Assembly: GCA_021776095.1 (NCBI GenBank)
Contig: JAJFGO010000003.1
Location: 1 to 64,000, forward strand
Reading direction: 5' to 3'
DNA: 64,000 nt
DNA from: Kiloniellaceae bacterium
GTDB lineage: Bacteria > Pseudomonadota > Alphaproteobacteria > Kiloniellales > J153
How positions within the stretch are numbered: the stretch's first letter is position 1; each line of letters opens with the position of its first letter. A model generated the notes under the pieces. That model had not been told where the DNA came from. It was given only the letters and a program-made list of their open reading frames with translations, and searched no databases. Position numbers and translations under genes: made by a program. Below, piece after piece: positions 1-64,000 of the stretch.

Positions 1-165
1 CGCTTCGTCACGCCGGAGGATTTCAAGCGCATCGAGGCCATGGCCTACGCCAAGGGCTTCCTCATGGTCTCGGCCACGCCGCTGACCCGGTCCTCCTATC
101 ACGCCGGCGAAGACTTCGCCCGTCTGCGCGCCGCCCGCGAAGCCAAGCTGGCGGCCGGTACCTAG
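1..165 (+). CDS. lipA: Lipoyl synthase, C-terminal fragment (cut by window edge)
   Basis: The window opens inside a reading frame (frame 1, 54 codons then TAG). The residues RFVTPEDF, the later block [19 protein letters not shown] and the alanine-rich tail match the C-terminal end of lipoyl synthase, the radical-SAM enzyme that inserts two sulfurs into octanoyl groups on E2 and GcvH proteins. The radical-SAM CxxxCxxC core lies upstream, outside the window. The coq10-like gene follows after 20 bases, the usual alphaproteobacterial neighbour. The family call rests on the short C-terminal signature plus this context. Confidence 0.88.
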
Positions 166-185
166 CGCGAGGCGATCTCGACCTC

Positions 186-629
186 GTGCCCACCCACGCG
201 GAAAAGCGCGTCCTGCCCTATACGCCGAGGCAGCTCTACGACCTGGTCGCCGATATCGAGCGCTATCCGGAGTTCCTGCCTTGGTGCGTGGCGGCGCGTA
301 TCCGCCAGCGCGAGGCCGACTTGGTGGTCGCCGACCTGGTGATTGGCTTCAAGGTGTTTCGCGAGCGTTTCACCAGCCGGGTCAAGTTGAACCCGGAGGC
401 CAGCCGGATTGACGTGGCCTATACCGAAGGGCCCTTCAAGTACCTGGATAACCACTGGCTCTTCGCGCCCCACCCAGAGGGCTGCGAGATCGACTTCTAC
501 GTGGACTTCGAGTTCCGCTCCCGGATTCTGCAAAAGGCCATCGCGGTGCTGTTTTCCGAGGCGGTGCGGCGCATGGTCGGCGCCTTCGAGGCGCGCGCGC
601 AGGCACTTTATGGGCAGGCGATACCATGA
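186..629 (+). CDS. Coq10/RatA-like START-domain (SRPBCC) protein
   Basis: A 147-residue single-domain protein starting at GTG. It opens with a strand and the motif YDLVADIERYPEFLPWC, typical of the polyketide-cyclase/START fold of coenzyme Q-binding Coq10 and bacterial RatA. The C-terminal amphipathic helix (SEAVRRMVGAFEARA) closes the hydrophobic pocket in this family. Coq10 binds ubiquinone and supports respiratory electron transfer; E. coli RatA has been reported to act on ribosome association, so the exact role is not fixed. It sits 20 bases behind lipA in the order common to alphaproteobacteria. Its 3' end faces the unknown gene at 652-1671. Confidence 0.85.
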   Translation: MPTHAEKRVLPYTPRQLYDLVADIERYPEFLPWCVAARIRQREADLVVADLVIGFKVFRERFTSRVKLNPEASRIDVAYTEGPFKYLDNHWLFAPHPEGCEIDFYVDFEFRSRILQKAIAVLFSEAVRRMVGAFEARAQALYGQAIP

Positions 630-651
630 TCGCCATAGTCACGCGGCAGGA

Positions 652-1671
652 TTATTGGGGCGCGTCGCTGTATTTGATCGGCTGGATCTGGTCCAGCCCG
701 TAGCGCATTTCGCTCATGATGAACTCGACCCGCCGGTGAATTGCCCCGGGTGCCTTGAAACGGAATTTCTCGGACCAGGCATCGAGCTTCACAGTCACAG
801 CGCATAGCGCCCCGCCGATCAGGCACTGATATTCGATCACAAGGTCCTTCATCGCCCGGAATTTTTCCGCCGAGGGATTGTCCCACATGTTGGCGGTGCG
901 GCTCTCGAACATTCCCAGTATGTGCCGAACTTCGCCTGTTGTGGATTTGACAGTCCGCTCCACAGTCTGGCTGATTTTCGTGAATTCACCGTTCGAGCGG
1001 GTCGCCGGGTCCCGCCGAAGCTCATCGAGCCAAACGAAAAATTCCGCCATTTGCTCGTGATAGGTGTCGACACAATATTGATAGTAGGCGAGCGAGAGAT
1101 ACACATCCCCGTAGTCCTGCAAAAATGCGGGGATATCTGCGATCGAAATTTCCAGCATCTCTGAGAGCTTTTGGAGATTGTTTTTCGCCACATCCTTGTC
1201 GGGCGACATAAACAGCTTGAGCATGTCATTGTGGTTTCCCGCGCTCTTGGATGTATCGCCATAGACAGCGGCGACCAGCGGCTTCGTGAACACACTCATG
1301 TAGTCCGAGAGCCTGGCGACCATGGGTTGCGATAAGCGCAGGTGCTCGTGCTCTTCGACGTTGATGCCTAGTTTGCGCAAGCCGATGCGCAGGCTGTAAA
1401 CATCATAACTCGAGAGCTTGCATAGAGAGGTGACAACCTCCAGGTCGGCCTTCTTATCGCCGCTGAAATCGAAGGCCTTGCTCAGTTCACCGGCGTTTAT
1501 CTGTCCGCTGCCGGTTTCCTTTCCGGAATATAGCTCAATCATGCTTTCCAACCGCACGTTCTTAACAAGATGTGCTGCTTGAAGGCTGGGAATTGTAAGA
1601 GGGACCGTCGTTAGAGGCAGGATATGGAGACTATCCCGATCCTCGGCTAGCTGGTCCGTTTTATTGTTCAT
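652..1671 (-). CDS. Hypothetical protein, unknown function, lower-GC insertion in the core block
   Basis: A 339-residue soluble, mostly helical protein; I recognise no catalytic motif, signal peptide or membrane segment. An N-terminal segment ILPLTTVPLTIPSLQAAHLVKN is followed by RLESMIELYSGKETGSGQI, and the C-terminal half is rich in aromatic residues and charged helices (DTYHEQMAEFFVWLDEL). The frame opens at a TTG 45 bases upstream, but the ATG at 1671 is preferred because the upstream codons look like leader. Base composition is visibly lower in GC than in all neighbours, and an AT-rich 250-bp region lies upstream. It interrupts the usual coq10-to-pncC order, suggesting acquisition or a lineage-specific gene. 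No function is offered. Confidence 0.8.
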   Translation of the reverse strand: MNNKTDQLAEDRDSLHILPLTTVPLTIPSLQAAHLVKNVRLESMIELYSGKETGSGQINAGELSKAFDFSGDKKADLEVVTSLCKLSSYDVYSLRIGLRKLGINVEEHEHLRLSQPMVARLSDYMSVFTKPLVAAVYGDTSKSAGNHNDMLKLFMSPDKDVAKNNLQKLSEMLEISIADIPAFLQDYGDVYLSLAYYQYCVDTYHEQMAEFFVWLDELRRDPATRSNGEFTKISQTVERTVKSTTGEVRHILGMFESRTANMWDNPSAEKFRAMKDLVIEYQCLIGGALCAVTVKLDAWSEKFRFKAPGAIHRRVEFIMSEMRYGLDQIQPIKYSDAPQ

Positions 1672-1921
1672 TTGCGATACCCGGAACACGAGAGGGGAAG
1701 ATCGACGTTCTCTCAAAGGTATGGCTGGTTATATTAACATTGCCCTAACTCATTAGTGTACAAAGTATATGCTGGAAAAACATTTATTCCGCGTATGTCG
1801 CATCTACATTACAATCACAAGTAGGCGCCGCCATTATTGATATGAACGGGACGGGAGGCGCTCATCAGATAGCCCCGGCGCGTTGAGCGTTATTTCAAAG
1901 GAAGAGAAAATGTAGCCTAGG

Positions 1922-2692
1922 TTACCTGCCCGCGCTCTGCGCCAGAGCGGCATAGAGGGTCAGGATCATGGCCGAATTGAAGACGCCGTGGGTCACGATT
2001 GCCGGCCAGATGGAGCCGGACCGTTCGGTCACCCAGGCCAGGGCTAACCCGACCGCGACCAGGGCCGGAATCAAGAGAACCACCCCGTGCATGACCGCGA
2101 AGCACAAAGCGTTGAGCCCGGCCGCCGCCGCGAAACCCATGCGGCCGCGCAACCAGCCATAGAGCAAGCCGCGAAACACCAGTTCCTCAGCGAAGGGGGC
2201 AACGATACCGCCCATGACAGTCATGCCGATCAGGGCCGGCCAATTGAAACCGCTCGGTGCCAGCGCGCTGATCTGAGGATTCTCGAAGGGAACGTCGAAT
2301 ATCCTGGGGATCGCGGCATTGAACGCGCCCACTACCGGCAACATAACCAGGGCCAGCAGGAAGGCCCGCCAGTACCAAACCCGCGGGCAGGGACGCAGGC
2401 CCAAGTCGGCCCAACTTACGCCGTACTTGCGCAGGATCAGCCCACGCAGGCAGGCCAGCAGGACCAGCGTCTGAAGTAGGATCAGGGACAAGGGGACGGC
2501 CAAAGCCATGGCCTCGCCGCCCCCCTCGCGGCCGCCGCGCGCCGCGCCCAGGATACTGCCAACGAAAAATCCGGCCAGGCGTAAGGCGCTCAGGTTGACG
2601 ATGAGGAACAGAAGCAAATCGCCGGCGGTGACTTGGGTAACCCAGGCCGGGATCGGATGGGTCGGGGCCCGCTTGGGACCCGGAAGGCTCAT
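1922..2692 (-). CDS. CPBP-family intramembrane metalloprotease (ABI/Rce1-like)
   Basis: A 256-residue polytopic membrane protein from the ATG at 2692; the frame runs on upstream only as a shadow of pncC. About seven hydrophobic segments are visible. The family signatures are EELVFRG (the EExxxR metal/catalytic motif), FAVMHG and THGVFNS, which supply the glutamates and histidines of Rce1/ABI proteases. The substrate is unknown; relatives cleave prenylated or bacteriocin-related peptides, or act in immunity. It is the last gene of the leftward ispDF-pgpA-pncC operon, 10 bases after the pncC stop, suggesting co-transcription. Confidence 0.85.
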   Translation of the reverse strand: MSLPGPKRAPTHPIPAWVTQVTAGDLLLFLIVNLSALRLAGFFVGSILGAARGGREGGGEAMALAVPLSLILLQTLVLLACLRGLILRKYGVSWADLGLRPCPRVWYWRAFLLALVMLPVVGAFNAAIPRIFDVPFENPQISALAPSGFNWPALIGMTVMGGIVAPFAEELVFRGLLYGWLRGRMGFAAAAGLNALCFAVMHGVVLLIPALVAVGLALAWVTERSGSIWPAIVTHGVFNSAMILTLYAALAQSAGR

Positions 2693-2702
2693 GGCGCTGT
2701 AG

Positions 2703-3197
2703 TCATTCGGCCGCCTGGCGTAACAAGGCGAAGGCGGCGCGTAGGGCGGCCAGGCGAACCGCGCTGCGGTTGCCGGCAAAGACTTGGCGCTGGTGGCGCG
2801 GTGCGGCGTCGCCGCGGGCCAGGCCGAGGTAGACCAGGCCGACCGGCTTGTCCGGCGTCGCGCCGCCCGGCCCGGCGATGCCGGTGACCGAGACCGTGAC
2901 CTCGGCCTGGGATCGCGCCAGGGCGCCGGCCGCCATGGCCGCCGCAACTTCGGCGCTGACCGCGCCATGGGCGGCAATCAGATCTTTCGGGACACCGAGC
3001 ATGTCGATCTTGGCCTGGTTAGAGTAGGTCACGAAGCCGCGCTCGACCACGTCCGATGACCCGGCGATTTCGGTCAGGCAGGCCGCGATCAAGCCGCCGG
3101 TGCAGGACTCCGCGGTTGCCAGGCGCAGGCCGGCGCGCCGGTAGCGCGCGAGCAGGGCTTCGGCCTCGGCCAGAATATCGGCGTCGAACACCTTCAC
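2703..3197 (-). CDS. pncC: Nicotinamide-nucleotide amidohydrolase PncC (CinA C-terminal domain protein)
   Basis: A 164-residue protein made only of the CinA C-terminal domain. TAESCTGGLIAACLTEIAGSSDV and SVTGIAGPGGATPDKPVGLVYLG are the family motifs; the Ser in ESCTGG is the expected nucleophile. The enzyme deamidates nicotinamide mononucleotide to nicotinate mononucleotide, recycling pyridine nucleotides. The GTG start at 3197 overlaps the pgpA stop in a GTGA, which decides the start over the longer frame. Lack of the N-terminal MoCF-like domain is normal for stand-alone alphaproteobacterial homologues. Confidence 0.93.
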   Translation of the reverse strand: MKVFDADILAEAEALLARYRRAGLRLATAESCTGGLIAACLTEIAGSSDVVERGFVTYSNQAKIDMLGVPKDLIAAHGAVSAEVAAAMAAGALARSQAEVTVSVTGIAGPGGATPDKPVGLVYLGLARGDAAPRHQRQVFAGNRSAVRLAALRAAFALLRQAAE

Positions 3198-3676
3198 GGT
3201 TGCAGCACCTTGAGAACCGCCAGGGTTGCGGCGCCGGCATAGACCGCCGCGACAATGTCGTCGATCATGATTCCGAAGCCGCCCTTGACCCGCCGGTCCA
3301 GCAGGTTCGCCGGCCAAACCTTGACGATGTCGAAGAACCGGAAAAACAGGAACGCGATGGCGTAGGCCGGCAGGTCAAGGGCGACCGGGACCAGCGCCAG
3401 CCACATGCCGGCGACCTCGTCGATCACGACCTTACTTGGATCTTCTGTGCCCAGGCTTTCGGCATAGCGGGCACTGGCCCAGAGCCCGACCAGGAAGGCG
3501 GCGGCTGCGGCGCCCAAGAGCGCCCAACGCCCGCCCAAGGCGACGATCAGGATCGCCACCGGAATCGCCGCCAAGGACCCCCAGGTACCGGGAATGCGCG
3601 GCAGCAGACCGCTGCCGAACCAGGTCGCGATTAGGCTGGCCGGGTGCCAGAAGGACAGCGGCCGGGCGGCGCTCAT
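3194..3676 (-). CDS. pgpA: Phosphatidylglycerophosphatase A
   Basis: A 160-residue membrane protein with the PgpA pattern: an N-terminal [15 protein letters not shown] motif, then hydrophobic segments, [26 protein letters not shown] and a C-terminal [10 protein letters not shown]. The DE and DD acidic pairs are the expected metal-binding residues. The enzyme removes phosphate from phosphatidylglycerophosphate to give phosphatidylglycerol at the inner membrane. The start at 3676 forms an ATGA overlap with ispDF upstream, and its stop overlaps the pncC GTG, so the three are translationally coupled. Confidence 0.95.
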
Positions 3677-4842
3677 GGGCCCGCGTCGGCCAGGCGAAGA
3701 GTGGCGAGCGCCTGGGCCGCGATGCCCTCGCCCCGGCCGGTGAAGCCCAGGCCCTCGGTCGTGGTTGCCTTGACGCTGACCCGCTCCGGCGCGATTTCGA
3801 GCAACTCGGCGATGCGCCTCACCATGGCGGCGCGGTGCGGCCCGACCTTCGGCGCCTCGCAGATCAAGGTCACGTCGGTTTGCAGGATACGGCCGCCGCG
3901 CTCGGCGGTCAGGGCGGCGGCATGGCGCAAAAAGGCGGCGGAATCGGCGCCCCGCCATTTCGGGTCCGAGGGCGGAAAGTGGGTCCCGATATCGCCCGCA
4001 CCCAAGGCGCCTAGGATCGCATCGGTCAGGGCGTGCAGGCCCACATCGGCATCGGAATGGCCGATCAAACCGGCGCCGTGGGGGACCGCGATGCCGCACA
4101 GCATGACGTGATCGCCGGGACCGAAACGGTGAACGTCGAAGCCCTGACCGACCCTGGTCTCGCCCGACGCTGCGCCGGAAAGCCAGCGTTCCGCCTGCAT
4201 CAAATCCTCCTGGGTCGTCACCTTGATATTTTCCGGCGCGCCGGGGACCAGGCGGACCTCGATCCCAACTCGTTCCGCGACTGCCGCGTCGTCGGTCAAG
4301 GCTTGGTCGCGGGCCGCCTCGTGGGCACCTAGAATCTCGGCGAAGCGAAAGCCTTGGGGTGTTTGCGCGCGCCAAAGATCGCTTCGCGAAAGCGTGCCGG
4401 AGATTCGGCCGTCATCGCCGCCGCGCTTCAGGGTATCGATGACCGGCAGGGCGGCGATCGCCCCGGGAGCTTGGCCCAAGGCATCGAGCACCCGGTCGAT
4501 CGTCTCGGCGCCGATCAGCGGGCGGGCGCCGTCGTGGATCAGGACGCGCTCGGGCGCACCGGGCGCCAAGGCGTTCAATCCGTTGAGTACCGAATCTTGA
4601 CGTGTCGCGCCGCCGGCCACGGCCTCGGGCAGGCCGAGGCCTTCCGCCGCTTTGTCGTAGAGTGCGCGGTCGTCGGGGTGGATCACCGCCTGGACCGCAT
4701 CGATCCGGGGATGACGGCAATACGCCTCCAGCGCGTGCCGCAGCACCGCACGCCCGGCGAGCGGGGCGTACTGTTTCGGCAGGGCGGCGCCGAACCGGCT
4801 ACCGCGTCCCGCCGCGACGATCAGGGCGACCGTAGCAGGCAT
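3673..4842 (-). CDS. ispDF: Bifunctional IspD/IspF isoprenoid enzyme
   Basis: A 389-residue fusion. The first about 230 residues are IspD (2-C-methyl-D-erythritol 4-phosphate cytidylyltransferase) with [19 protein letters not shown] for CTP binding. The rest is IspF (MECDP synthase) with [25 protein letters not shown] and a late [14 protein letters not shown]. The two catalyse non-consecutive steps of the methylerythritol-phosphate pathway; the fusion is characteristic of alphaproteobacteria and some epsilonproteobacteria. The ATG at 4842 is chosen because the family starts just before the AAGRG loop; upstream codons belong to the divergent promoter region. Confidence 0.96.
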
Positions 4843-4970
4843 GGCTCGAACCTCGACTCCGAATTTTGGGGCGGAGCCTAGTGGTCGCCGGCCATGGGGC
4901 CAAGAGGACTTTCCGTGTCGCAGGTGCGCGAAGGGCCTGACCGCACGGCCGCCGGTGTTTATACTGCGGC

Positions 4971-5774
4971 ATGCCAAATGGATTCTTGATGAGCCTCTCG
5001 GCGCTGGTCGCCTTGGTTCCCGCCTCGGTCTGGTCGTTTAAGGGCGCGAGCAGCCGCCGCGACCCGGTGTTCTGGGCCGTTCTGTGCGCCGCCACCGCTG
5101 GTCCGGCCGCGGTCAGCGTGGTTCAGCTTATGGGCCCTTGGCAAAGTGGCTTCTCGCTCGCGTTGTGGATGTCGATCGCGGCCAGTATGGCGATCTTCGT
5201 CGGTCTGTCGTTGAGCGTGCGCGAGGCTTGGCGCCTGGCACCCTTGCTGGCGCCTTATTTGTTGTTGCTTGGGATCTTGGCCACCCTTTGGAGCAACGCC
5301 GCGCCGGGACCGCCCTTGACGCTTCGGCCCGATACCTGGCTGGCCCTACATATAGCGATATCCGTCGCGACCTATGGCTTATGTACCTTGGCCGCCGTCG
5401 CCGGGGCGGCGGTGCTGGTGCAGGAACGGGCGATCAAGCGCAAGCGGCCCTCGGCGCTGACCCACCGGCTGCCCTCGGTCGCCGACGCCTCACGCCTGCA
5501 GGGCCGGTTACTCGCCGCCTCGGCGGTGGTCTTGGGGCTCGGCATCGTGTCCGGCATGGCCAAGCAGTACCTGACAACGGGACATCTCGTGGAATTCGAC
5601 CACAAGACCCTGCTGTCGATCCTGGCGTTCGCCGTGATTGCCTTGCTGCTGTTCCTGCACCGGCGTAGCGGCTTGCGCGGTCAGCGCGCCGCCAGGCTTG
5701 TCCTCTTGGCCTATTTGCTGCTGACCTTGGCCTATCCGGGGGTCAAGTTCGTCACGGGCGTACTTCTCGCCTAA
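4971..5774 (+). CDS. CcsA/YpjD-like cytochrome c assembly membrane protein
   Basis: A 267-residue protein with about eight membrane segments. The block [23 protein letters not shown] resembles the transmembrane histidine motif of the CcsA/CcmC/YpjD group (PF01578), and a second histidine ([12 protein letters not shown]) lies between later helices. Relatives handle haem during cytochrome c maturation, but the YpjD branch is poorly characterised. The full WWD haem motif is not evident, so a true haem lyase is not claimed. It is divergent from ispDF and lies 95 bases before dusB. Confidence 0.78.
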
Positions 5775-5869
5775 GTCATCTGCGACAGACCCCGATTTTT
5801 CTTTGCACCGGCGGCCTCCGGCGGTAAGAAACGCCTAACGAATAGGCACTAACTAGTCGTGCATAAGAA

Positions 5870-6856
5870 ATGAGCATTTCGATCGGACCCCTGTGCCTGG
5901 AGCAGCCGGTGATCCTGGCTCCCATGTCGGGGGTTACGGACGCGCCTTTTCGCCGTGTTGTCAAAGGCCTGGGCGCCGGCCTTGTGGTCTCGGAAATGAT
6001 CGCCAGCCAGGCCATGATCCGCCAGACCCGCGAGTCCCTCAAACGGGCCCGCGCCGAGGCCGAGGCTTACCCCTTGGCGGTTCAGTTGGCCGGCTGCGAA
6101 CCCGAGGTCATGGCCGAGGCGGCGCGCCTTTGCGTCGACTTGGGCGCGCGCCTCATCGACATCAACTTTGGCTGTCCGGTCAAGAAGGTGGTCAACAAGG
6201 AAGCCGGCTCGGCCTTGATGCGCGACCTGCCGGGGGCCGCTCGCATTTTGCAGGCGACGGCGCGGGCGGTGACGGTGCCGGTCACGCTAAAAATGCGAAC
6301 CGGATGGGATGAAACGCGGCGGAATGCGCCCGAACTGGCGCGCATCGCAGAGGACTGCGGCATTCGCATGGTTACGGTCCATGGCCGGACCCGCTGCCAG
6401 CTTTACCGGGGCCGCGCCGATTGGGCCTTCGTGCGGCAGGTCAAGCAGGCAGTTGGTATTCCGGTGGTGGTCAACGGCGATATCCGCGACCTGGGCGACG
6501 TGATCTGCGCGCTCGAGGACTCCGGCGCGGACGGCGTGATGATCGGTCGCGGCGCCATGGGGCGCCCCTGGTTCCTGCGTCAGGTCATGGATTTCTTGGC
6601 GTGCGGCGCGCGGACGCCCGATCCGTCGCCGGCGGCGCGCTGCGCGATCCTCCTGGAGCATTACGAAGCCATGTTGGCAACCCATGGAGTTGCCCGAGGT
6701 CTGCGCATGGCGCGCAAACACCTAAGTTGGTATTCCAAAGGCTTGCCGGGCGGGGCTGAGTTTCGGGTCGAAATAAATCGGCTCGAGGACCCGGCCTTGG
6801 TCAAAGCCGCGATCGCAGGTCTCTATGCGCCACATTTGGCTCGGGCGGCGGCCTGA
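5870..6856 (+). CDS. dusB: tRNA-dihydrouridine synthase (NifR3 type)
   Basis: A 328-residue TIM-barrel flavoenzyme. It shows [13 protein letters not shown] at the N-terminus, [20 protein letters not shown] with the catalytic cysteine, [23 protein letters not shown] and VNGDI / [14 protein letters not shown] for FMN and phosphate binding. It reduces specific uridines in tRNA with NADPH. As nifR3 it heads the ntrBC operon in Rhodobacter, Rhizobium and Azospirillum, and its stop overlaps the ntrB start here in a TGATG, so expression is coupled. Confidence 0.96.
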
Positions 6857-8001
6857 TGGTCGGCCGAGGTGCGCCGGCCCTGGTCGATCCGCCGGCCGCG
6901 CTCGTCGACCCGTCGGCGATCTTCAACGCTTTACCGGAGCCGGTGTTCGTGGTCGATGCCCAGGGTCTGATTGCCCACGCCAACCCGGCCGCCGAGCAGT
7001 TCTTTCAGACCAGCCTGACCGCCTTGGCTGGCAGGGCGCTCGAACATTATCTGCCCGCCGACAGCCCGATCCATGGATTGATCGAGCAGGTGGGCCGTAC
7101 CGGGCATTCGATCACCCAGTACGGCGTCACCATCGAATCCCCGCGGGTCGGCTCCCACTACGTCTCCCTCGGTGTCGCCGCCATGCAGGATTCTGCCGGT
7201 GCCCCGGGGGGCGGCGTGGTGGTCTCGCTTCGCGAACGCTCCATAGCACGCAAGATCGACGGCCAGCTTACCCATCGCAACGCGGCGCGCTCGATCACTG
7301 CCATGGCCGCCATGCTGGCGCACGAGGTCAAGAACCCGCTTTCAGGTATCCGTGGCGCGGCGCAACTTTTGGAACAAGAGGCGGCGGAATCCGATCGGGT
7401 CCTGACCCGCCTGATTTGCGACGAGACCGACCGGATCGTCGCGCTGGTCGACCGCATGGAAATGTTCTCCGACAATCGGCCGCTAGCGCGCGCGGCGGTC
7501 AATATTCACGAAGTTCTCGACCACGTCCGGCGCTTGGCGCTGAGCGGCGTCGCGCGCCATGTGAATTTCGTGGAACGCTACGATCCCTCGCTTCCGGCGG
7601 TCTACGGGAACCGCGATCTGCTGATCCAGGTCCTGCTCAATCTGGTCAAGAATGCGGCCGAGGCGGTGCCGGCAGCGGGCGGCGAGATCGTGCTCTCGAC
7701 CGCTTACCGTCAGGGCGTGCGCCTGGCGGTGCCGGGGCACAAGGCGCGTATCGACCTGCCGTTGTGTATCGGGGTGCAGGATAACGGCGCGGGCATCCCC
7801 GAAGACCTGCGGGCCCACCTCTTCGAGCCATTCGTGACCAGCAAGGTTGGCGGCAAGGGCCTGGGCCTGGCGCTGGCGGCCAAGATCGTCGACGACCACG
7901 GCGGCGTGATGGAATTCGATAGCGAGCCGCGCCGCACACAGGTGCGCATGATGCTGCCCATGATGCCGCGTGGCGAAGCGGGGGGTGAAGACGGGACATG
8001 A
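6856..8001 (+). CDS. ntrB: Nitrogen regulation sensor kinase NtrB (GlnL)
   Basis: A 381-residue cytosolic histidine kinase. An N-terminal PAS domain (about 20-130; [15 protein letters not shown]) is followed by the dimerisation/phosphoacceptor helix [20 protein letters not shown] with His156. The HATPase domain carries [17 protein letters not shown] and [12 protein letters not shown]. In known systems NtrB phosphorylates NtrC under nitrogen limitation and is turned into a phosphatase by unmodified PII. No membrane segment is present. It overlaps both dusB and ntrC. Confidence 0.96.
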
Positions 8002-9455
8002 CCGGCGCGACCATCCTAGTGGCCGATGACGACCGCGCGATCCGCACGGTTTTGGGCCAGGCTCTGGGCCGAGAGGGCCACGACGTGCGCACCACCGGCA
8101 CGGCGGCGGGCCTGTGGAAATGGATCGAAGCGGGCGAGGGCGACCTGGTGATCACCGACGTGGTCATGCCCGACGAAAACGGGCTCGACCTGATCCCGCG
8201 CATCAAGAAATTGCGTCCGAACCTGCGGATCATCGTCATGAGCGCGCGCAGCACCTTGCTGACGGCGGTCAAGGCGGCCGAGCGTGGTGCCTTCGAATAC
8301 CTGCCGAAGCCCTTCGACCTGCGCGAGCTGGTCGCAACCGTCAACCGGGCCCTTTCCGAGCCGGACAAGCGGGCGGATAGGGGCGCCGGCGGCCCGACGC
8401 CGGAACCGGGCGGCGAGGAGGACGGGCTGCCCCTGATCGGCCGCTCGCCGGCGATGCAGGATATTTATCGGACCCTGGCCCGGCTCATGGGGACCGATCT
8501 GACGGTCACGATCTATGGCGAGTCCGGAACCGGCAAGGAATTGGCGGCGCGCGCCCTGCACGACTATGGCAAGCGGCGCCATGGGCCCTTCGTCGCCATC
8601 AACATGGCGGCGATCCCGCGCGAATTGATCGAAAGCGAACTCTTCGGTCATGAAAAGGGCGCCTTCACGGGCGCCGCAGCGCGCTCCAGCGGCCGCTTCG
8701 AGCAAGCCGCCGGCGGCACCTTGTTCCTGGATGAAATCGGCGACATGCCGCTGGAGGCCCAGACCCGGCTGCTGCGCGTTTTGCAAGAGGGCGAGTACAC
8801 CACCGTCGGGGGCCGCGCGGCGATCCGCGCCGACGCCAGAATCATCGCCGCGACCCACCGCGACTTGCGCCAACTGGTGCGTCAGGGCCTGTTCAGAGAG
8901 GATCTTTTCTACCGTTTGGACGTAGTGCCGATCCGCCTTCCACCCTTGCGCGAGCGGACCGAGGATATTCCGGAACTGGTCCGCCATTTCCTGGTTCAGG
9001 TGCGCGGTGAGGGTCTGCCGGCAAAGACTCTCGATGCCGCCGCGATCGCATTGCTCAAGGGGTATCGCTGGCCGGGTAACGTGCGCGAGTTGGAAAACCT
9101 GATCCGCCGCCTGGTTGCCTTGTACAATCAGGAAACCATCGACGCGGAAATCGTGCGCGCCGAATTGGCCGAGGCCCCGGTCCCGGCACATGACCTTAGG
9201 CCGGTCGGCGAGTCTCTAGGTGGGGCGGTCGAGCGCCATCTGCGGGAATATTTCGATGCCCACCCGGACCGGTTGCCGGCACCGGGTCTCTACGACCGGG
9301 TGCTGCAAGAAATCGAACGCCCGCTCATTGAGTTGAGCCTAGCCGCAACCCGGGGCAATCAGATCCGCGCCGCCCGATTGCTGGGTCTGAACAGAAATAC
9401 CCTGCGCAAAAAAATACGAGACCTGGACATTCAGGTGATTCGCGGCCTTAAATAG
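7998..9455 (+). CDS. ntrC: Nitrogen response regulator NtrC (sigma-54 activator)
   Basis: A 485-residue three-domain regulator. The receiver domain has the phosphoacceptor Asp54 in VITDVVMP. The AAA+ domain has Walker A GESGTGKE, the sigma-54 loop GAFTGA at 221-226, Walker [13 protein letters not shown] and the arginine-finger region [19 protein letters not shown]. The C-terminal Fis-type helix-turn-helix ends [24 protein letters not shown]. An intact GAFTGA means it should activate sigma-54 promoters in the classical way, unlike the R. capsulatus NtrC. The start overlaps ntrB in ATGA. Confidence 0.97.
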
Positions 9456-9458
9456 CCT

Positions 9459-11882
9459 GTGGCAAATATACAACAGGCAGCGGGAGCGCCTGGTACCGAG
9501 GCAACAAGCCCTGACATGACTGAAACGCTGGATACGGCCAGGATGGCCTCTGGGCGGGTTGATTCACGCACGTCCGGAGATGCCCCCGAAGGCTCTGCCG
9601 TCGGGCAAGCGGCGCCCCCGGGCGCGGCCCCCGGCGTTTACGTGCGTTTCATGGACTGGGCCCGGCGCGTCGGCTTAGAGCTCAAGCTCGCCGTTGTCTT
9701 TCTAATCGGCGGCGTGACCTCGGGCACCGTGACCCTCATGGCCATGACCGGCAACTTCCCGGTCGCGGCCGACCCGTGGTCGCTTCTGCTGCTGCTCAAC
9801 CTGGATTTAGTGCTGCTTTTGGGGTTGGGCGCTTTGATCGCCCGGCGCCTGGTCATCCTTTGGGCGGCCCGCAAGCGCGGCCTTGCCGGTTCGCAGTTGC
9901 ACACCCGCTTGGTCGCCCTGTTCAGTCTGGTCGCCGTGACGCCGACCATCGTGGTCGCGGTCTTCTCCGTCATTTTGTTCGACTTTGGATTGCAGGGTTG
10001 GTTCAGCGACCGGGTGCGCACGGCGGTCGAGGCCTCCTTCGCCGTCGGACAGGCCTATTTGGACGAGCACAAGCAGAGCATCGGGGCCGATGCCCTGGCG
10101 GTAGCCCAGGACCTGGACCGGCTGGGCGTTTCCCTGGCCCTCAACCCGGATCGCTTCAGCCGCGTGCTCGCCAATCAAGTTGGCGACCGTTCGCTGACCG
10201 AGGCCTTGGTCTTCGATCGCTCGGGCCGGGAAATCGGGCGCGCCGGCTTCAGCCTGCTGCTCGATTTCGATCCCGAGATTCCCGAATGGGCCCTGCGCCG
10301 TGCGGACCAGGGCGAGGTCGTGATCATCACCGCCGAGACCGACGACCGGGTTCGCGCGCTGCTGCGCCTGCGAGGCTTTACCAATACCTATCTCTTCGTC
10401 GGCCGTTTGGTCGACCCGGTGGTCTTAGGGCACATCGACCGGACTAAGAACGCGGCTAAGCTGTACCAGGAGTTGGAGGGCAAGCGTTCGGACCTACAGA
10501 TTACCTTCGCCCTGATCTTCGCCGTGATCGCCATGTTGCTGTTGCTCGGCGCTGTGTGGGTTGGGCTGGCGTTCGCCAACCACTTGTCGCGCCCGATCGC
10601 CCATCTGATCGATGCGGCTCAGCGGGTCGGCGCCGGCGACCTGAAGGTGCGGCTGGCCGAATACGACGGTGCCGCGGAGGTTGGCTCGCTGGCCCGCGCG
10701 TTCAATGGCATGACCGGCGAGTTGGAAAGCCAACGGCACGAACTGCTGGAAACCAACCGCGAACTGGATTACCGGACCCGATTTATCGAGGCGGTCTTGG
10801 GCGGTGTCTCGGCTGGCATCATCGGGATGGATCGCGGCGGGGCGATCAATTTGCTCAACCTATCGGCCTGCGAGCTGCTGTCGTGCGAAGCCGACGCTCT
10901 GATCGGCAAGACCTTGAGCGATGCCCTGCCGGAGATGGCCGAGCTTCTGGAAGAAGCCCACCGGCGGCCGCAGCGCCTGGCCGAACGCACAGTGAAGCTG
11001 ACGCGTGACGGGATCTCGGAACGGCATCTGCTGGTGCGCATCTCGGCCGAAATGGACGACACCGGCATCATCGGTTTCGTGGTCACATTCGACGATGTGA
11101 CCGAACTGCTCTCCGCCCAGCGCAAAGCCGCTTGGGCCGACGTGGCGCGGCGGATCGCGCACGAGATCAAGAACCCGCTGACCCCGATCCAACTCTCAGC
11201 GGAGCGCCTGAAGCGCAAATACCTGGACGAGATCAAAAGCGACCCCACGACCTTCAAGACCTGCACGGATATCATCGTCCGCCAAGTCGGTGACATTGGT
11301 CGCATGGTCGACGAGTTCTCGTCCTTCGCCCGTATGCCGGCGCCGGTTATCGCCGAGGAAGATTTGAACGAGATGCTGCGCCAGGCCCTGTTCTTGCAAA
11401 AAGGCGCCCATCCCGAGATCACCTTCACGGTGGAGGCGCCGGACGAGCCCATGGTCGTGGCCTGCGACCGCGAACAGCTTGGGCGGGCGCTGACTAATCT
11501 ACTCCAGAATGCCTGCGATGGGATCGAACGGCGGGCCAAATCGGCGGACGGCAGCTTGCCGCCCGGGGCGGTGACGATACGTCTCGCGCGCGGGGGCCGG
11601 AATCAGGTGATCGAAATCGGCGACAACGGGGTTGGCCTGCCGGTGAGCGAGCGCGACCGCCTAATCGAGCCCTACGTGACCACCCGGGAGGAGGGCACCG
11701 GCCTGGGCCTGGCGATCGTAAAGAAGATCATGGAGGATCATGGTGGCGATCTGCGGCTGTCAGATCGGCCTGGCGGCGGGGCCCTGGTCAGTCTGATCCT
11801 GCCGATACAAGCCACGGGCGGCGAGCGCGACACGCCCGGCAGCGCGGGCCAAAGAGCGAGGGTAGCGTCTCATGGCGCGTGA
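9459..11882 (+). CDS. ntrY: Nitrogen regulation sensor kinase NtrY
   Basis: An 807-residue membrane sensor kinase. Hydrophobic segments lie near 76-98, 105-130, 145-175 and 345-370, with a periplasmic or extracytoplasmic loop between the last two. HAMP follows (about 370-425), then a PAS region (about 440-555), the phosphoacceptor helix RIAHEIKNPLTPIQLSAERL with His568, and a HATPase with GDNGVGLP and GTGLGLAIVKKI. It pairs with NtrX, whose start it overlaps by 11 bases. The GTG start 3 bases after ntrC lacks a clear ribosome site; in-frame ATGs at 9516 and 9543 are alternatives. NtrYX has been tied to nitrogen, redox and envelope control. Confidence 0.95.
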   Translation: MANIQQAAGAPGTEATSPDMTETLDTARMASGRVDSRTSGDAPEGSAVGQAAPPGAAPGVYVRFMDWARRVGLELKLAVVFLIGGVTSGTVTLMAMTGNFPVAADPWSLLLLLNLDLVLLLGLGALIARRLVILWAARKRGLAGSQLHTRLVALFSLVAVTPTIVVAVFSVILFDFGLQGWFSDRVRTAVEASFAVGQAYLDEHKQSIGADALAVAQDLDRLGVSLALNPDRFSRVLANQVGDRSLTEALVFDRSGREIGRAGFSLLLDFDPEIPEWALRRADQGEVVIITAETDDRVRALLRLRGFTNTYLFVGRLVDPVVLGHIDRTKNAAKLYQELEGKRSDLQITFALIFAVIAMLLLLGAVWVGLAFANHLSRPIAHLIDAAQRVGAGDLKVRLAEYDGAAEVGSLARAFNGMTGELESQRHELLETNRELDYRTRFIEAVLGGVSAGIIGMDRGGAINLLNLSACELLSCEADALIGKTLSDALPEMAELLEEAHRRPQRLAERTVKLTRDGISERHLLVRISAEMDDTGIIGFVVTFDDVTELLSAQRKAAWADVARRIAHEIKNPLTPIQLSAERLKRKYLDEIKSDPTTFKTCTDIIVRQVGDIGRMVDEFSSFARMPAPVIAEEDLNEMLRQALFLQKGAHPEITFTVEAPDEPMVVACDREQLGRALTNLLQNACDGIERRAKSADGSLPPGAVTIRLARGGRNQVIEIGDNGVGLPVSERDRLIEPYVTTREEGTGLGLAIVKKIMEDHGGDLRLSDRPGGGALVSLILPIQATGGERDTPGSAGQRARVASHGA

Positions 11883-13263
11883 TATCCTGGTTGTCGACGA
11901 CGAAGCCGATATCCGGATGCTGATCGGCGGCGTCCTGAACGATGAGGGCTATTCGACCCGCGAGGCGGCGGAAAGCGAGGCCGCCTTGGCTGAGCTGAGC
12001 ACCCGGCGTCCCAGCCTGGTCATCTTGGACATCTGGCTACACAACAGTCCGCTCGACGGCTTGGAACTGCTCAAGGTTGTTCGTCGCGACGATCCGTCCG
12101 TGCCGGTCGTGATTATCAGCGGACATGGCACGATCGAGACCGCTGTCTCCGCGATAAAACTGGGTGCTTACGATTTCATCGAGAAGCCCTTTAAGGCGGA
12201 CCGCCTGATTCATGTGGTCGAAAGGGCGATCGAGGCGTCGCAGTTACGCCAGGAAAACGAAGAGCTTCGCCTGCGCGCCGGACCTGAGACCGATTTGATC
12301 GGCCGCTCGCAGGCCGCCAATCAATTGCGTCAGGCCATCGACAAAGTGGCCCCGACCGGCAGTCGGATCCTGATTACCGGCCCGGCCGGCGTCGGCAAGG
12401 AAGTGGTCGCGCGAATCCTGCACGGCAAGTCGCACCGCGCCGTCGGGTCCTTCGTCGTCTTAAATTGCGCGACCATGCATCCCGGGCATCTGGAGCGGGC
12501 CTTGTTCGGGTGCGAGCCGGGGGTCGAGGGGGCGGACGCACCGGGCCGCGCGGGCCTGTTTGAACGGGCCCACGGCGGGACTCTTTTGCTCGACGAGGTG
12601 GCGGATATGCCGCTCGAGACCCAGGCCAAGGTCGTGCGGGCCTTGCAGGAAAACACCTTCGAGCGGATCGGCGGGGATCGTGGCGTCAAGGTCGACGTTC
12701 GGGTCATCGCCTCGACCAGCCGCGATCTGCAGGCCATGATCAACGCCGGGCGTTTTCGTGAGGATCTATACTATCGCCTGAACGTGGTGCCCCTCGCGGT
12801 GGCCCCCCTGGGTCAGCGGCGCGAGGACATTCCGGATCTGGTTCGTCACTTCATGGACCGGGCGGCCGATGTGGCTGGCCTGCCGCCGCGCCGGATCACC
12901 GACGACGCCATGGCCACGCTTCAGGCCTACGATTGGCCCGGCAACGTGCGTCAGCTACGCAATGTCATCGACTGGATCTTGATCATGGCGCCGGGCAGTG
13001 GCGAGGAGACCGTGGACGCCAGCATGCTGCCGCCCGACATCGGGTCGATTTCCCCGTCGTTCGTGCGTGGCGAGGCGGGGGTCGAGATGATGTCCTTGCC
13101 GCTGCGTGAGGCGCGGGGCATTTTCGAACGCCGCTATCTGGAGGCGCAGGTCATGCGTTTCGGGGGCAATATCTCAAGGACCGCCGGTTTTGTCGGCATG
13201 GAGCGCTCGGCCCTGCATCGCAAACTGCGGTCTCTTGGCATCAATACGCCGGATCGGCCATAA
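11872..13263 (+). CDS. ntrX: Response regulator NtrX, lacking the sigma-54 GAFTGA loop
   Basis: A 463-residue NtrC-family regulator. The receiver has Asp53 in LVILDIWLH. The AAA+ domain keeps a Walker A variant GPAGVGKE (170-177), Walker B GGTLLLDEVADM and FREDLYYRLNVVPLAVAPL. Where NtrC has GAFTGA, this protein has LFGCEPGVEGADAPGRAGLFE, so the sigma-54 contact loop is absent. The Fis-like C-terminus (GNISRTAGFVGMERSALHRKL) is retained. Loss of GAFTGA is recurrent in alphaproteobacterial NtrX and implies regulation not driven by sigma-54 remodelling. It is partner to NtrY. Confidence 0.95.
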   Translation: MARDILVVDDEADIRMLIGGVLNDEGYSTREAAESEAALAELSTRRPSLVILDIWLHNSPLDGLELLKVVRRDDPSVPVVIISGHGTIETAVSAIKLGAYDFIEKPFKADRLIHVVERAIEASQLRQENEELRLRAGPETDLIGRSQAANQLRQAIDKVAPTGSRILITGPAGVGKEVVARILHGKSHRAVGSFVVLNCATMHPGHLERALFGCEPGVEGADAPGRAGLFERAHGGTLLLDEVADMPLETQAKVVRALQENTFERIGGDRGVKVDVRVIASTSRDLQAMINAGRFREDLYYRLNVVPLAVAPLGQRREDIPDLVRHFMDRAADVAGLPPRRITDDAMATLQAYDWPGNVRQLRNVIDWILIMAPGSGEETVDASMLPPDIGSISPSFVRGEAGVEMMSLPLREARGIFERRYLEAQVMRFGGNISRTAGFVGMERSALHRKLRSLGINTPDRP

Positions 13264-13305
13264 ACGGACCGGTCGAATGTCATTTCTTGAATCTGGAATA
13301 CCTTC

Positions 13306-14682
13306 ATGCAGGTGATCATCTGCGGTGCCGGCCAAGTGGGTTACAATATCGCGCGCTACCTCGCCAGCGAAGACGCGGATATCACGGTCATCGATCAGTC
13401 GCCGGAACTGATCACCAAGATCACGGACTCCCTCGATGTGAAGGGCATGGTCGGATTCGCATCCCATCCGGACGTGCTGGAGCGCGCCGATGCTGAGAAT
13501 GCCGACATGGTGATCGCGGTGACCTACGCGGACGAGGTCAACATGGTCGCGTGCCAGATCTGCCATTCGATTTTCGAAGTCCCAACCAAGATCGCAAGGG
13601 TGCGCAGTCAGAGCTACCTGGATGCCATGTGGTCGGACTTGTTCAGCCGGGATCACATGCCGATCGATGTGATTATCTCGCCGGAGGTCGAAGTGGCGCG
13701 GGCCATCGAACGACGGCTCGAGATACCGGGCGCCTTCGACGTGCACCCCCTGGCCAACGGTAAGGTGAGCATGATCGGCGTCCATTGCACGTCCGACACC
13801 CCGATCCTCAACACGCCGCTGCGCCAACTGACTGCGCTATTCCCCGAAATGAACATCGTGGTCGTGGGCATTTGGCGCGACGGAGTTGGCATTGTCCCAA
13901 AACCGGAGGACGAGCTTCGGGCCGGTGACGACGTCTACTTCGTCGCCGAAACGAGCCACCTGACGCGGGCCATGGCGGCGTTCGGCCATGAGGAGAAGGA
14001 AGCCCGCCGGGTCATCATCATCGGCGGCGGGAATATCGGCTTCAATCTGGCCACCGCGGTGGAGAAATCTCAACCCCATGTGGCCATCAAGCTGATCGAA
14101 GTTAACAAGGAGCGGGCCGAGACCGTGGCGCAGTCACTCGAGCGCTCGGTGGTGATTCATGGCAATGCTTTGGACAGCGAGATTCTGGAAGAGGCCGGCG
14201 CGGCCACGGCCGAGACCGTAATCGCCATTTCCAACGACGACGAGGTCAATATCCTGGCCTCGCTCTTGGCCAAGCGCTACGGCTGCCAGCGCGCGGTAAC
14301 CTTGATCAACAAGGCGACCTACGGCTCCTTGGTCGGGCCCCTTGGAATCGACACGGTGGTGAGCCCACGCGCGATCACCGTGTCCACCATTTTACAGCAT
14401 GTGCGCCGGGGCCGGATCCGCTCGGTCCACTCGATAAGCGAGGGGTTTGGCGAGGTGATCGAGGCGGAGGCCCTAGAGACCTCCAGCCTGGTCGGCGTGC
14501 CGATCCGCGACTCGAACCTGCCGGAGGGTGTGTTGGTCGGCGCCATCGTGCGCGACGACGAAGTCATCATTCCGGGCGGCGACACCGTGGTGCGGGCCAA
14601 CGATTTGGTCATCATCTTTGCCGCGACGGCGGCCGTGAAGAAGATCGAGAAGATCTTCGCGGTGAAATTGGAATTCTTTTAG
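13306..14682 (+). CDS. trkA: Trk potassium-uptake regulatory subunit TrkA
   Basis: A 458-residue cytosolic protein with two RCK_N/RCK_C repeats. The first Rossmann motif is IICGAGQVGYNIARYL, the second VIIIGGGNIGFNLATAV near residue 230; each is followed by a TrkA-C domain. TrkA binds NAD(H) and nucleotides and gates the TrkH/TrkG potassium channel at the inner membrane. No trkH is in the window. Position after ntrX, 42 bases away, is conserved in Rhodospirillales and Rhizobiales. Confidence 0.96.
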   Translation: MQVIICGAGQVGYNIARYLASEDADITVIDQSPELITKITDSLDVKGMVGFASHPDVLERADAENADMVIAVTYADEVNMVACQICHSIFEVPTKIARVRSQSYLDAMWSDLFSRDHMPIDVIISPEVEVARAIERRLEIPGAFDVHPLANGKVSMIGVHCTSDTPILNTPLRQLTALFPEMNIVVVGIWRDGVGIVPKPEDELRAGDDVYFVAETSHLTRAMAAFGHEEKEARRVIIIGGGNIGFNLATAVEKSQPHVAIKLIEVNKERAETVAQSLERSVVIHGNALDSEILEEAGAATAETVIAISNDDEVNILASLLAKRYGCQRAVTLINKATYGSLVGPLGIDTVVSPRAITVSTILQHVRRGRIRSVHSISEGFGEVIEAEALETSSLVGVPIRDSNLPEGVLVGAIVRDDEVIIPGGDTVVRANDLVIIFAATAAVKKIEKIFAVKLEFF

Positions 14683-14712
14683 ACCACGAAGGCAGGAAAG
14701 GGGACGCGCAGC

Positions 14713-15576
14713 ATGCCGCGCGAGGCTTTTGTCAATGGGCGCTATGTGCCGCACAACCAGGGCGCGGTGCATATCGAAGACCGTGGCTATCAGTTTGCCG
14801 ACGGCGTGTACGAAGTCGTGACAATTTTCGACGGCGCGCTGATCGACGAGGGGCCGCACTTGGACCGGCTCGAACGCTCGCTCAAAGCCCTGTGCATGGA
14901 CATGCCTATGTCCCGCCCGGCCATAAAGCTGGTCGCGCGCGAACTGATCCGCCGCAACGGGGTCACCAACGGCATCATCTATATGCAGGTAACTCGCGGC
15001 GTGGCGCCTCGGGATCATAAGTTCCCGAACGATGCCCGCCCGGCCCTAGTTATGACCACCCGGCAGACGAAGCCGCAATCGGCGAAACTGCTGGCCGAGG
15101 GCGCAAAGGTGATCAGCGTGCCGGACATCCGTTGGACCCGCTGCGATATCAAGTCGATCTCGCTCCTGCCCAATATCCTGGCCAAGCAAGAGGCCGCCGA
15201 AGCCGGCGCTTACGAAGCCTGGCAGGTGGACCGCGAGGGCATGGTGACCGAAGGCAGCTCGACCAACGCCTGGATTGTGACCGGAGACGGCAAGGTCGTG
15301 ACCCGCGCGGCCAGCAATGCGATCCTTAGCGGAATCACTCGGCGGACCCTGATCAAACTGATCCAGGCCGAGGGGTATGAGTTGGAGGAGCGGGCTTTCA
15401 GCCTGGAAGAGGCCAAGGTCGCGCGGGAGGCCTTCATAACCTCCAGCAGCTCTTACGTTCTGCCGGTTACGCAAATCGACGATGCCACAGTCGGCAACGG
15501 CCATCCGGGTCTGCTGAGCGGCAAGCTGCGCCAGCATTACAGCGACTATATGGCGAGCGCAGGGGATCCGATTTGA
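14713..15576 (+). CDS. dat: D-amino-acid transaminase-like PLP class IV aminotransferase
   Basis: A 287-residue fold-type IV PLP enzyme. N-terminal AFVNGRYVPHNQGAVHIEDRGYQFADGVYEVV is close to D-amino-acid aminotransferases. The PLP lysine is expected in RCDIKSISLLPNILAKQEA, and EGSSTNAWIV and SGITRRTLIKL are the phosphate-binding segments. The family interconverts D-alanine and D-glutamate with their oxo acids for peptidoglycan; branched-chain or aminodeoxychorismate-lyase activity cannot be excluded from sequence alone. The ATG has GGAAAGGGG upstream and the stop overlaps the next TTG start. Confidence 0.88.
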   Translation: MPREAFVNGRYVPHNQGAVHIEDRGYQFADGVYEVVTIFDGALIDEGPHLDRLERSLKALCMDMPMSRPAIKLVARELIRRNGVTNGIIYMQVTRGVAPRDHKFPNDARPALVMTTRQTKPQSAKLLAEGAKVISVPDIRWTRCDIKSISLLPNILAKQEAAEAGAYEAWQVDREGMVTEGSSTNAWIVTGDGKVVTRAASNAILSGITRRTLIKLIQAEGYELEERAFSLEEAKVAREAFITSSSSYVLPVTQIDDATVGNGHPGLLSGKLRQHYSDYMASAGDPI

Positions 15577-16229
15577 ACATTGCGCGGCCTCGGGCGCTTT
15601 TGTTCGATTGGGACAACACGCTGATCGATAGCTGGGTAGCCATCCATCATGCCCTGGCCGAGACCTTCCGTGCCATGGGGCGGGAACCCTGGACCTACGA
15701 GGAAACCGTCCAGCGCGTGCGCGCCTCGGCCCGCGATGCCTTTCCGGTGCTGTTCGGCGACCGGGCCGAGGAGGCCATGGTCGTGTTCTATCGCACCTTC
15801 GAAGCCGACCATCTGGAGAAGCTGCGCGCGCGCGCCGGGGCCGAGGCCATGCTGCAGGGTTTGGTGGAGGCGGGTGATTTCTATCTGGCCGTGGTCAGCA
15901 ACAAAAAAGGCCATTTGCTGCGCCGGGAGGTGGCGCATCTGGGCTGGGATAGGCTCTTTACCCGTCTTGTGGGCGCCAATGATGCGGCGCGCGACAAGCC
16001 GGCGGTCGATGCGGTGGAACTGGCTCTCGCGGGCTCGAATTTGGCGACCGGGCCTGAGGTCTGGTTCGTCGGCGATACGGATATCGACATGCAGTGTGGG
16101 GTCAATTCAGGTTGCATTCCCGTACTCGTGCGCCCACATCCTCCTGGTGAGGGGGAGTTCGGCGAGGCCGAGCCTCGTCTCCATTTTCGCGATTGCAGCG
16201 CTTTGTTAGAGGCAGTCCGCGGAATGTAA
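15573..16229 (+). CDS. HAD-superfamily phosphatase (phosphoglycolate-phosphatase type)
   Basis: A 218-residue HAD hydrolase with motif I LLFDWDNTLIDS (nucleophile Asp and general acid Asp), motif II VVSNK, motif III lysine in ARDKPAVDAV and motif IV WFVGDTDIDMQCG. The cap domain is helical (C1 type), as in Gph/PGP phosphatases. The substrate is unknown. A TTG start overlaps the dat stop (TTGA), so it is coupled to that gene. It lies before hfq, as in related genomes. Confidence 0.87.
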   Translation: MNIARPRALLFDWDNTLIDSWVAIHHALAETFRAMGREPWTYEETVQRVRASARDAFPVLFGDRAEEAMVVFYRTFEADHLEKLRARAGAEAMLQGLVEAGDFYLAVVSNKKGHLLRREVAHLGWDRLFTRLVGANDAARDKPAVDAVELALAGSNLATGPEVWFVGDTDIDMQCGVNSGCIPVLVRPHPPGEGEFGEAEPRLHFRDCSALLEAVRGM

Positions 16230-16410
16230 GTTTGCCAAGGGTGCCGGGCGCGTTTATGAGTTTAGGGGCCGATACGGCAAAACCCGGTGGGGGCGGGTAC
16301 CAGGGCCATGATGGCCGACCTAGAATATTCCCGCCGGAACGACAACCAGAAACCAGTCGGCCGTGCGATGGTTTCGCCCGGACCGGCCACAAAACGAAAA
16401 GGTCGCATCA

Positions 16411-16662
16411 ATGGCCGCAGAAAAATCTCAGAACGTTCAAGACGTTTTTCTGAACCATATTCGGAAGAACAAGGTTCCGGTAACCATATTCCTGGTGAAT
16501 GGGGTGAAGCTTCAGGGCATTGTCACTTGGTTCGACAATTTCTCCGTTCTGCTGCGACGGGACGCCCATTCCCAATTGGTTTATAAGCACGCGATTTCCA
16601 CAGTGATGCCGGCGACCCCGGTCCAGCTGTTCGATGCGCGGGCGGAGGCGCAAGACGCCTAG
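16411..16662 (+). CDS. hfq: RNA chaperone Hfq
   Basis: An 83-residue Sm-like protein: [22 protein letters not shown] (Sm1 strand region), FDNFSVLL and the Sm2 motif YKHAIST. It forms a hexameric ring that pairs small RNAs with mRNAs. The ATG at 16411 is preceded by AAAAGG and yields the usual short N-terminus, so the longer frame upstream is rejected. A 181-base leader separates it from the HAD gene and probably holds its own promoter. It precedes hflX, the conserved hfq-hflX pair. Confidence 0.98.
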
Positions 16663-18025
16663 AACGAGCGATCGTCGCGCGGGGACTCAGCGCGTCAACG
16701 GGGCAGCGCCGGGGCGGGCTCACCAGAGCCCGCGTGGGCTGGTGCATGCCCTGGTCTTGGATCCCATTCAGCGAAGCGATGAGGCCCTGGGCCGCGACCC
16801 CGAGGCGCGGCTTGAGGAGGCCGTGGGCCTGGCCCGCGCGATTGGGCTCTCGATCGTACACGCGGAGGCGATCGCGGTTCCCAGACCCCGCCCTGCCACC
16901 CTGTTCGGCGCCGGAATCGTCGCGCGCTTCAAGGATTTTATTGCCGCCGAGGACATCGAGGTGGTGGTGGTGGACGGGGCCTTGACCCCGGTCCAGCAGC
17001 GGAATCTCGAAACCGCCTGGAACGCCAAGGTGATCGATCGAACCGGCTTGATCCTGGAGATTTTCGGCGAGCGCGCCCGCACCAAGGAAGGTCAGCTTCA
17101 GGTTGAGTTGGCGGCGCTTAGCTTTCAACGCTCCCGTCTGGTCCGGTCCTGGACCCATTTGGAGCGTCAGCGCGGCGGGCACGGCTTTCTGGGCGGGCCG
17201 GGCGAGCGCCAGCTCGAAATGGATCGGCGCATCATCACCGACCGCATCACCAAGATTCGCAGCGCGCTCGACCAGGTCAAACGCACGCGCGAGCTGCACC
17301 GCGGCGCGCGCCGGCGCGTGCCCTATCCGGTGGTCGCCCTGGTGGGCTATACCAATGCCGGGAAATCGACGCTTTTCAACCGCTTGACGCGCTCGGACGT
17401 GGTCGCGGCGGATATGCTCTTCGCCACCCTTGACCCGACCATGCGGCGGATCCAACTGCCCTCGGGCATGACCGCGATCCTGTCCGACACGGTTGGATTC
17501 ATTTCCGATTTGCCGACCGATCTGATCGCCGCCTTCCGTGCGACCCTGGAAGAGGTCACCAGCGCCGATCTCATACTCCACGTGCGCGACGCCGCCCACC
17601 CGCAGAGCGAGGCGCAGCGGGCCGACGTGGAGGCGATCCTCGAGGCCCTGGGCGTGGCCGCCGAGGACGGGGACAGCCTGATCGAGGTCCTGAACAAGGC
17701 CGATCTCTTAGACCCGGAGGCTCGAGGCACCTTGACCGCGCGTCTGGAGCGTGAGCCGGGCAAGCTGCTGTGCTCGGCCGCGACCGGGGAAGGGATCGAT
17801 GCGCTTTTGGCGGCCATCGACCGGCACTTGACCCGGGCCCAAACCCAGGTCGATCTGGCCGTGGATCTGGCCGACGGTGCGGCGATCTCCTGGCTGTACA
17901 GTCATGGCCAGGTCCTGGCGCGCCGTGACGACGAGCGCAAAGCCCATATGCGGGTCCGGCTCGACCAAACCGCCCTGGCACGGTTCCGCCGACGGGGGCG
18001 GCCCGTCCCGGCCAGTCCCGATTGA
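16634..18025 (+). CDS. hflX: GTPase HflX (ribosome-splitting factor)
   Basis: A 463-residue GTPase. The HflX N-terminal domain contains [13 protein letters not shown] and the linker has the glycine-rich [19 protein letters not shown]. The G domain starts near residue 238 with GYTNAGKST (G1), followed by [10 protein letters not shown] (G3) and NKADL (G4). HflX splits stalled 70S ribosomes under stress. The ATG at 16634 lies inside hfq, giving a 29-base overlap; the next in-frame candidate is a GTG at 16742, which would leave the same conserved core, so the N-terminus is uncertain by about 36 residues. Confidence 0.95.
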
Positions 18026-18031
18026 GGCGGC

Positions 18032-18850
18032 ATGCGTTTCGACCCTCAAACCGTCACCGAGATCATTGCGGAGGTCGCCCGGCAGGAAATCCTGCCTCGC
18101 TTTCGCGCCTTGCGCGATCAGGACGTCCGTCGCAAGCGTAGCGGCGAGTTAGTCACCGTGGCCGACGAGGCGGCAGAGCAGGCGCTGTCCCGGCGGCTAC
18201 GCGATTTCATGCCCGGCTCTCAGGTGGTCGGCGAGGAATCCGTCGAGGCCGATCCGGCTATTCTGGAGCGGCTGACCGGAACCGACCCCCTTTGGATCGT
18301 CGATCCGATCGACGGCACCGGTAACTTCGCCGGCGGCACACCGGTCTTCGCGGTCATGGTCGGCTTAGTCCGGGAGGCGGAGACCCTGGCCGCTTGGATT
18401 TACGACCCCGTTACGGAGCGCGCGATCACCGCCGAACATGGCGGCGGCGCCTGGATGGGCGAAAAGCGGCTGCGGGTCGCCACCGCCGATACGCCGCGCG
18501 CCATGTCCGGTACTCTGCATGCCAGCACCTTCGCTCCAGCCGAAACTGCCCGCCAGGTCCAGTCGCGCCGGGCCCGGGTGGGCGCGATCAAGAGCCTGCA
18601 CTGCGCCGGGCACGAATACCTGCGCCTGGCGCAGGGTGCCATGCATTTCTCGCTTTTCACCAAGCTGATGCCCTGGGACCACGTGCCCGGAACCCTGATC
18701 CAGCGCGAGGCCGGCGGTGTCGCCATGACCCTGGACGGCGCCCTCTATCGGGCGACCAGCCACAAGGCGCCGGGTCTTCTGATGGCGCCGGACGAGGCCT
18801 CCTGGCAGGCCCTCAAGGAGACACTTTTCGGCTCCGGCGACTTGACTTGA
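18032..18850 (+). CDS. Inositol-monophosphatase-family phosphatase
   Basis: A 272-residue member of the Li-sensitive, Mg-dependent phosphatase family. The metal motifs are GEES, DPIDGTGNFAGG and the C-terminal WDHVPGTLIQREAGG. Relatives dephosphorylate inositol phosphates, histidinol phosphate or 3'-phosphoadenosine 5'-phosphate; nothing in the sequence fixes which. It follows hflX after 6 bases, so it is probably in the same transcript. HisN (histidinol-phosphatase) is possible but not supported beyond family level. Confidence 0.9.
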   Translation: MRFDPQTVTEIIAEVARQEILPRFRALRDQDVRRKRSGELVTVADEAAEQALSRRLRDFMPGSQVVGEESVEADPAILERLTGTDPLWIVDPIDGTGNFAGGTPVFAVMVGLVREAETLAAWIYDPVTERAITAEHGGGAWMGEKRLRVATADTPRAMSGTLHASTFAPAETARQVQSRRARVGAIKSLHCAGHEYLRLAQGAMHFSLFTKLMPWDHVPGTLIQREAGGVAMTLDGALYRATSHKAPGLLMAPDEASWQALKETLFGSGDLT

Positions 18851-18956
18851 GCGGTGGCCTCAACGTATCGCCCTAACTGGCTCTTTTCTTGCGGTGTAGA
18901 GTGGGAATAAGTTTGGGCAAATCGCCGCTGCGTCGGCGGATCGGGAGGCCGTGGCC

Positions 18957-21404
18957 GTGACTAAAGCAATACCGGAACAAGCTCGCGTCGTGATTGTCGG
19001 CGGGGGCATCGTAGGCTGTTCGGTCGCCTACCACCTGACCAAGCTGGGCTGGCGTGATGTGGTACTGCTGGAACGAAAAAAGCTGACCAGCGGCACCACT
19101 TGGCATGCCGCCGGATTGGTGCGCGAGGTCTTGGGCAGCGTGACCACGACCCGCCTGGCGCAGCAGTCCATGCGCTTGTTCCAGACCTTGGAGGAGGAGA
19201 CCGGGCAAGCGACCGGCCTGAAGCAGAACGGCAGCATCGGCATCGCGGCCAACGAGGAGCGCTGGGAAGAGCACCGGCGTGCTGCCGGCCTGGCCAAGTA
19301 TCTGGGCGTCGAGGTTCACCTGCTGGGCCCATCGGATATCCTGGAACTTTATCCCCTCATGAACGTCGAGGACGTCATCGGCGGGATCTATTTCCCCAAG
19401 GACGGCCAGACCAACCCCGCCGATACGGCCATGGCCCTGGCTAAAGGCGCGCGCACGGGCGGCGCGCGGATCTTCGAGGATACCAAGGTCACCGGCGTTC
19501 TGACCGCCAAGGGTCGGGCCACCGGCGTCCGGACCGAGCAGGGCGATATAGCGGCCGAGGTGGTGGTCAATTGCGCCGGCATGTGGGGCCGCGAGCTTGG
19601 CCGCATGGCCGGTGTCAACGTGCCCCTGCACGGCTGCGAGCATTTCTATGTGGTGACCGAGCCCATGGCCGAGATGACGCCCGGCCTGCCGGTGCTGCGC
19701 GACATGGATGGTTGCGCCTATTACAAGGAGGACGCCGGCAAGCTTCTGATCGGGGCTTTCGAGCCGAATGCCAAGCCCTGGGGAATGGACGGCATTCCCG
19801 AGGATTTCTGCTTCGACGAGTTGCCCGAGGACATGGAGCATTTCATGCCCGTGCTCGAAGGCGCGATGCACCGGATACCGGCGCTCGAAACCGCCGGCAT
19901 CCGCACCTTCTTCAACGGGCCCGAAAGTTTCACCCCGGATGACCGTTACTACCTGGGAGAGGCGCCGGAGTTACGAAACTTCTATGTCGCAGCCGGCTTC
20001 AACTCGGTCGGGATCCAATCGTCCGGCGGGGCCGGCAAGGCGCTGGCCGAATGGATCGTCGAAGGTGCGCCGAGCATGGATCTTTCCGAGCTCGATATCC
20101 GGCGTGTGGAGCCCTTCCAGGGTAATAAGAAATACCTGGAGGTGCGCGCGGCTGAAGCCTTGGGCGTGCTCTATGCCATGCACTGGCCCTACCGTCAGTT
20201 CGAAAGCGGACGCGGTGTGCGCGAAACGCCCCTGCACGGGCGGCTCAAGGCGCACGGCGCCTGCTTCGGCGAGGTCGCCGGGTGGGAGCGGCCCAACTGG
20301 TTCGCCCCGGAAGGCGTCACGCCGGCCTACGAGTACAGCTTCAAGCGGCAGAACTGGTTCCCCTATGCCGCCGCCGAGCATATGGCGGTGCGCGAGGCCG
20401 TCGGCCTGTTCGATCAAAGCTCTTTCGCCAAGTTCATGGTTCAGGGCCCCGATGCGGAGGCGGTGCTGCAGCGGATCTGCGCCAACGACGTGGCAGTGGA
20501 GCCGGGCAAGATCGTCTACACTCAATGGCTCAATCCGCGCGGCGGGATCGAGGCCGATCTGACCGTGACCCGCCTGGCGGAGGACCGGTATTTTGTGGTG
20601 ACCGGCGCCGCCGTCGGTCCGCGCAACCTGGATTGGCTGCGCCGCAATACGCCCGAGGATGCGCGGGTGACGGTCACGGATGTGACCGGCGGTTACGCGG
20701 TCATGGGTATCATGGGTCCGAACAGCCGGGCCCTGCTGGCCGAGGTGACCGACGCCGATCTATCGAACGAGGCTTTTCCCTTTGGGACTTCGCAGGAGAT
20801 TGAAATCGGTTACGCCCTGGCCAGGGCCCTGCGCGTCACCTACGTCGGGGAGCTGGGTTGGGAAATCTATGTGCCGAGCGAATTCGCCGGCGGGGTGTTC
20901 GACTCCATCCTGGCCAAGGGCGCGGCCCATGGCCTCAAATTGGCCGGGATGCATGTGCTCGATTCCTGCCGGATCGAGAAGGCCTTTCGCCATTGGGGCC
21001 ACGATATCAGCGACGAGGATACGCCGGTCGAGGCCGGCCTGAGCTTTGCGTGCCGGCTGGACAAAAACGTGCCCTTTATCGGCCGCGACGCGGTCTTGCG
21101 CCAGAAGGAGCAGGGTGTCGGGAAACGCCTGGTCCAGTTCGCGCTGGAAGATCCGGAGCCGCTGCTCTACCACAACGAACCGATTTACCGCGACGGCAAG
21201 GTCGTGGGCTATCTGACCTCCGGCAACTACGGCCATGCGCTCGGCCGGGCCATCGGCCTGGGCTACGTGCGCGATGCGGGCGGTGTCGACGCTGAATTCA
21301 TCAAGGCCGGTCGCTATGAAATCGAGGTCGCCGGTGAGCGTTTTCCCGCGACCGCGAGCCTGCGGCCGATGTACGATCCAGCCTCGGCGCGGGTTAAGGT
21401 CTGA
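18957..21404 (+). CDS. FAD-dependent dimethylglycine/sarcosine dehydrogenase-like protein with GcvT domains
   Basis: An 815-residue fusion. An N-terminal FAD Rossmann motif VVIVGGGIVGCSVAYHL opens a DAO oxidoreductase domain (about 1-390), with TSGTTWHAAGLVR for FAD attachment. A linker and then GcvT aminomethyltransferase domains follow (about 430-815; FDQSSFAKFMVQGP and GDAVLR-like C-terminal segments). Such proteins demethylate dimethylglycine or sarcosine and pass the one-carbon unit to tetrahydrofolate. GGGAGG at 18942-18947 is only 3 bases from the first GTG (18951) but 9 from the second (18957), which is therefore chosen. The substrate is inferred from the family. Confidence 0.9.
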   Translation: MTKAIPEQARVVIVGGGIVGCSVAYHLTKLGWRDVVLLERKKLTSGTTWHAAGLVREVLGSVTTTRLAQQSMRLFQTLEEETGQATGLKQNGSIGIAANEERWEEHRRAAGLAKYLGVEVHLLGPSDILELYPLMNVEDVIGGIYFPKDGQTNPADTAMALAKGARTGGARIFEDTKVTGVLTAKGRATGVRTEQGDIAAEVVVNCAGMWGRELGRMAGVNVPLHGCEHFYVVTEPMAEMTPGLPVLRDMDGCAYYKEDAGKLLIGAFEPNAKPWGMDGIPEDFCFDELPEDMEHFMPVLEGAMHRIPALETAGIRTFFNGPESFTPDDRYYLGEAPELRNFYVAAGFNSVGIQSSGGAGKALAEWIVEGAPSMDLSELDIRRVEPFQGNKKYLEVRAAEALGVLYAMHWPYRQFESGRGVRETPLHGRLKAHGACFGEVAGWERPNWFAPEGVTPAYEYSFKRQNWFPYAAAEHMAVREAVGLFDQSSFAKFMVQGPDAEAVLQRICANDVAVEPGKIVYTQWLNPRGGIEADLTVTRLAEDRYFVVTGAAVGPRNLDWLRRNTPEDARVTVTDVTGGYAVMGIMGPNSRALLAEVTDADLSNEAFPFGTSQEIEIGYALARALRVTYVGELGWEIYVPSEFAGGVFDSILAKGAAHGLKLAGMHVLDSCRIEKAFRHWGHDISDEDTPVEAGLSFACRLDKNVPFIGRDAVLRQKEQGVGKRLVQFALEDPEPLLYHNEPIYRDGKVVGYLTSGNYGHALGRAIGLGYVRDAGGVDAEFIKAGRYEIEVAGERFPATASLRPMYDPASARVKV

Positions 21405-21458
21405 GCGGGTTCGGCAGGGCCACTTAAAGATCAACACACATTCTTCGGGAGCATGAAG

Positions 21459-22577
21459 ATGCTGGTAGGCGTTCCAAAGGAAATCAAGGTTCATGAATAT
21501 CGGGTCGGCCTGGTGCCGGCCTCGGTCCGCGAACTGGTTCATCATGGACACCAGGTGGTCGTGCAGAAGGATGCCGGGGTCGGAATCGGTTTCGAGGATA
21601 GCGATTACGAGGGGGCCGGGGCGCGGGTCGTGGGGAACGCCGACGAGGTCTTTGCCGTTGCGGACATGATCGTCAAGGTCAAGGAACCGCAGGAAAGCGA
21701 GTACGGCAAGCTGCGCGAGGGGCAGGTGCTGTTCACTTACCTGCATTTGGCACCCGACCTGCCGCAGACCAAGGGCCTGATGAATTCCGGCTGCACAGCG
21801 ATCGCCTACGAGACGGTCACGAACGCGCACGGCGGCCTGCCGCTCCTGGGCCCCATGAGCGAGGTCGCGGGCCGTATGTCGGTCCAGGTCGGCGCGCACT
21901 GCCTGGAGAAAGAACAAGGCGGATCGGGCATGTTGCTCGGCGGCGTGCCAGGGGTTGCTGCCGCCAAGGTCGTCATTATCGGCGGCGGCGTCTCCGGCAC
22001 CAACGCGGCACGCATGGCCATGGGCATGGAGGCGCACGTCACGGTCATCGACAAGAACGTCGACCGCCTCTACGCCCTGGACCTGCAATTCGGTCCCATG
22101 CTGAACACGATTTATTCTACTGTCGACGCGATTGAGTCCTATGTCACGGGCGCGGACTTGGTAATCGGCGCGGTCCTGGTGCCGGGCGCGGCGGCGCCCA
22201 AGCTGGTGACCCGCGACATGATGCGCCAGATGCGTCCCGGTTCGGTGTTCGTCGATATCGCGATCGATCAAGGCGGCTGCGCGGAAACCTCGCGTGGCAC
22301 CACCCACACGGACCCGACCTATATCGAGGAAGGTGTCGTGCATTACTGCGTCACCAACATGCCCGGTGCGGTCGCGCGAACCTCGACCTTCGCCCTAAAC
22401 AACGTGACCTTGCCGTTTACCCTGGCGCTGGCGAATAAGGGCCACAAGAAGGCCCTGGCGGACAATCCGCACCTGATGAATGGCCTGAACGTTGCCGGCG
22501 GCAAGGTCACATATGAGGCGGTCGCCGAAGCGCACGGTTTGGAATATATCGCGCCGGAGCGGGCCCTGGGCTTGTAA
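21459..22577 (+). CDS. ald: Alanine dehydrogenase
   Basis: A 372-residue enzyme starting [20 protein letters not shown], the hallmark of Ald. It continues with [14 protein letters not shown], the NAD-binding [22 protein letters not shown] and [16 protein letters not shown]. It oxidatively deaminates L-alanine to pyruvate and ammonia with NAD. An ATG six bases upstream is too close to the GGGAG ribosome site; the ATG at 21459 has proper spacing and the canonical N-terminus. It lies 54 bases after the dimethylglycine-dehydrogenase-like gene, probably in one operon. The pyruvate link to the aminotransferase at 24024 is noteworthy. Confidence 0.96.
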
Positions 22578-22606
22578 GCGCGGCGCCGCGGCCGGTAAAA
22601 TCAGCT

Positions 22607-23914
<1,308 letters not shown>

Positions 23915-24023
23915 GCGTACCAACGGGCTGGCCTTACGTAATTCGGCCAATTGGACCTAGGCCGGCGCCGGGTCGCGGGCGTATTCTAACACTAACTCAA
24001 ACCTGATAGGACTGGGCAAGGCC

Positions 24024-25343
24024 ATGTCGAACCTCACGAAAGTGCCGAATTCGCTCGAGCAGCATTGGATGCCGTTCACGGCCAATCGTCATTTTAAGGC
24101 CAATCCACGGCTCATCGTCGGCGCCAAAGGCATGTATTATACGACTCATAGGGGCGACCAGGTTCTGGACGGCTCGTCCGGGCTGTTCTGCGTCGCCGCT
24201 GGCCACGGCCGGCGCGAGATCGCCGAGGCCGTGCATGAGGCCTTGACCGAGCTCGACTATGCGCCTCCGTTCCAGTTCGGCCATCCGGTTCAGTTCGAAC
24301 TGTCGCGCCGGATCGCCGCGCTGACGCCGGGCGATCTCAACCACATATTTTATACCAACTCCGGTTCGGAATCCGTCGACACCGCGCTCAAGATCGCGTT
24401 GGCGTATCAGCGGGTGCGCGGCGAGGGTCAACGCCAGCGCCTAGTCGGGCGGGAACGCTCGTACCATGGGGTGAACTTCGGCGGCCTCTCGGTTGCCGGC
24501 ATGGTCAACAACAAGAAGGCTTTCGGCCTGGGCCTGCCCGGCGTGGTGCACATGCGCCACACTCATTTGCCGGAGCATACTTTCACCTTCGGCCAGCCGG
24601 AGACCGGAGCCGAGATCGCCAACGACTTGCAGCGGTTGGTTGATCTGCATGGCGCGGATTCAATTGCCGCCTGCATCGTGGAGCCAATCGCCGGTTCGAC
24701 CGGCGTCCTGGTGCCGCCGAAGGGCTATCTAAAGCGTCTGCGCGAGATCTGCGATCAACACCACATTGTGCTGATATTCGATGAGGTCATTACCGCGTTC
24801 GGCCGGACCGGTGAGCACTTCGGCTCCGACGCCTTTGGCGTGGTGCCGGACATCATCACCATGGCCAAGGCGCTGACCAACGGGGTCGTTCCCATGGGTG
24901 CGGTCGCGGTCAGCGATCGAATCTACGACACCGTCACCAATGCCGTGCCGGAAACAGCGGTCGAGCTGTTCCACGGCTACACCTACTCGGGTTGCCCGGT
25001 TGCCGCGGTCGCGGCCTTGGCGACCCGCGACATCTTCGCTCAAGAGCAGTTGGTCGAGCGCGCGGCCAAGATGACGCCCAAGTTCCTTGAGGGATTGTAC
25101 GCTTTCAAGGACCTGCCGGTGGTCACCGACATTCGCGGCTATGGGATGCTCGGTGCGATGGACTTGGCGCCCACGGAAGCGCCCGGCCTGCGCGGCCTGG
25201 CGGTCATGCAACAGCTTTACGATGCCGGCCTGATGGTCAAGCTGACCGGCGATAGCGTGCTAATTTCGCCGCCGCTGGTCAGCGAGGACAAGCACCTCGA
25301 CGAACTCTTCGGCAAGCTGCGTGAGGTCTTGAAGACCCAGTAA
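24024..25343 (+). CDS. Omega-amino acid:pyruvate aminotransferase (class III)
   Basis: A 439-residue PLP enzyme of fold type I, subgroup II. HWMPFTANRHFKANPRLIVGAKGMYYTT is the distinctive N-terminus of beta-alanine:pyruvate transaminases. NSGSESVDTALKIALAYQR, IVEPIAGSTGVLVPPKGYL and FDEVITAFGRTGE are cofactor sites, with the PLP lysine in TMAKALTNG. It moves amino groups from beta-alanine, GABA or diamine-derived omega-amino acids to pyruvate, giving alanine. With ald (alanine to pyruvate) it forms a plausible deamination cycle, and the polyamine importer lies just beyond the palindromic element. The exact substrate is inferred. Confidence 0.92.
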   Translation: MSNLTKVPNSLEQHWMPFTANRHFKANPRLIVGAKGMYYTTHRGDQVLDGSSGLFCVAAGHGRREIAEAVHEALTELDYAPPFQFGHPVQFELSRRIAALTPGDLNHIFYTNSGSESVDTALKIALAYQRVRGEGQRQRLVGRERSYHGVNFGGLSVAGMVNNKKAFGLGLPGVVHMRHTHLPEHTFTFGQPETGAEIANDLQRLVDLHGADSIAACIVEPIAGSTGVLVPPKGYLKRLREICDQHHIVLIFDEVITAFGRTGEHFGSDAFGVVPDIITMAKALTNGVVPMGAVAVSDRIYDTVTNAVPETAVELFHGYTYSGCPVAAVAALATRDIFAQEQLVERAAKMTPKFLEGLYAFKDLPVVTDIRGYGMLGAMDLAPTEAPGLRGLAVMQQLYDAGLMVKLTGDSVLISPPLVSEDKHLDELFGKLREVLKTQ

Positions 25344-25448
25344 GGTCCGAGCCTACCCTGTCTTCCGGTCTAGGGGCGCGCCGGTTTTTCGGCGCCTCCC
25401 TGGCTGGAGCGATGGGCCGGTGGGAGAGGGAAGCAGGGGGAGGCAAGA

Positions 25449-25832
25449 ATGTCCGTAACGGTTCACAGGATCACCCGTTACACAGTGCAGGTTCTGACCA
25501 AGAGAATGGGCGAGGAAGGGCATTCCCTCATCACGGTGCGACTGTACGACGACGACAACGTGAGCCGCGCGGTCGCGGTATTCGAGAAATACGAAGCTGG
25601 CGCCGAGTCGCCCAAGCCGACCGGTGACTACAAAGCGCAGAGCGCGACCGCCTATATGGATATCGCCCACTACAAGGGCTACATGGATATCCTGCGGGAG
25701 GAAAAGACGGTCTACCTGAAACTCGGCTGGAGCCAGCAGGGTAAGGTCAGAAGCCTGTCGCACCTTTCGATCGACACCAAGAAGGAAGTGATCGGCGACT
25801 ATTTCAAGGCGTCGTCCAAAGCCCGCGCATAA
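25449..25832 (+). CDS. Hypothetical protein, 127 residues
   Basis: A small soluble protein with a very strong ribosome site (GGGGGAGG, 25436-25443 region) ahead of the ATG. It has no signal peptide, membrane segment or recognisable motif. The middle is tyrosine-rich (YKAQSATAYMDIAHYKGYMDILREEKT is the region about 62-88) and the C-terminus is lysine-rich. Codon use resembles its neighbours, so it is very probably a real gene. It follows the aminotransferase by 105 bases and precedes the palindromic element. I do not recognise the family and assign no function. Confidence 0.8.
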   Translation: MSVTVHRITRYTVQVLTKRMGEEGHSLITVRLYDDDNVSRAVAVFEKYEAGAESPKPTGDYKAQSATAYMDIAHYKGYMDILREEKTVYLKLGWSQQGKVRSLSHLSIDTKKEVIGDYFKASSKARA

Positions 25833-25929
25833 GGCGCGGTATGGCCTCTCGCGGGGCCTGGCCCGTTGTTCTCCTGGAACTTAGCCGAACCTAACGCGCC
25901 GCCACTTCGCCGCTCTCCGAACGAATAAT

Positions 25930-26197
25930 CTAGAGCATGTTCCGATCATATCGCATCATTTGACCGGTTTTTCGGGTCTGCTGGCTAGGCGCGGCCCACG
26001 CCGCGGTCTGGCTGACCGCAAGTGGGCCGCAACGACGTCCAGCGGGCGCGAAAAGCCGGCCTCCGGTGGGCCAAATCAGCCCATCGGCGTCGTTACGAAA
26101 CTTGCCCGATGCCCCACATCGCGCGGCGTTCCGTGCCTAGCCGAGTGACCTGATTTGGCGCCATCAAATGGTGCGATATGATCGGAATATGCTCTAG
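25930..26197. repeat. 268-bp long-palindrome, MITE-like element
   Basis: The left end (25930-25962) and right end (26165-26197) are inverted copies matching at 31 of 33 positions, both beginning CTAGAGCAT. Complementarity continues inward in patches, for example GGCTAGGC near 25982 against its complement near 26140 and an AACGACG core, so the whole element could fold as one long hairpin. No transposase or coherent reading frame lies inside. It occupies the 380-bp space between the convergent ends of the small unknown gene and potC. No convincing target-site duplication is visible. Confidence 0.8.
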
Positions 26198-26213
26198 GTT
26201 CTCCAGAAAGCCC

Positions 26214-27119
26214 TTAGTTCGTCGCCGCAATCGGCTTGGCGCCCAGCGTCTTGTCGATCTTCTCGTCGGCCCGCATGGCCTCCTCGCGGGCAGCTTCTTC
26301 CCTGGCCATCTCACGCCGGCGCATGATCTCGTGGGTCACGGCGCCGATCAGGGTGATCATGACGATAATGACCGCCAGGGCGCTGAGGTCCGGTTGGGTG
26401 CCCATGCGCACCTTGCCGGCTAGCACGGTGGTCAGGGTGCTTTCTGCCTGGATCGTGAAGACCGTCGTGTTGTAGTTCTCGAACGAGGTCAGGAAGGCCA
26501 GTATCGCGGCCGAGAAGATTGCTGGGCGCAGGAATGGAATCAGGATTTTCCAGAATACCTGGACGTGGGTCGCGCCGAGATCCAGGGCCGCTTCCTCCTG
26601 GGTTCGGTCGAAGCGTTGCAGGCGGGCCATGAAGACCAGCATGCAATAGGCCGAAATGAAGGTCGATTGCCCGACCACCGATAGGAACATGCCGTTGTAG
26701 AAAATCGATTCGTACTCCGCCTCGGCCAGCACGCCGAGGCGATCCCAGAATACCAGGGTTGAAATCCCCAGGATGACGCCCGGGGTCAGGACCGGGGAGA
26801 CGACGATGACATAGTAGTAGGGGCGCAGGCGCTCGTAGATTTGTCCCATCATGACCGCGGCGGCCAGGCTGATCGGCACCGAAAGGCAGACCACGCCCAG
26901 CCCGATGATCAGGCTGTTGGTGATACCCTCGATCATCTGATCGTCTTGGGCGAGCTGCCCGAACCACTTCATTGTGAAGCCCTCCCAAGGGACCACCTGG
27001 GGGAAGGGGCTTTCGTTGAAGGCGGCGGCGCCCATCATGATCAGCGGGCCGAAAAGGTAACCGAAAAACAACAGGATGTAGAATCCCACCATGAAGCGCA
27101 TGACGTTGGAGGAGGTCAT
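26214..27119 (-). CDS. Polyamine ABC transporter permease (PotC/PotI type)
   Basis: A 301-residue inner-membrane permease with six hydrophobic segments. The EAA loop is QEEAALDLGATHVQVFWKILIPFLRPAI, typical of the binding-protein-dependent transport family. The C-terminal tail is charged (MAREEAAREEAMRADEKIDKT). The ATG at 27119 overlaps the potB stop as ATGA; longer upstream frame is a shadow of potB. It is the last gene of the leftward potDABC operon. Specificity for putrescine or spermidine is inferred from gene order and the binding protein. Confidence 0.92.
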   Translation of the reverse strand: MTSSNVMRFMVGFYILLFFGYLFGPLIMMGAAAFNESPFPQVVPWEGFTMKWFGQLAQDDQMIEGITNSLIIGLGVVCLSVPISLAAAVMMGQIYERLRPYYYVIVVSPVLTPGVILGISTLVFWDRLGVLAEAEYESIFYNGMFLSVVGQSTFISAYCMLVFMARLQRFDRTQEEAALDLGATHVQVFWKILIPFLRPAIFSAAILAFLTSFENYNTTVFTIQAESTLTTVLAGKVRMGTQPDLSALAVIIVMITLIGAVTHEIMRRREMAREEAAREEAMRADEKIDKTLGAKPIAATN

Positions 27120-28126
27120 TTCGCGATCTCCCCAAAGCGCACGTTGAAGACCCGCATGATCGTCATGACGAACACGATACAGGTCGCCAAAAGGACGAAG
27201 GCATAAGCCGAACCCTGCGGCCAGTTCAAACCGGTGAAGAACCATTGGTAGATGACCTGAGTGAACCAAAGGCTACTGGGCCCACCCAAAATCTGGGGTG
27301 CGGCCAGGGCGCCGGCCGACAGCATGAAGACCATGGTGCAGCCCGAAGCGATGCCCGGCTTGGCATGGGGCATGACGACCCGGAAATGAATCCGCCACCA
27401 TGGGCTGCCCAGGTCGCGCGCCGCCTCGACCTGATTGTGGTCCAGGCTCTCGATCGCATTGTACAGCGGGAAGATCATCAAGAGGATGTAGGCGTAGGTC
27501 AGGCCGGCATAGAGGCCGACGTCGGCGCGCAGAAAATCGACCCCCTGATCCGTAAACCCGAGGCCCATCAGAACCGAATTGATCACCCCGCTGGTGCCGA
27601 ACAGGATGCGGAAGGCAAACGCGCGCAGGATCTCGTTAACCCAGAAAGGTATGATCAGGCAGAGCACCAGTAGCCGGGCCTTTCCGCCGCGCGCGACCTG
27701 CGCCATGTAATAGGCGATCGGGTAGCAGATCGCGAGGTCGAACAGAGTCACACAGGCACTGGCCAAGATGGTCTTGAAGAAGACCTTAAGATGCAGCCAG
27801 TTGAACATCTCCTCGTCGCCCTCGCGGCCGAATAGGAGGTAGCGATAGTTGTCGAAGGTATGGGTATCGTTCGGCCCGCCGACCTGGTCGAACGGCAAAT
27901 TGTGCCGGAACGAAAAATCGACCATGTAAAGCTGTGGTAGGATGATCATGAAGACCGCCCAGCCCAGCACCGCCAGGATAAGATAGGCGGACAGCATAAC
28001 GCCGTTGCGCTGAACGAAGGTGATGCCGGTCACTGCGGCGGCGAAGGCCTCGGCCCGTTTCTCCACCAAGGGCTTGACGAGCAGCGCCAGCAGGACGGCC
28101 AAGAAAAGGACGATAAAATCACTCAT
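27116..28126 (-). CDS. Polyamine ABC transporter permease (PotB/PotH type)
   Basis: A 336-residue permease, longer than most because of an N-terminal extra membrane segment (FIVLFLAVLLALLVKPLVEKRAEAF). Six further segments follow and the EAA motif is VEAARDLGSPWWRIHFRVVMPHAKPGI. It pairs with the PotC-type permease to form the channel. The ATG overlaps the potA end by 8 bases, indicating translational coupling. Confidence 0.92.
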   Translation of the reverse strand: MSDFIVLFLAVLLALLVKPLVEKRAEAFAAAVTGITFVQRNGVMLSAYLILAVLGWAVFMIILPQLYMVDFSFRHNLPFDQVGGPNDTHTFDNYRYLLFGREGDEEMFNWLHLKVFFKTILASACVTLFDLAICYPIAYYMAQVARGGKARLLVLCLIIPFWVNEILRAFAFRILFGTSGVINSVLMGLGFTDQGVDFLRADVGLYAGLTYAYILLMIFPLYNAIESLDHNQVEAARDLGSPWWRIHFRVVMPHAKPGIASGCTMVFMLSAGALAAPQILGGPSSLWFTQVIYQWFFTGLNWPQGSAYAFVLLATCIVFVMTIMRVFNVRFGEIAK

Positions 28127-29210
28127 CGGCCAACTCGCCCATGGGCAGCATATTGGCCCGTTCAGGGTCGAAGGCCACGCGAATCGTATCGCCCACGTTC
28201 GGTATGGAATCCGCGCCGTCGTTGGTGACCGACAAACCGATCGGCTTTGGCCCTTCGCCGGCTAAGTAGATTTTTACGAAGTGGCCCTCGAATTCCTCGT
28301 TGACGACCGGGCTTTCTATGACGTTGCCGTCACCGGCCGCGCCATTGGTCAGCGACAAGGATTCCGGGCGGACGAAAAGAATCGCACGGTCGCCGGCGCG
28401 TAAACCCTGGCTGTTGCGGCCGCGCAAGGGGCCGAACTTGGTATCCATAACCGCGTGCTGGTCGTCGGCCTTGCTGACATGGCCGTGGAAGGGATTGTTC
28501 TCGCCCACGAAAGAGGCCACGAACGCCGTCGCCGGATTATTGTATATCTCGGATCCGTTGCCGACCTGTTGAATGATGCCTTGGCTCATCACCGCGATCC
28601 GGTCGGACATGGTCAGGGCCTCGCCCTGATCGTGGGTGATGTAAATGAAGGTAATACCGACTCGCTGCTGGATGGTGCGCAGTTCCGTGCGCATGTGTTG
28701 GCGTAGCTTCAAATCCAGGGCGGACAAGGGCTCGTCGAGTAACAGCACGTCGGGTTCGACCGCCAGGGCCCGGGCGATCGCGACGCGCTGACGCTGGCCG
28801 CCGGACAGGGCGGTGACCAGCTTGTCGGCCTGATCGGACAGCGCGATCAAGGCCAGCAACTCGTCGGCGCGTTTGCGCCGCTCGAATTTGCTGACCCCAC
28901 GCACTTCCAAGCCGAAGGCGATGTTGTCGGCCACCGTCATCAAGGGGAACAGGGCCAGATTCTGGAATATCAAGGCGGTCGGACGCCTGTTCGGCCCGAT
29001 GCCGCGCATATTACGCCCGCCGATCCGAACCTCGCCCTCGGTTGGATCCATAAAGCCCGAAACCGCTCGCAGAATAGTGGTCTTTCCGCAGCCCGACGGG
29101 CCTAGGAAGCTGAAGAATTCGCCGTCCTCGATCCGCAGATTCGCATCGTCGACCGCAGTGAAATCGCCAAATCTAATAGTGACGTGGTCAAGCTCGACGT
29201 CGGCGCTCAT
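28119..29210 (-). CDS. potA: Polyamine ABC transporter ATP-binding protein (PotA/PotG type)
   Basis: A 363-residue ATPase. Walker A is GPSGCGKTT (about residue 38), the Q-loop FQNLALFPLMT, the signature LSGGQRQRVAIARAL, Walker B LLLDEPLSALD and the H-loop ITHD. A C-terminal TOBE_2 regulatory domain spans about 240-363. It energises uptake through the two permeases. A good GGAG ribosome site precedes the ATG. It is separated from potD by 150 bases containing a stable hairpin. Confidence 0.93.
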   Translation of the reverse strand: MSADVELDHVTIRFGDFTAVDDANLRIEDGEFFSFLGPSGCGKTTILRAVSGFMDPTEGEVRIGGRNMRGIGPNRRPTALIFQNLALFPLMTVADNIAFGLEVRGVSKFERRKRADELLALIALSDQADKLVTALSGGQRQRVAIARALAVEPDVLLLDEPLSALDLKLRQHMRTELRTIQQRVGITFIYITHDQGEALTMSDRIAVMSQGIIQQVGNGSEIYNNPATAFVASFVGENNPFHGHVSKADDQHAVMDTKFGPLRGRNSQGLRAGDRAILFVRPESLSLTNGAAGDGNVIESPVVNEEFEGHFVKIYLAGEGPKPIGLSVTNDGADSIPNVGDTIRVAFDPERANMLPMGELADE

Positions 29211-29310
29211 GGTGTCTCCGCCCCCTGCGGTATCTGGTCCTGCCTCTTATGGGCATGGTTCTTTCGGCCGTGGCCTTAGTGTCGTGTCCTCCTACCCAGC
29301 GCCGGGCCGT

Positions 29311-29336
29311 CACCCCGCTCCGGATGGAGCGGGGTG
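29311..29336 (-). terminator. GC-rich hairpin between potD and potA
   Basis: CACCCCGCTCC (29311-29321) and GGAGCGGGGTG (29326-29336) pair perfectly over 11 bases with a GGAT loop. On the coding (minus) strand it lies about 25 bases past the potD stop. There is no following U-run, so it is more likely an RNA-stabilising or attenuating hairpin that keeps potD transcript in excess of the permease and ATPase message than a full terminator. Confidence 0.7.
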
Positions 29337-29360
29337 GGACCGCGGGCTGAAGACGCGCGC

Positions 29361-30533
29361 CTAGGCGGCGACGAACTTGTCGCGATACTCGGCGCGAATT
29401 TCCGCGTACCAGGACGGGGTCGGCGGCCAGGGCCAGAGCCGATCCAGAGCATCGCCCGGATAGGCTTCCTGGAAGTTCTTTTTGGACATTTCGGTCAGGT
29501 GCTCATCGGCGCCCTTAACCGTTGCGTTGTAGCCGGTTTCGTTGGCCAACATACCGGCGTTGCCCGAATCGTACGCGAATTTGATGAACTCGTAGATCGC
29601 GTCGATGTTCTTGGCGCCGACCGGGATCGCCAAGCCGTCCAACCAAGTGAAAGCACCTTCCTGAGGCGCCATGAAGGTGACCGGCTTGTTATCGGCCTTG
29701 AGCTTGAGCGGCGGGCCGTCCCAAGTCTGACCCAGAACCACGTCGTTTTGCATGAAGCCGTTCACCTGGCCGTCGGCGTCGTTCCAGAATTGCTTCAGCC
29801 AGGGCTTATGCTCGACCGCGAATTTGGTGATCTCGCCCCAAATGCGGCGCATGTTGTCCTCGTCCTTGTAGGCGTCGAGCATGCGGTTCGAAGGCACCTT
29901 GCCGATCCGGTCCAGATACAGGCCAATGCCGGCCATCATGGAGTGCGGCCGGCCCATGACCTTGCCCTTCATGTCGTCGGCCCAAAGGTCGCCGTAAGAC
30001 AGGTCGGCATAGTCGCGCGACCACTTGTCGGTCCGCCAGGCCAGGGCCTCTGTGCCCCAGAGATAGGGCAGATGGCGGGGCTCGCCGTCCCAGGAGAAGC
30101 CTTCGGAGATCTTGAGCATGGAGCCGATAACCGAATCGGTCGGCACCCGGTTCATGTCGATGGTCTTCAACAGGTTGAGATCCTGCCACTGCCCGGTGCG
30201 GTCGTTGGTCGGGCTGATCAGGTCGAAGCCGCGACCGCGGGTCGCCTTCATTTTATTGATCAGTTCCTCGTTCGAACCATAGGGCGTGTGCTTGATCTTG
30301 ACCCCGGATTCCTTCTCGAATTTTTCCTTGAAGGGTTTCGGCAAATAGTCGGACCACATCATGATGTTGATGGTGCCCGAGGCCGCGCGGGCCTCCGACC
30401 CGATGACGAAGGGACCGGCCGCCGCGACGGCGCCGGCGGCCGCCGCGCCTTTGAGAAGTGTCCGCCGGGTAAAGGCCTTGGCCGCAAGTTGCGTCAATTC
30501 GCTCGCGCTGGGGGATTTGGTTTTTTTGCTCAC
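29361..30533 (-). CDS. Polyamine ABC transporter periplasmic binding protein (PotD/PotF type), Tat-exported
   Basis: A 390-residue solute-binding protein. The twin-arginine signal FTRRTLLKGAAAAG has Arg23-Arg24 followed by an alanine-rich stretch and a probable cleavage after SEARAA. The mature part shows INIMMWSDYLPKPFKEKFEKESG and YNATVKGADEHL, like PotD/PotF. It binds putrescine or spermidine in the periplasm. The start is GTG with GGAGAG 5 bases upstream. It heads the leftward potD-A-B-C operon. Confidence 0.92.
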   Translation of the reverse strand: MSKKTKSPSASELTQLAAKAFTRRTLLKGAAAAGAVAAAGPFVIGSEARAASGTINIMMWSDYLPKPFKEKFEKESGVKIKHTPYGSNEELINKMKATRGRGFDLISPTNDRTGQWQDLNLLKTIDMNRVPTDSVIGSMLKISEGFSWDGEPRHLPYLWGTEALAWRTDKWSRDYADLSYGDLWADDMKGKVMGRPHSMMAGIGLYLDRIGKVPSNRMLDAYKDEDNMRRIWGEITKFAVEHKPWLKQFWNDADGQVNGFMQNDVVLGQTWDGPPLKLKADNKPVTFMAPQEGAFTWLDGLAIPVGAKNIDAIYEFIKFAYDSGNAGMLANETGYNATVKGADEHLTEMSKKNFQEAYPGDALDRLWPWPPTPSWYAEIRAEYRDKFVAA

Positions 30534-30964
30534 GATATCTCTCCGTTCGGTTGTTGGAATCTCAGCGGTTCTTGGCAGGCGCGCGCCAAAAGGCGCACGT
30601 CTCGCGCAGGGGACCTGCGGTTCGGAGCAATACCGGATAACGGTTACAACCGTTCCAGCGATTCGGGATCAATGCCGCACCCGCATTCTGTAAGCCTCCG
30701 GCACCCTGTTCATTTGCACGCTCTTGCGGCGTGCTCTGGCGGCGGCCCGGCCATTGTCGTCGAGCACGCCATCCAAGGGCGGATGATACGCGTACCGGCG
30801 GCGAAACGAAACGGGCCTTCGCACTTAACCTCAAACCTTAAGGATGGCCGAAATGAGGAGAAAGGGCCAGATCGGTTATTTGCGTGGGGCCAAGAAATAG
30901 GGTCCAGGCTGGCGGGCGATGCCTTATAGTTGGCTGCCGCCCGGGGCGGCCCATATCGGAATCC
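30534..30964. other. 431-bp intergenic region between potD and the DUF599 gene
   Basis: This divergent region should hold the potD promoter (leftward) and that of the DUF599 gene (rightward). I find one clear palindrome (30639-30654, listed separately) and no credible reading frame; the frames crossing it lack a ribosome site and coding-like composition. No tRNA or small RNA could be recognised. Confidence 0.6.
30639..30654. promoter_or_regulatory. Perfect palindrome, candidate operator upstream of potD
   Basis: AACGGTT-AC-AACCGTT is a perfect 7-base inverted repeat with a 2-base centre, 106 bases upstream of the potD start. The size and symmetry suit a dimeric repressor such as a LacI- or GntR-type protein. 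No regulator gene of that kind lies adjacent, and chance occurrence is possible. Confidence 0.4.
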
Positions 30965-31708
30965 TTGGAGATCACTATCATTCTGCCCGGCTTCACCCCC
31001 TTGGACGTGCTATCGCTGTGGTTCTTCCTGGCGGTTTGGGTTGGCTATACGGCGGTTGCCGATCATAGCCGCTGGAGCCGGCATAGCGTAAGCGCCGCCA
31101 TGGACCGCTTTCGGCGCGCCTGGATGACCGAGATGCTGCGCCGCGAACTGCGCATGGTGGACACCCAAATCGTCGGTAACTTATTGAGCGCGATAGGTTT
31201 TTTTGCTTCCGCGACAATCCTGGTAGTGGGCGGCCTGGTCGCGGTCCTGGGGGCGGCGGAACAGGCCATGAATTCCTTGGCCGAGCTGCCGTTTTCGGTC
31301 CCGACCTCCCGCCCGGCCTGGGAGATCAAGGTCCTGCTCCTGATCACCATCTTCATCTATGCCTTCTTCAAGTTCGCCTGGGCCTTCAGGCTCTCCAACT
31401 ATTGCTCCGTCTTGATTGGCGCGGCGCCGCCCTTGGGCCCGGATGGCCAGCCGCCGAAAGACGCCGAGCACCATGCGCGCCGCGCCGCCGCGGTGATCAG
31501 CCGCTCCGGCCAGCATTTCAATCGAGGCTTGCGGGCCTATTTTTTTGCGCTGGCGGCCCTGGGCTGGTTCGTCCATCCGATCCTTTTCATGCTGGTCACC
31601 GCATGGGTTGTGTTCGTTCTGTACCGCCGGGAGTTCCGGTCCCGCGCTCTCTTGGCGATCCGCGAGGAGGGCGGCGCCACGCCCGAGGATCAGGCCCGGG
31701 ACCCATGA
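30965..31708 (+). CDS. DUF599 family membrane protein
   Basis: About 247 residues with four to five hydrophobic segments: an N-terminal one (LDVLSLWFFLAVWVGYTAVAD), a pair in the middle (SAIGFFASATILVVGGLVAVLGA and KVLLLITIFIYAFFKFAWAF) and a C-terminal one (FHPILFMLVTAWVVFVLY region). The RSNYCSVLIGA-like and HARRAAAVISRSGQHFNRGLRAYFFALAALGWF segments match DUF599. The function of the family is unknown. No ATG is available; the TTG at 30965 is the most economical start, with the frame open back to 30884. Its stop overlaps the next gene in ATGA. Confidence 0.78.
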   Translation: MEITIILPGFTPLDVLSLWFFLAVWVGYTAVADHSRWSRHSVSAAMDRFRRAWMTEMLRRELRMVDTQIVGNLLSAIGFFASATILVVGGLVAVLGAAEQAMNSLAELPFSVPTSRPAWEIKVLLLITIFIYAFFKFAWAFRLSNYCSVLIGAAPPLGPDGQPPKDAEHHARRAAAVISRSGQHFNRGLRAYFFALAALGWFVHPILFMLVTAWVVFVLYRREFRSRALLAIREEGGATPEDQARDP

Positions 31709-32079
31709 GGCACAGGTTCGCCAGGGCCGGACTGGCCTGCTCGATCGCGCTCGCGATGGCTCTAGGCGCGCCGGCGAGGCAGGCGGCAGGCAGCACCTCG
31801 GACCGGCAAGTCCGGGACGTGGTCTACGACTATGCCGTGACCAGCTATTGCGGCACCCTGACGCCGGAAGTCGAGGCCGGATTCAGGGCCGAGTTGGCCC
31901 AATTGACCGACGACAGCGGCTTAAACCCGGACCAAGCCAAGGCCCAACGGATCGCGGGCTGGGTCGCGGCCGACCTGGAATGGTCCAACCGGGGGCTTGG
32001 CGGCTACCGCGCTTGGTGTCAGAGCGAGGGCGTGGATGCGGCCCGCCGATTTCTGTCGCATGCCCCAGGGGGATCCTAA
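31705..32079 (+). CDS. Small secreted protein of unknown function
   Basis: A 124-residue protein whose ATG overlaps the stop of the DUF599 gene. The N-terminus (MRHRFARAGLACSIALAMALGAPARQAAG) is a typical Sec signal peptide with cleavage near residue 25-29. The mature part is about 95 residues with two cysteines (SYCGTLT and AWCQSEG) that could form a disulfide. I do not recognise a family. Overlap suggests a functional pair with the membrane protein upstream. Confidence 0.72.
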   Translation: MRHRFARAGLACSIALAMALGAPARQAAGSTSDRQVRDVVYDYAVTSYCGTLTPEVEAGFRAELAQLTDDSGLNPDQAKAQRIAGWVAADLEWSNRGLGGYRAWCQSEGVDAARRFLSHAPGGS

Positions 32080-32143
32080 GGCCGCTCCCAAGTCTCCAGG
32101 GCCATGTCGGCCGCTTGCCGGCCCCCGCCTGTCCGTCTAGTGT

Positions 32144-32182
32144 TAAGGCCAGTGGCCTAACAGGCCCAATAATCTGGCCTTA
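32144..32182. promoter_or_regulatory. Inverted repeat upstream of the MocR regulator gene
   Basis: TAAGGCCAG (32144-32152) and CTGGCCTTA (32174-32182) are perfect 9-base inverted copies separated by 21 bases, about 50 bases before the mocR start. A further GGCCTAACAGGCC sits in the spacer. MocR proteins usually bind repeated half-sites near their own promoters, so autoregulation is plausible. No binding data exist for this site. Confidence 0.45.
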
Positions 32183-32229
32183 TGGAGCCAGGGAAGCACC
32201 GCTGCGCACTTAAGCCCCAGGGAGCGGTA

Positions 32230-33702
32230 ATGCGCGAGTTGATATTTCCGGTCCGGCACGATGGCGAGGTCGGCTTGCAGGCGCAGCTTCGCGCGCATCT
32301 CGTGGATGCCATAATGGACGGCCGCCTGCAGGCGGACAGCCCCTTGCCCTCGTGCCGGCGTCTGGCCTATGCCCTCGGCGTCTCACGCAACACCGTTGTG
32401 CTGGCATATCAAGCCCTGGCCGGCGAGAGTTTCCTAATCTCGCGCGAGCGGGTCGGCTACTTCGTGAATACCGATATGCTGGAGGACCGGGCCCAGCCGA
32501 AGCCGCAGGCGCCGATTCAAAACGAATCCGGCCGGCTGACTGATTGGCGTCAGCGACTGCAATTGCACCCTTCCGATCAGCCACAATTGAGCAAACCCAA
32601 GAACTGGCACCAATACCCCTATCCCTTCATTTACGGACAGGCCGACCCGGATAGCTTCCCGATCGCGGCCTGGCGCCAGTGCTCGCGCCAAGCCCTGGGC
32701 TTGGCGGCGATCAATCGCTGGACCGAAGACAGCATCGATGAAGACGACCCCTTGCTGGTCGAGGAGGTGCGCACCCGGGTCCTGCCGCGCCGGGGGGTCC
32801 GCGCGGAGGCGGACGAGATCCTCATCACCATGGGCGCGCAAAACGCACTTTACCTGATCGCACGGCTGCTCGCGGGGCCGGGCTCGACCGTTGGCGTCGA
32901 GGATCCGGGCTATGTGGATGCCCGCAATATCTTCGCCTTGACCGGTGCGCGGGTGCGCCCCATGCCGGTCGATCACGGCGGCATGGTCATGGACAAGGCG
33001 GTACGCCGCTGCAACTGCGTTTACGTCACCCCTAGCCACCAGTCGCCGACCACGGTGACCATGCCCATGGAACGCCGGGTGGAATTGCTCGAGACGGCGG
33101 CCCGCCACAATATCTCCGTCATCGAGGACGACTATGAGGCCGAAGCAAATTTCGTCAGCTCGCCGACCCCGGCCCTAAAATCCATGGACCGGGACCGAAC
33201 CGTTGTCTACGTGGGGTCGTTTTCCAAGAGCCTCGCGCCCGGTCTGCGGATCGGCTACCTGGTCGCGTCCGCCTCATTCATCGCGGAGGCGCGCATGCTA
33301 CGCCGCTTGCTTTTGCGCCATCCGCCCTCGAACAATCAACGGACCGTCGCGCTGTTCATCTCGGGCGGCTACTACGACGCCTTGATCAACCGTCTGCAGC
33401 GGACTTACCGGGGCCGCTGGGAGGCCATGCGCGAAGCGCTCAATACCCATTTGCCGGACAGCACCCGGGTGCCGTCCTTCGGCGGGACCAGTTTCTGGGT
33501 CCGCGGGCCCGAAAACCTGGATGCTCACGAACTGGCCGCCGCCGCCCTCCGCCAGGGTATCGTACTGGAACCGGGCGCGCTGTTCTTTCACGCCGCGAAG
33601 CGCCCGAAGAATTATTTCCGGCTCGGCTTTTCCTCGATTTCCACCGAAAAAATTCCAAGTGGGATCAAGGAAATAGCAAGTCTTATTCAGAAAATAACTT
33701 AA
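32230..33702 (+). CDS. MocR-type transcription regulator (GntR HTH fused to aminotransferase fold)
   Basis: A 490-residue chimera. The first about 75 residues are a GntR winged helix (LQAQLRAHLVDAIMDGRL, LPSCRRLAYALGVSRNTVVLAYQAL). Residues about 120-490 are a fold-type I aminotransferase domain with MGAQNALYLIARLL, VEDPGYVD, VTPSHQSPTTVTMP, EDDYEAE and the PLP-lysine motif SFSKSLAPGLRIGYL. Relatives (GabR, TauR, PdxR) sense an amine or PLP. The ATG at 32230 follows GGAGCGG; upstream codons are discarded. It ends tail to tail with the Pta-like gene, sharing stop bases, and likely controls that cluster. Confidence 0.93.
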   Translation: MRELIFPVRHDGEVGLQAQLRAHLVDAIMDGRLQADSPLPSCRRLAYALGVSRNTVVLAYQALAGESFLISRERVGYFVNTDMLEDRAQPKPQAPIQNESGRLTDWRQRLQLHPSDQPQLSKPKNWHQYPYPFIYGQADPDSFPIAAWRQCSRQALGLAAINRWTEDSIDEDDPLLVEEVRTRVLPRRGVRAEADEILITMGAQNALYLIARLLAGPGSTVGVEDPGYVDARNIFALTGARVRPMPVDHGGMVMDKAVRRCNCVYVTPSHQSPTTVTMPMERRVELLETAARHNISVIEDDYEAEANFVSSPTPALKSMDRDRTVVYVGSFSKSLAPGLRIGYLVASASFIAEARMLRRLLLRHPPSNNQRTVALFISGGYYDALINRLQRTYRGRWEAMREALNTHLPDSTRVPSFGGTSFWVRGPENLDAHELAAAALRQGIVLEPGALFFHAAKRPKNYFRLGFSSISTEKIPSGIKEIASLIQKIT

Positions 33703-34622
33703 TCAGCCTGCGCCGCGGCAATAGCCGCTAGGGCGATGGCCGCCAGGCGTGCCTCCGGCGGGTCGGCGCGCGAGGTCAAGGTGATGGGGACCCGAGCCCC
33801 CAAGACCAGACCCGCGGCCGTGGCGCTCATGTAATAGACCATGGCCTTGAACAGGGCGTTGCCCGCTTCGATCGAGGGCACCACCAGGATATCGGCCTGG
33901 CCAGCCACCGGGCCGTCGATTTTCTTTACCGCCGCAGCCTCCGGCGAGATCGCCACGTCGAGCGCCAGGGGGCCCTCGACCAGTGCGCCGCGAACTTCGC
34001 CTTTGGCCGCACGCTGGGCAATCTCGGCCGCATGCAGGCTGCTTGGCATGGCATCGAGTTGGCTTTCCGTGGCCGAGAGAACCGCAACCCGGGGTTCGGC
34101 CTGCCCCAGGGCGTGGAGCAGGGCGACCGCATTGTTGACGATATGCAGGCGCGTGGCCACGTCAGGCGCCACGTTGACCGCCGCGTCTGTTATGCAGATC
34201 GCGCCGGCCCGCCCGGGCGCGCTCATATGAAACAAATGGCTGATACGCCGGTCAGTGCGCAGGCCGGCGTCGCGGTTGACCACGGCGCGCATCAGGGTGT
34301 CGGTGTGCACCTGCCCCTTCATGATCGCCGCGACTTCGTGGCCCCGAGCCAAGGCCACGGCGGTTTGTGCCGCATGGGACTCATCTTTGGCGGGGACGAT
34401 GCGGATCTTGGAAACGTCCCAGCCCTGGGCTTTGGCGATGGCTTGAATCTCGCCGGGATCGCCGACCAGGACCGGTTCGATCAGGCCCAAGTCCGCCGCG
34501 CGCTGGGCACTTTCCAAGGCCAAGGCGCCGGCCGCACCCGCGATCGCGGTCGGCACCGGGGCGCCGGTGCGCGCCTTTTCGAGCAGGGCGGCCGGGATTT
34601 CAAAAGGAATACGGCTCAGCAT
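33699..34622 (-). CDS. Phosphate acetyl/butyryltransferase-family protein
   Basis: A 307-residue member of the PTA_PTB family. MKGQVHTDTLMRAVVNRDAGLRT, SHLFHMSAPGR, ITDAAVNVAPD and the C-terminal ADILVVPSIEAGNALFKAMVYYMSATAAGLVLGARVPITLTSRAD are conserved. It moves acyl groups between CoA and phosphate. It resembles the C-terminal half of bifunctional enoyl-CoA hydratase/phosphate acetyltransferase proteins, so the acyl group is uncertain. Its TAA stop overlaps that of the convergent mocR gene. A TauE-type gene lies 30 bases upstream. Confidence 0.9.
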   Translation of the reverse strand: MLSRIPFEIPAALLEKARTGAPVPTAIAGAAGALALESAQRAADLGLIEPVLVGDPGEIQAIAKAQGWDVSKIRIVPAKDESHAAQTAVALARGHEVAAIMKGQVHTDTLMRAVVNRDAGLRTDRRISHLFHMSAPGRAGAICITDAAVNVAPDVATRLHIVNNAVALLHALGQAEPRVAVLSATESQLDAMPSSLHAAEIAQRAAKGEVRGALVEGPLALDVAISPEAAAVKKIDGPVAGQADILVVPSIEAGNALFKAMVYYMSATAAGLVLGARVPITLTSRADPPEARLAAIALAAIAAAQAD

Positions 34623-34652
34623 GACGGCCTCATCATAGGATTGCCTCGGCGC

Positions 34653-35393
34653 TCAGGCCAGCCAGGCGCGGACCAGCACCGCGCAGGACAATAGGGCCAG
34701 CAGGACGACCACGAAACGCCGGAAGGCCGCGGGCGGGGTTTGAACGAAACGGCGGTTGCCGAGCCAGATGCCGATCAGCACCGGCGCGGCCAAGAGGGCC
34801 GCCATCATGAATACCTCGCGGGTGACCAGGTCTTGGGTTCCGGCCAAGGCCAGGGCGATGACATCCAAAACGAAGAGGAATGCGATCAGTGAGGCCCGCG
34901 AGACCTGGATCGGTGCGGGGGCGGAAAAATAGAACAAGATGACAGGCGGTCCGCCGATTCCTGTCCAACCGTTCAGCAGGCCGGAGACGGTGCCGGTGCA
35001 GGCGGCGGGCAGGGGGCCGGGTATGGCCTTGAGTGCGAAGCCCTGCGAAAGCAGAAATGTCGCCGCCAGAACCACAACGGCGATGGCCACCCGGACCGGT
35101 GCCGGCGGCAGGCTGGCCAGCAAATAGAGGCCGAGGGGTAACCCCAAGGCCACCCCCAGGAACAACCAGCGCAGGGATCGCCAATCCGCCTGCCGCCAGA
35201 CCCCCGGCAAGAGGCCCAGGCTGGCGACGATCTCCAGCATGTAGACCGTCGGCACCACCAGGATCGGCGGAAACACAACTGACATGCCACTGACCCAAAT
35301 GAGAGACGAGCCGAAGCCGCTGTAACCGCGCACGTAGGCGCCCACCGAAACGAACAGGACAGCGACCGCCACCGCCAGGGGATCCAAGGCCAC
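34653..35393 (-). CDS. TauE/SafE-family anion exporter
   Basis: A 246-residue membrane protein with about eight hydrophobic segments. The paired motifs are GAYVRGYSGFGSSLIWV near the N-terminus and SGLLNGWTGIGGPPVILFYFSA in the second half, the inverted repeats that define TauE/SafE (PF01925). Family members export sulfite or sulfoacetate, or import other small anions. GTG start with GGAGC upstream. It is probably co-transcribed with the Pta-like gene 30 bases downstream. Confidence 0.9.
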   Translation of the reverse strand: MALDPLAVAVAVLFVSVGAYVRGYSGFGSSLIWVSGMSVVFPPILVVPTVYMLEIVASLGLLPGVWRQADWRSLRWLFLGVALGLPLGLYLLASLPPAPVRVAIAVVVLAATFLLSQGFALKAIPGPLPAACTGTVSGLLNGWTGIGGPPVILFYFSAPAPIQVSRASLIAFLFVLDVIALALAGTQDLVTREVFMMAALLAAPVLIGIWLGNRRFVQTPPAAFRRFVVVLLALLSCAVLVRAWLA

Positions 35394-35750
35394 TGTTTCG
35401 ATGCTCCGTATCTCTATGGGTCATGGCAAGGTGCCGAGGTCAGAGTGACAGCCCCGGCATCCAGGCTTGGCGGTTTTCAGGAGGGTGGCGCACGCGCCAG
35501 CATTCACAGGACCCTGCCTTGATTCGGGCAACCCTCCCATGTTTCGCTATTCTAGCGAAGCAGCCAAGGGCGAACAGAGCCAGATCGGCACTGCGCCTGG
35601 GGCCAGGACCGGCATTGCGGAGATCGGCTTGACGCCGAGCGCCCGAGTACGCGATCTTGCGGTCAAGCAATTCCGGCCCAGGTCGCCTTCCGCGCCTTGG
35701 GCCGTGCCATTCTCCTTCATCGTCATCCGAAACAGGCGGGTAAATCAGCC
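35394..35750. promoter_or_regulatory. 357-bp divergent region with a palindrome at 35543-35559
   Basis: This space separates the leftward TauE gene from the rightward dehydrogenase. TTCGCTA-TTC-TAGCGAA (35543-35559) is a perfect 7-base inverted repeat with a 3-base centre and could be an operator for either gene. A possible minus-35-like TTGACG lies near 35628. No convincing reading frame is present. Confidence 0.4.
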
Positions 35751-36620
35751 ATGTCGAAAGTCGCATTCATCGGTTTGGGCGTTATGGGCTATCCCATGGC
35801 GGGCCATCTTCAGAACAAGGGTCACGAGGTGACCGTCTATAACCGCACGGCAGCAAAGGCGGAAAAGTGGGTGCAGGAATTCGGCGGCCGCATGGCCAAG
35901 ACGCCGCGCGGCGCCGCCGAGGGCATGGATATCGCCTTTACCATGGTCGGCAACGACGACGATGTGCGCGCTGTTGTTCTAGGCGATGACGGCGCCTTTG
36001 CCGGTTTGGCTAAGGGCACCGTGTTGGTCGATCACACGACGGCTTCGGCCGACGTCGCGCGCGAAATCCACGGTGTCGGCAAGGGTTTGGGCATCGCCAC
36101 CATCGATGCGCCGGTCTCCGGTGGCCAGGCAGGTGCCGAGAACGGTGTGCTGACGGTCATGTGCGGCGGTGAGGCAACCGCCTTCGACACGGTCAAGCCG
36201 GTGATTGATGGCTATGCCCGCGCCTGTACCCTGCTGGGCGATGCGGGGGCCGGGCAGCTGACCAAGATGGTCAATCAAATTTGCATCGCCGGCTTGGTTC
36301 AGGGCCTGTCGGAGGCGATGAACTTCGGCGCCCGGGCCGGGCTGGACATGCCGACCGTGATCGATGTGATCTCAAAGGGTGCGGCCGGGTCCTGGCAAAT
36401 GGAGAACCGGGCCCCGACCATGTGCGACGGCAAGTACGACTTTGGCTTCGCGGTCGATTGGATGCGCAAGGACCTGGGCATCTGCCTGAACGAAGCCAAC
36501 CGCAATGGCGCGCGCCTGCCGGTGACCGCCTTGGTGGATCAATTCTACGCCCAGGTTCAAGCCCGCGGCGGCAACCGCTGGGACACCTCCAGCCTGATGC
36601 ACCTGCTGGTCAACGACTGA
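35751..36620 (+). CDS. 3-hydroxyisobutyrate dehydrogenase-family oxidoreductase
   Basis: A 289-residue beta-hydroxyacid dehydrogenase. The NAD(P) motif is VAFIGLGVMGYPMAGHLQNKGHEVTVYNRT. The substrate motif is DAPVSGGQAGAENGVLTVMCGG, and the catalytic lysine lies in GAGQLTKMVNQICIAGLVQGLSEAMNFG. The family includes 3-hydroxyisobutyrate, tartronate-semialdehyde and succinic-semialdehyde reductases; sequence alone does not settle the substrate. The ATG at 35751 gives the standard short N-terminus. Its transcript ends in a strong terminator. Confidence 0.92.
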   Translation: MSKVAFIGLGVMGYPMAGHLQNKGHEVTVYNRTAAKAEKWVQEFGGRMAKTPRGAAEGMDIAFTMVGNDDDVRAVVLGDDGAFAGLAKGTVLVDHTTASADVAREIHGVGKGLGIATIDAPVSGGQAGAENGVLTVMCGGEATAFDTVKPVIDGYARACTLLGDAGAGQLTKMVNQICIAGLVQGLSEAMNFGARAGLDMPTVIDVISKGAAGSWQMENRAPTMCDGKYDFGFAVDWMRKDLGICLNEANRNGARLPVTALVDQFYAQVQARGGNRWDTSSLMHLLVND

Positions 36621-36636
36621 CCAAGTCAAAAACGAA

Positions 36637-36686
36637 GGCCCGTCTTCGCCCCGAGAACTCAGGGGGCGAAGACGGGCCATTTTTTT
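36637..36686. terminator. Strong bidirectional rho-independent terminator
   Basis: GGCCCGTCTTCGCCCC (36637-36652) and GGGGCGAAGACGGGCC (36663-36678) form a perfect 16-base stem with a 10-base loop, followed by TTTTTTT on the plus strand. On the minus strand the hairpin is followed by a T5 run, so it can also end the leftward coxM transcript. It lies between the convergent dehydrogenase and coxM genes. Confidence 0.92.
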
Positions 36687-36707
36687 GCGCCGGACGCGTG
36701 GTCGCGC

Positions 36708-37505
36708 CTATCCGGCCGCTTCGACCGCTCGCTTGGCGATGACGCCGACCAGGTGTGCCCGGTAGGCGGCGGAGGCATGGATGTCGGCGTTCATGTTATC
36801 TTCCGGCACGCCGATGCCCGCGAGTGCCTCGGCGCTGAAGTTGCCGCCCAGCGCCGCTTCCATTTCCGCCACCCGGAACACGCCGCCTTCGCTGGCACCG
36901 GTTACCGCGACCCTGACCCCGGCCGGTCCCTGGGCGGCCATGACGCCGACAATGGCGTAGCGCGAGGCTGGGTTCGGGAACTTGGCGTAGCCTGCTTTCT
37001 GCGGCACCGGGAACGAGATCTCGGTGATGATCTCGTCATCCGCCAAGGCGGTTTCGAACAGCCCTGTAAAGAAGTCGTCGGCCGCGATTTCGCGTTTGGT
37101 GGTCTTGATCGTGGCGCCCAGGCCAAGCAAGCCGGCCGGATAGTCGGCCACCGGGTCGTTGTTGGCGACCGATCCGCCGATGGTGCCGCGGTTGCGGACT
37201 TGCGGATCGCCGATCCCTTCGGCGAGCGCGGCCAGGGCAGGGATCTTGGCCCTAACCGTGGCATCGCCGGCGACCGCGGCATGGCAGGTGCCGGCCCCGA
37301 TCACAATCGCGCCGCCGTCCTCACGGATACCCTTCAGCGCAGCGATGGCTCCCAGATCGATCACGTCCGAGGGGCTTGCCAGGCGTTGCTTCAGGGTTGG
37401 CAGCAGGGTCTGACCGCCGCTCATGACTGTGCCGTCCGACGCGCCGGATAGGGCGCTGATCGCTTCGTCGATCGAGGCCGGCCGGTGATAGTTGAATGCA
37501 TACAT
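36708..37505 (-). CDS. coxM: Molybdenum hydroxylase FAD-binding subunit (CoxM-like)
   Basis: A 265-residue FAD subunit of the xanthine dehydrogenase/CO dehydrogenase family. [17 protein letters not shown] and [29 protein letters not shown] are the two FAD-binding motifs; the C-terminal CO_deh_flav_C domain follows (about 165-265). It passes electrons from the iron-sulfur subunit to the respiratory chain. GGAG precedes the ATG. It is the last gene of coxG-S-L-M, 13 bases after coxL. Confidence 0.93.
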
Positions 37506-37518
37506 CTCTGGCTTCTCC

Positions 37519-40500
37519 TTACTCGGCGGCCTGGGCGCGCGATTGCAGGGCGCGCCAGACCTTTTCCGGTGTGGCCGGCATATCGATGTCCACGCCGATG
37601 GCGTCGACGACGGCGTTCAACACGGCCACCGGCGAGCCGATCGCGCCGGCCTCGCCGCAGCCCTTCACACCCAAGGGATTGTGCGGGCAGGGCTGATTGG
37701 TTTCCTCGGTCTTGAATGAGGGCAGGTTATCGGCCCGGGGCATGCAGTAATCCATGAGAGAACCGGTTAGAAGTTGCCCGTCCTCATCGTAGACGCATTG
37801 CTCGTAGAGGGCCTGACCGATGCCCTGGGCAAAGCCGCCGTGGAGTTGGCCGGCCACGATCATGGGGTTCATGACCTTGCCGACATCGTCGATCCCGACC
37901 ATATCGAGGATCGTCACGTGGCCGGTGTCGGGGTCGACCTCGACCTCGGTGAAATAGGCGCCCGAGGGGAAGGTGAAGTTCGCTGGGTCGAAGAAGGCCG
38001 TCTCGTCGAGGCCCGGCTCCAAGACATCCAGGGGATAATTGTGCGGCACATAGGCCGCGAAAGCGATCTCCGCCATGGTCTTGGTCTTGTCCGTTCCGGC
38101 CACCGAATAGGTCCCCTTGGAATACTCGACATCCTCGGCCGAGGCTTCGAACAGGTGGGCCGCGATCTTCCGGCCCTTCTCGACGATCTTCTCCGCCGCC
38201 TTGTAGACAGCGGCACCGCCGACCGGGCCTGAGCGCGACCCGTAGGTGCCCATGCCGAAGGGCACCACGCCGGTATCGCCGTGGACCACCTCGACATTTT
38301 CTTCCGGAATACCCAGACGCTCCGCAACGATTTGGGCAAAGACCGTCTCGTGGCCCTGGCCATGGGAGTGGCTGCCGGTGAAGACGGTCACGCTGCCGGT
38401 CGGGTTGAACTTGATGTTGGCCGATTCCCACTGGCCGACGCCCCCGCCCAGCGCGCCGACGACCGCCGAAGGGGCCAGGCCGCAGGCCTCGACCCAGCAC
38501 GACAGACCAAGGCCCCTGAGCTTGCCGCGCGACGCGGACGCCTGCTTGCGCGCCGAAAAGCCCGCGTAGTCGATGACTTCCTTGGCCCGATTGAGCAAGC
38601 GCGGGAAGTCGCCCGAATCGTACTGCACCAGGCAGGGCGACTGATAGGGGAACTCTTCCGGCTGGATGAAGTTGCGCTGGCGCAGCTCGGTCGTGTCGAT
38701 GCCCATTTCCCGGGCCGTTTTATCGACCAAACGTTCGACCACGAAGGTTGCCTCCGGCCGCCCGGCGCCACGATAGGCATCGACCGGGCCGGTGTTGGTG
38801 AACACGGTTTTCACCTCGCCGTAGACCGCCGGTGTCCGGTACTGTCCGGCCAGCAAGCAGCCGTACAGGTAGCTCGGCGTCGCGGTCGAGAAGATCTGGT
38901 TGTGTGCCCCGACATTGGCCAGGGTGGAAACCCGCAATCCCAGGAAAATGCCGTCCTTATCGACGGCTAGCTCGGCACGGGTTTCGTGGTCGCGGCCGTG
39001 GGCGTCGGTCAAGAATGCGGCCGAGCGGTCTGCCACCCACTTGACTGGCCGGCCCAACTTCTTGGCGGCCCAGAGCGTGACAATCTCGTCCCGGTAGACG
39101 TAAATCTTGGAGCCGAAACCGCCGCCCACATCGGGCGCCACGACCCGCAGCTTATTCTCCGGCCCCAGGCCCATGAAGGCGGCCAGCACCAGCCGGGCGA
39201 CATGGGGATTCTGGCTGGTAGTGAACAAGGTCATCGTATCCGTGCCGCTGTCGTAGTCGCCGATCGCCGCCCGGGGCTCGATCGCATTCGGGATCAAGCG
39301 GTTGTTGTGGATATCCATCTTGGTGACATGGTGGGCCTTGGCGAAGGCCGCGTCGGTCGCGGCCTTGTCGCCGATCTCCCAATCGACGCACAGATTGCCC
39401 GGCACATCGTCATGGAGCTGCGGTGCCCCGTCGGCCAGGGCGGCCTTCATCTTGGTGACGGCCGGCTGGGGGTCGTAATCGACCTCGATCAATTCGGCGG
39501 CGTCCTTGGCCTGGGCCAGAGTCTCCGCGACCACCACCGCGACTTGCTCGCCAATGTAGTTGACGCGGTCGGAGGCCAGGGCGCTGACCGCGGGCGACTT
39601 GTGCGGTTCGCCGTTTTTCTGGGTCACGACCCAGCCGCAGATCGGTCCAGTGACCCCGTCGGCGGCAAGATCGGCCGCGGTGAAAACGCCGACCACGCCG
39701 GGCGCCTGCTTGGCGGCGCTCGTCTCGATACCCTTGATCTTGGCCCGCGCGTGCGGCGACAACAGGAAATAGGCGTAGGCCTGACCCGGCCGGTTCAACT
39801 TCTTGGCGGCCCAGAGCGTGACGATTTCGTCCCGGTAGACGTAAATCTTGGAGCCGAAACCGCCGCCCACATCGGGTGCCACGACCCGCAGCTTGTTTTC
39901 CGGCCCCAGTCCCATGAAGGCGGCCAGCACCAGCCGGGCGACATGGGGATTCTGGCTGGTGGTGTAGAGGGTCGAGCTGTCGGTGCCGCTGTCGTACTCG
40001 CCGATTGCGGCACGCGGTTCGATGGCGTTTGGGATCAAGCGATTATTGACGATATCCAGCGTGGTGACGTGGTGCGCGTTGGCAAAGGCCGCGTCCGTGG
40101 CGGCCTTGTCACCGATCTCCCAGTCGAAGCACAGGTTGCCCGGCACATCGTCGTGAAGCTGCGGTGCGCCATCGGCCAAGGCGGCCGTCATTCGGGTAAT
40201 TGCCTGCAGAGGCTCGTAATCGACCTCGATCAGCTCGGCGGCGTCCCTGGCCTGGGCCAAGGTTTCCGCGACCACGAGCGCGACCTGCTCACCGACGAAG
40301 TTGACCCGGTCCGAGGCCAGTGCGCTGACCGCCGGCGACTTGTGCGGTTCGCCGTTCTTTTGGGTCACGACCCAGCCGCAGATCGGCCCGCCGACCCCGT
40401 CGGCGGCCACATCGGCAGCGGTGAAAACGCCGACAACGCCGGGCGCCTGCTTGGCCGCGGCGGTGTCGATGCCCTTGATCTTGGCCCGCGCGTGCGGCGA

Positions 40501-40623
40501 GGGCAGGAAATAGGCATAGGCTTGGCCATGCCGGTTGATGTCGTCCGTATAGCGCCCCTTGCCGGTCAAGAAGCGATTGTCTTCCTTGCGCCGGACGGCG
40601 GCGCCGAGTCCTGTTTCTGCCAT
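37519..40623 (-). CDS. coxL: Molybdenum hydroxylase large subunit (form II CoxL-like) with 247-residue internal duplication
   Basis: A 1034-residue molybdopterin subunit, about 250 residues longer than CoxL relatives (near 780-800). Residues 33-279 and 280-526 are tandem copies with about 25 differences in 247; removing one leaves 787. The repeated unit covers the a/b hammerhead domain and the start of the molybdopterin-binding domain ([14 protein letters not shown]). The active-site loop AYRGAGR at 616-622 marks form II; form I CO dehydrogenases have AYxCSFR. The catalytic glutamate lies in GCGEAGAIG (Glu991). True CO oxidation is not supported; an aldehyde, purine-like or N-heterocyclic substrate is as likely. 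Whether the duplicated protein folds is unknown. Confidence 0.93.
39046..39786 (-). repeat. CoxL internal duplication, second copy
   Basis: 741 bp encoding residues 280-526. It runs on without interruption into the rest of CoxL ([13 protein letters not shown]), so it is the copy attached to the active-site half. It differs from copy 1 by about 25 residues, mostly conservative, and the last about 60 codons are nearly identical. Confidence 0.9.
39787..40527 (-). repeat. CoxL internal duplication, first copy
   Basis: 741 bp encoding residues 33-279, following the normal N-terminus ([15 protein letters not shown]). The junction reads [13 protein letters not shown]; both parents have AACCGG at this point, a short homology that could have mediated the join. 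Confidence 0.9.
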
Positions 40624-40627
40624 GGCC

Positions 40628-41095
<468 letters not shown>

Positions 41096-41119
41096 AGGAC
41101 ATGTCTCCCTTGCAACGGC

Positions 41120-41137
41120 CCGGTCCGAACGGACCGG
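41120..41137 (-). other. Hairpin in the coxG-coxS spacer
   Basis: CCGGTCC-GAAC-GGACCGG is a perfect 7-base stem with a tetraloop, about 25 bases upstream of the coxS start on the coding strand. The 194-base spacer between coxG and coxS holds no gene. The hairpin could be an mRNA processing or stabilising element, or chance. Confidence 0.45.
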
Positions 41138-41289
41138 ACATCTTCATTCTGATTTCTTGTTCAAGCGGGCCAGTCGGCCCTTACGGGCTCGTCAGGTGGC
41201 CGGCCCGCCTCCCTGGCATCAAGTTTGTTGCGCCGCCTTGGCTAGGTCAAGCAATTCGCGCGTGCAGCCATCGCGGCAGGCATTTCCGC

Positions 41290-41868
41290 CTAGCGTGCAA
41301 AGACCAACAATAGAACCGCGACGGCGGCGATCAGGCCCAGAATCCAGACCATGGGGCTCAAGCCGCGGCTCTCCGCCGCCTGCGGCGCCGGTGCGGCTAT
41401 AGGGCCTTCCGGGGCCGCCGGGGCGCCCTGCGCGACCACCACGTCGGAGAATTTGCCGAAAAAATCCCCCGCCATTTTCTTCGCCGTGCTGTCGATCAGG
41501 CGGGCGCCGATCTGCGCCAACTTGCCGCCGACCTGGGCCTGGACCTCGTAATGCAGGATCGTCGCCGCGCCGTCTTCCTCCAGGCGCACCTTGGCGCCGC
41601 CCTTGGCAAAGCCGGCGGCGCCGCCCTTGCCCTGGCCGGAGATGGTGTAGCCGTTCGGCGGATCGAGGTCGGACAGGGTCACGGCGCCGGCGAACTTGGC
41701 GGAGACCGGACCCACCTTGGCCTTTACCTTGGCGTTGAATTCTGTGTCCGAGGTCTTTTCGATCTCCTCGCATCCGGGGATCGCCTGCTTCAGGATCTCG
41801 GGATCGTTGAGGGCCTCCCAGACGGCTTGGCGCGGCGCCTCGATGCGATGTTGGCCGGACATTTCCAT
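41290..41868 (-). CDS. coxG: CoxG-like SRPBCC membrane-anchored protein
   Basis: A 192-residue protein. Residues about 1-145 form the CoxG/SRPBCC fold ([30 protein letters not shown]). A proline/alanine linker leads to a single C-terminal membrane helix ([19 protein letters not shown]). In Oligotropha CoxG helps anchor CO dehydrogenase to the membrane, and newer work on an actinobacterial CoxG indicates quinone binding. It leads the cox genes, 106 bases after livF. Confidence 0.92.
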
Positions 41869-41974
41869 GGTGCAGACCTTTGGATTAATTCAGTTGGGGG
41901 CAGGGGCCCTGCGGCCTTGAATCCTAGTCAGGGTGCTCGCACGGCGCAAGAAAGTGACCGGTATGGCGATGCGC

Positions 41975-42856
41975 TCAACCGCCCAGGAACAGGCGGCCGA
42001 CCTGGGGGTCTTTGAGCAGTTCGTCGCCGAGCCCGGCCATGGCGACCTGGCCGGAGACCAGCACGTAGCCGATGTCGGCGAACTCCAGGCCCTTTTTCGC
42101 GTTCTGCTCGACCATGACGATGGTCTTGCCTTCGGTCATCTGCAAATCGCGCAGGATTTCGAAGACCATGTCGATGAAGCGCGGCTCCAGCCCGATAGAG
42201 GGCTCGTCGACCAAGAGGATCTCGGGTTCCATGACCAAGGCGCGGCTGATTTCCAGCAGGCGCCGTTCGCCGCCGGAGAGCACCCGCGCCGGCTTGTTGC
42301 GGCGCTCGGCCAGGCGGGAATACTTCTGGAACACCCGCTCGGCAGCCTCCTTGGCCTGGTCTGTCCCCGATTTCAGGAAGCCGCCCATCCAAAGGTTTTC
42401 CTCCACCGTCATGTCGGGGAAGACCGAGTTGTCCTGCAGGATGTAGGCGATGCCGGACTTGCGCAGTTTGTCCTTGGGCGACATGCGCGTGACGTCTTCG
42501 CCGCCGATCGAAATGGTTCCGCCGAAAATATTGGTGAAGCCGAAGATCGAATGCAGGATCGTAGACTTGCCCGCGCCGTTCGGGCCGATCAGGCACAGGG
42601 ACTGACGCTTCGCCACCTGGAGGTCGAGGTTGTGCAGGATCTCCATCTGCCCATAGCCGGCGTTCAAGGACTCGATGGTGAGAAACGGCTCGCCGTTGGC
42701 CAGTGCGGCCAATTGGTCGCGCGGCGGGCCTTGTTCCGAGATACGTTCGGCTTCGCGTGCGACGTCTTCGACCGAGATGACGGTCTCGACCCCTCCCATG
42801 TGATAGCCGCGGATCGCCTTCGCGATATCGACCTTTTTCTTGGGCCCGTCCGCCAT
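41975..42856 (-). CDS. livF: Liv-type ABC transporter ATPase LivF, with N-terminal extension
   Basis: A 293-residue ATPase. The ABC core begins near residue 60 (LTIESLNAGYGQMEILHNLDL) with Walker A GPNGAGKST, signature LSGGERRLLEISRALV and Walker B ILLVDEPSIGLEP. The first about 58 residues (MADGPKKKVDIAKAIRGY and following) are an extension not found in typical LivF, which start at the ABC core. The ATG at 42856 is 2 bases after livG. With LivG it powers the importer. Confidence 0.92.
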   Translation of the reverse strand: MADGPKKKVDIAKAIRGYHMGGVETVISVEDVAREAERISEQGPPRDQLAALANGEPFLTIESLNAGYGQMEILHNLDLQVAKRQSLCLIGPNGAGKSTILHSIFGFTNIFGGTISIGGEDVTRMSPKDKLRKSGIAYILQDNSVFPDMTVEENLWMGGFLKSGTDQAKEAAERVFQKYSRLAERRNKPARVLSGGERRLLEISRALVMEPEILLVDEPSIGLEPRFIDMVFEILRDLQMTEGKTIVMVEQNAKKGLEFADIGYVLVSGQVAMAGLGDELLKDPQVGRLFLGG

Positions 42857-42858
42857 GG

Positions 42859-43602
42859 TCAATGCGCGCCCAAGTAGGCGTCGACCACGCGTTGATCGTT
42901 TTGGATTTCTTCCGGCGTGCCGTGGGCCAACATTTCGCCGTGCGCCAGACAATATATATTGTCCGCCAGGTTCATGATCACCCTCATGTTGTGTTCGATC
43001 ACGAAGAGCGTGATGCCGAAATCCTCGTTGGCGCGGCGCAGGCGGTCGATCAAACCGTTGATCAGGGTCGGGTTGATTCCGGCGGTCGGCTCGTCGAGCA
43101 AGAGGACCTTGGGCTCGTTGATCAGGGCCATGGCGAATTCGAGCAGCTTTTGTTGGCCGAAGGACAGGCTGCCGGCCGGCAGCATGCGTTTCTGATAGAG
43201 GCCGACGAACTCCAGGATCGCCTCGGCGCGGTCGATCACCTCGGCGGGGAACTTGGAGAACATGCGCGCCAAGGGCATTCGGCGCTGCGGCACCGAGATC
43301 ATCATGTTGTCCATGCAGTTCATCTTGCCGTAGATGCGGGTCTGCTGGAACGTGCGCAGCAATCCCAGGCGCGCGATCTGCGGCACCCGCATTCGGGAAA
43401 TCTCTTGCCCCTCGAAGGTGATCGATCCCTCGTCGATGGGATGGTACCCGACAACCGAGTTGAACAGTGTGGTCTTGCCCGAACCGTTGGGACCGATCAG
43501 GCCGGTGATCCCGCCCTCCGGTACGTTCAGGCTGATTTGGCTGTTGGCGATCACGCCGCCGAAGCGTTTCGAGACGCCGGAGATTTCGATCAAGTTGGTC
43601 AT
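42859..43602 (-). CDS. livG: Liv-type ABC transporter ATPase LivG
   Basis: A 247-residue ATPase: GVSKRFGGVIANSQISLNVPEG, Walker A GPNGSGKTT, the LivG-type segment LGLLRTFQQTRIYGKM, signature SFGQQKLLEFAMALI, Walker B VLLLDEPTAGINP and H-loop VIEHNM. It overlaps the livM stop as ATGA. It works with LivF in a heterodimer. Confidence 0.95.
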   Translation of the reverse strand: MTNLIEISGVSKRFGGVIANSQISLNVPEGGITGLIGPNGSGKTTLFNSVVGYHPIDEGSITFEGQEISRMRVPQIARLGLLRTFQQTRIYGKMNCMDNMMISVPQRRMPLARMFSKFPAEVIDRAEAILEFVGLYQKRMLPAGSLSFGQQKLLEFAMALINEPKVLLLDEPTAGINPTLINGLIDRLRRANEDFGITLFVIEHNMRVIMNLADNIYCLAHGEMLAHGTPEEIQNDQRVVDAYLGAH

Positions 43603-44681
43603 TCCGCCGCCTCGCGTGCGGCGGCGCCCTTGGCGCTCAACTTGTCGTCAACCACGATGCCGAAGAATTCCGGCCATTTATCTTGCGCCCAGCCCAGAAT
43701 GCCCTGCTGAAAGAAGACCACGTTGACGATGATGATGGCGCCCAGCGCGACCCATTGCCAGCCCAGCAAATAGGTCCAGGTCACCTCCTTGATCACATGA
43801 AACAGGGTGGCGCCCAGGACCGGACCCCACAGCGTGCCCTTGCCGCCCAGAAGCGACATGACGACCATAAAGATCCCGAAGGTCACGGTCGGGAAAGCGA
43901 CCTCCAGGGGCTCGATGAAGCCGGCCATGTTGCCGAAGATCGCGCCGGAGATACCCAGGAAGAAAGCGGCGATGCTCCAGGCCACGACCTTGTAACGGGT
44001 CGTGCGGATGCCCATTGCCTCGGCCTTTTCCTCGTCGTCGCGGATCGCGTTGATCGTGGTTTGGAAGCGCCCCGAGTAAAGCCACTTCAGGAAGCCGAAG
44101 GTCGTGATCGCCGAGACGAAACACAGAGAGTAGAAAAACAGCGAACGGGATTCCGGCTCGCCCGGATAGACCGGCATGGAGATGCCGCCGCCGCCGCCCA
44201 CATAGTCCCAGCCGCCAACTAGCTCGCCCGCGGCCAGGGCCACGCCCAAGGTGCCGATGGCGAAATAGGGGCCGCGTAGCCCGAAGACCATGGAGCCGAA
44301 AATCACCGCGATCAGGGTGCAGAATATCGCCGCCGCCACGATACCGAGCGCGATTCCGGTGAAATACTGCGCCGTGGTGAAGTCTACCTTCACACCGCCG
44401 AACGCCGAAGTATAGGCGGCAACGTCGTAAACCAGGCCAATCTGCACAACCGCCGAGATGTACATCCCCGCCCCGAAAAACAGGATATTACCGAGCGAGT
44501 TGTATCCCATCTGACCGCCCATGATGTCCCAGGTCAGGGCGAAGAGAATCATGATCCAGAGCATGGCGATCTGGAAGGTATAGTTGGGAAATACGAAGGG
44601 CGCGACGAGTCCGAAAACCAGAATTGCCGCGTGGCCCAGGAGCGCCGCGTGGCTGATTCGCCGCTTTCTCGCGACGGTCAT
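43599..44681 (-). CDS. livM: Liv-type ABC transporter permease LivM
   Basis: A 360-residue permease with about nine hydrophobic segments. Conserved blocks include LTWDIMGGQMGYNSLGNILFFGAGMY, GLRGPYFAIGTLGVALAAGELV, INAIRDDEEKAEAMGI and MSLLGGKGTLWGPVLGA. The start at 44681 overlaps the livH stop; the frame continues upstream only as a livH shadow. It forms the channel with LivH. Confidence 0.94.
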   Translation of the reverse strand: MTVARKRRISHAALLGHAAILVFGLVAPFVFPNYTFQIAMLWIMILFALTWDIMGGQMGYNSLGNILFFGAGMYISAVVQIGLVYDVAAYTSAFGGVKVDFTTAQYFTGIALGIVAAAIFCTLIAVIFGSMVFGLRGPYFAIGTLGVALAAGELVGGWDYVGGGGGISMPVYPGEPESRSLFFYSLCFVSAITTFGFLKWLYSGRFQTTINAIRDDEEKAEAMGIRTTRYKVVAWSIAAFFLGISGAIFGNMAGFIEPLEVAFPTVTFGIFMVVMSLLGGKGTLWGPVLGATLFHVIKEVTWTYLLGWQWVALGAIIIVNVVFFQQGILGWAQDKWPEFFGIVVDDKLSAKGAAAREAAE

Positions 44682-45580
44682 GCGACGACCTTGCGGTGCC
44701 GGCGCATCTGAAGCTGGCGAAAGATCAAGACCAGAACCAAGAGACCGACCACGGTCGCCTGCTGGAATTCGGCCCCCAGGACGAAGCCGGAGAATTGCTC
44801 GGCAGCGCCCAGGCCGAGGCCGGCGATGATGACGCCCGGCAAATTGCCCAGCCCGGCCGCGGTTACGATGACGAAGGAGCGGATCGAATAGCTGATCCCG
44901 AAGAACGGCTGAATGACCCAGATCATCGATATCAGCACGCCCGCCGCCCCGCAGATCGCCGCATTCAAGGCGAAGGTGAAGGCATAGACCTGATCGGTGT
45001 CGATACCCATGATCTTGGCCGCGCGCGCGTTCTGCGCCGTGGCGCGGATCGCCTGGCCCATGCGCGACGTTTTCATGAAAATCACGATCAGGGCCGCCAA
45101 GGTGCCGGCCAGGATTAGCGAGACCAGCTTGATCTCGGCCAGGGTGACCTGACCGCCGAAGAGAAACAGGATATCGAAGCCTGACTCGGCGGTTTGGACA
45201 TCGGGGCCGAAGATGAGGTTGAGAACCTGTTGGATCACCAGGGCAAGCCCGAAGGTGGCCAGCAGGGAGGTAAAGAGATCGCGTCCGATCACATGCGCGA
45301 TGATGAGACGGTAAACCAGCCAGCCGAAGCCGAACATCAAGACGGCCGCGACCGGAAGCGCCAGGATCGGGTGGAAACCCAAGGTCGAGAACACATAGGC
45401 GATGTAGCCGCCCATGATGACAAAGTCGCCTTGTGCCAAGTTCTTGACGTTGGTGACGCCCCAAACCAGGGCCAAACCGTAGGCGGCGAGGGCGAAGATG
45501 GCGCCGATCAAGATACCGTCCAGCAATAGCTGAACGTTGAGCAAGGGCGCGATGCCAAGCAGAGAAATATTATCCCACAT
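44678..45580 (-). CDS. livH: Liv-type ABC transporter permease LivH
   Basis: A 300-residue permease with eight hydrophobic segments. NVQLLLDGILIGAIFALAAYGLALVWGVTNVKNLAQGDFVIMGGYIAYV and GQAIRATAQNARAAKIMGIDTDQVYAFTF are family hallmarks. It lies 133 bases after livK, with a hairpin between. Confidence 0.94.
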   Translation of the reverse strand: MWDNISLLGIAPLLNVQLLLDGILIGAIFALAAYGLALVWGVTNVKNLAQGDFVIMGGYIAYVFSTLGFHPILALPVAAVLMFGFGWLVYRLIIAHVIGRDLFTSLLATFGLALVIQQVLNLIFGPDVQTAESGFDILFLFGGQVTLAEIKLVSLILAGTLAALIVIFMKTSRMGQAIRATAQNARAAKIMGIDTDQVYAFTFALNAAICGAAGVLISMIWVIQPFFGISYSIRSFVIVTAAGLGNLPGVIIAGLGLGAAEQFSGFVLGAEFQQATVVGLLVLVLIFRQLQMRRHRKVVA

Positions 45581-45649
45581 ATTTTAACCCGGAGGGTTTG
45601 GAGCTGGGCGTTACCGTGAACCAGGCGATTCCGGTGGTATGTGAATCCA

Positions 45650-45676
45650 CCGCCCCCGCCGGTTAAGGCGAGGGCG
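45650..45676 (-). terminator. Hairpin between livK and livH
   Basis: CGCCCCCGCC (45651-45660) pairs with GGCGAGGGCG (45667-45676) around a 6-base loop with one mismatch. On the coding strand it lies about 40 bases past the livK stop, with no U-run. It fits a role in stabilising livK message or partial termination. Confidence 0.6.
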
Positions 45677-45713
45677 GGACATTCGATTCTAGGCTATCGC
45701 TCTCGGTGCCGGC

Positions 45714-46955
45714 TTAGTACTTCGGATTGCGCGGATGCACGGCCTCGTGGGATGCCCACTTGGACGGCGCCACCACATTGTACTTACCGCCCTGAATCTG
45801 ACGCAGCACCATGGGCTTGGCGACGTTGTTGCCTTGCGGCGAGAACTTGATCTTGCCGTAGAAGGTGTCCATCTCCGTCGCCGCGATGGCGTCCCGGACT
45901 TTGCCGATGTCGAAGGAGTCCGCCCGCTCCAAGGCGTCTTTCCACACCAGCACCGCCGCGGAAGCTTGGGCGGACTGGTACGGCACCGATTTATAGCCCT
46001 CAAAAGTCTTCTTGAAGAGGGCATCGTACTCGGCCGCGGTGCCGAAGTAGCCGTCCTTGTAGCTCAGGGTCTCGGCCCATTGGGTTGGGCACAAGAGCCC
46101 CTCGGACGCGCCTTCGAACTTGGCGGTGACCTGCGCGGCCTCGCAATGGGTCATGGCGACCATCGGCGTGTCGATCCGCATTTCCTTGAGCTGACGTGCC
46201 GCGGTGGCCGCGCCCTTGGAATGGCCCGATATCACCAAGAGGTCGGGTTTGAGCGCCTTGACCTTGGTCAGGGTCGCCGACATGTCGCTCAGGTCGCGCG
46301 GCAGCTTGTCGTCGATGACGATCTGCATGCCGAATTTCGCGGCGTCGTCGACCACACCGGCTCGCACGTCCAAGGAGAACGGGTCATTCTCGAACGCCAT
46401 GGCGATGCGTACATCCGAGGCTTTCTTGCCGTTCTTTTCCGCAACTTCCGCCGCCAGGGCGATCGCGCTCGCCAGGTATTGCTCGGAGGTCGAGAGCACG
46501 GCAAAGAGATATTTGTAGCCCTGCGTGAACAGCGACCGCGAGGCGCCTTCCGCCTCGATCATCGGGATCTTGTACTTCTCCGTGACCGGGGCGATCGCCT
46601 TGGTCAGGCCGGAGGAATACGGGCCGAGCAGGAACTTGACGCCATCTTGTTTAATCAAGCGTTCCGCCAATTGGGCGCCGCGGGCCGGGGTCGATTCATC
46701 GTCGTAATAGACGACCTTGAACTTGTAGGACTTGCCGCCGACCATGACGCCGCCGGCGTCGTTGATTTGTTTGACGGCCAACTCGTAACCGTTCTGGGCG
46801 TGGATTCCGTTGGTCGAATACTTACCGGTCAACGAAATCGCGGATCCCAGAATGATCGTGTCGCCCTCGACCTTCGCCGAGGCCGGGGCCGCCAAGCCTA
46901 AACTTAGCGATGCGGCCATGGCCGCAGCCGCGCAAATGGGCTTCATAAATGACAT
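45714..46955 (-). CDS. livK: Liv-type ABC transporter substrate-binding protein
   Basis: A 413-residue periplasmic-binding fold type I protein. The N-terminus (MSFMKPICAAAAMAASLSLGLAAPASA) is a Sec signal peptide. Mature sequence shows ILGSAISLTGKYSTNGIHAQNGYELAVKQIN, LLGPYSSGLTKAIAP and VISGHSKGAATAARQLKEM. GGGAGG precedes the ATG at 46955, preferred over a TTG 9 bases earlier. The ligand could be an amino acid, amide, urea-type or aromatic compound; linkage to cox genes is discussed in the findings. Confidence 0.9.
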   Translation of the reverse strand: MSFMKPICAAAAMAASLSLGLAAPASAKVEGDTIILGSAISLTGKYSTNGIHAQNGYELAVKQINDAGGVMVGGKSYKFKVVYYDDESTPARGAQLAERLIKQDGVKFLLGPYSSGLTKAIAPVTEKYKIPMIEAEGASRSLFTQGYKYLFAVLSTSEQYLASAIALAAEVAEKNGKKASDVRIAMAFENDPFSLDVRAGVVDDAAKFGMQIVIDDKLPRDLSDMSATLTKVKALKPDLLVISGHSKGAATAARQLKEMRIDTPMVAMTHCEAAQVTAKFEGASEGLLCPTQWAETLSYKDGYFGTAAEYDALFKKTFEGYKSVPYQSAQASAAVLVWKDALERADSFDIGKVRDAIAATEMDTFYGKIKFSPQGNNVAKPMVLRQIQGGKYNVVAPSKWASHEAVHPRNPKY

Positions 46956-47215
46956 CTCTTTCAACCTCCCATGTTGTTTGCCGCTTTGGTTAGCAGCCGG
47001 TTTCTTGTGACCGTCATTTGATTAGAAATGGATCATATCGAGCCTGGCGAGCGGCGCAAGTCCCGCAAGGGAGCGTCGTAGCAAGCGCCCGATAGCAGCG
47101 AAAGCCGTCGCCGATTTCTGGCGGAAACTCTCGCGATTTGACATAGTGCAATGCAGCAATCGGGCCGCCGCGGCAAATTCCCTCCGCGCCGCTGGACCGC
47201 GGCGGCGCACCTCTC

Positions 47216-48481
47216 ATGGCCGTTGGGGCGCCTATGGAAATCCTGATCCAGTTCCTGGTTATTCTCTTGGCCGCGCGCGCCTTCGGTGAGATCTCGGTCC
47301 GCCTTGGCCAGTCACCTTCGGTGGGCGAGCTTCTCGCGGGCGTCGCTGTGGCTGCCGTGGCCGGGTGGTTGGGAGTCCATGCGCCGGTTTTGGGCGGCCT
47401 GGTGGCCAGCCCGGCGCTCGGCTATGCGGCACAGGCCGGTGTGTTTTTCCTGGTTCTTCAGGCAGCGGTCGAGATGCGGCCGGTGGAGATCGCACAAGCG
47501 ACCAAAGGTGCCGTCGCCATCGCATTGGGCGGGGTGATGGTGCCCTTGGCTGGCGGTGTCGGTCTTGGGCTTCTGTTCTTGCCGGAAACGCCGCAGGCCC
47601 AGACCTTGGCCCTGGTCATCGGTGTGTCCATGGCGATCACCGCAATACCGACCACGGTCAAGGTCTTCTCCGAGCTGGGCTTGCTCCACACCAAGGTCGG
47701 CGAACTGGTCGTCTCGGCGGCGATCATCGACGACGTTATAGGGCTGATCCTGCTCGCCGCGGTGATTGCTTTAGTCCAGACCGGTCAGTTGCCGGACCTC
47801 GGCGCCCTTGCGTGGATGCTGGCCAAGGTGGCCGCCTTTTTTGCCATAACGATCTTGCTGGGCGTCCAACTCTATCCAAGGATCAGCCGCCGCATCCAGG
47901 AAATGCAGGCCGCGACCCTGGAATTGAGCGCGATGGTCATGGCCGGATTGGTTTATGGGTGTTTGGCTGAGATCCTGGGGTTGCATTGGATCCTGGGGGC
48001 CTTCATGGCCGGACTGTATTTCGAGGAATCGAGGGTCGGCGCCCTGGCCTATGAGGACTTGCGCCTGATCCTGACCGCCCTGACCAACGCCCTTCTGGGG
48101 CCCTTGTTCTTTGCCTGGATCGGCCTTCAAGTGAACCTTGGGGCCGTGGGCGTGGCCCCGGTGTTCCTTCTTGCGCTAATCCTTGTCGCCTTTGCCGGGA
48201 AAGCGCTTGGTGCCGGGTTGCCCGCCCGCGCGGTCGGGCGCAGCTGGCGCGAGGCCGCCATGGTCGGCGTCGGCATGTCGGGCCGCGGCGCCATGGAGTT
48301 GGTGGTGCTCAGCGTGGTGCTCGAGGCCGGTCTGTTCGGATCCTCGTCAGGCGACGATTCGGTGACAGGTCAGCTGTTCTCCCTGTTGGTTATCATGGCC
48401 ATGACCAATACCCTCATGATGCCGATGATCTTGACCTGGCTGAACCGGCCCCAGGGCTGTGCGGCCAAACCGCCGGGATAG
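47216..48481 (+). CDS. Kef/CPA2-type cation:proton antiporter
   Basis: A 421-residue membrane protein with about 12 helices and no cytosolic RCK domain. GQSPSVGELLAGV, LVSAAIIDDVIGLILLAAV (the DD exchanger motif) and VGMSGRGAMELVVL are CPA2 signatures. It swaps K+ or Na+ for protons. An in-frame ATG at 47234 is an alternative start. Its stop lies 3 bases from that of the convergent permease gene. Confidence 0.9.
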   Translation: MAVGAPMEILIQFLVILLAARAFGEISVRLGQSPSVGELLAGVAVAAVAGWLGVHAPVLGGLVASPALGYAAQAGVFFLVLQAAVEMRPVEIAQATKGAVAIALGGVMVPLAGGVGLGLLFLPETPQAQTLALVIGVSMAITAIPTTVKVFSELGLLHTKVGELVVSAAIIDDVIGLILLAAVIALVQTGQLPDLGALAWMLAKVAAFFAITILLGVQLYPRISRRIQEMQAATLELSAMVMAGLVYGCLAEILGLHWILGAFMAGLYFEESRVGALAYEDLRLILTALTNALLGPLFFAWIGLQVNLGAVGVAPVFLLALILVAFAGKALGAGLPARAVGRSWREAAMVGVGMSGRGAMELVVLSVVLEAGLFGSSSGDDSVTGQLFSLLVIMAMTNTLMMPMILTWLNRPQGCAAKPPG

Positions 48482-48484
48482 GGC

Positions 48485-49240
48485 TCAGTCCATAACCCGG
48501 CCGTCCTCGGCCTGCCAGGGCAAGGCGCGGCGCAACGCGCCGTCCACCGCGCTGTAAAGCGTGACCGCGAAGAGCGCCAAGACGAACAGCGCGGCAAACA
48601 TCAGATCGACCTGCATACGAGCATTGGCCTGCAGCATCAGGTAGCCCAGGCCGGCGCTGGAGCCGACCCATTCGCCGACCACGGCGCCGATCGGGGCCAC
48701 CGCCGTGGCCACCCTGAGGCCCGAACTGAGCGCGGGTAGCGCTGCCGGTATGCGGATCCGCCACAGGGTTCGCAACGGGGTGCCGCCCATGGTCTGGGCT
48801 AGGTCCAGCCAGCCCGGCTCGGTCCGGCGCAGGCCATCGAAAAACGCCGCAGTCACGGGGAAATAGATGATCAGCGTGGCCATGGCGACCTTGGAGGCGA
48901 GGCCGTAGCCCAGCCAGAGCACCAAGACCGGGGCGAGGGCAAAGACCGGGATTGCCTGGCTGATGACCAGGACCGGCAGGAGCCAGCGGCGCAGGGCACG
49001 CTGGCTGGCGATGGTCAAGGCGGTGGCGCAGCCCAAAAGGGTGCCGAACAGCAGGCCGAGCAGGATCTCCGCGATGGTGACCGCAGCGTGTCCGAGCAAT
49101 GCCGGCCAATGACTGACCAGGGCGGTCGCCACCCGGGCCGGGGCGGGCAGGATGTAGTGCGGCGTCCCACTGGCCACAACAACGATATGCCAAAGGAGGA
49201 TCAGGCCGGCGAAGACGATCACGGAACGCAGCGGCTTCAT
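48485..49240 (-). CDS. SsuC/ThiX-type ABC transporter permease
   Basis: A 251-residue permease with six hydrophobic segments and the EAA loop DLAQTMGGTPLRTLWRIRIPAALPALSSGLRVA. VGEWVGSSAGLGYLMLQANARMQVDLMFAAL is typical of the nitrate/taurine/hydroxymethylpyrimidine group, closest by pattern to ThiX-like permeases. It overlaps the ATPase gene as ATGA. No binding protein lies in the cluster. Confidence 0.9.
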   Translation of the reverse strand: MKPLRSVIVFAGLILLWHIVVVASGTPHYILPAPARVATALVSHWPALLGHAAVTIAEILLGLLFGTLLGCATALTIASQRALRRWLLPVLVISQAIPVFALAPVLVLWLGYGLASKVAMATLIIYFPVTAAFFDGLRRTEPGWLDLAQTMGGTPLRTLWRIRIPAALPALSSGLRVATAVAPIGAVVGEWVGSSAGLGYLMLQANARMQVDLMFAALFVLALFAVTLYSAVDGALRRALPWQAEDGRVMD

Positions 49241-50055
49241 GACCTAGAATCCCGCGTGTTGCCGGCCGCCTGGGCCGTGCCCAGGCGCTTCAGCAACTCG
49301 GCCTGCAGGCGTAAGATGGCGGGATCGGTGGCGTCCCGGGGTGGCGGACTTGGCGGTCTCAAGGCGTGGTCAAGGCGCGCAGGGACTCCGGCCATGATCC
49401 GGATGCTGTCGCCCAGGCGCAGGGCCTCAAGCGGGTCGTGGGTGACCAGCAACACGGTCCGGCCCCGCAGCAAGCGGGCGGCCAGGTCCTGCAGTTGATA
49501 GCGCGTGATGGCGTCGAGGGCGGAAAACGGCTCGTCCATCAGCACCACTGGCCGCGATTCCATCAAAGTCCGCGCCAAAGCGACCCTTTGGCGCATGCCA
49601 CCGGAGAGGCGGGCCGGGCGGTCGGCTTCACGCCCGGCCAGGCCGACTTGGGCGATCAGGTCTTGGGCTCGGGCCGCCAAGGCGGGACTAGGCGGCTCGC
49701 CTCGCAAATCCGGGCCCAGCAAGACGTTGCCCAACACGCTTAACCAGGGCAGAAGCAGGTCCTGTTGGGCCAGATAAGCGATCCGGCCGTCCAAGGCGCC
49801 GCCGGTTTGGTCCGTGGCGCGGCCTTCGGCGCCGTGGGCGAGCCCGGCGATCAGCCGCAGCAGGCTAGTCTTACCGACCCCGGACGGGCCCAGCAGGCAG
49901 GTGGTCCGCCCCGCCGGCAGGACCAGGTCCAGCGCCTCGAAGACGGTCGCGGCCCCATAGCGCAGCCCGGCCGCGTGCAAATGTATGGCGGGTGCGCCGG
50001 CCGCTTGGCCGTCCGGGTTCGCACTATCCAACCCTGGCGGCGCATCGGTCCCCAT
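49237..50055 (-). CDS. SsuB/ThiZ-type ABC transporter ATPase
   Basis: A 272-residue ATPase: Walker A GPSGVGKTS, Q-loop LAQQDLLLPWLS, signature LSGGMRQRVALARTL, Walker B VLMDEPFSALD and H-loop VTHD. The N-terminus (about 1-25) and a proline-rich C-terminal tail are variable. It partners the adjacent permease. Confidence 0.9.
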   Translation of the reverse strand: MGTDAPPGLDSANPDGQAAGAPAIHLHAAGLRYGAATVFEALDLVLPAGRTTCLLGPSGVGKTSLLRLIAGLAHGAEGRATDQTGGALDGRIAYLAQQDLLLPWLSVLGNVLLGPDLRGEPPSPALAARAQDLIAQVGLAGREADRPARLSGGMRQRVALARTLMESRPVVLMDEPFSALDAITRYQLQDLAARLLRGRTVLLVTHDPLEALRLGDSIRIMAGVPARLDHALRPPSPPPRDATDPAILRLQAELLKRLGTAQAAGNTRDSRS

Positions 50056-50078
50056 GGGTGCCCCCGGACTAGCCGCTC

Positions 50079-50522
50079 TTACTTGGTTAAGTCGATACGG
50101 TCGCGGCTGGAAACGCTCAAGCCTGCCAGGCAGTCCAGGTCTTCGCCCGTGGCGGCGGAGCGGCAGGAAGGTATATCGTTTACTAAGACCTTGCCGATGG
50201 TGGCGCAGGCGCGGTCCAGAAGCTGAAAGCGCACCACGGTTGTTTTTTCGGTGCGTAACGGGGCCAAATCCAAGACCAGTTGCTGGGCGATGATGCCGTC
50301 CGTGTCGAAAACATAGAGATCGAGGCTAAAGCGGTCGAGCGCTGCCGCCATATGGTTGCGCAGGACGAAGGCGCCCACACAGGTGTTTTGGTCTCTATCC
50401 TCAACCTTGTTGAGCTCGATCGCGAGATCGGGGCCGGCCGCGCTGGCCCCTAGGGGTGCCCCAAGCAGGGCAGTAAGGCCAACCAGGGGCAAGGTCCAGG
50501 TCCCGCGCGTTCTTTTGGTCAT
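50079..50522 (-). CDS. Secreted protein of unknown function
   Basis: A 147-residue protein with a Sec signal peptide (WTLPLVGLTALLGAPLGASA, cleavage near residue 29). The mature domain looks like a beta-sandwich (LYVFDTDGIIAQQLVLDLAPLRTEKTTVVRFQLLD) with four cysteines (TCVGAF, RACATIG, PSCRS, DCLAG) that could pair. It is too small to be a solute-binding protein for the adjacent ABC genes, 23 bases downstream. I do not recognise the family. Confidence 0.75.
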   Translation of the reverse strand: MTKRTRGTWTLPLVGLTALLGAPLGASAAGPDLAIELNKVEDRDQNTCVGAFVLRNHMAAALDRFSLDLYVFDTDGIIAQQLVLDLAPLRTEKTTVVRFQLLDRACATIGKVLVNDIPSCRSAATGEDLDCLAGLSVSSRDRIDLTK

Positions 50523-50796
50523 GTCTCAAAAAACTCTCATAATCTATTGATATTAGGAGCTTGCATCCTCTTGTTTTCTCGGTGCGCTGACGAAAGTTAT
50601 TGATCCTAGCGGGCCGCCGGGCCGCCTGTCGAGCATACCCTTACGCCTCGCCCAATATATAGTTGATCGCAGGTTTTATGATACTCAATGTGGCCTTTAA
50701 ATGGGAAGGGGTGTACCGCTCCCGGGAGACGATTTGCCGCGCCCTGCCGATCGGTCTATCTAGCCAGGGCCCACCGTCAACCTCGTGCGAGCTGTC

Positions 50797-51951
50797 ATGG
50801 CGGATGCCCTGTGTGCCAAAGCGCCCGATTTCGTCCCGCCCCGGTTCATCGGTAGCGAAATCTATCGCCGGTCGACCTATGGATCGCGCCATCCGCTTGC
50901 GATTCCCCGGGTTTCGACCGTGATGGACCTGTGTCGGGCCTTGGATTGGCTGCCGGACGAGGTTTACCTGGATAGTCCACGTGCCACACCGACACAGCTG
51001 ACCCGATTTCACGATCCGGCCTATGTAGCGGCGGTCCAGGAGGTCGAATTGCGGCAAGGCGCTGCGCCGGAGGTGCGCGAGCGCTTCAATCTGGGCCGAA
51101 ACGGTAACCCGATATTTCCGGAGATCTTCCGCCGCCCAGCGACCGCTGCCGGTGGAGCAATCCTGGCCGGAACCCTTTTGGCGATGCCGGGCACGATCTA
51201 TCACCCGGCCGGCGGTACCCATCACGGCCGGGCCGATCGGGCGAGTGGTTTTTGTTACTTCAACGACCCGGTCCTGGCGATCCTGACCATGCTCGATGGG
51301 GGTTTGGGCCGGGTGCTTTACCTGGACGTCGATGCCCATCACGGCGACGGGGTGCAGGACGCGTTTCATGATGATTTCCGGGTCCTGACCGTTTCGGTGC
51401 ACGAGGCGGGGCGCTGGCCCATGGGCCCCGATGGTACGGGGTCCGGTGCCTTGGCCGATCGGGCCGACGGCCTGGCGCGTAACCTGCCGGTGCCGGCCGG
51501 CTTCAATGACAGCGAAATGGCCTTTGTGCTGGAGGCCGGGCTCTTGCCCCTGGCCGAGGATTTCGGCCCGGAAGCCGTGGTCCTGCAATGCGGTGCCGAT
51601 GCCTTGGAGGACGATCCCCTGAGCCGCCTGTCCTTGTCCAATCGGGCCCTGTGGGGCGTGGTCGCGGCGGTCCGCCGCCTGGCTCCGCGGGTGCTGGTGC
51701 TAGGTGGCGGTGGCTACAACCCCTGGTCGGTCGGGCGCTGTTGGACCGGGGTCTGGGCGATGCTGAACGATCGGGCCATACCGGATCGGCTTCCGCCGGC
51801 GGCCGAAGCGGTCCTGCGCCGGCTCGAGTGGCATCATAGCCGGGGCCGCAACCCGCCGGAGGCCTGGTTCGAGACCCTGGCCGATACGTACAGGCCGGGC
51901 CCCGTGCGGGCCGAAGTGCGGGCCGCGGTGGCAGCGGTTCTAGTGCCCTAG
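50797..51951 (+). CDS. Histone-deacetylase-family amidohydrolase (AcuC-like)
   Basis: A 384-residue zinc hydrolase. GGTHHGRADRASGFCYFNDPVLA gives the tandem active-site histidines, LYLDVDAHHGDGVQDAF and LQCGADALEDDPLSRLSLS give the zinc ligands, and GGGGYNPWSVGRCW the catalytic tyrosine. Bacterial members deacetylate proteins (AcuC on acetyl-CoA synthetase) or polyamines. A GTG 12 bases upstream is an alternative start; neither has a strong ribosome site. The true substrate is unknown; a 274-base region upstream holds no other gene. Confidence 0.9.
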   Translation: MADALCAKAPDFVPPRFIGSEIYRRSTYGSRHPLAIPRVSTVMDLCRALDWLPDEVYLDSPRATPTQLTRFHDPAYVAAVQEVELRQGAAPEVRERFNLGRNGNPIFPEIFRRPATAAGGAILAGTLLAMPGTIYHPAGGTHHGRADRASGFCYFNDPVLAILTMLDGGLGRVLYLDVDAHHGDGVQDAFHDDFRVLTVSVHEAGRWPMGPDGTGSGALADRADGLARNLPVPAGFNDSEMAFVLEAGLLPLAEDFGPEAVVLQCGADALEDDPLSRLSLSNRALWGVVAAVRRLAPRVLVLGGGGYNPWSVGRCWTGVWAMLNDRAIPDRLPPAAEAVLRRLEWHHSRGRNPPEAWFETLADTYRPGPVRAEVRAAVAAVLVP

Positions 51952-51993
51952 GCAGATATTGCGGGTTGGGCCGACGCCCTCTATGTCTTGACC

Positions 51994-52470
51994 ATGCGGA
52001 TCGCGGCAAGACTATCCTTTGCGCTGGTTCTACTGCTCGCCGGGCTTTGTCCGGCCGGAGCCCAAACCGCGCTGGAAGTTTTCGAGCGTGATGACCTGGC
52101 GATCGAAACCGTCGGCGGGGCGCGGTACGAGATCGAGGTCGAGCTCGCCCTGACGCCTCGGCAGCAAGCCCAAGGATTGATGTACCGCCGTGATCTTGCC
52201 GCCGACTCGGGCATGCTGTTCGTCTACCGGCGGGACGGGCCGGTTAATATGTGGATGAAGAACACCCTGATTCCGCTCGATATGCTGTTCTTGGCGCGGG
52301 ACGGACGGATCGTACGCGTGGCCGAACGTACGGTACCGCACTCTCTGGCGACCATATCGTCGGGGGAATCCGTAGCCGGGGTGCTGGAATTGAATGCTGG
52401 ATCAGTGCAGCGGCTGGGTGTCGCGGTCGGGGATCGGGTGATCCACCGGGCCTTGGGAGGCGGGTCTTAA
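51994..52470 (+). CDS. DUF192 family exported protein
   Basis: A 158-residue protein with a signal peptide (LSFALVLLLAGLCPAGA, cleavage near residue 23). The DUF192 core spans about 32-155: VELALTPRQQAQGLMYRRDLAADSGMLFVY and MWMKNTLIPLDMLFLARDGRIV. Function is unknown; the family is widespread. The ATG at 51994 is preferred to a TTG 6 bases upstream. Confidence 0.88.
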   Translation: MRIAARLSFALVLLLAGLCPAGAQTALEVFERDDLAIETVGGARYEIEVELALTPRQQAQGLMYRRDLAADSGMLFVYRRDGPVNMWMKNTLIPLDMLFLARDGRIVRVAERTVPHSLATISSGESVAGVLELNAGSVQRLGVAVGDRVIHRALGGGS

Positions 52471-52555
52471 CCCGCGCCAGGGGCATGAGGGGCCTTTGAT
52501 GGCCGCTGAGAAGCCGGGGCCAACCTCAGAGTCGCAAGCGAACCTAAGGGGTTGT

Positions 52556-52864
52556 TTAGGCCGCTGGGTCGAGCGCGATCTGATCCATCTTACGCCAGCC
52601 TTCCCCTGCGGCGACCAGGCAGCTAACGCCCTGGGGCGTCGTTACGATGATGGTCCAGGTACCGCCTTTCGCGTCGGTCAGCACCTCGACCAAGCCACCA
52701 TTGTTGGTGACTCCGGCCGCGACCGGCGCTTCCTTATATTTCTCGGCCAATAGATCGAGTACCTGCTTGCGATCGTTGCATTGCGGCTGCGCCGCCGCAT
52801 TTTGCGCGAGCGCCGTCTGGGCAATAAGGGCGAAGCTCGCGCTAAGCGCTAAAGTCTTCCACAT
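52556..52864 (-). CDS. Small secreted protein of unknown function
   Basis: A 102-residue protein with a signal peptide (MWKTLALSASFALIAQTALA, cleavage near residue 20). The mature part has PQCNDRKQVLDLLAEKYKE and VTTPQGVSCLVAAGEGW; two cysteines may form a disulfide. Similar short exported proteins occur in many alphaproteobacteria, but no function is known to me. The frame extends upstream, but the ATG at 52864 directly precedes the signal peptide. Confidence 0.75.
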   Translation of the reverse strand: MWKTLALSASFALIAQTALAQNAAAQPQCNDRKQVLDLLAEKYKEAPVAAGVTNNGGLVEVLTDAKGGTWTIIVTTPQGVSCLVAAGEGWRKMDQIALDPAA

Positions 52865-53052
52865 TGTGAGCCTCACGGGTCCGTAGGCTCCGGTCAAAAC
52901 AGCTTTGACCGGTCCTTCCAGTCTCACAGTGCGATGTGAAGATAGGTTTAAATAAGTCCAAACCCTTCGTTAACCATCGAAAGCCGCAATGGCTTTGGGC
53001 TCCCGGGAACCCAAGGGCTGGCATCTGGGGCCGGGCAGGGACCGAGGACACC

Positions 53053-53715
53053 TTAACGTTTTCGGGCTAACGTGACGCCGTCGCCGATCGGGACCAGGGA
53101 TATGCTGACCCGCTGGTCGGCGTGAATTTCTTGGTTAACGGCCCGAATTGCCTGGGTATCGTCGTCATCCTCGGTTGGGTCGGCCACCGCGCCGCTCCAA
53201 AGAACGTTGTCCACAGCCAAAAGACCTCCAGTTCGCAAAAGGGCAAGGGCGCGCTCGTAATAGTGGCCGTAGTTACCCTTGTCCGCGTCGATAAAGGCGA
53301 AGTCGAAGGTGCCGGCGGCGCCCTCCTTCAGCAAGTCATCCAAGGTGTCGAGCGCCGGACCCAAGCGAAGATCGATCTTGTCGGCAACGCCCGCCTCAGC
53401 CCAGAAGGGGCGGCCGACCGAGGTGAATTCCTCACTAATGTCGCAGGCGACGACCCGGCCATCGGCCGGCAAGGCCAGGGCCACAGCCAAGGCGCTATAG
53501 CCAGTGAAGGTGCCGATCTCGAGGGTCTTCCGCGCACCAATTAATTCGACCAGAAGCGCCATGAACTGGCCTTGTTCGGGCGCGATCTGCATGCGCGCCC
53601 ACTCCATCGTCGCAGTGGCTTCGCGCAGTCCGGTCTGGACCGGCAGCTCGCGCAAGGAGTGGGCGAGCATGTAGTCGTAGATCCGGTCGTTCATCTCGAT
53701 AGTGCGCGAAGCCAA
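53053..53715 (-). CDS. Class I SAM O-methyltransferase (caffeoyl-CoA type)
   Basis: A 220-residue methyltransferase. SAM motif I is LEIGTFTGYSALAVALALP; ACDISEEF, FAFIDADKGNYGHYYERAL (metal-binding aspartate) and LLAVDNVLWSGAVAD define the divalent-cation-dependent OMT family. The substrate is unknown. A TTG start with GGAAGG about 10 bases upstream is preferred; an ATG at 53694 lacks a ribosome site. Confidence 0.9.
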   Translation of the reverse strand: MASRTIEMNDRIYDYMLAHSLRELPVQTGLREATATMEWARMQIAPEQGQFMALLVELIGARKTLEIGTFTGYSALAVALALPADGRVVACDISEEFTSVGRPFWAEAGVADKIDLRLGPALDTLDDLLKEGAAGTFDFAFIDADKGNYGHYYERALALLRTGGLLAVDNVLWSGAVADPTEDDDDTQAIRAVNQEIHADQRVSISLVPIGDGVTLARKR

Positions 53716-53761
53716 GGCCTATAATCCTTCCGCTTGAATTGACGGCCAGGCGTCCGCCGCC

Positions 53762-54112
53762 CTAGCGGGCCGCGATAATGCCGACCTCGACGGTATATTT
53801 GGTCGCGGCCAACTTCGCCTCCACGCAAGCGCGCGCGGGGGCCTGACCCTCCGGGATCCAAGCGTCCCAAACCTCGTTTATGGCGGCGAAATCGCGGATA
53901 TCGCTCAGCCAGATCGTGGCGGAAAGCAGCTTGGTCTTGTCCGTGCCGGCTTCGGCCAAGAGGCTTTCGATGCGCGCCAGGATGTCGGCCATTTGGGCCG
54001 GGGCCGGCCCGCCGGCCGCGTTTTCGCCGACTTGCCCGGCTAGATATACGGTGTCGCCATGAATAACGATTTGGCTCATGCGTTGACGGCTATGTTTACG
54101 CTCAATGGTCAT
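53762..54112 (-). CDS. RidA-family protein
   Basis: A 116-residue YjgF/RidA fold: VIHGDTVYLAGQVGENAAGG, DILARIESLLAEAGTDKTKLLSATIWLSDIRDF and ARACVEAKLAATKYTVEVGIIA. The arginine in ARACVEA corresponds to the catalytic Arg of RidA enamine/imine deaminases. Such proteins hydrolyse reactive 2-aminoacrylate made by PLP enzymes. The N-terminus has about ten extra residues. It is 46 bases upstream of the O-methyltransferase, same strand. Confidence 0.9.
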   Translation of the reverse strand: MTIERKHSRQRMSQIVIHGDTVYLAGQVGENAAGGPAPAQMADILARIESLLAEAGTDKTKLLSATIWLSDIRDFAAINEVWDAWIPEGQAPARACVEAKLAATKYTVEVGIIAAR

Positions 54113-54237
54113 GGATCGAACCTTCTCTAGAATTTGCCAAACGGCCGAGTTGCCGCTGCGCCCATATTCCTCCGGCCGCCTGGTGCGGGCAAGAGGCTGG
54201 AAAATGGCGTTGGATTATAGGGAAGAGTAAGGCGGCC

Positions 54238-54260
54238 GGGACGGGCTAGGAGCCCGTCCC
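54238..54260 (-). terminator. Hairpin downstream of aapP
   Basis: GGGACGGGCT (54238-54247) pairs perfectly with AGCCCGTCCC (54251-54260) around a 3-base loop, 11 bases past the aapP stop. No U-run follows, so it may end the aap transcript with help or protect the 3' end. Confidence 0.65.
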
Positions 54261-54271
54261 TGGAGGTTGCC

Positions 54272-55051
54272 CTAATTATGCAGGATCTGGCTGAGGAACA
54301 GCTTGGTCCGGTCGGATTGCGGATTGTTGAAGAACTCTTCCGGATTATTCTGCTCGATAATCTCGCCTCCGTCCATGAAGATGACCCGGTTCGCCACCCG
54401 GCGGGCGAAACCCATTTCGTGGGTCACGCACAGCATGGTCATGCCCGACTCGGCCAGCCCGACCATGACGTCCAGCACCTCCGAGATCATTTCAGGATCG
54501 AGCGCTGAGGTCGGCTCGTCGAACAACATAATATTCGGGTTCATGCACAGCGAGCGGGCAATCGCCACGCGCTGTTGCTGCCCGCCGGAGAGTTGTCCCG
54601 GGTACTTATTCGCCTGCTCGGGGATCTTGACCCTGGCCAGGTATTTCATGCCTATTTCCTCGGCCTCGGCCTTCGGTGTCTTCTTGACCCAAATCGGCGC
54701 CAGCGTGCAGTTCTCTAGGACGGTCAAGTGGGGAAAAAGGTTGAAGTGCTGGAACACCATGCCGACTTCGCGGCGGATCTCGTCGACCTTACGCACGTCG
54801 TTGGTCAGCTCGATGCCGTCGACGATGATCTGGCCGCGTTGATGCTCCTCAAGCCGGTTGATGCAGCGGATCAAGGTCGACTTACCGGACCCAGAGGGGC
54901 CGCAGATCACGATCCGCTCGCCCGCCTCGACCGCCAGGTTGATGTCCTTCAGGACGTGGAACTGGCCATACCACTTGTGGACGCCGACCATTTGAACGGC
55001 GAGTTTGTCGGCCTGCGATTGCGGCACGGCGTGCGCGGCTGCCTCGGACAT
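54272..55051 (-). CDS. aapP: General L-amino acid ABC transporter ATPase AapP
   Basis: A 259-residue polar-amino-acid ATPase: [18 protein letters not shown], Walker [25 protein letters not shown], signature [15 protein letters not shown], Walker [16 protein letters not shown] and [13 protein letters not shown]. It belongs to the GlnQ/HisP group. Final gene of leftward aapJQMP, 12 bases after aapM. Confidence 0.96.
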
Positions 55052-55063
55052 GACCTGCTCTCC

Positions 55064-56179
55064 CTAACGTTTGTGCCCCCTATGGAGCTTATTTTCGAGA
55101 TAGATGCTGTACCGCGACATGCTGAAACACGACAGGAAGAAGAAAATCGCGATAAAGATGTAGATTTCGGTCGATAGGCCCTGCCACTTGGAATCGGCCA
55201 GGATCGACTGGCTCAGCCCGAGCGGGTCGAGCAGACCGATGATGACCACCAGCGTGGTGTCCTTGTAGAGGCCGATAAAGGTGTTCACGATGCCCGGGAT
55301 CGAAATCTTCATGGCCTGCGGCAAGACGATCAGGCCCATCATCTTCCAGTAGCTCATTCCCATGGACATGGCGGCCTCGAACTGGCCCTTGGGAATCGCC
55401 TGCAGGCCGCCGCGAATAACCTCCGCTAAATAGGCTGCGGCGAACAGCGTGACCATGATCAGCACCCGCAGCAGCAAATCGAAATTCGATCCGGGCGGCA
55501 GGAAATAGTTGAGCAGGGTCGAGGCGATGAACAGCAAAGTAATCAGCGGCACGCCCCGGATGAACTCGATGAAGCAGATGCAAACGACCCTCAAGACGAT
55601 CAATTCAGAGCGGCGCCCCAGTGCCAGGACGATGCCGAGCGGAAGCGAGGCGATAATACCGGATACGCCGATCAGGACCGTCAACATGAAGCCGCCGAAC
55701 TTGGCGGATTCAACCGGCTCCAACCCCATGCCGCCCCAGAGCAAGAAAAAGGCGATGACCGGGTAAACGATGGAGAAGATCGCCAGGTAACGCCGGCCCG
55801 GCACCTTGTCGAAGAGAACCGGTGCTAAGGCGACAAACAGGAGTAGAAAGGCAAGGTCGACGCGCCAACGCAGTTCCTCGGGATAGAATCCGTACATAAG
55901 CTGATCGAAACGCACAACGACAACCGACCAGCAAGCTCCGCCCGCTCTTTCCCAGCACTCGTTGCGCGATCCGGCATCGAACACCGCATCGAGTATGAAC
56001 CAGTCCAGGAACGCCGGAACTGCTAGATAGATTAGGTAGGCACCTAACAGGGTCAGGACGGTGTTGGTCGCTGAGGAAAATAGGTTTTCCCGCATCCACT
56101 TCACGATGCCGCGGCTGCCTAACGGCGGCGGCAGGTCGGGGTGGGTGCCCGGCGCAAAAGTTTCGGTGGTATCGGTCAT
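55064..56179 (-). CDS. aapM: General L-amino acid ABC transporter permease AapM
   Basis: A 371-residue permease with N-terminal extra helices before the HisM-like core. FIEFIRGVPLITLLFIAS, AEVIRGGLQAIPKGQFEAAMSMGMSYWKMMGLIVLPQAMKISIPGI and FIGLYKDTTLVVIIGLLD are diagnostic. It overlaps neither neighbour and starts 7 bases after aapQ. Confidence 0.95.
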   Translation of the reverse strand: MTDTTETFAPGTHPDLPPPLGSRGIVKWMRENLFSSATNTVLTLLGAYLIYLAVPAFLDWFILDAVFDAGSRNECWERAGGACWSVVVVRFDQLMYGFYPEELRWRVDLAFLLLFVALAPVLFDKVPGRRYLAIFSIVYPVIAFFLLWGGMGLEPVESAKFGGFMLTVLIGVSGIIASLPLGIVLALGRRSELIVLRVVCICFIEFIRGVPLITLLFIASTLLNYFLPPGSNFDLLLRVLIMVTLFAAAYLAEVIRGGLQAIPKGQFEAAMSMGMSYWKMMGLIVLPQAMKISIPGIVNTFIGLYKDTTLVVIIGLLDPLGLSQSILADSKWQGLSTEIYIFIAIFFFLSCFSMSRYSIYLENKLHRGHKR

Positions 56180-56186
56180 GGCCGGC

Positions 56187-57377
56187 CTACCTTTCCACCA
56201 GCGCGACGCGCTTATTATACCAGTTCATTATCGTCGAGATCACCAGCGAGATCGTTAGGTAGGTCGCCAACACAATCGACATGCACTCCAGCGCTCGTCC
56301 AGTCTGATTGAGCGAGATGCCGCCGATGGTCGCCACGACGTCCATATAGCCCACCGCGATTGCGAGCGATGAATTCTTGGTCAGGTTCAGGTACTGGCTG
56401 ATCAGCGGCGGCAAGATCACCCGCAAAGCCTGCGGTAGGATGACCAGGCGCATGGTCCAACTGGGCTTGATTCCGAGTGAATAGGCCGCTTCGGTTTGGC
56501 CGTGGCTGACCGATTGAATGCCGGCGCGCACGATCTCAGAGATAAAGGACGCGGTGTAAATCGAAAGGGCGAACCACAGCGCGACGAATTCTGGCGTGAC
56601 CGTCATCCCGCCGGCAAAATTGAATCCGCGCAATGCGGGCCAGTCCAGGGAGATCGGCTGCCCGGAAAGGAAATAGGTCAAGACCGGCAAGACCACGATC
56701 AAGCCCAGACCGATCGAAATTACGGGATAGATTTTACCGGTCGCTTCTTGGACGCGCTTGGCGTACTGGCCGAAGCCGATTGCCGCCGCGATCGCGATCA
56801 CAAATGCGATAAAAATCGCCCAGGCCGCTGGCTCGGCGACCGGTGCCGGCACTGAAAAGCCGCGGTTCGACAGAAAGATACCCGACAAAGGCTCTAAAGC
56901 GTTTTTCGGTCGTGGAAGCGAATGTACGACAATGCCGTACCACAAGAGTATCTGCAGCAGCAGGGGGACATTCCGCGTAAACTCGACATAGCAATACATG
57001 ATCCGGCTGATGAGCCAGTTGCCGGACAAGCGCAAAACCCCAACAGTGAATCCCAATATGGTCGCGGCGATGATGCCCGCGATCGCCACCACACCTGTAT
57101 TCAACAGACCGACAATCGCAGCGCGAAAATGGCTGCTACGCGAATCGTATTCTATGAGGGTTTGGTTGATATCGTAATTCGAAGGCTCAGCCAAGAAACC
57201 GTAACCGGTTTCGACGCCCAGGAGACTGAGGTTATTGATCGTGTTATTGACGATAAAAGCGAGGAACGCGAATAGCCCGGCAAGTGCCAAAATCTGGATG
57301 GAGATGGCACGCCATCGGCGATCGGTCCAAAGATCCTCCAGCTTGAAGCTGGGGCCCTGATATTCAATGGCTGACAT
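56187..57377 (-). CDS. aapQ: General L-amino acid ABC transporter permease AapQ
   Basis: A 396-residue permease. YVEFTRNVPLLLQILLWYG, SEIVRAGIQSVSHGQTEAAYSLGIKPSWTMRLVILPQALRVILPPLISQYLNLTKNSSLAIAVGY match AapQ, including its long insertion between membrane segments. It forms the channel with AapM. Confidence 0.95.
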   Translation of the reverse strand: MSAIEYQGPSFKLEDLWTDRRWRAISIQILALAGLFAFLAFIVNNTINNLSLLGVETGYGFLAEPSNYDINQTLIEYDSRSSHFRAAIVGLLNTGVVAIAGIIAATILGFTVGVLRLSGNWLISRIMYCYVEFTRNVPLLLQILLWYGIVVHSLPRPKNALEPLSGIFLSNRGFSVPAPVAEPAAWAIFIAFVIAIAAAIGFGQYAKRVQEATGKIYPVISIGLGLIVVLPVLTYFLSGQPISLDWPALRGFNFAGGMTVTPEFVALWFALSIYTASFISEIVRAGIQSVSHGQTEAAYSLGIKPSWTMRLVILPQALRVILPPLISQYLNLTKNSSLAIAVGYMDVVATIGGISLNQTGRALECMSIVLATYLTISLVISTIMNWYNKRVALVER

Positions 57378-57426
57378 AGCCGCTCAACGCCACCTTTGTC
57401 CGGGGAAAGGGGGGCGGAAACGGGCG

Positions 57427-57452
57427 CCGGCCGTGCTAGAAGGCACGGCCGG
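57427..57452 (-). terminator. Hairpin between aapJ and aapQ
   Basis: CCGGCCGTGC (57427-57436) and GCACGGCCGG (57443-57452) form a perfect 10-base stem with a 6-base loop, 16 bases past the aapJ stop on the coding strand. No U-run follows. It is likely to stabilise aapJ message or reduce read-through. Confidence 0.72.
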
Positions 57453-57468
57453 TCCCCAGTTCAAACCT

Positions 57469-58485
57469 TTAGCGGATCGGCGGCGAGTAAATGAGCCCAC
57501 CGTTGACCCACTGCGCGTTCAGTCCACGCTCCAGGCCAATTGGCGTCTTGGAGCCGATGAAGCGCTCGAAGATTTCGCCATAGTTGCCACCGGCCTTGAG
57601 TGCCTGCAGGCCCCAATCCGGACGCAAGCCCAGCATCTCGCCGGTGTTGCCCTCGGTGCCGAGCATGCGCTTGACCTCGGGGTTTGCGGAACTGGTCGAC
57701 ATCTTGTCGGCATTCGCCGCGGTGACGCCGAGTTCTTCGGCCGTAATCAGTACGTTCAGAGTCCAGCGGACAATGTCGGCCCACTGATCGTCGCCATGAC
57801 GCACGAGCGGACCCAAGGGCTCCTTGGAGATGATCTCAGGCAGGAGAACGTGATCGGCCGGATTCTCGAAGGTCCCGCGCGTCGCCGCCAGGCCCGAGGC
57901 GTCGGTCGTGTAAACGTCGCAGCGTCCGGCCAGATAGTTCTGCCGCCCTTCCGCGTTGGTCTCGATCGGCACCGGCTCGTACTTCATGTTGTTGGTGCGG
58001 AAGTACTCGGCCAGGTTAAGCTCCGTCGTCGTGCCGGTCTGAATGCAGACCGAGGCGCCGCCGAGCTCCTTGGCGCTCTTCACACCCAAGGCCTTGGGAA
58101 CCATGAAACCTTGACCGTCGTAGTAGTTGATGCCGACGAAGGTCAGCTTCAGGTCGGCATCGCGGCTCAGGGTCCAGGTCGTGTTACGCGCCAGCATGTC
58201 GATCTCGCCGGACTTCAGTGCCTCGAAGCGCGTCTTGCCCGTGGTCGGGGTGTACTTGACCTTGGAGGGGTCGCCGAAAATAGCGGCCCCAACGGCCTGA
58301 CAGACGGCCGGGTCGAAGCCCTGCCAGTTGCCCTTGTCGTCGGTAAAGGCGAAACCGGCGACGCCGGTCGAAACGCCGCACTGCACAAATCCCTTGGCTT
58401 TGATGTCGTCCAAGGTGCCGGCCGAAGCCGCCGTCGCAACGCCGGCAACCGCCGCCGCCGCAATTAATCCAGACAATACCTTCAT
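57469..58485 (-). CDS. aapJ: General L-amino acid ABC transporter binding protein AapJ
   Basis: A 338-residue periplasmic protein with a Sec signal (LSGLIAAAAVAGVATAASAG, cleavage near residue 22). TLDDIKAKGFVQCGVSTGVAGFAFTD, FDPAVCQAVGAAIFG, GEIDMLARNTTWTLSRD and GRCDVYTTDASGLAATR are AapJ features. It binds a broad range of L-amino acids. GGGAAGG precedes the ATG. AapJQMP in Rhizobium is under nitrogen control; no sigma-54 promoter could be seen upstream. Confidence 0.95.
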   Translation of the reverse strand: MKVLSGLIAAAAVAGVATAASAGTLDDIKAKGFVQCGVSTGVAGFAFTDDKGNWQGFDPAVCQAVGAAIFGDPSKVKYTPTTGKTRFEALKSGEIDMLARNTTWTLSRDADLKLTFVGINYYDGQGFMVPKALGVKSAKELGGASVCIQTGTTTELNLAEYFRTNNMKYEPVPIETNAEGRQNYLAGRCDVYTTDASGLAATRGTFENPADHVLLPEIISKEPLGPLVRHGDDQWADIVRWTLNVLITAEELGVTAANADKMSTSSANPEVKRMLGTEGNTGEMLGLRPDWGLQALKAGGNYGEIFERFIGSKTPIGLERGLNAQWVNGGLIYSPPIR

Positions 58486-58750
58486 GAATCGAACCTTCCC
58501 TGTTGATTTATCTCTTTGGGAGCCATCGCCGGCCCAAAGGGAACCTAACGTCGATCTCCGCCGGCCACCAGTTCCCTATCCTTGGAACCATGTAACAAGA
58601 GCCGCCGAAAGGCAAGTGCGTGTAACGCCCAAGGATTATTCTTGTCGGGCATTTGCGGCAGGGCCATCCCATGCTTCGCGCCCTCGTCAGGCCCGGTATC
58701 TGCCACTATGCTAACGCGCGCGCCATTCGAGACGGAGGATCGACCAAGGT

Positions 58751-59965
58751 ATGGTTAACAAAAAAGTATACAAGACAGACACTTTGCTCGGGCATCTGGG
58801 CCGAGATCCGGCGGCCAATCATGGGGTCGTGAACCCGCCCGTCTATCATGCCTCGACACTGCTTTCCGGCACCTTGGCCGCGTTCCGGGATAAGCGCAGG
58901 GATCCCTTCGATAAGGGCCACACAAGCTATGGCCGGATGGGCACGCCCACGACCTTTGCCCTGGAGGACGCGGCCGCCGGACTGGACGGCGGATACGGCG
59001 CCATTGCGACGCCCAATGGCATGGCGGCGATCGTTGGCGCGGTCAGCGCCTTCGTCGCCCAGGGCGATCACATTTTGGTTAGCGATTCGGTCTATCAGCC
59101 CAACCGGCGGTTCTGCGAGGATTTCCTAGCCCGCATGGGGGTCGAGACGACCTTTTACGATCCGCGAATTGGCGCCGGCATCACCCAGTTGATGCGGCCC
59201 AAAACCAAAGTAATTTTCCTGGAATCTCCCGGCTCGCACAGCTTCGAGGTCCAGGACGTCCCGGCCATCGCCGCGGCCGCGCGGGCCGGCGGGGCTGTGT
59301 CCATCATCGACAACTCCTGGGCCACGCCCTTGTACTTCCGGCCGTTTTCGCACGGGGTCGACATCTCGGTCTATGCCGCTACTAAGTATATCGTCGGCCA
59401 CGCCGACGCCATGATGGGACTGATCGTGACCGGCGAGGCCCATTACCGTCGGGTCAGGCGCAATACCGCGGTGCTGGGTTACTCGGCGGCGCCCGACGAC
59501 GTCTACCTGGCGCTGCGGGGCCTGCGCACCCTATCGGTCCGCTTGGCTCGGCATCAGGAAACCGGCTTCACCCTGGCGCGTTGGTTGCAAGGTCGGCCGG
59601 AAGTGGCGCGGGTTCTGCACCCAGGCTTGCCCGGCGATCCGGGCCACGAGATCTGGCGTCGAGATTTCGCCGGCGCCTCGGGTCTCTTCGGGGTCGTCTT
59701 CACGCCATGTTCCGAGGCGGCGCTGGCCGCCTTCATCGACGGTCTAGAGCTATTCGGGCTGGGCGCAAGTTGGGGCGGCTACGAGAGCCTGGTTATGCCC
59801 AGCGATATTACCGCGTCGCGCAGCGCCACCACCTGGGATGAACCAGGGCCCACTCTGCGCATCCATGCCGGCCTGGAAGACCCGGAAGACCTAATCGCCG
59901 ACTTGGCCGCCGGTTTGGCCCGCATGACCAAGGCCAAAGCCCAGCCGACTGGAGCGAGCCCGTGA
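58751..59965 (+). CDS. metC: Cystathionine beta-lyase / Cys-Met metabolism PLP enzyme
   Basis: A 404-residue gamma-family PLP enzyme. [65 protein letters not shown] and the PLP lysine in [18 protein letters not shown] are typical of cystathionine beta-lyase, which gives homocysteine, pyruvate and ammonia. Related gamma-lyases cannot be fully excluded. ATG at 58751; the stop overlaps the hisI GTG. It is divergent from aapJ across 265 bases in which I saw no clear operator. Confidence 0.91.
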
Positions 59966-60372
59966 GCGCCAGCATCGACCCTAAGGCGGTCATCGAGACC
60001 GTCAAGTTCAATTCCGACGGCTTGGTCCCGGCCATCGCCCAGCAGCACGATTCCGGCGAAGTTTTGATGCTGGCCTGGATGAACCGGGACGCTCTGGCCG
60101 AGACCTTGCGCCTTGGTCGGGTCTGCTATTGGTCGCGCTCCCGCGGTGCCTTATGGCGCAAGGGCGAACGCTCCGGCCAGGTTCAATGCCTGATCGAGCT
60201 GCGGGTCGATTGCGACGGCGACACAATTCTCCTGCGGGTTGATCAGACCGGGGTTGCCTGCCATACCGGGCGGCGGAGTTGTTTCTATCGCGCGGTGAGC
60301 GCCGACGGCCGGATCGCCGAGGCCCTGCCGATCGAGCGCGACCCCAGGGATCTTTACGGCGATTCCTCGTGA
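59962..60372 (+). CDS. hisI: Phosphoribosyl-AMP cyclohydrolase
   Basis: A 136-residue enzyme with [39 protein letters not shown] and the zinc motif [11 protein letters not shown]. It opens the adenine ring of phosphoribosyl-AMP in histidine synthesis. The HisE domain is not fused, as in other alphaproteobacteria. Starts with GTG, overlapping metC, and ends overlapping the modE-like GTG, an unusual coupling of histidine synthesis with a molybdenum regulator. Confidence 0.96.
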
Positions 60373-60722
60373 GCGGCCGGGTCGAACCGCGCCTAAGGGT
60401 GCTCTTCGGCTCCGCCATCGCCATGGGTCCGGGCAAGGCCGACCTGCTGGACGCCATCCAAGCAGAAGGCTCGATCACCGGTGCCGCACGGCATATGGGC
60501 ATGTCTTACCGCCGCGCCTGGCTTTTGATCGAGACTATGAACCAGAGCTTTGGCGCGCCCTTGGTTTCGACCGCGCGGGGCGGCCGGCGCGGCGGCGGTG
60601 CTGAACTGTCACCCATGGGTCGAGATGCCTTGCGCCGCTATCGGGCCATGGAGGCCAAAGCCCAGAAAACCCTGGCCCGCGATATGGCGGCTTTCCGGCG
60701 CCTGCTCAAGCCGCACGCTTGA
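60369..60722 (+). CDS. ModE-type winged-helix regulator, DNA-binding domain only
   Basis: A 117-residue LysR/ModE-type winged helix: [65 protein letters not shown]. This is the N-terminal domain of ModE. The C-terminal di-Mop molybdate-binding domain of E. coli ModE is missing, so it may sense molybdate through another protein or not at all. It starts at GTG overlapping hisI. A ModE-like box lies between it and modA. Confidence 0.92.
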
Positions 60723-60762
60723 CCGTCCGGGCACCAAGGCACTGGCGAGGGGCCGAACCCTT

Positions 60763-60786
60763 CGATATATATCGCTGTATATAACC
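60763..60786. promoter_or_regulatory. ModE box upstream of modA
   Basis: CGATATATA-TCGCTG-TATATAACC matches the ModE operator pattern CGnTATATA-N6-TATATAnCG in both TATATA halves and one outer CG. It is embedded in otherwise GC-rich DNA, 40 bases after the modE-like stop. Binding would be expected to repress modABC when molybdate is plentiful. Confidence 0.8.
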
Positions 60787-60787
60787 A

Positions 60788-61660
60788 TTGTGGGAAAGCC
60801 GAACTTTGTTTCGCCGACAGACCCCTCCAAAGACGTGGCGTGCCAGACTGACTGCAGTTCCATGCGGCCGGCGCACGACCTTGGCCGGCGTATTGGGCTT
60901 AGCCATTGGCGTTCTGGTTGCCGGGCCCCTGAGTCCCGGATCCGGACGAGCCGAGCGACCGGTGACGATTTTTGCCGCCGCCAGTATGGCGGGAGCGATC
61001 GAGGCTGCCGCCCGGGATTTCGAGTCCAAGGGCGGCGCGCCGGTGCGCGTCGTGCTGGCCGCCTCGTCGACATTGGCCCGGCAGATCGCTCGAGGGGCCC
61101 CGGCGGATCTGTACCTTTCGGCAAATCGCGCCTGGATGGATCACCTGGCGCACGGTGACGGGATCGAGCCCGACAGCCGGGTCGATCTTGTGGGCAATCG
61201 TCTGGTGCTGATCGCGCCGATGGGTCGCCCCTTCGACATCGAGATCGTGCCTGGCTTCGCCCTGGTCGAGGCCCTGGGCAGCGGCCGCCTGGCCATGGGC
61301 GACCCGGATCATGTCCCGGCTGGAATTTATGCCAAGGATGTGCTCACCCGCTTGGAGATTTGGGCGGCGGTCGCGCCCAAGGCCGCGTTCGCGGCGGACG
61401 TACGGGGCGCCTTGGTCTTAGTCGAGCGGGGCGAGGCGGCGGCCGGAATCGTTTATGCCAGCGACGCCGCCGAAAATCCGGGCGTCAGCGTGGTGGCACG
61501 ATTTCCGGCGGCGCTGCACGCACCGATCGTTTATCCCCTGGCCATCGTGCGCGGGCGCGCGACCCCGGCAGTCATCGCCTTTCACCACTATCTCCAAGGC
61601 GACGTGGCACGCGGCCTTTTCCTGGCCCGGGGCTTTTCCGGACCGGCTGGGGCCGGGTGA
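60788..61660 (+). CDS. modA: Molybdate ABC transporter substrate-binding protein
   Basis: About 290 residues. A signal region (RRTTLAGVLGLAIGVLVAGPLSPGSGRAE) precedes the mature start VTIFAAASMAGAIEAAARDF; AASSTLARQIARGAPADLYLSANRAWMDHL, GDPDHVPAGIYAKDVL and IVYASDAAENPGV are ModA motifs. The start is uncertain: the frame opens at a TTG only 1 base past the ModE box, and no ATG/GTG lies in frame before the signal peptide; TTG at 60803, 60881 or 60893 are alternatives. The stop overlaps modB in GTGA. Confidence 0.93.
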   Translation: MWESRTLFRRQTPPKTWRARLTAVPCGRRTTLAGVLGLAIGVLVAGPLSPGSGRAERPVTIFAAASMAGAIEAAARDFESKGGAPVRVVLAASSTLARQIARGAPADLYLSANRAWMDHLAHGDGIEPDSRVDLVGNRLVLIAPMGRPFDIEIVPGFALVEALGSGRLAMGDPDHVPAGIYAKDVLTRLEIWAAVAPKAAFAADVRGALVLVERGEAAAGIVYASDAAENPGVSVVARFPAALHAPIVYPLAIVRGRATPAVIAFHHYLQGDVARGLFLARGFSGPAGAG

Positions 61661-62358
61661 ACCCCTTGGCGCCGATCACGCCCTTGGAATGGGAAGCGCT
61701 GCGTCTCAGCCTCTGGGTTGCCATCTGGAGTGTGGCGGTCAGCCTGCCGTTTGGGGTGCTCATAGCCTGGGTCTTGGCCCGGACCGAATTTCCGGGGCGC
61801 GGACTGTTGAATGGGATCGTCCATTTGCCCCTGGTGCTGCCGCCGGTGGTGGTCGGATACCTGCTGCTCGTTTTGCTTGGCCGCCAGGGCCCCTTAGGCC
61901 GCCTGCTTTTCGATTGGTTCGGCGTCAGCCTGCCCTTTACCTGGCAAGGCGCCGCCCTGGCCGCGGGGATCATGGCGTTTCCGCTGATGGTGCGCGCCAT
62001 GCGCCTGTCACTCGATGCGATCGACCGGCGTTTGGAGGCTGCGGCGCGGACTTTGGGCGCGCGTCCGGTGGCCGTCTTCGCAACCGTGACCCTGCCTCTC
62101 ATGGCGCCCGGCATCGTGGTCGGGGTGATCTTGGCCTTCGCGCGGGCCCTGGGTGAGTTCGGCGCGACCATCACCTTCGCCGCCAACATACCGGGTGAGA
62201 CGCGAACTTTACCTCTGGCGCTCTACAGCATGATCCAGACACCCGGCGGTGAGGCGGCGGCGTTTCGCCTCGCGATCGTTTCGGTGATCGTATCGCTCGC
62301 CGCCCTGGCGGTCTCGGAGCTCTTGGCACGCCGCTTACAGGCCCGGTTGGCGGGCTAG
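61657..62358 (+). CDS. modB: Molybdate ABC transporter permease
   Basis: A 233-residue permease with five to six membrane segments. HLPLVLPPVVVGYLLLVLLG, EAAARTLGARPVAVFATVTLPLMAPGI (EAA loop) and FARALGEFGATITFAANIPGETRTLPLALYSMIQ identify ModB. GTG start overlaps modA. Confidence 0.96.
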   Translation: MNPLAPITPLEWEALRLSLWVAIWSVAVSLPFGVLIAWVLARTEFPGRGLLNGIVHLPLVLPPVVVGYLLLVLLGRQGPLGRLLFDWFGVSLPFTWQGAALAAGIMAFPLMVRAMRLSLDAIDRRLEAAARTLGARPVAVFATVTLPLMAPGIVVGVILAFARALGEFGATITFAANIPGETRTLPLALYSMIQTPGGEAAAFRLAIVSVIVSLAALAVSELLARRLQARLAG

Positions 62359-62362
62359 GGCG

Positions 62363-63499
62363 ATGCTGGAACTGGATCTCACCGCGCGCCTGGGAAACTT
62401 CGCCTTGGAAGCGAAGTTTTCCTGTGAAACTACAGGTATCGTGGCGCTTTTTGGTCGCTCTGGTGCCGGTAAAACCAGCGTCGTGAACATGCTGGCCGGC
62501 CTGACCCGGCCGCATCGCGGACGCATCGCGGTCAATGGCACGGTGCTGTTCGATTCTGCCCGGGGCATCGATCTGCCGCCCGAGCGCCGGCGCCTTGGCT
62601 ACGTTTTCCAGGAAGGTCGGCTGTTTCCCCATATGAGCGTGCGCCGAAACCTGAGCTACGGCTATACCCGTATTCCGGCGGCGGAGCGCAGCATCGGCTT
62701 CGAGCACGTGACCGACCTGCTCGGCCTGGCGGATTTGCTCGGCCGCAGGCCAGGCGATCTGTCGGGCGGCGAAAAACAAAGGGTCGCCCTGGGTCGGGCC
62801 CTGTTGGCCAATCCCCGCTTGCTGTTGATGGACGAACCCTTAGCGGCGCTGGACCAGCCACGCAAAGAGGAGGTTCTGCCCTTCATCGAGCGCCTGCGCG
62901 ATACTTTGGCCCTGCCTATCGTCTACGTAAGCCACTCCATGGCCGAGATCGTTCGGCTGGCCGATACACTGGTGCTCTTGTCCGAGGGCCGGGTCGAGGC
63001 CGTGGGCACCATCGAGGACCTGACCAGCCGGCTCGATCTGAGGCCACTCACCGGACGCTATGAGGCGGGCGCCGTGATCCGGGCCGAAGTGGTGGGTCAA
63101 GACGAGGCGTTCGGCTTGACCGAACTGCGTTTTGCCGGCGGCGGTTTGTGGGTGCCGCGGGTCGAGGCCCCGATCGGCACAGAACTTAGAATCCGGGTGC
63201 GTGCGCGTGACGTGGCCTTGGCGCGCGAGCGGCCGCGCGGCGTGAGTATTCTCAATATGGTGCCGTGCCGGGTCGAGGATATCGGGGCGGAGGCGGGGCC
63301 GCAGGTCGACCTGCGCCTGAACGCGGGTGGCGCTGCGCTCTGGGCGCGGATCACCCGTCGCTCCCTGGCCAAGTTGCAGATCGTCCCTGGGGCCCGGGTC
63401 TATGCCCTGATCAAGGCGGTGGCCATCGATCGCACCAGCCTGGGCCGAGGCGCGGGCCGTTTTCTGGCGGGGCCGGCCGAAGGTAATCTGGAGGAATAG
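62363..63499 (+). CDS. modC: Molybdate ABC transporter ATPase
   Basis: A 378-residue ATPase: Walker A GRSGAGKT at 31-38, VFQEGRLFPHMSVRRNLSYGY, signature LSGGEKQRVALGRALL and Walker B LLLMDEPLAALD. A C-terminal TOBE/Mop domain (about 300-365, VSILNMVPCRVEDI and LWARITRRSLAKL) can bind oxyanions and may supply molybdate sensing to the importer. It starts 4 bases after modB. Confidence 0.96.
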   Translation: MLELDLTARLGNFALEAKFSCETTGIVALFGRSGAGKTSVVNMLAGLTRPHRGRIAVNGTVLFDSARGIDLPPERRRLGYVFQEGRLFPHMSVRRNLSYGYTRIPAAERSIGFEHVTDLLGLADLLGRRPGDLSGGEKQRVALGRALLANPRLLLMDEPLAALDQPRKEEVLPFIERLRDTLALPIVYVSHSMAEIVRLADTLVLLSEGRVEAVGTIEDLTSRLDLRPLTGRYEAGAVIRAEVVGQDEAFGLTELRFAGGGLWVPRVEAPIGTELRIRVRARDVALARERPRGVSILNMVPCRVEDIGAEAGPQVDLRLNAGGAALWARITRRSLAKLQIVPGARVYALIKAVAIDRTSLGRGAGRFLAGPAEGNLEE

Positions 63500-63593
63500 A
63501 GGGTTTGCGCGGGTAACGCCTGCGCCAGGAGGCCGGACCGCGGCAACCAAAAATTCGAGGTGCCGCGCTCTAACCTGAAGAGACGAGAACCGT

Positions 63594-63677
63594 TTAACTG
63601 GTAGCGATGCCGACCGCGATCAGGACGGCGAACAGGGTGACCAGAACGATCCAGGAATGCTTTTTCACGAAGGCCAT
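63594..63677 (-). CDS. 27-residue single-span membrane peptide
   Basis: On the minus strand, GGAG lies 9 bases before an ATG at 63677, and 27 codons end at TAA (63594-63596). The product begins MAFVKKHSW, then a hydrophobic span of about 16 residues (IVLVTLFAVLIAVGIA) and ends TS. Positive residues before the span predict an N-in orientation. Codon use is GC-rich in third positions like real genes, within an AT-rich flank that suits a promoter. It could be a subunit-stabilising peptide of a membrane complex; no partner is in the window. Confidence 0.6.
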   Translation of the reverse strand: MAFVKKHSWIVLVTLFAVLIAVGIATS

Positions 63678-64000
63678 GACAGGTTTCTCCCTAAGCGGGG
63701 TTTTGCATATTTTTGGAGCCTTTTCCGAGACCGGACCGTCAACTACGCCCCGATCGTCTCCAAGTTTCACTATTTTACAGAATCGAGAGTCGGGTCAACA
63801 AACGACTGAATCCATGGACTAATTTATGTATTGAATTAACTTGTACGATTTCGTGTGTTGTAAATATTGTCAATAATTAGGGTGTGTGCGGGACCTTTTC
63901 GTACCCACGACCATGTCCCCAGAGCCTGTTTTCAGGCTGAAATTAGAACAAACCAAGCAAGATCATAGCAAAAAAACCCAAGTCAGGTAATTATAGTTAA
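63678..64000. other. AT-rich region at window end
   Basis: 323 bases of markedly higher AT than the rest of the window, with no convincing reading frame. It should contain the promoter of the small peptide gene (leftward). AGCCTG-TTTT-CAGGCT at 63923-63938 is a short perfect hairpin of unknown role. Confidence 0.5.

Follow-up and report, generated by a model that had tools for sequence, protein, structure and literature searches.

A palindromic element in a Kiloniellaceae genome as a putative IS630-mobilized MITE with a conserved two-hairpin core and exchangeable ends

What is the 268-nt palindrome that lies at positions 25930 to 26197 of the window (the whole 64,000-nt stretch analyzed here, from the genome of a Kiloniellaceae bacterium), and is its folded interior more than the remnant of a transposon? 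The element has CTAG at both borders and, counted from TA to TA without the flanking C and G, spans 25931 to 26196 (266 nt). Its left terminal inverted repeat (25930 to 25962, plus strand, the 5' arm of an outer stem) resembles IS630 ends and matches the right repeat (26165 to 26197, minus strand, the 3' arm) at 31 of 33 positions, which confirms the 33-base repeats noticed in an earlier, sequence-only reading; the full inverted-repeat arms (25927 to 25963 and 26164 to 26200) are 37 nt long and 92% complementary. The TA dinucleotides at 25931 to 25932 and 26195 to 26196 are presumed to be the two copies of a duplicated target. That reading was also correct in finding no coding capacity (the single open reading frame of ≥60 amino acids wholly inside the element has 62) and in placing the element at converging 3' ends: a 127-amino-acid ORF (25449 to 25832, plus strand), with no Pfam match at E 0.001, stops 97 nt ahead of it, and an ABC transporter permease gene (PF00528; 26214 to 27119, minus strand) converges from the other side. 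One promoter-like match was found on the plus strand at 26155 to 26182, within the right end of the element (0.3 expected). The best explanation overall, to which we assign a probability of roughly three in four, is a non-autonomous MITE of a large family, probably moved by IS630, whose folded core is conserved, perhaps as RNA.

That the element is a MITE is almost certain. Eight copies in the same draft genome (122 contigs) align over query positions 1 to 267 or 1 to 268 at 90 to 100% identity (one is 247 nt long), which rules out a unique palindrome; a ninth aligns over 184 nt, and further matches are shorter. Among the relatives searched, 26 of 58 genomes, this one included, contain a match. 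The window locus is empty in one congener (G001), where the flanking matches are separated by 122 nt, versus 417 nt in the window. Two copies of another congener (G002) are also missing elsewhere: that at L301:1723-1989 is absent at the syntenic position in the window's own genome (G000), G001, and G003, and that at L301:12963-13229 is absent in G000 and G001, with a larger stretch missing in G003. At the latter site, the upstream gene of G001 ends with TAG where the G002 element starts with TAG (the flanks are gapped); intergenic DNA is otherwise too diverged between congeners for an exact empty target to be recovered. The sequence-only reading had proposed a MITE-like element, with related copies and empty sites in sister strains as the checks, and the multicopy family found in place of a single copy, the empty congener sites, the TA inside CTAG borders, and the IS630-like ends all agree with it. 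Derivatives with a single hairpin also exist, retaining the right hairpin only (L010 and L012) or the left only (L011), and three further loci (L019, L021, and L027) hold little beyond the two ends.

The ends point to IS630. IS630 elements prefer CTAG as a target, TA is present at both borders in most family copies, and CTAGAGC flanks both sides, 1.05 to 1.09 kb apart, in 9 of 32 loci recovered by DDE_3 searches (three of the 32 being the same region of the window's own genome). Ends similar, not identical, to those of the element occur in autonomous insertion sequences: the IS end at L156 aligns with a family arm at a score of 36 (best of 60 shuffles, 28), the end at L363, TAGAGCATTTTCCGATCAT, matches either window arm at 18 of 19 positions, and the DDE_3 locus L154 carries the TATACCAA kind of end. 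Other IS630 ends are weaker, and some (e.g., L148 and L149) mostly do not beat their own shuffles. Mobilization in trans by a transposase with matching terminal repeats, as suggested earlier, is plausible, but an intact partner was not found in the draft genome, which has DDE_3 fragments only, or in three congeners, which have none. The two IS630-type (DDE_3) transposase fragments at G000:C80:52683-54989 (L137) are the sole ones found in that genome, and no family-type ends were seen beside them. Under the preferred explanation, an IS630-family transposase would recognize the ends in trans and insert the element at TA, preferably within CTAG, and IS5 may replace IS630 as the trans mobilizer elsewhere.

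The core (∼205 nt) consists of two hairpins and a short linker; in the window these are the left hairpin (25964 to 26059), the linker (26060 to 26065; CCTCCG in this copy and CCTTCGG-like in many relatives), and the right hairpin (26066 to 26163). This interior is conserved in relatives while the arms switch between TAGAGC...GCTCTA (type I) and TWATACCAAGG...CCTTGGTATWA (type II), and both types are present in each of at least three genomes (G001, G004, and G055). A third kind of arm (type III), CTAGTGGC, is found at L245 and L250 and was not linked to any IS, TAGTGG alone being common to L155; further arms, e.g., TAGCCCGCATTTCTCA and TAGGAGCCTGTCTGAG, were not linked to any IS either, and one of them used as a query gave plasmid matches at chance level. 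Between end kinds, identity is 0.25 to 0.45 in the outer part and 0.42 to 0.62 in the core, and the arms differ across copies yet remain complementary within each copy. Of 74 rows, 71 were measured (one place in G053:C3 being counted twice), and 53 of these span 265 to 268 nt from TA to TA.

The core extends well beyond close relatives. A covariance model built from the core without its arms (R1; 204 positions, 40 sequences) has matches in 35 of the 289 genomes searched within the class and in 29 of 249 within the phylum, the window's own genome included; 21 of the 29 lie outside the class, a status assigned by kinship, and the per-genome copy numbers obtained from R1 are lower bounds. R1 gives only approximate E values and may also pick up long GC-rich palindromes; the matches are trusted because of their shared motifs and arms, palindromic arms being present in 34 of the 38 matches examined, including all eight of L392 to L399, five of which come from outside the class. 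A scan with a core pattern gave at least 117 stretches, and the 80 matches listed by title are from Alphaproteobacteria or just "Proteobacteria," among them Thalassospira mesophila, Neorhizobium galegae, Xaviernesmea rhizosphaerae, Nitratireductor, Roseibium, and Pelagibius. A blastn search with L392 recovered plasmid-borne copies of the core, none overlapping an annotated gene, from Pseudomonas aeruginosa, Azotobacter chroococcum (two records), and Halomonas (the last record being almost unannotated). The arms of these plasmid copies start with TAGGGTCTGTTGACGTT or TAGGGCCTGTTGACGTT, each of which also occurs as an end of an IS5-family element (842 bp) in Paracoccus liaowanqingii (the two ends of that element match at 17 of 18 positions); a second Paracoccus IS5 record has just one such end. 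The conserved core occurs inside terminal repeats of different kinds, among them, in Gammaproteobacteria, repeats that resemble IS5 ends, and common descent is likely. No match to the L392 core was found in the Escherichia coli genomes searched, or in plasmids with the window copy, L398, L347, or L348 as the query, and Rfam 15 gave nothing at or above a curated threshold, only a weak match to Erse (17.4 bits; threshold, 138). Two contigs of a viral collection, L410 (IMGVR_UViG_2891637928_000001) and L409, carry the core pattern, and the one of 21,540 bases may equal the same-sized Nitratireductor contig of L218. A plasmid of Catenovulum adriaticum contains, at L407:1501-1815, a 315-nt stretch with TAGGGTCTGTTGA-kind ends that match at 16 of 18 positions and with no annotated gene.

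The predicted RNA fold of the element has a free energy of −172.5 kcal/mol, compared with an average of −102.4 kcal/mol for 200 dinucleotide shuffles (z, −12.95; 0 of 200 as good). The sequence-only reading had expected one very long hairpin; the outer stem does pair in this way, but inside it the best fold, backed by comparative data, is two side-by-side hairpins. When the left half of the window copy was forced onto the right half, the energy was −160.8 kcal/mol; a single long hairpin was rejected as the functional fold, the two-hairpin form having the greater stability in 58 of 60 elements. A left half also paired no better within its element than outside it: the element's own right half was better than that of another element in 32 of 60 cases and better than that of distant elements in 34 of 60.

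Several lines of evidence indicate that the fold is conserved. First, RNAalifold on 41 diverse elements gave 96 pairs, with two-sided change in 73. Second, when the fold predicted from the window copy by itself was imposed on this 41-element alignment, 93.6% of cells paired versus 34.9 to 42.3% when the fold was slid by 1 to 3 columns, two-sided changes were seen in 75 of 107 pairs, and 0 of 500 shuffles reached any of five measures, although such results are favored by relatedness among the sequences and by deriving the fold from a single row. Third, in an unsupervised covariation ranking of 102 elements (those of 138 kept after removal of near duplicates; effective number, ∼42), 45 of the top 50 column pairs fall within the window-copy fold, 20 of them in the outer stem, 16 in the left hairpin, and 9 in the right hairpin. 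Two ends fitting one transposase could account for the outer stem but not for the inner hairpins. Pairing of the core is thus preserved by compensatory change, in both hairpins. An ordinary MITE, shrunk from one insertion sequence and with an interior that is mere leftover, would explain the IS630-like ends but not an interior that carries compensatory changes and is conserved between end kinds as well as outside the class; already disfavored, this origin is hardly credible.

Four motifs punctuate the core. In the window copy they are m1 (AGGCGC; 25987 to 25992), m2 (CAACGACG; 26030 to 26037), m3 (CGTCGTTA; 26088 to 26095), which is mostly complementary to m2, and m4 (GTGCCT; 26133 to 26138), which complements m1 with one G-U, all given on the plus strand. 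The versions AGGCGC, CAACGC, GCGTTG, and GCGCCT recur at corresponding places. Of 132 elements, 96 had the complete set in a loose search, and on these Fisher tests (uncorrected) gave 7e-5 for m1:m4 and 0.013 for m2:m3. Covariation is clear for m2:m3 (3 and 0 of 1,000 shuffles as high) and weak or absent for m1:m4 (499 and 26 of 1,000). The order of the motifs is nearly identical on both strands, such that read-through from either side would yield much the same branched RNA, in which an outer duplex carries the two hairpins.

The same symmetry would suit a core that works as DNA, in the form of a cruciform or of symmetric protein-binding sites (m1/m4 and m2/m3) serving transposition, replication, or nucleoid binding: the motifs form two inverted-complement pairs (m1:m4, 79 to 89% paired; m2:m3, 81 to 82%; slid controls, 20 to 54%), and there is no net strand preference. 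Binding sites, however, need not retain two long hairpins through compensatory change, and we consider a DNA role quite unlikely. A more serious challenge comes from mutation itself. Quasi-palindromes undergo arm-to-arm copying, in which the new strand folds back during replication and one arm is copied onto the other, and the paired changes might have arisen in this way with no function needed. This is the main rival to an RNA role and would account for outer arms that vary between copies yet are complementary within a copy, as well as for the lack of net strand preference. It is nevertheless somewhat unlikely: m1 to m4, which lie outside the perfect stems or at their edge, are much more strongly conserved than the arms, one G-U pair (columns 144:275) is retained in 41 of 41 sequences, and the size is held within the narrow range given above. 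The kept G-U and the conserved motifs speak against arm-to-arm copying as the whole story.

The plus strand is the more stable in 53 of 102 elements, i.e., there is no net strand preference, and R1 matches often score on both strands of one place. Neighboring genes could be called, crudely, for 114 of 144 copies; 30 lie between convergent, 17 between divergent, and 67 between tandem genes, and the last show no orientation bias (31 sense, 36 antisense). With neither strand preference nor orientation bias, an RNA role rests on symmetry. A strand-specific RNA was promising on 41 sequences (inner G-U:A-C, 219:115; plus strand more stable in 29 of 41), and the signal was gone on 102. In weighted cells of the 102 elements, the left hairpin has more G-U than A-C (124:69) and the right hairpin less (62:94); the 5' hairpin of each strand thus tolerates wobble more. 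The bidirectional termination signal suggested by the sequence-only reading, or a REP-like signal at 3' ends, would fit the strong fold and the position of the window copy between converging genes, but no stem with a T tract, as an intrinsic terminator would have, was found in 25800 to 26300, and most copies lie elsewhere than between converging genes. We regard such a signal as very unlikely and the termination claim as not upheld.

Type I copies are often inserted at TAG stop codons, which they restore. Of 143 type I ends, 132 had sufficient flanking sequence, and at 50 of these a coding-like ORF (≥80 codons) terminates in the TAG that the element supplies, compared with 8 and 4 in the other frames; background CTAG sites close such ORFs at 111 of 674 strand-sites (Fisher P value versus type I, 1.6e-7, uncorrected for kinship). 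Type II ends show no clear excess (7 of 21 versus 3 and 4 in the other frames), and the window copy is not a stop-codon-restoring case. The element begins with G after TA, and insertion into TAG therefore restores TAG, which makes gene 3' ends harmless landing sites; insertion at an amber stop would regenerate the codon and spare the end of the gene. Target preference, together with the loss of gene-breaking insertions, can explain the excess.

What the core does can be proposed with less confidence. We would guess that selection keeps the RNA as an element that processes, protects, or insulates the host transcripts carrying it; RNase III, for instance, would cut the long duplex and leave a stable 3' end. 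That the core acts as RNA, with processing or protection at mRNA 3' ends as the best guess, is a proposition that we find nearly as easy to accept as to doubt, and whether harmless or useful there, its retention as RNA is likewise a guess. A retained RNA would let the core persist and be repackaged with new transposon ends. A broader and slightly more tentative proposal is that the core is a Proteobacteria-wide passenger independent of any one transposase: a nearly 2-fold symmetric folded module of ∼205 nt, selected in its own right, repeatedly repackaged between unrelated IS ends (IS630, IS5, and perhaps others), and entering stop codons without breaking genes.

To our knowledge, no core is common to this family and the RUP element of Streptococcus pneumoniae. 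RUP is likewise an intergenic MITE with a TA target for which IS630 mobilization is proposed, but it has 107 bp and 9-bp ends (PMC2229807). Correia/NEMIS elements of Neisseria share TA termini and have stem-loop transcripts of their own for which RNase III is proposed, and they differ in size (about 107 and 155 bp); ERIC/IRU elements of enterobacteria are intergenic with TA termini and alter mRNA stability, but they have 127 bp and an orientation-dependent effect, in contrast to the nearly symmetric window element (PMC2229807). MITEPsy1 and MITEPsy2 of Pseudomonas syringae are small and noncoding, with lengths of 100 and 228 nt and other ends; MITEPsy1 uses CTAG or YTAA and may be IS5 related (PMC3189936). 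QMITE2 of Coxiella burnetii, also a palindromic MITE, has partial relatives in Bradyrhizobium and Rhodopseudomonas and differs, as described, in its 7- to 9-bp direct repeats (PMC5896051). RIME and Sm repeats of Rhizobium/Sinorhizobium, comparable by description only, are also intergenic and alphaproteobacterial (PMC2245857). REP/REPIN sequences are palindromes of 20 to 40 nt (PMC3733652), a description that does not accommodate a 268-nt element with TA borders. A structured, IS630-moved MITE is a known kind (RUP; NEMIS and ERIC for RNA effects; PMC2229807); what is new is that the ends are exchanged while the folded core between them is conserved. No paper on the window family was found among the matches listed in our literature searches.

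Bacterial MITEs are usually seen as one shrunken IS in which the ends alone matter; here, the interior is shared and the ends are swapped. If our interpretation is true, the core is a common structured module that has gone unrecognized in Proteobacteria and is multicopy in many genomes, and its frequent placement at gene ends could influence a large number of mRNAs together. Whether a mobile element can endure by bearing a fold that is useful or harmless also becomes testable. Another dispersed repeat, of shorter length (∼70 to 150 nt), was observed at L301:89-242 (G002:C46:79089-79242), with dozens of matches in the four congeneric genomes (G000 to G003), often on both strands.
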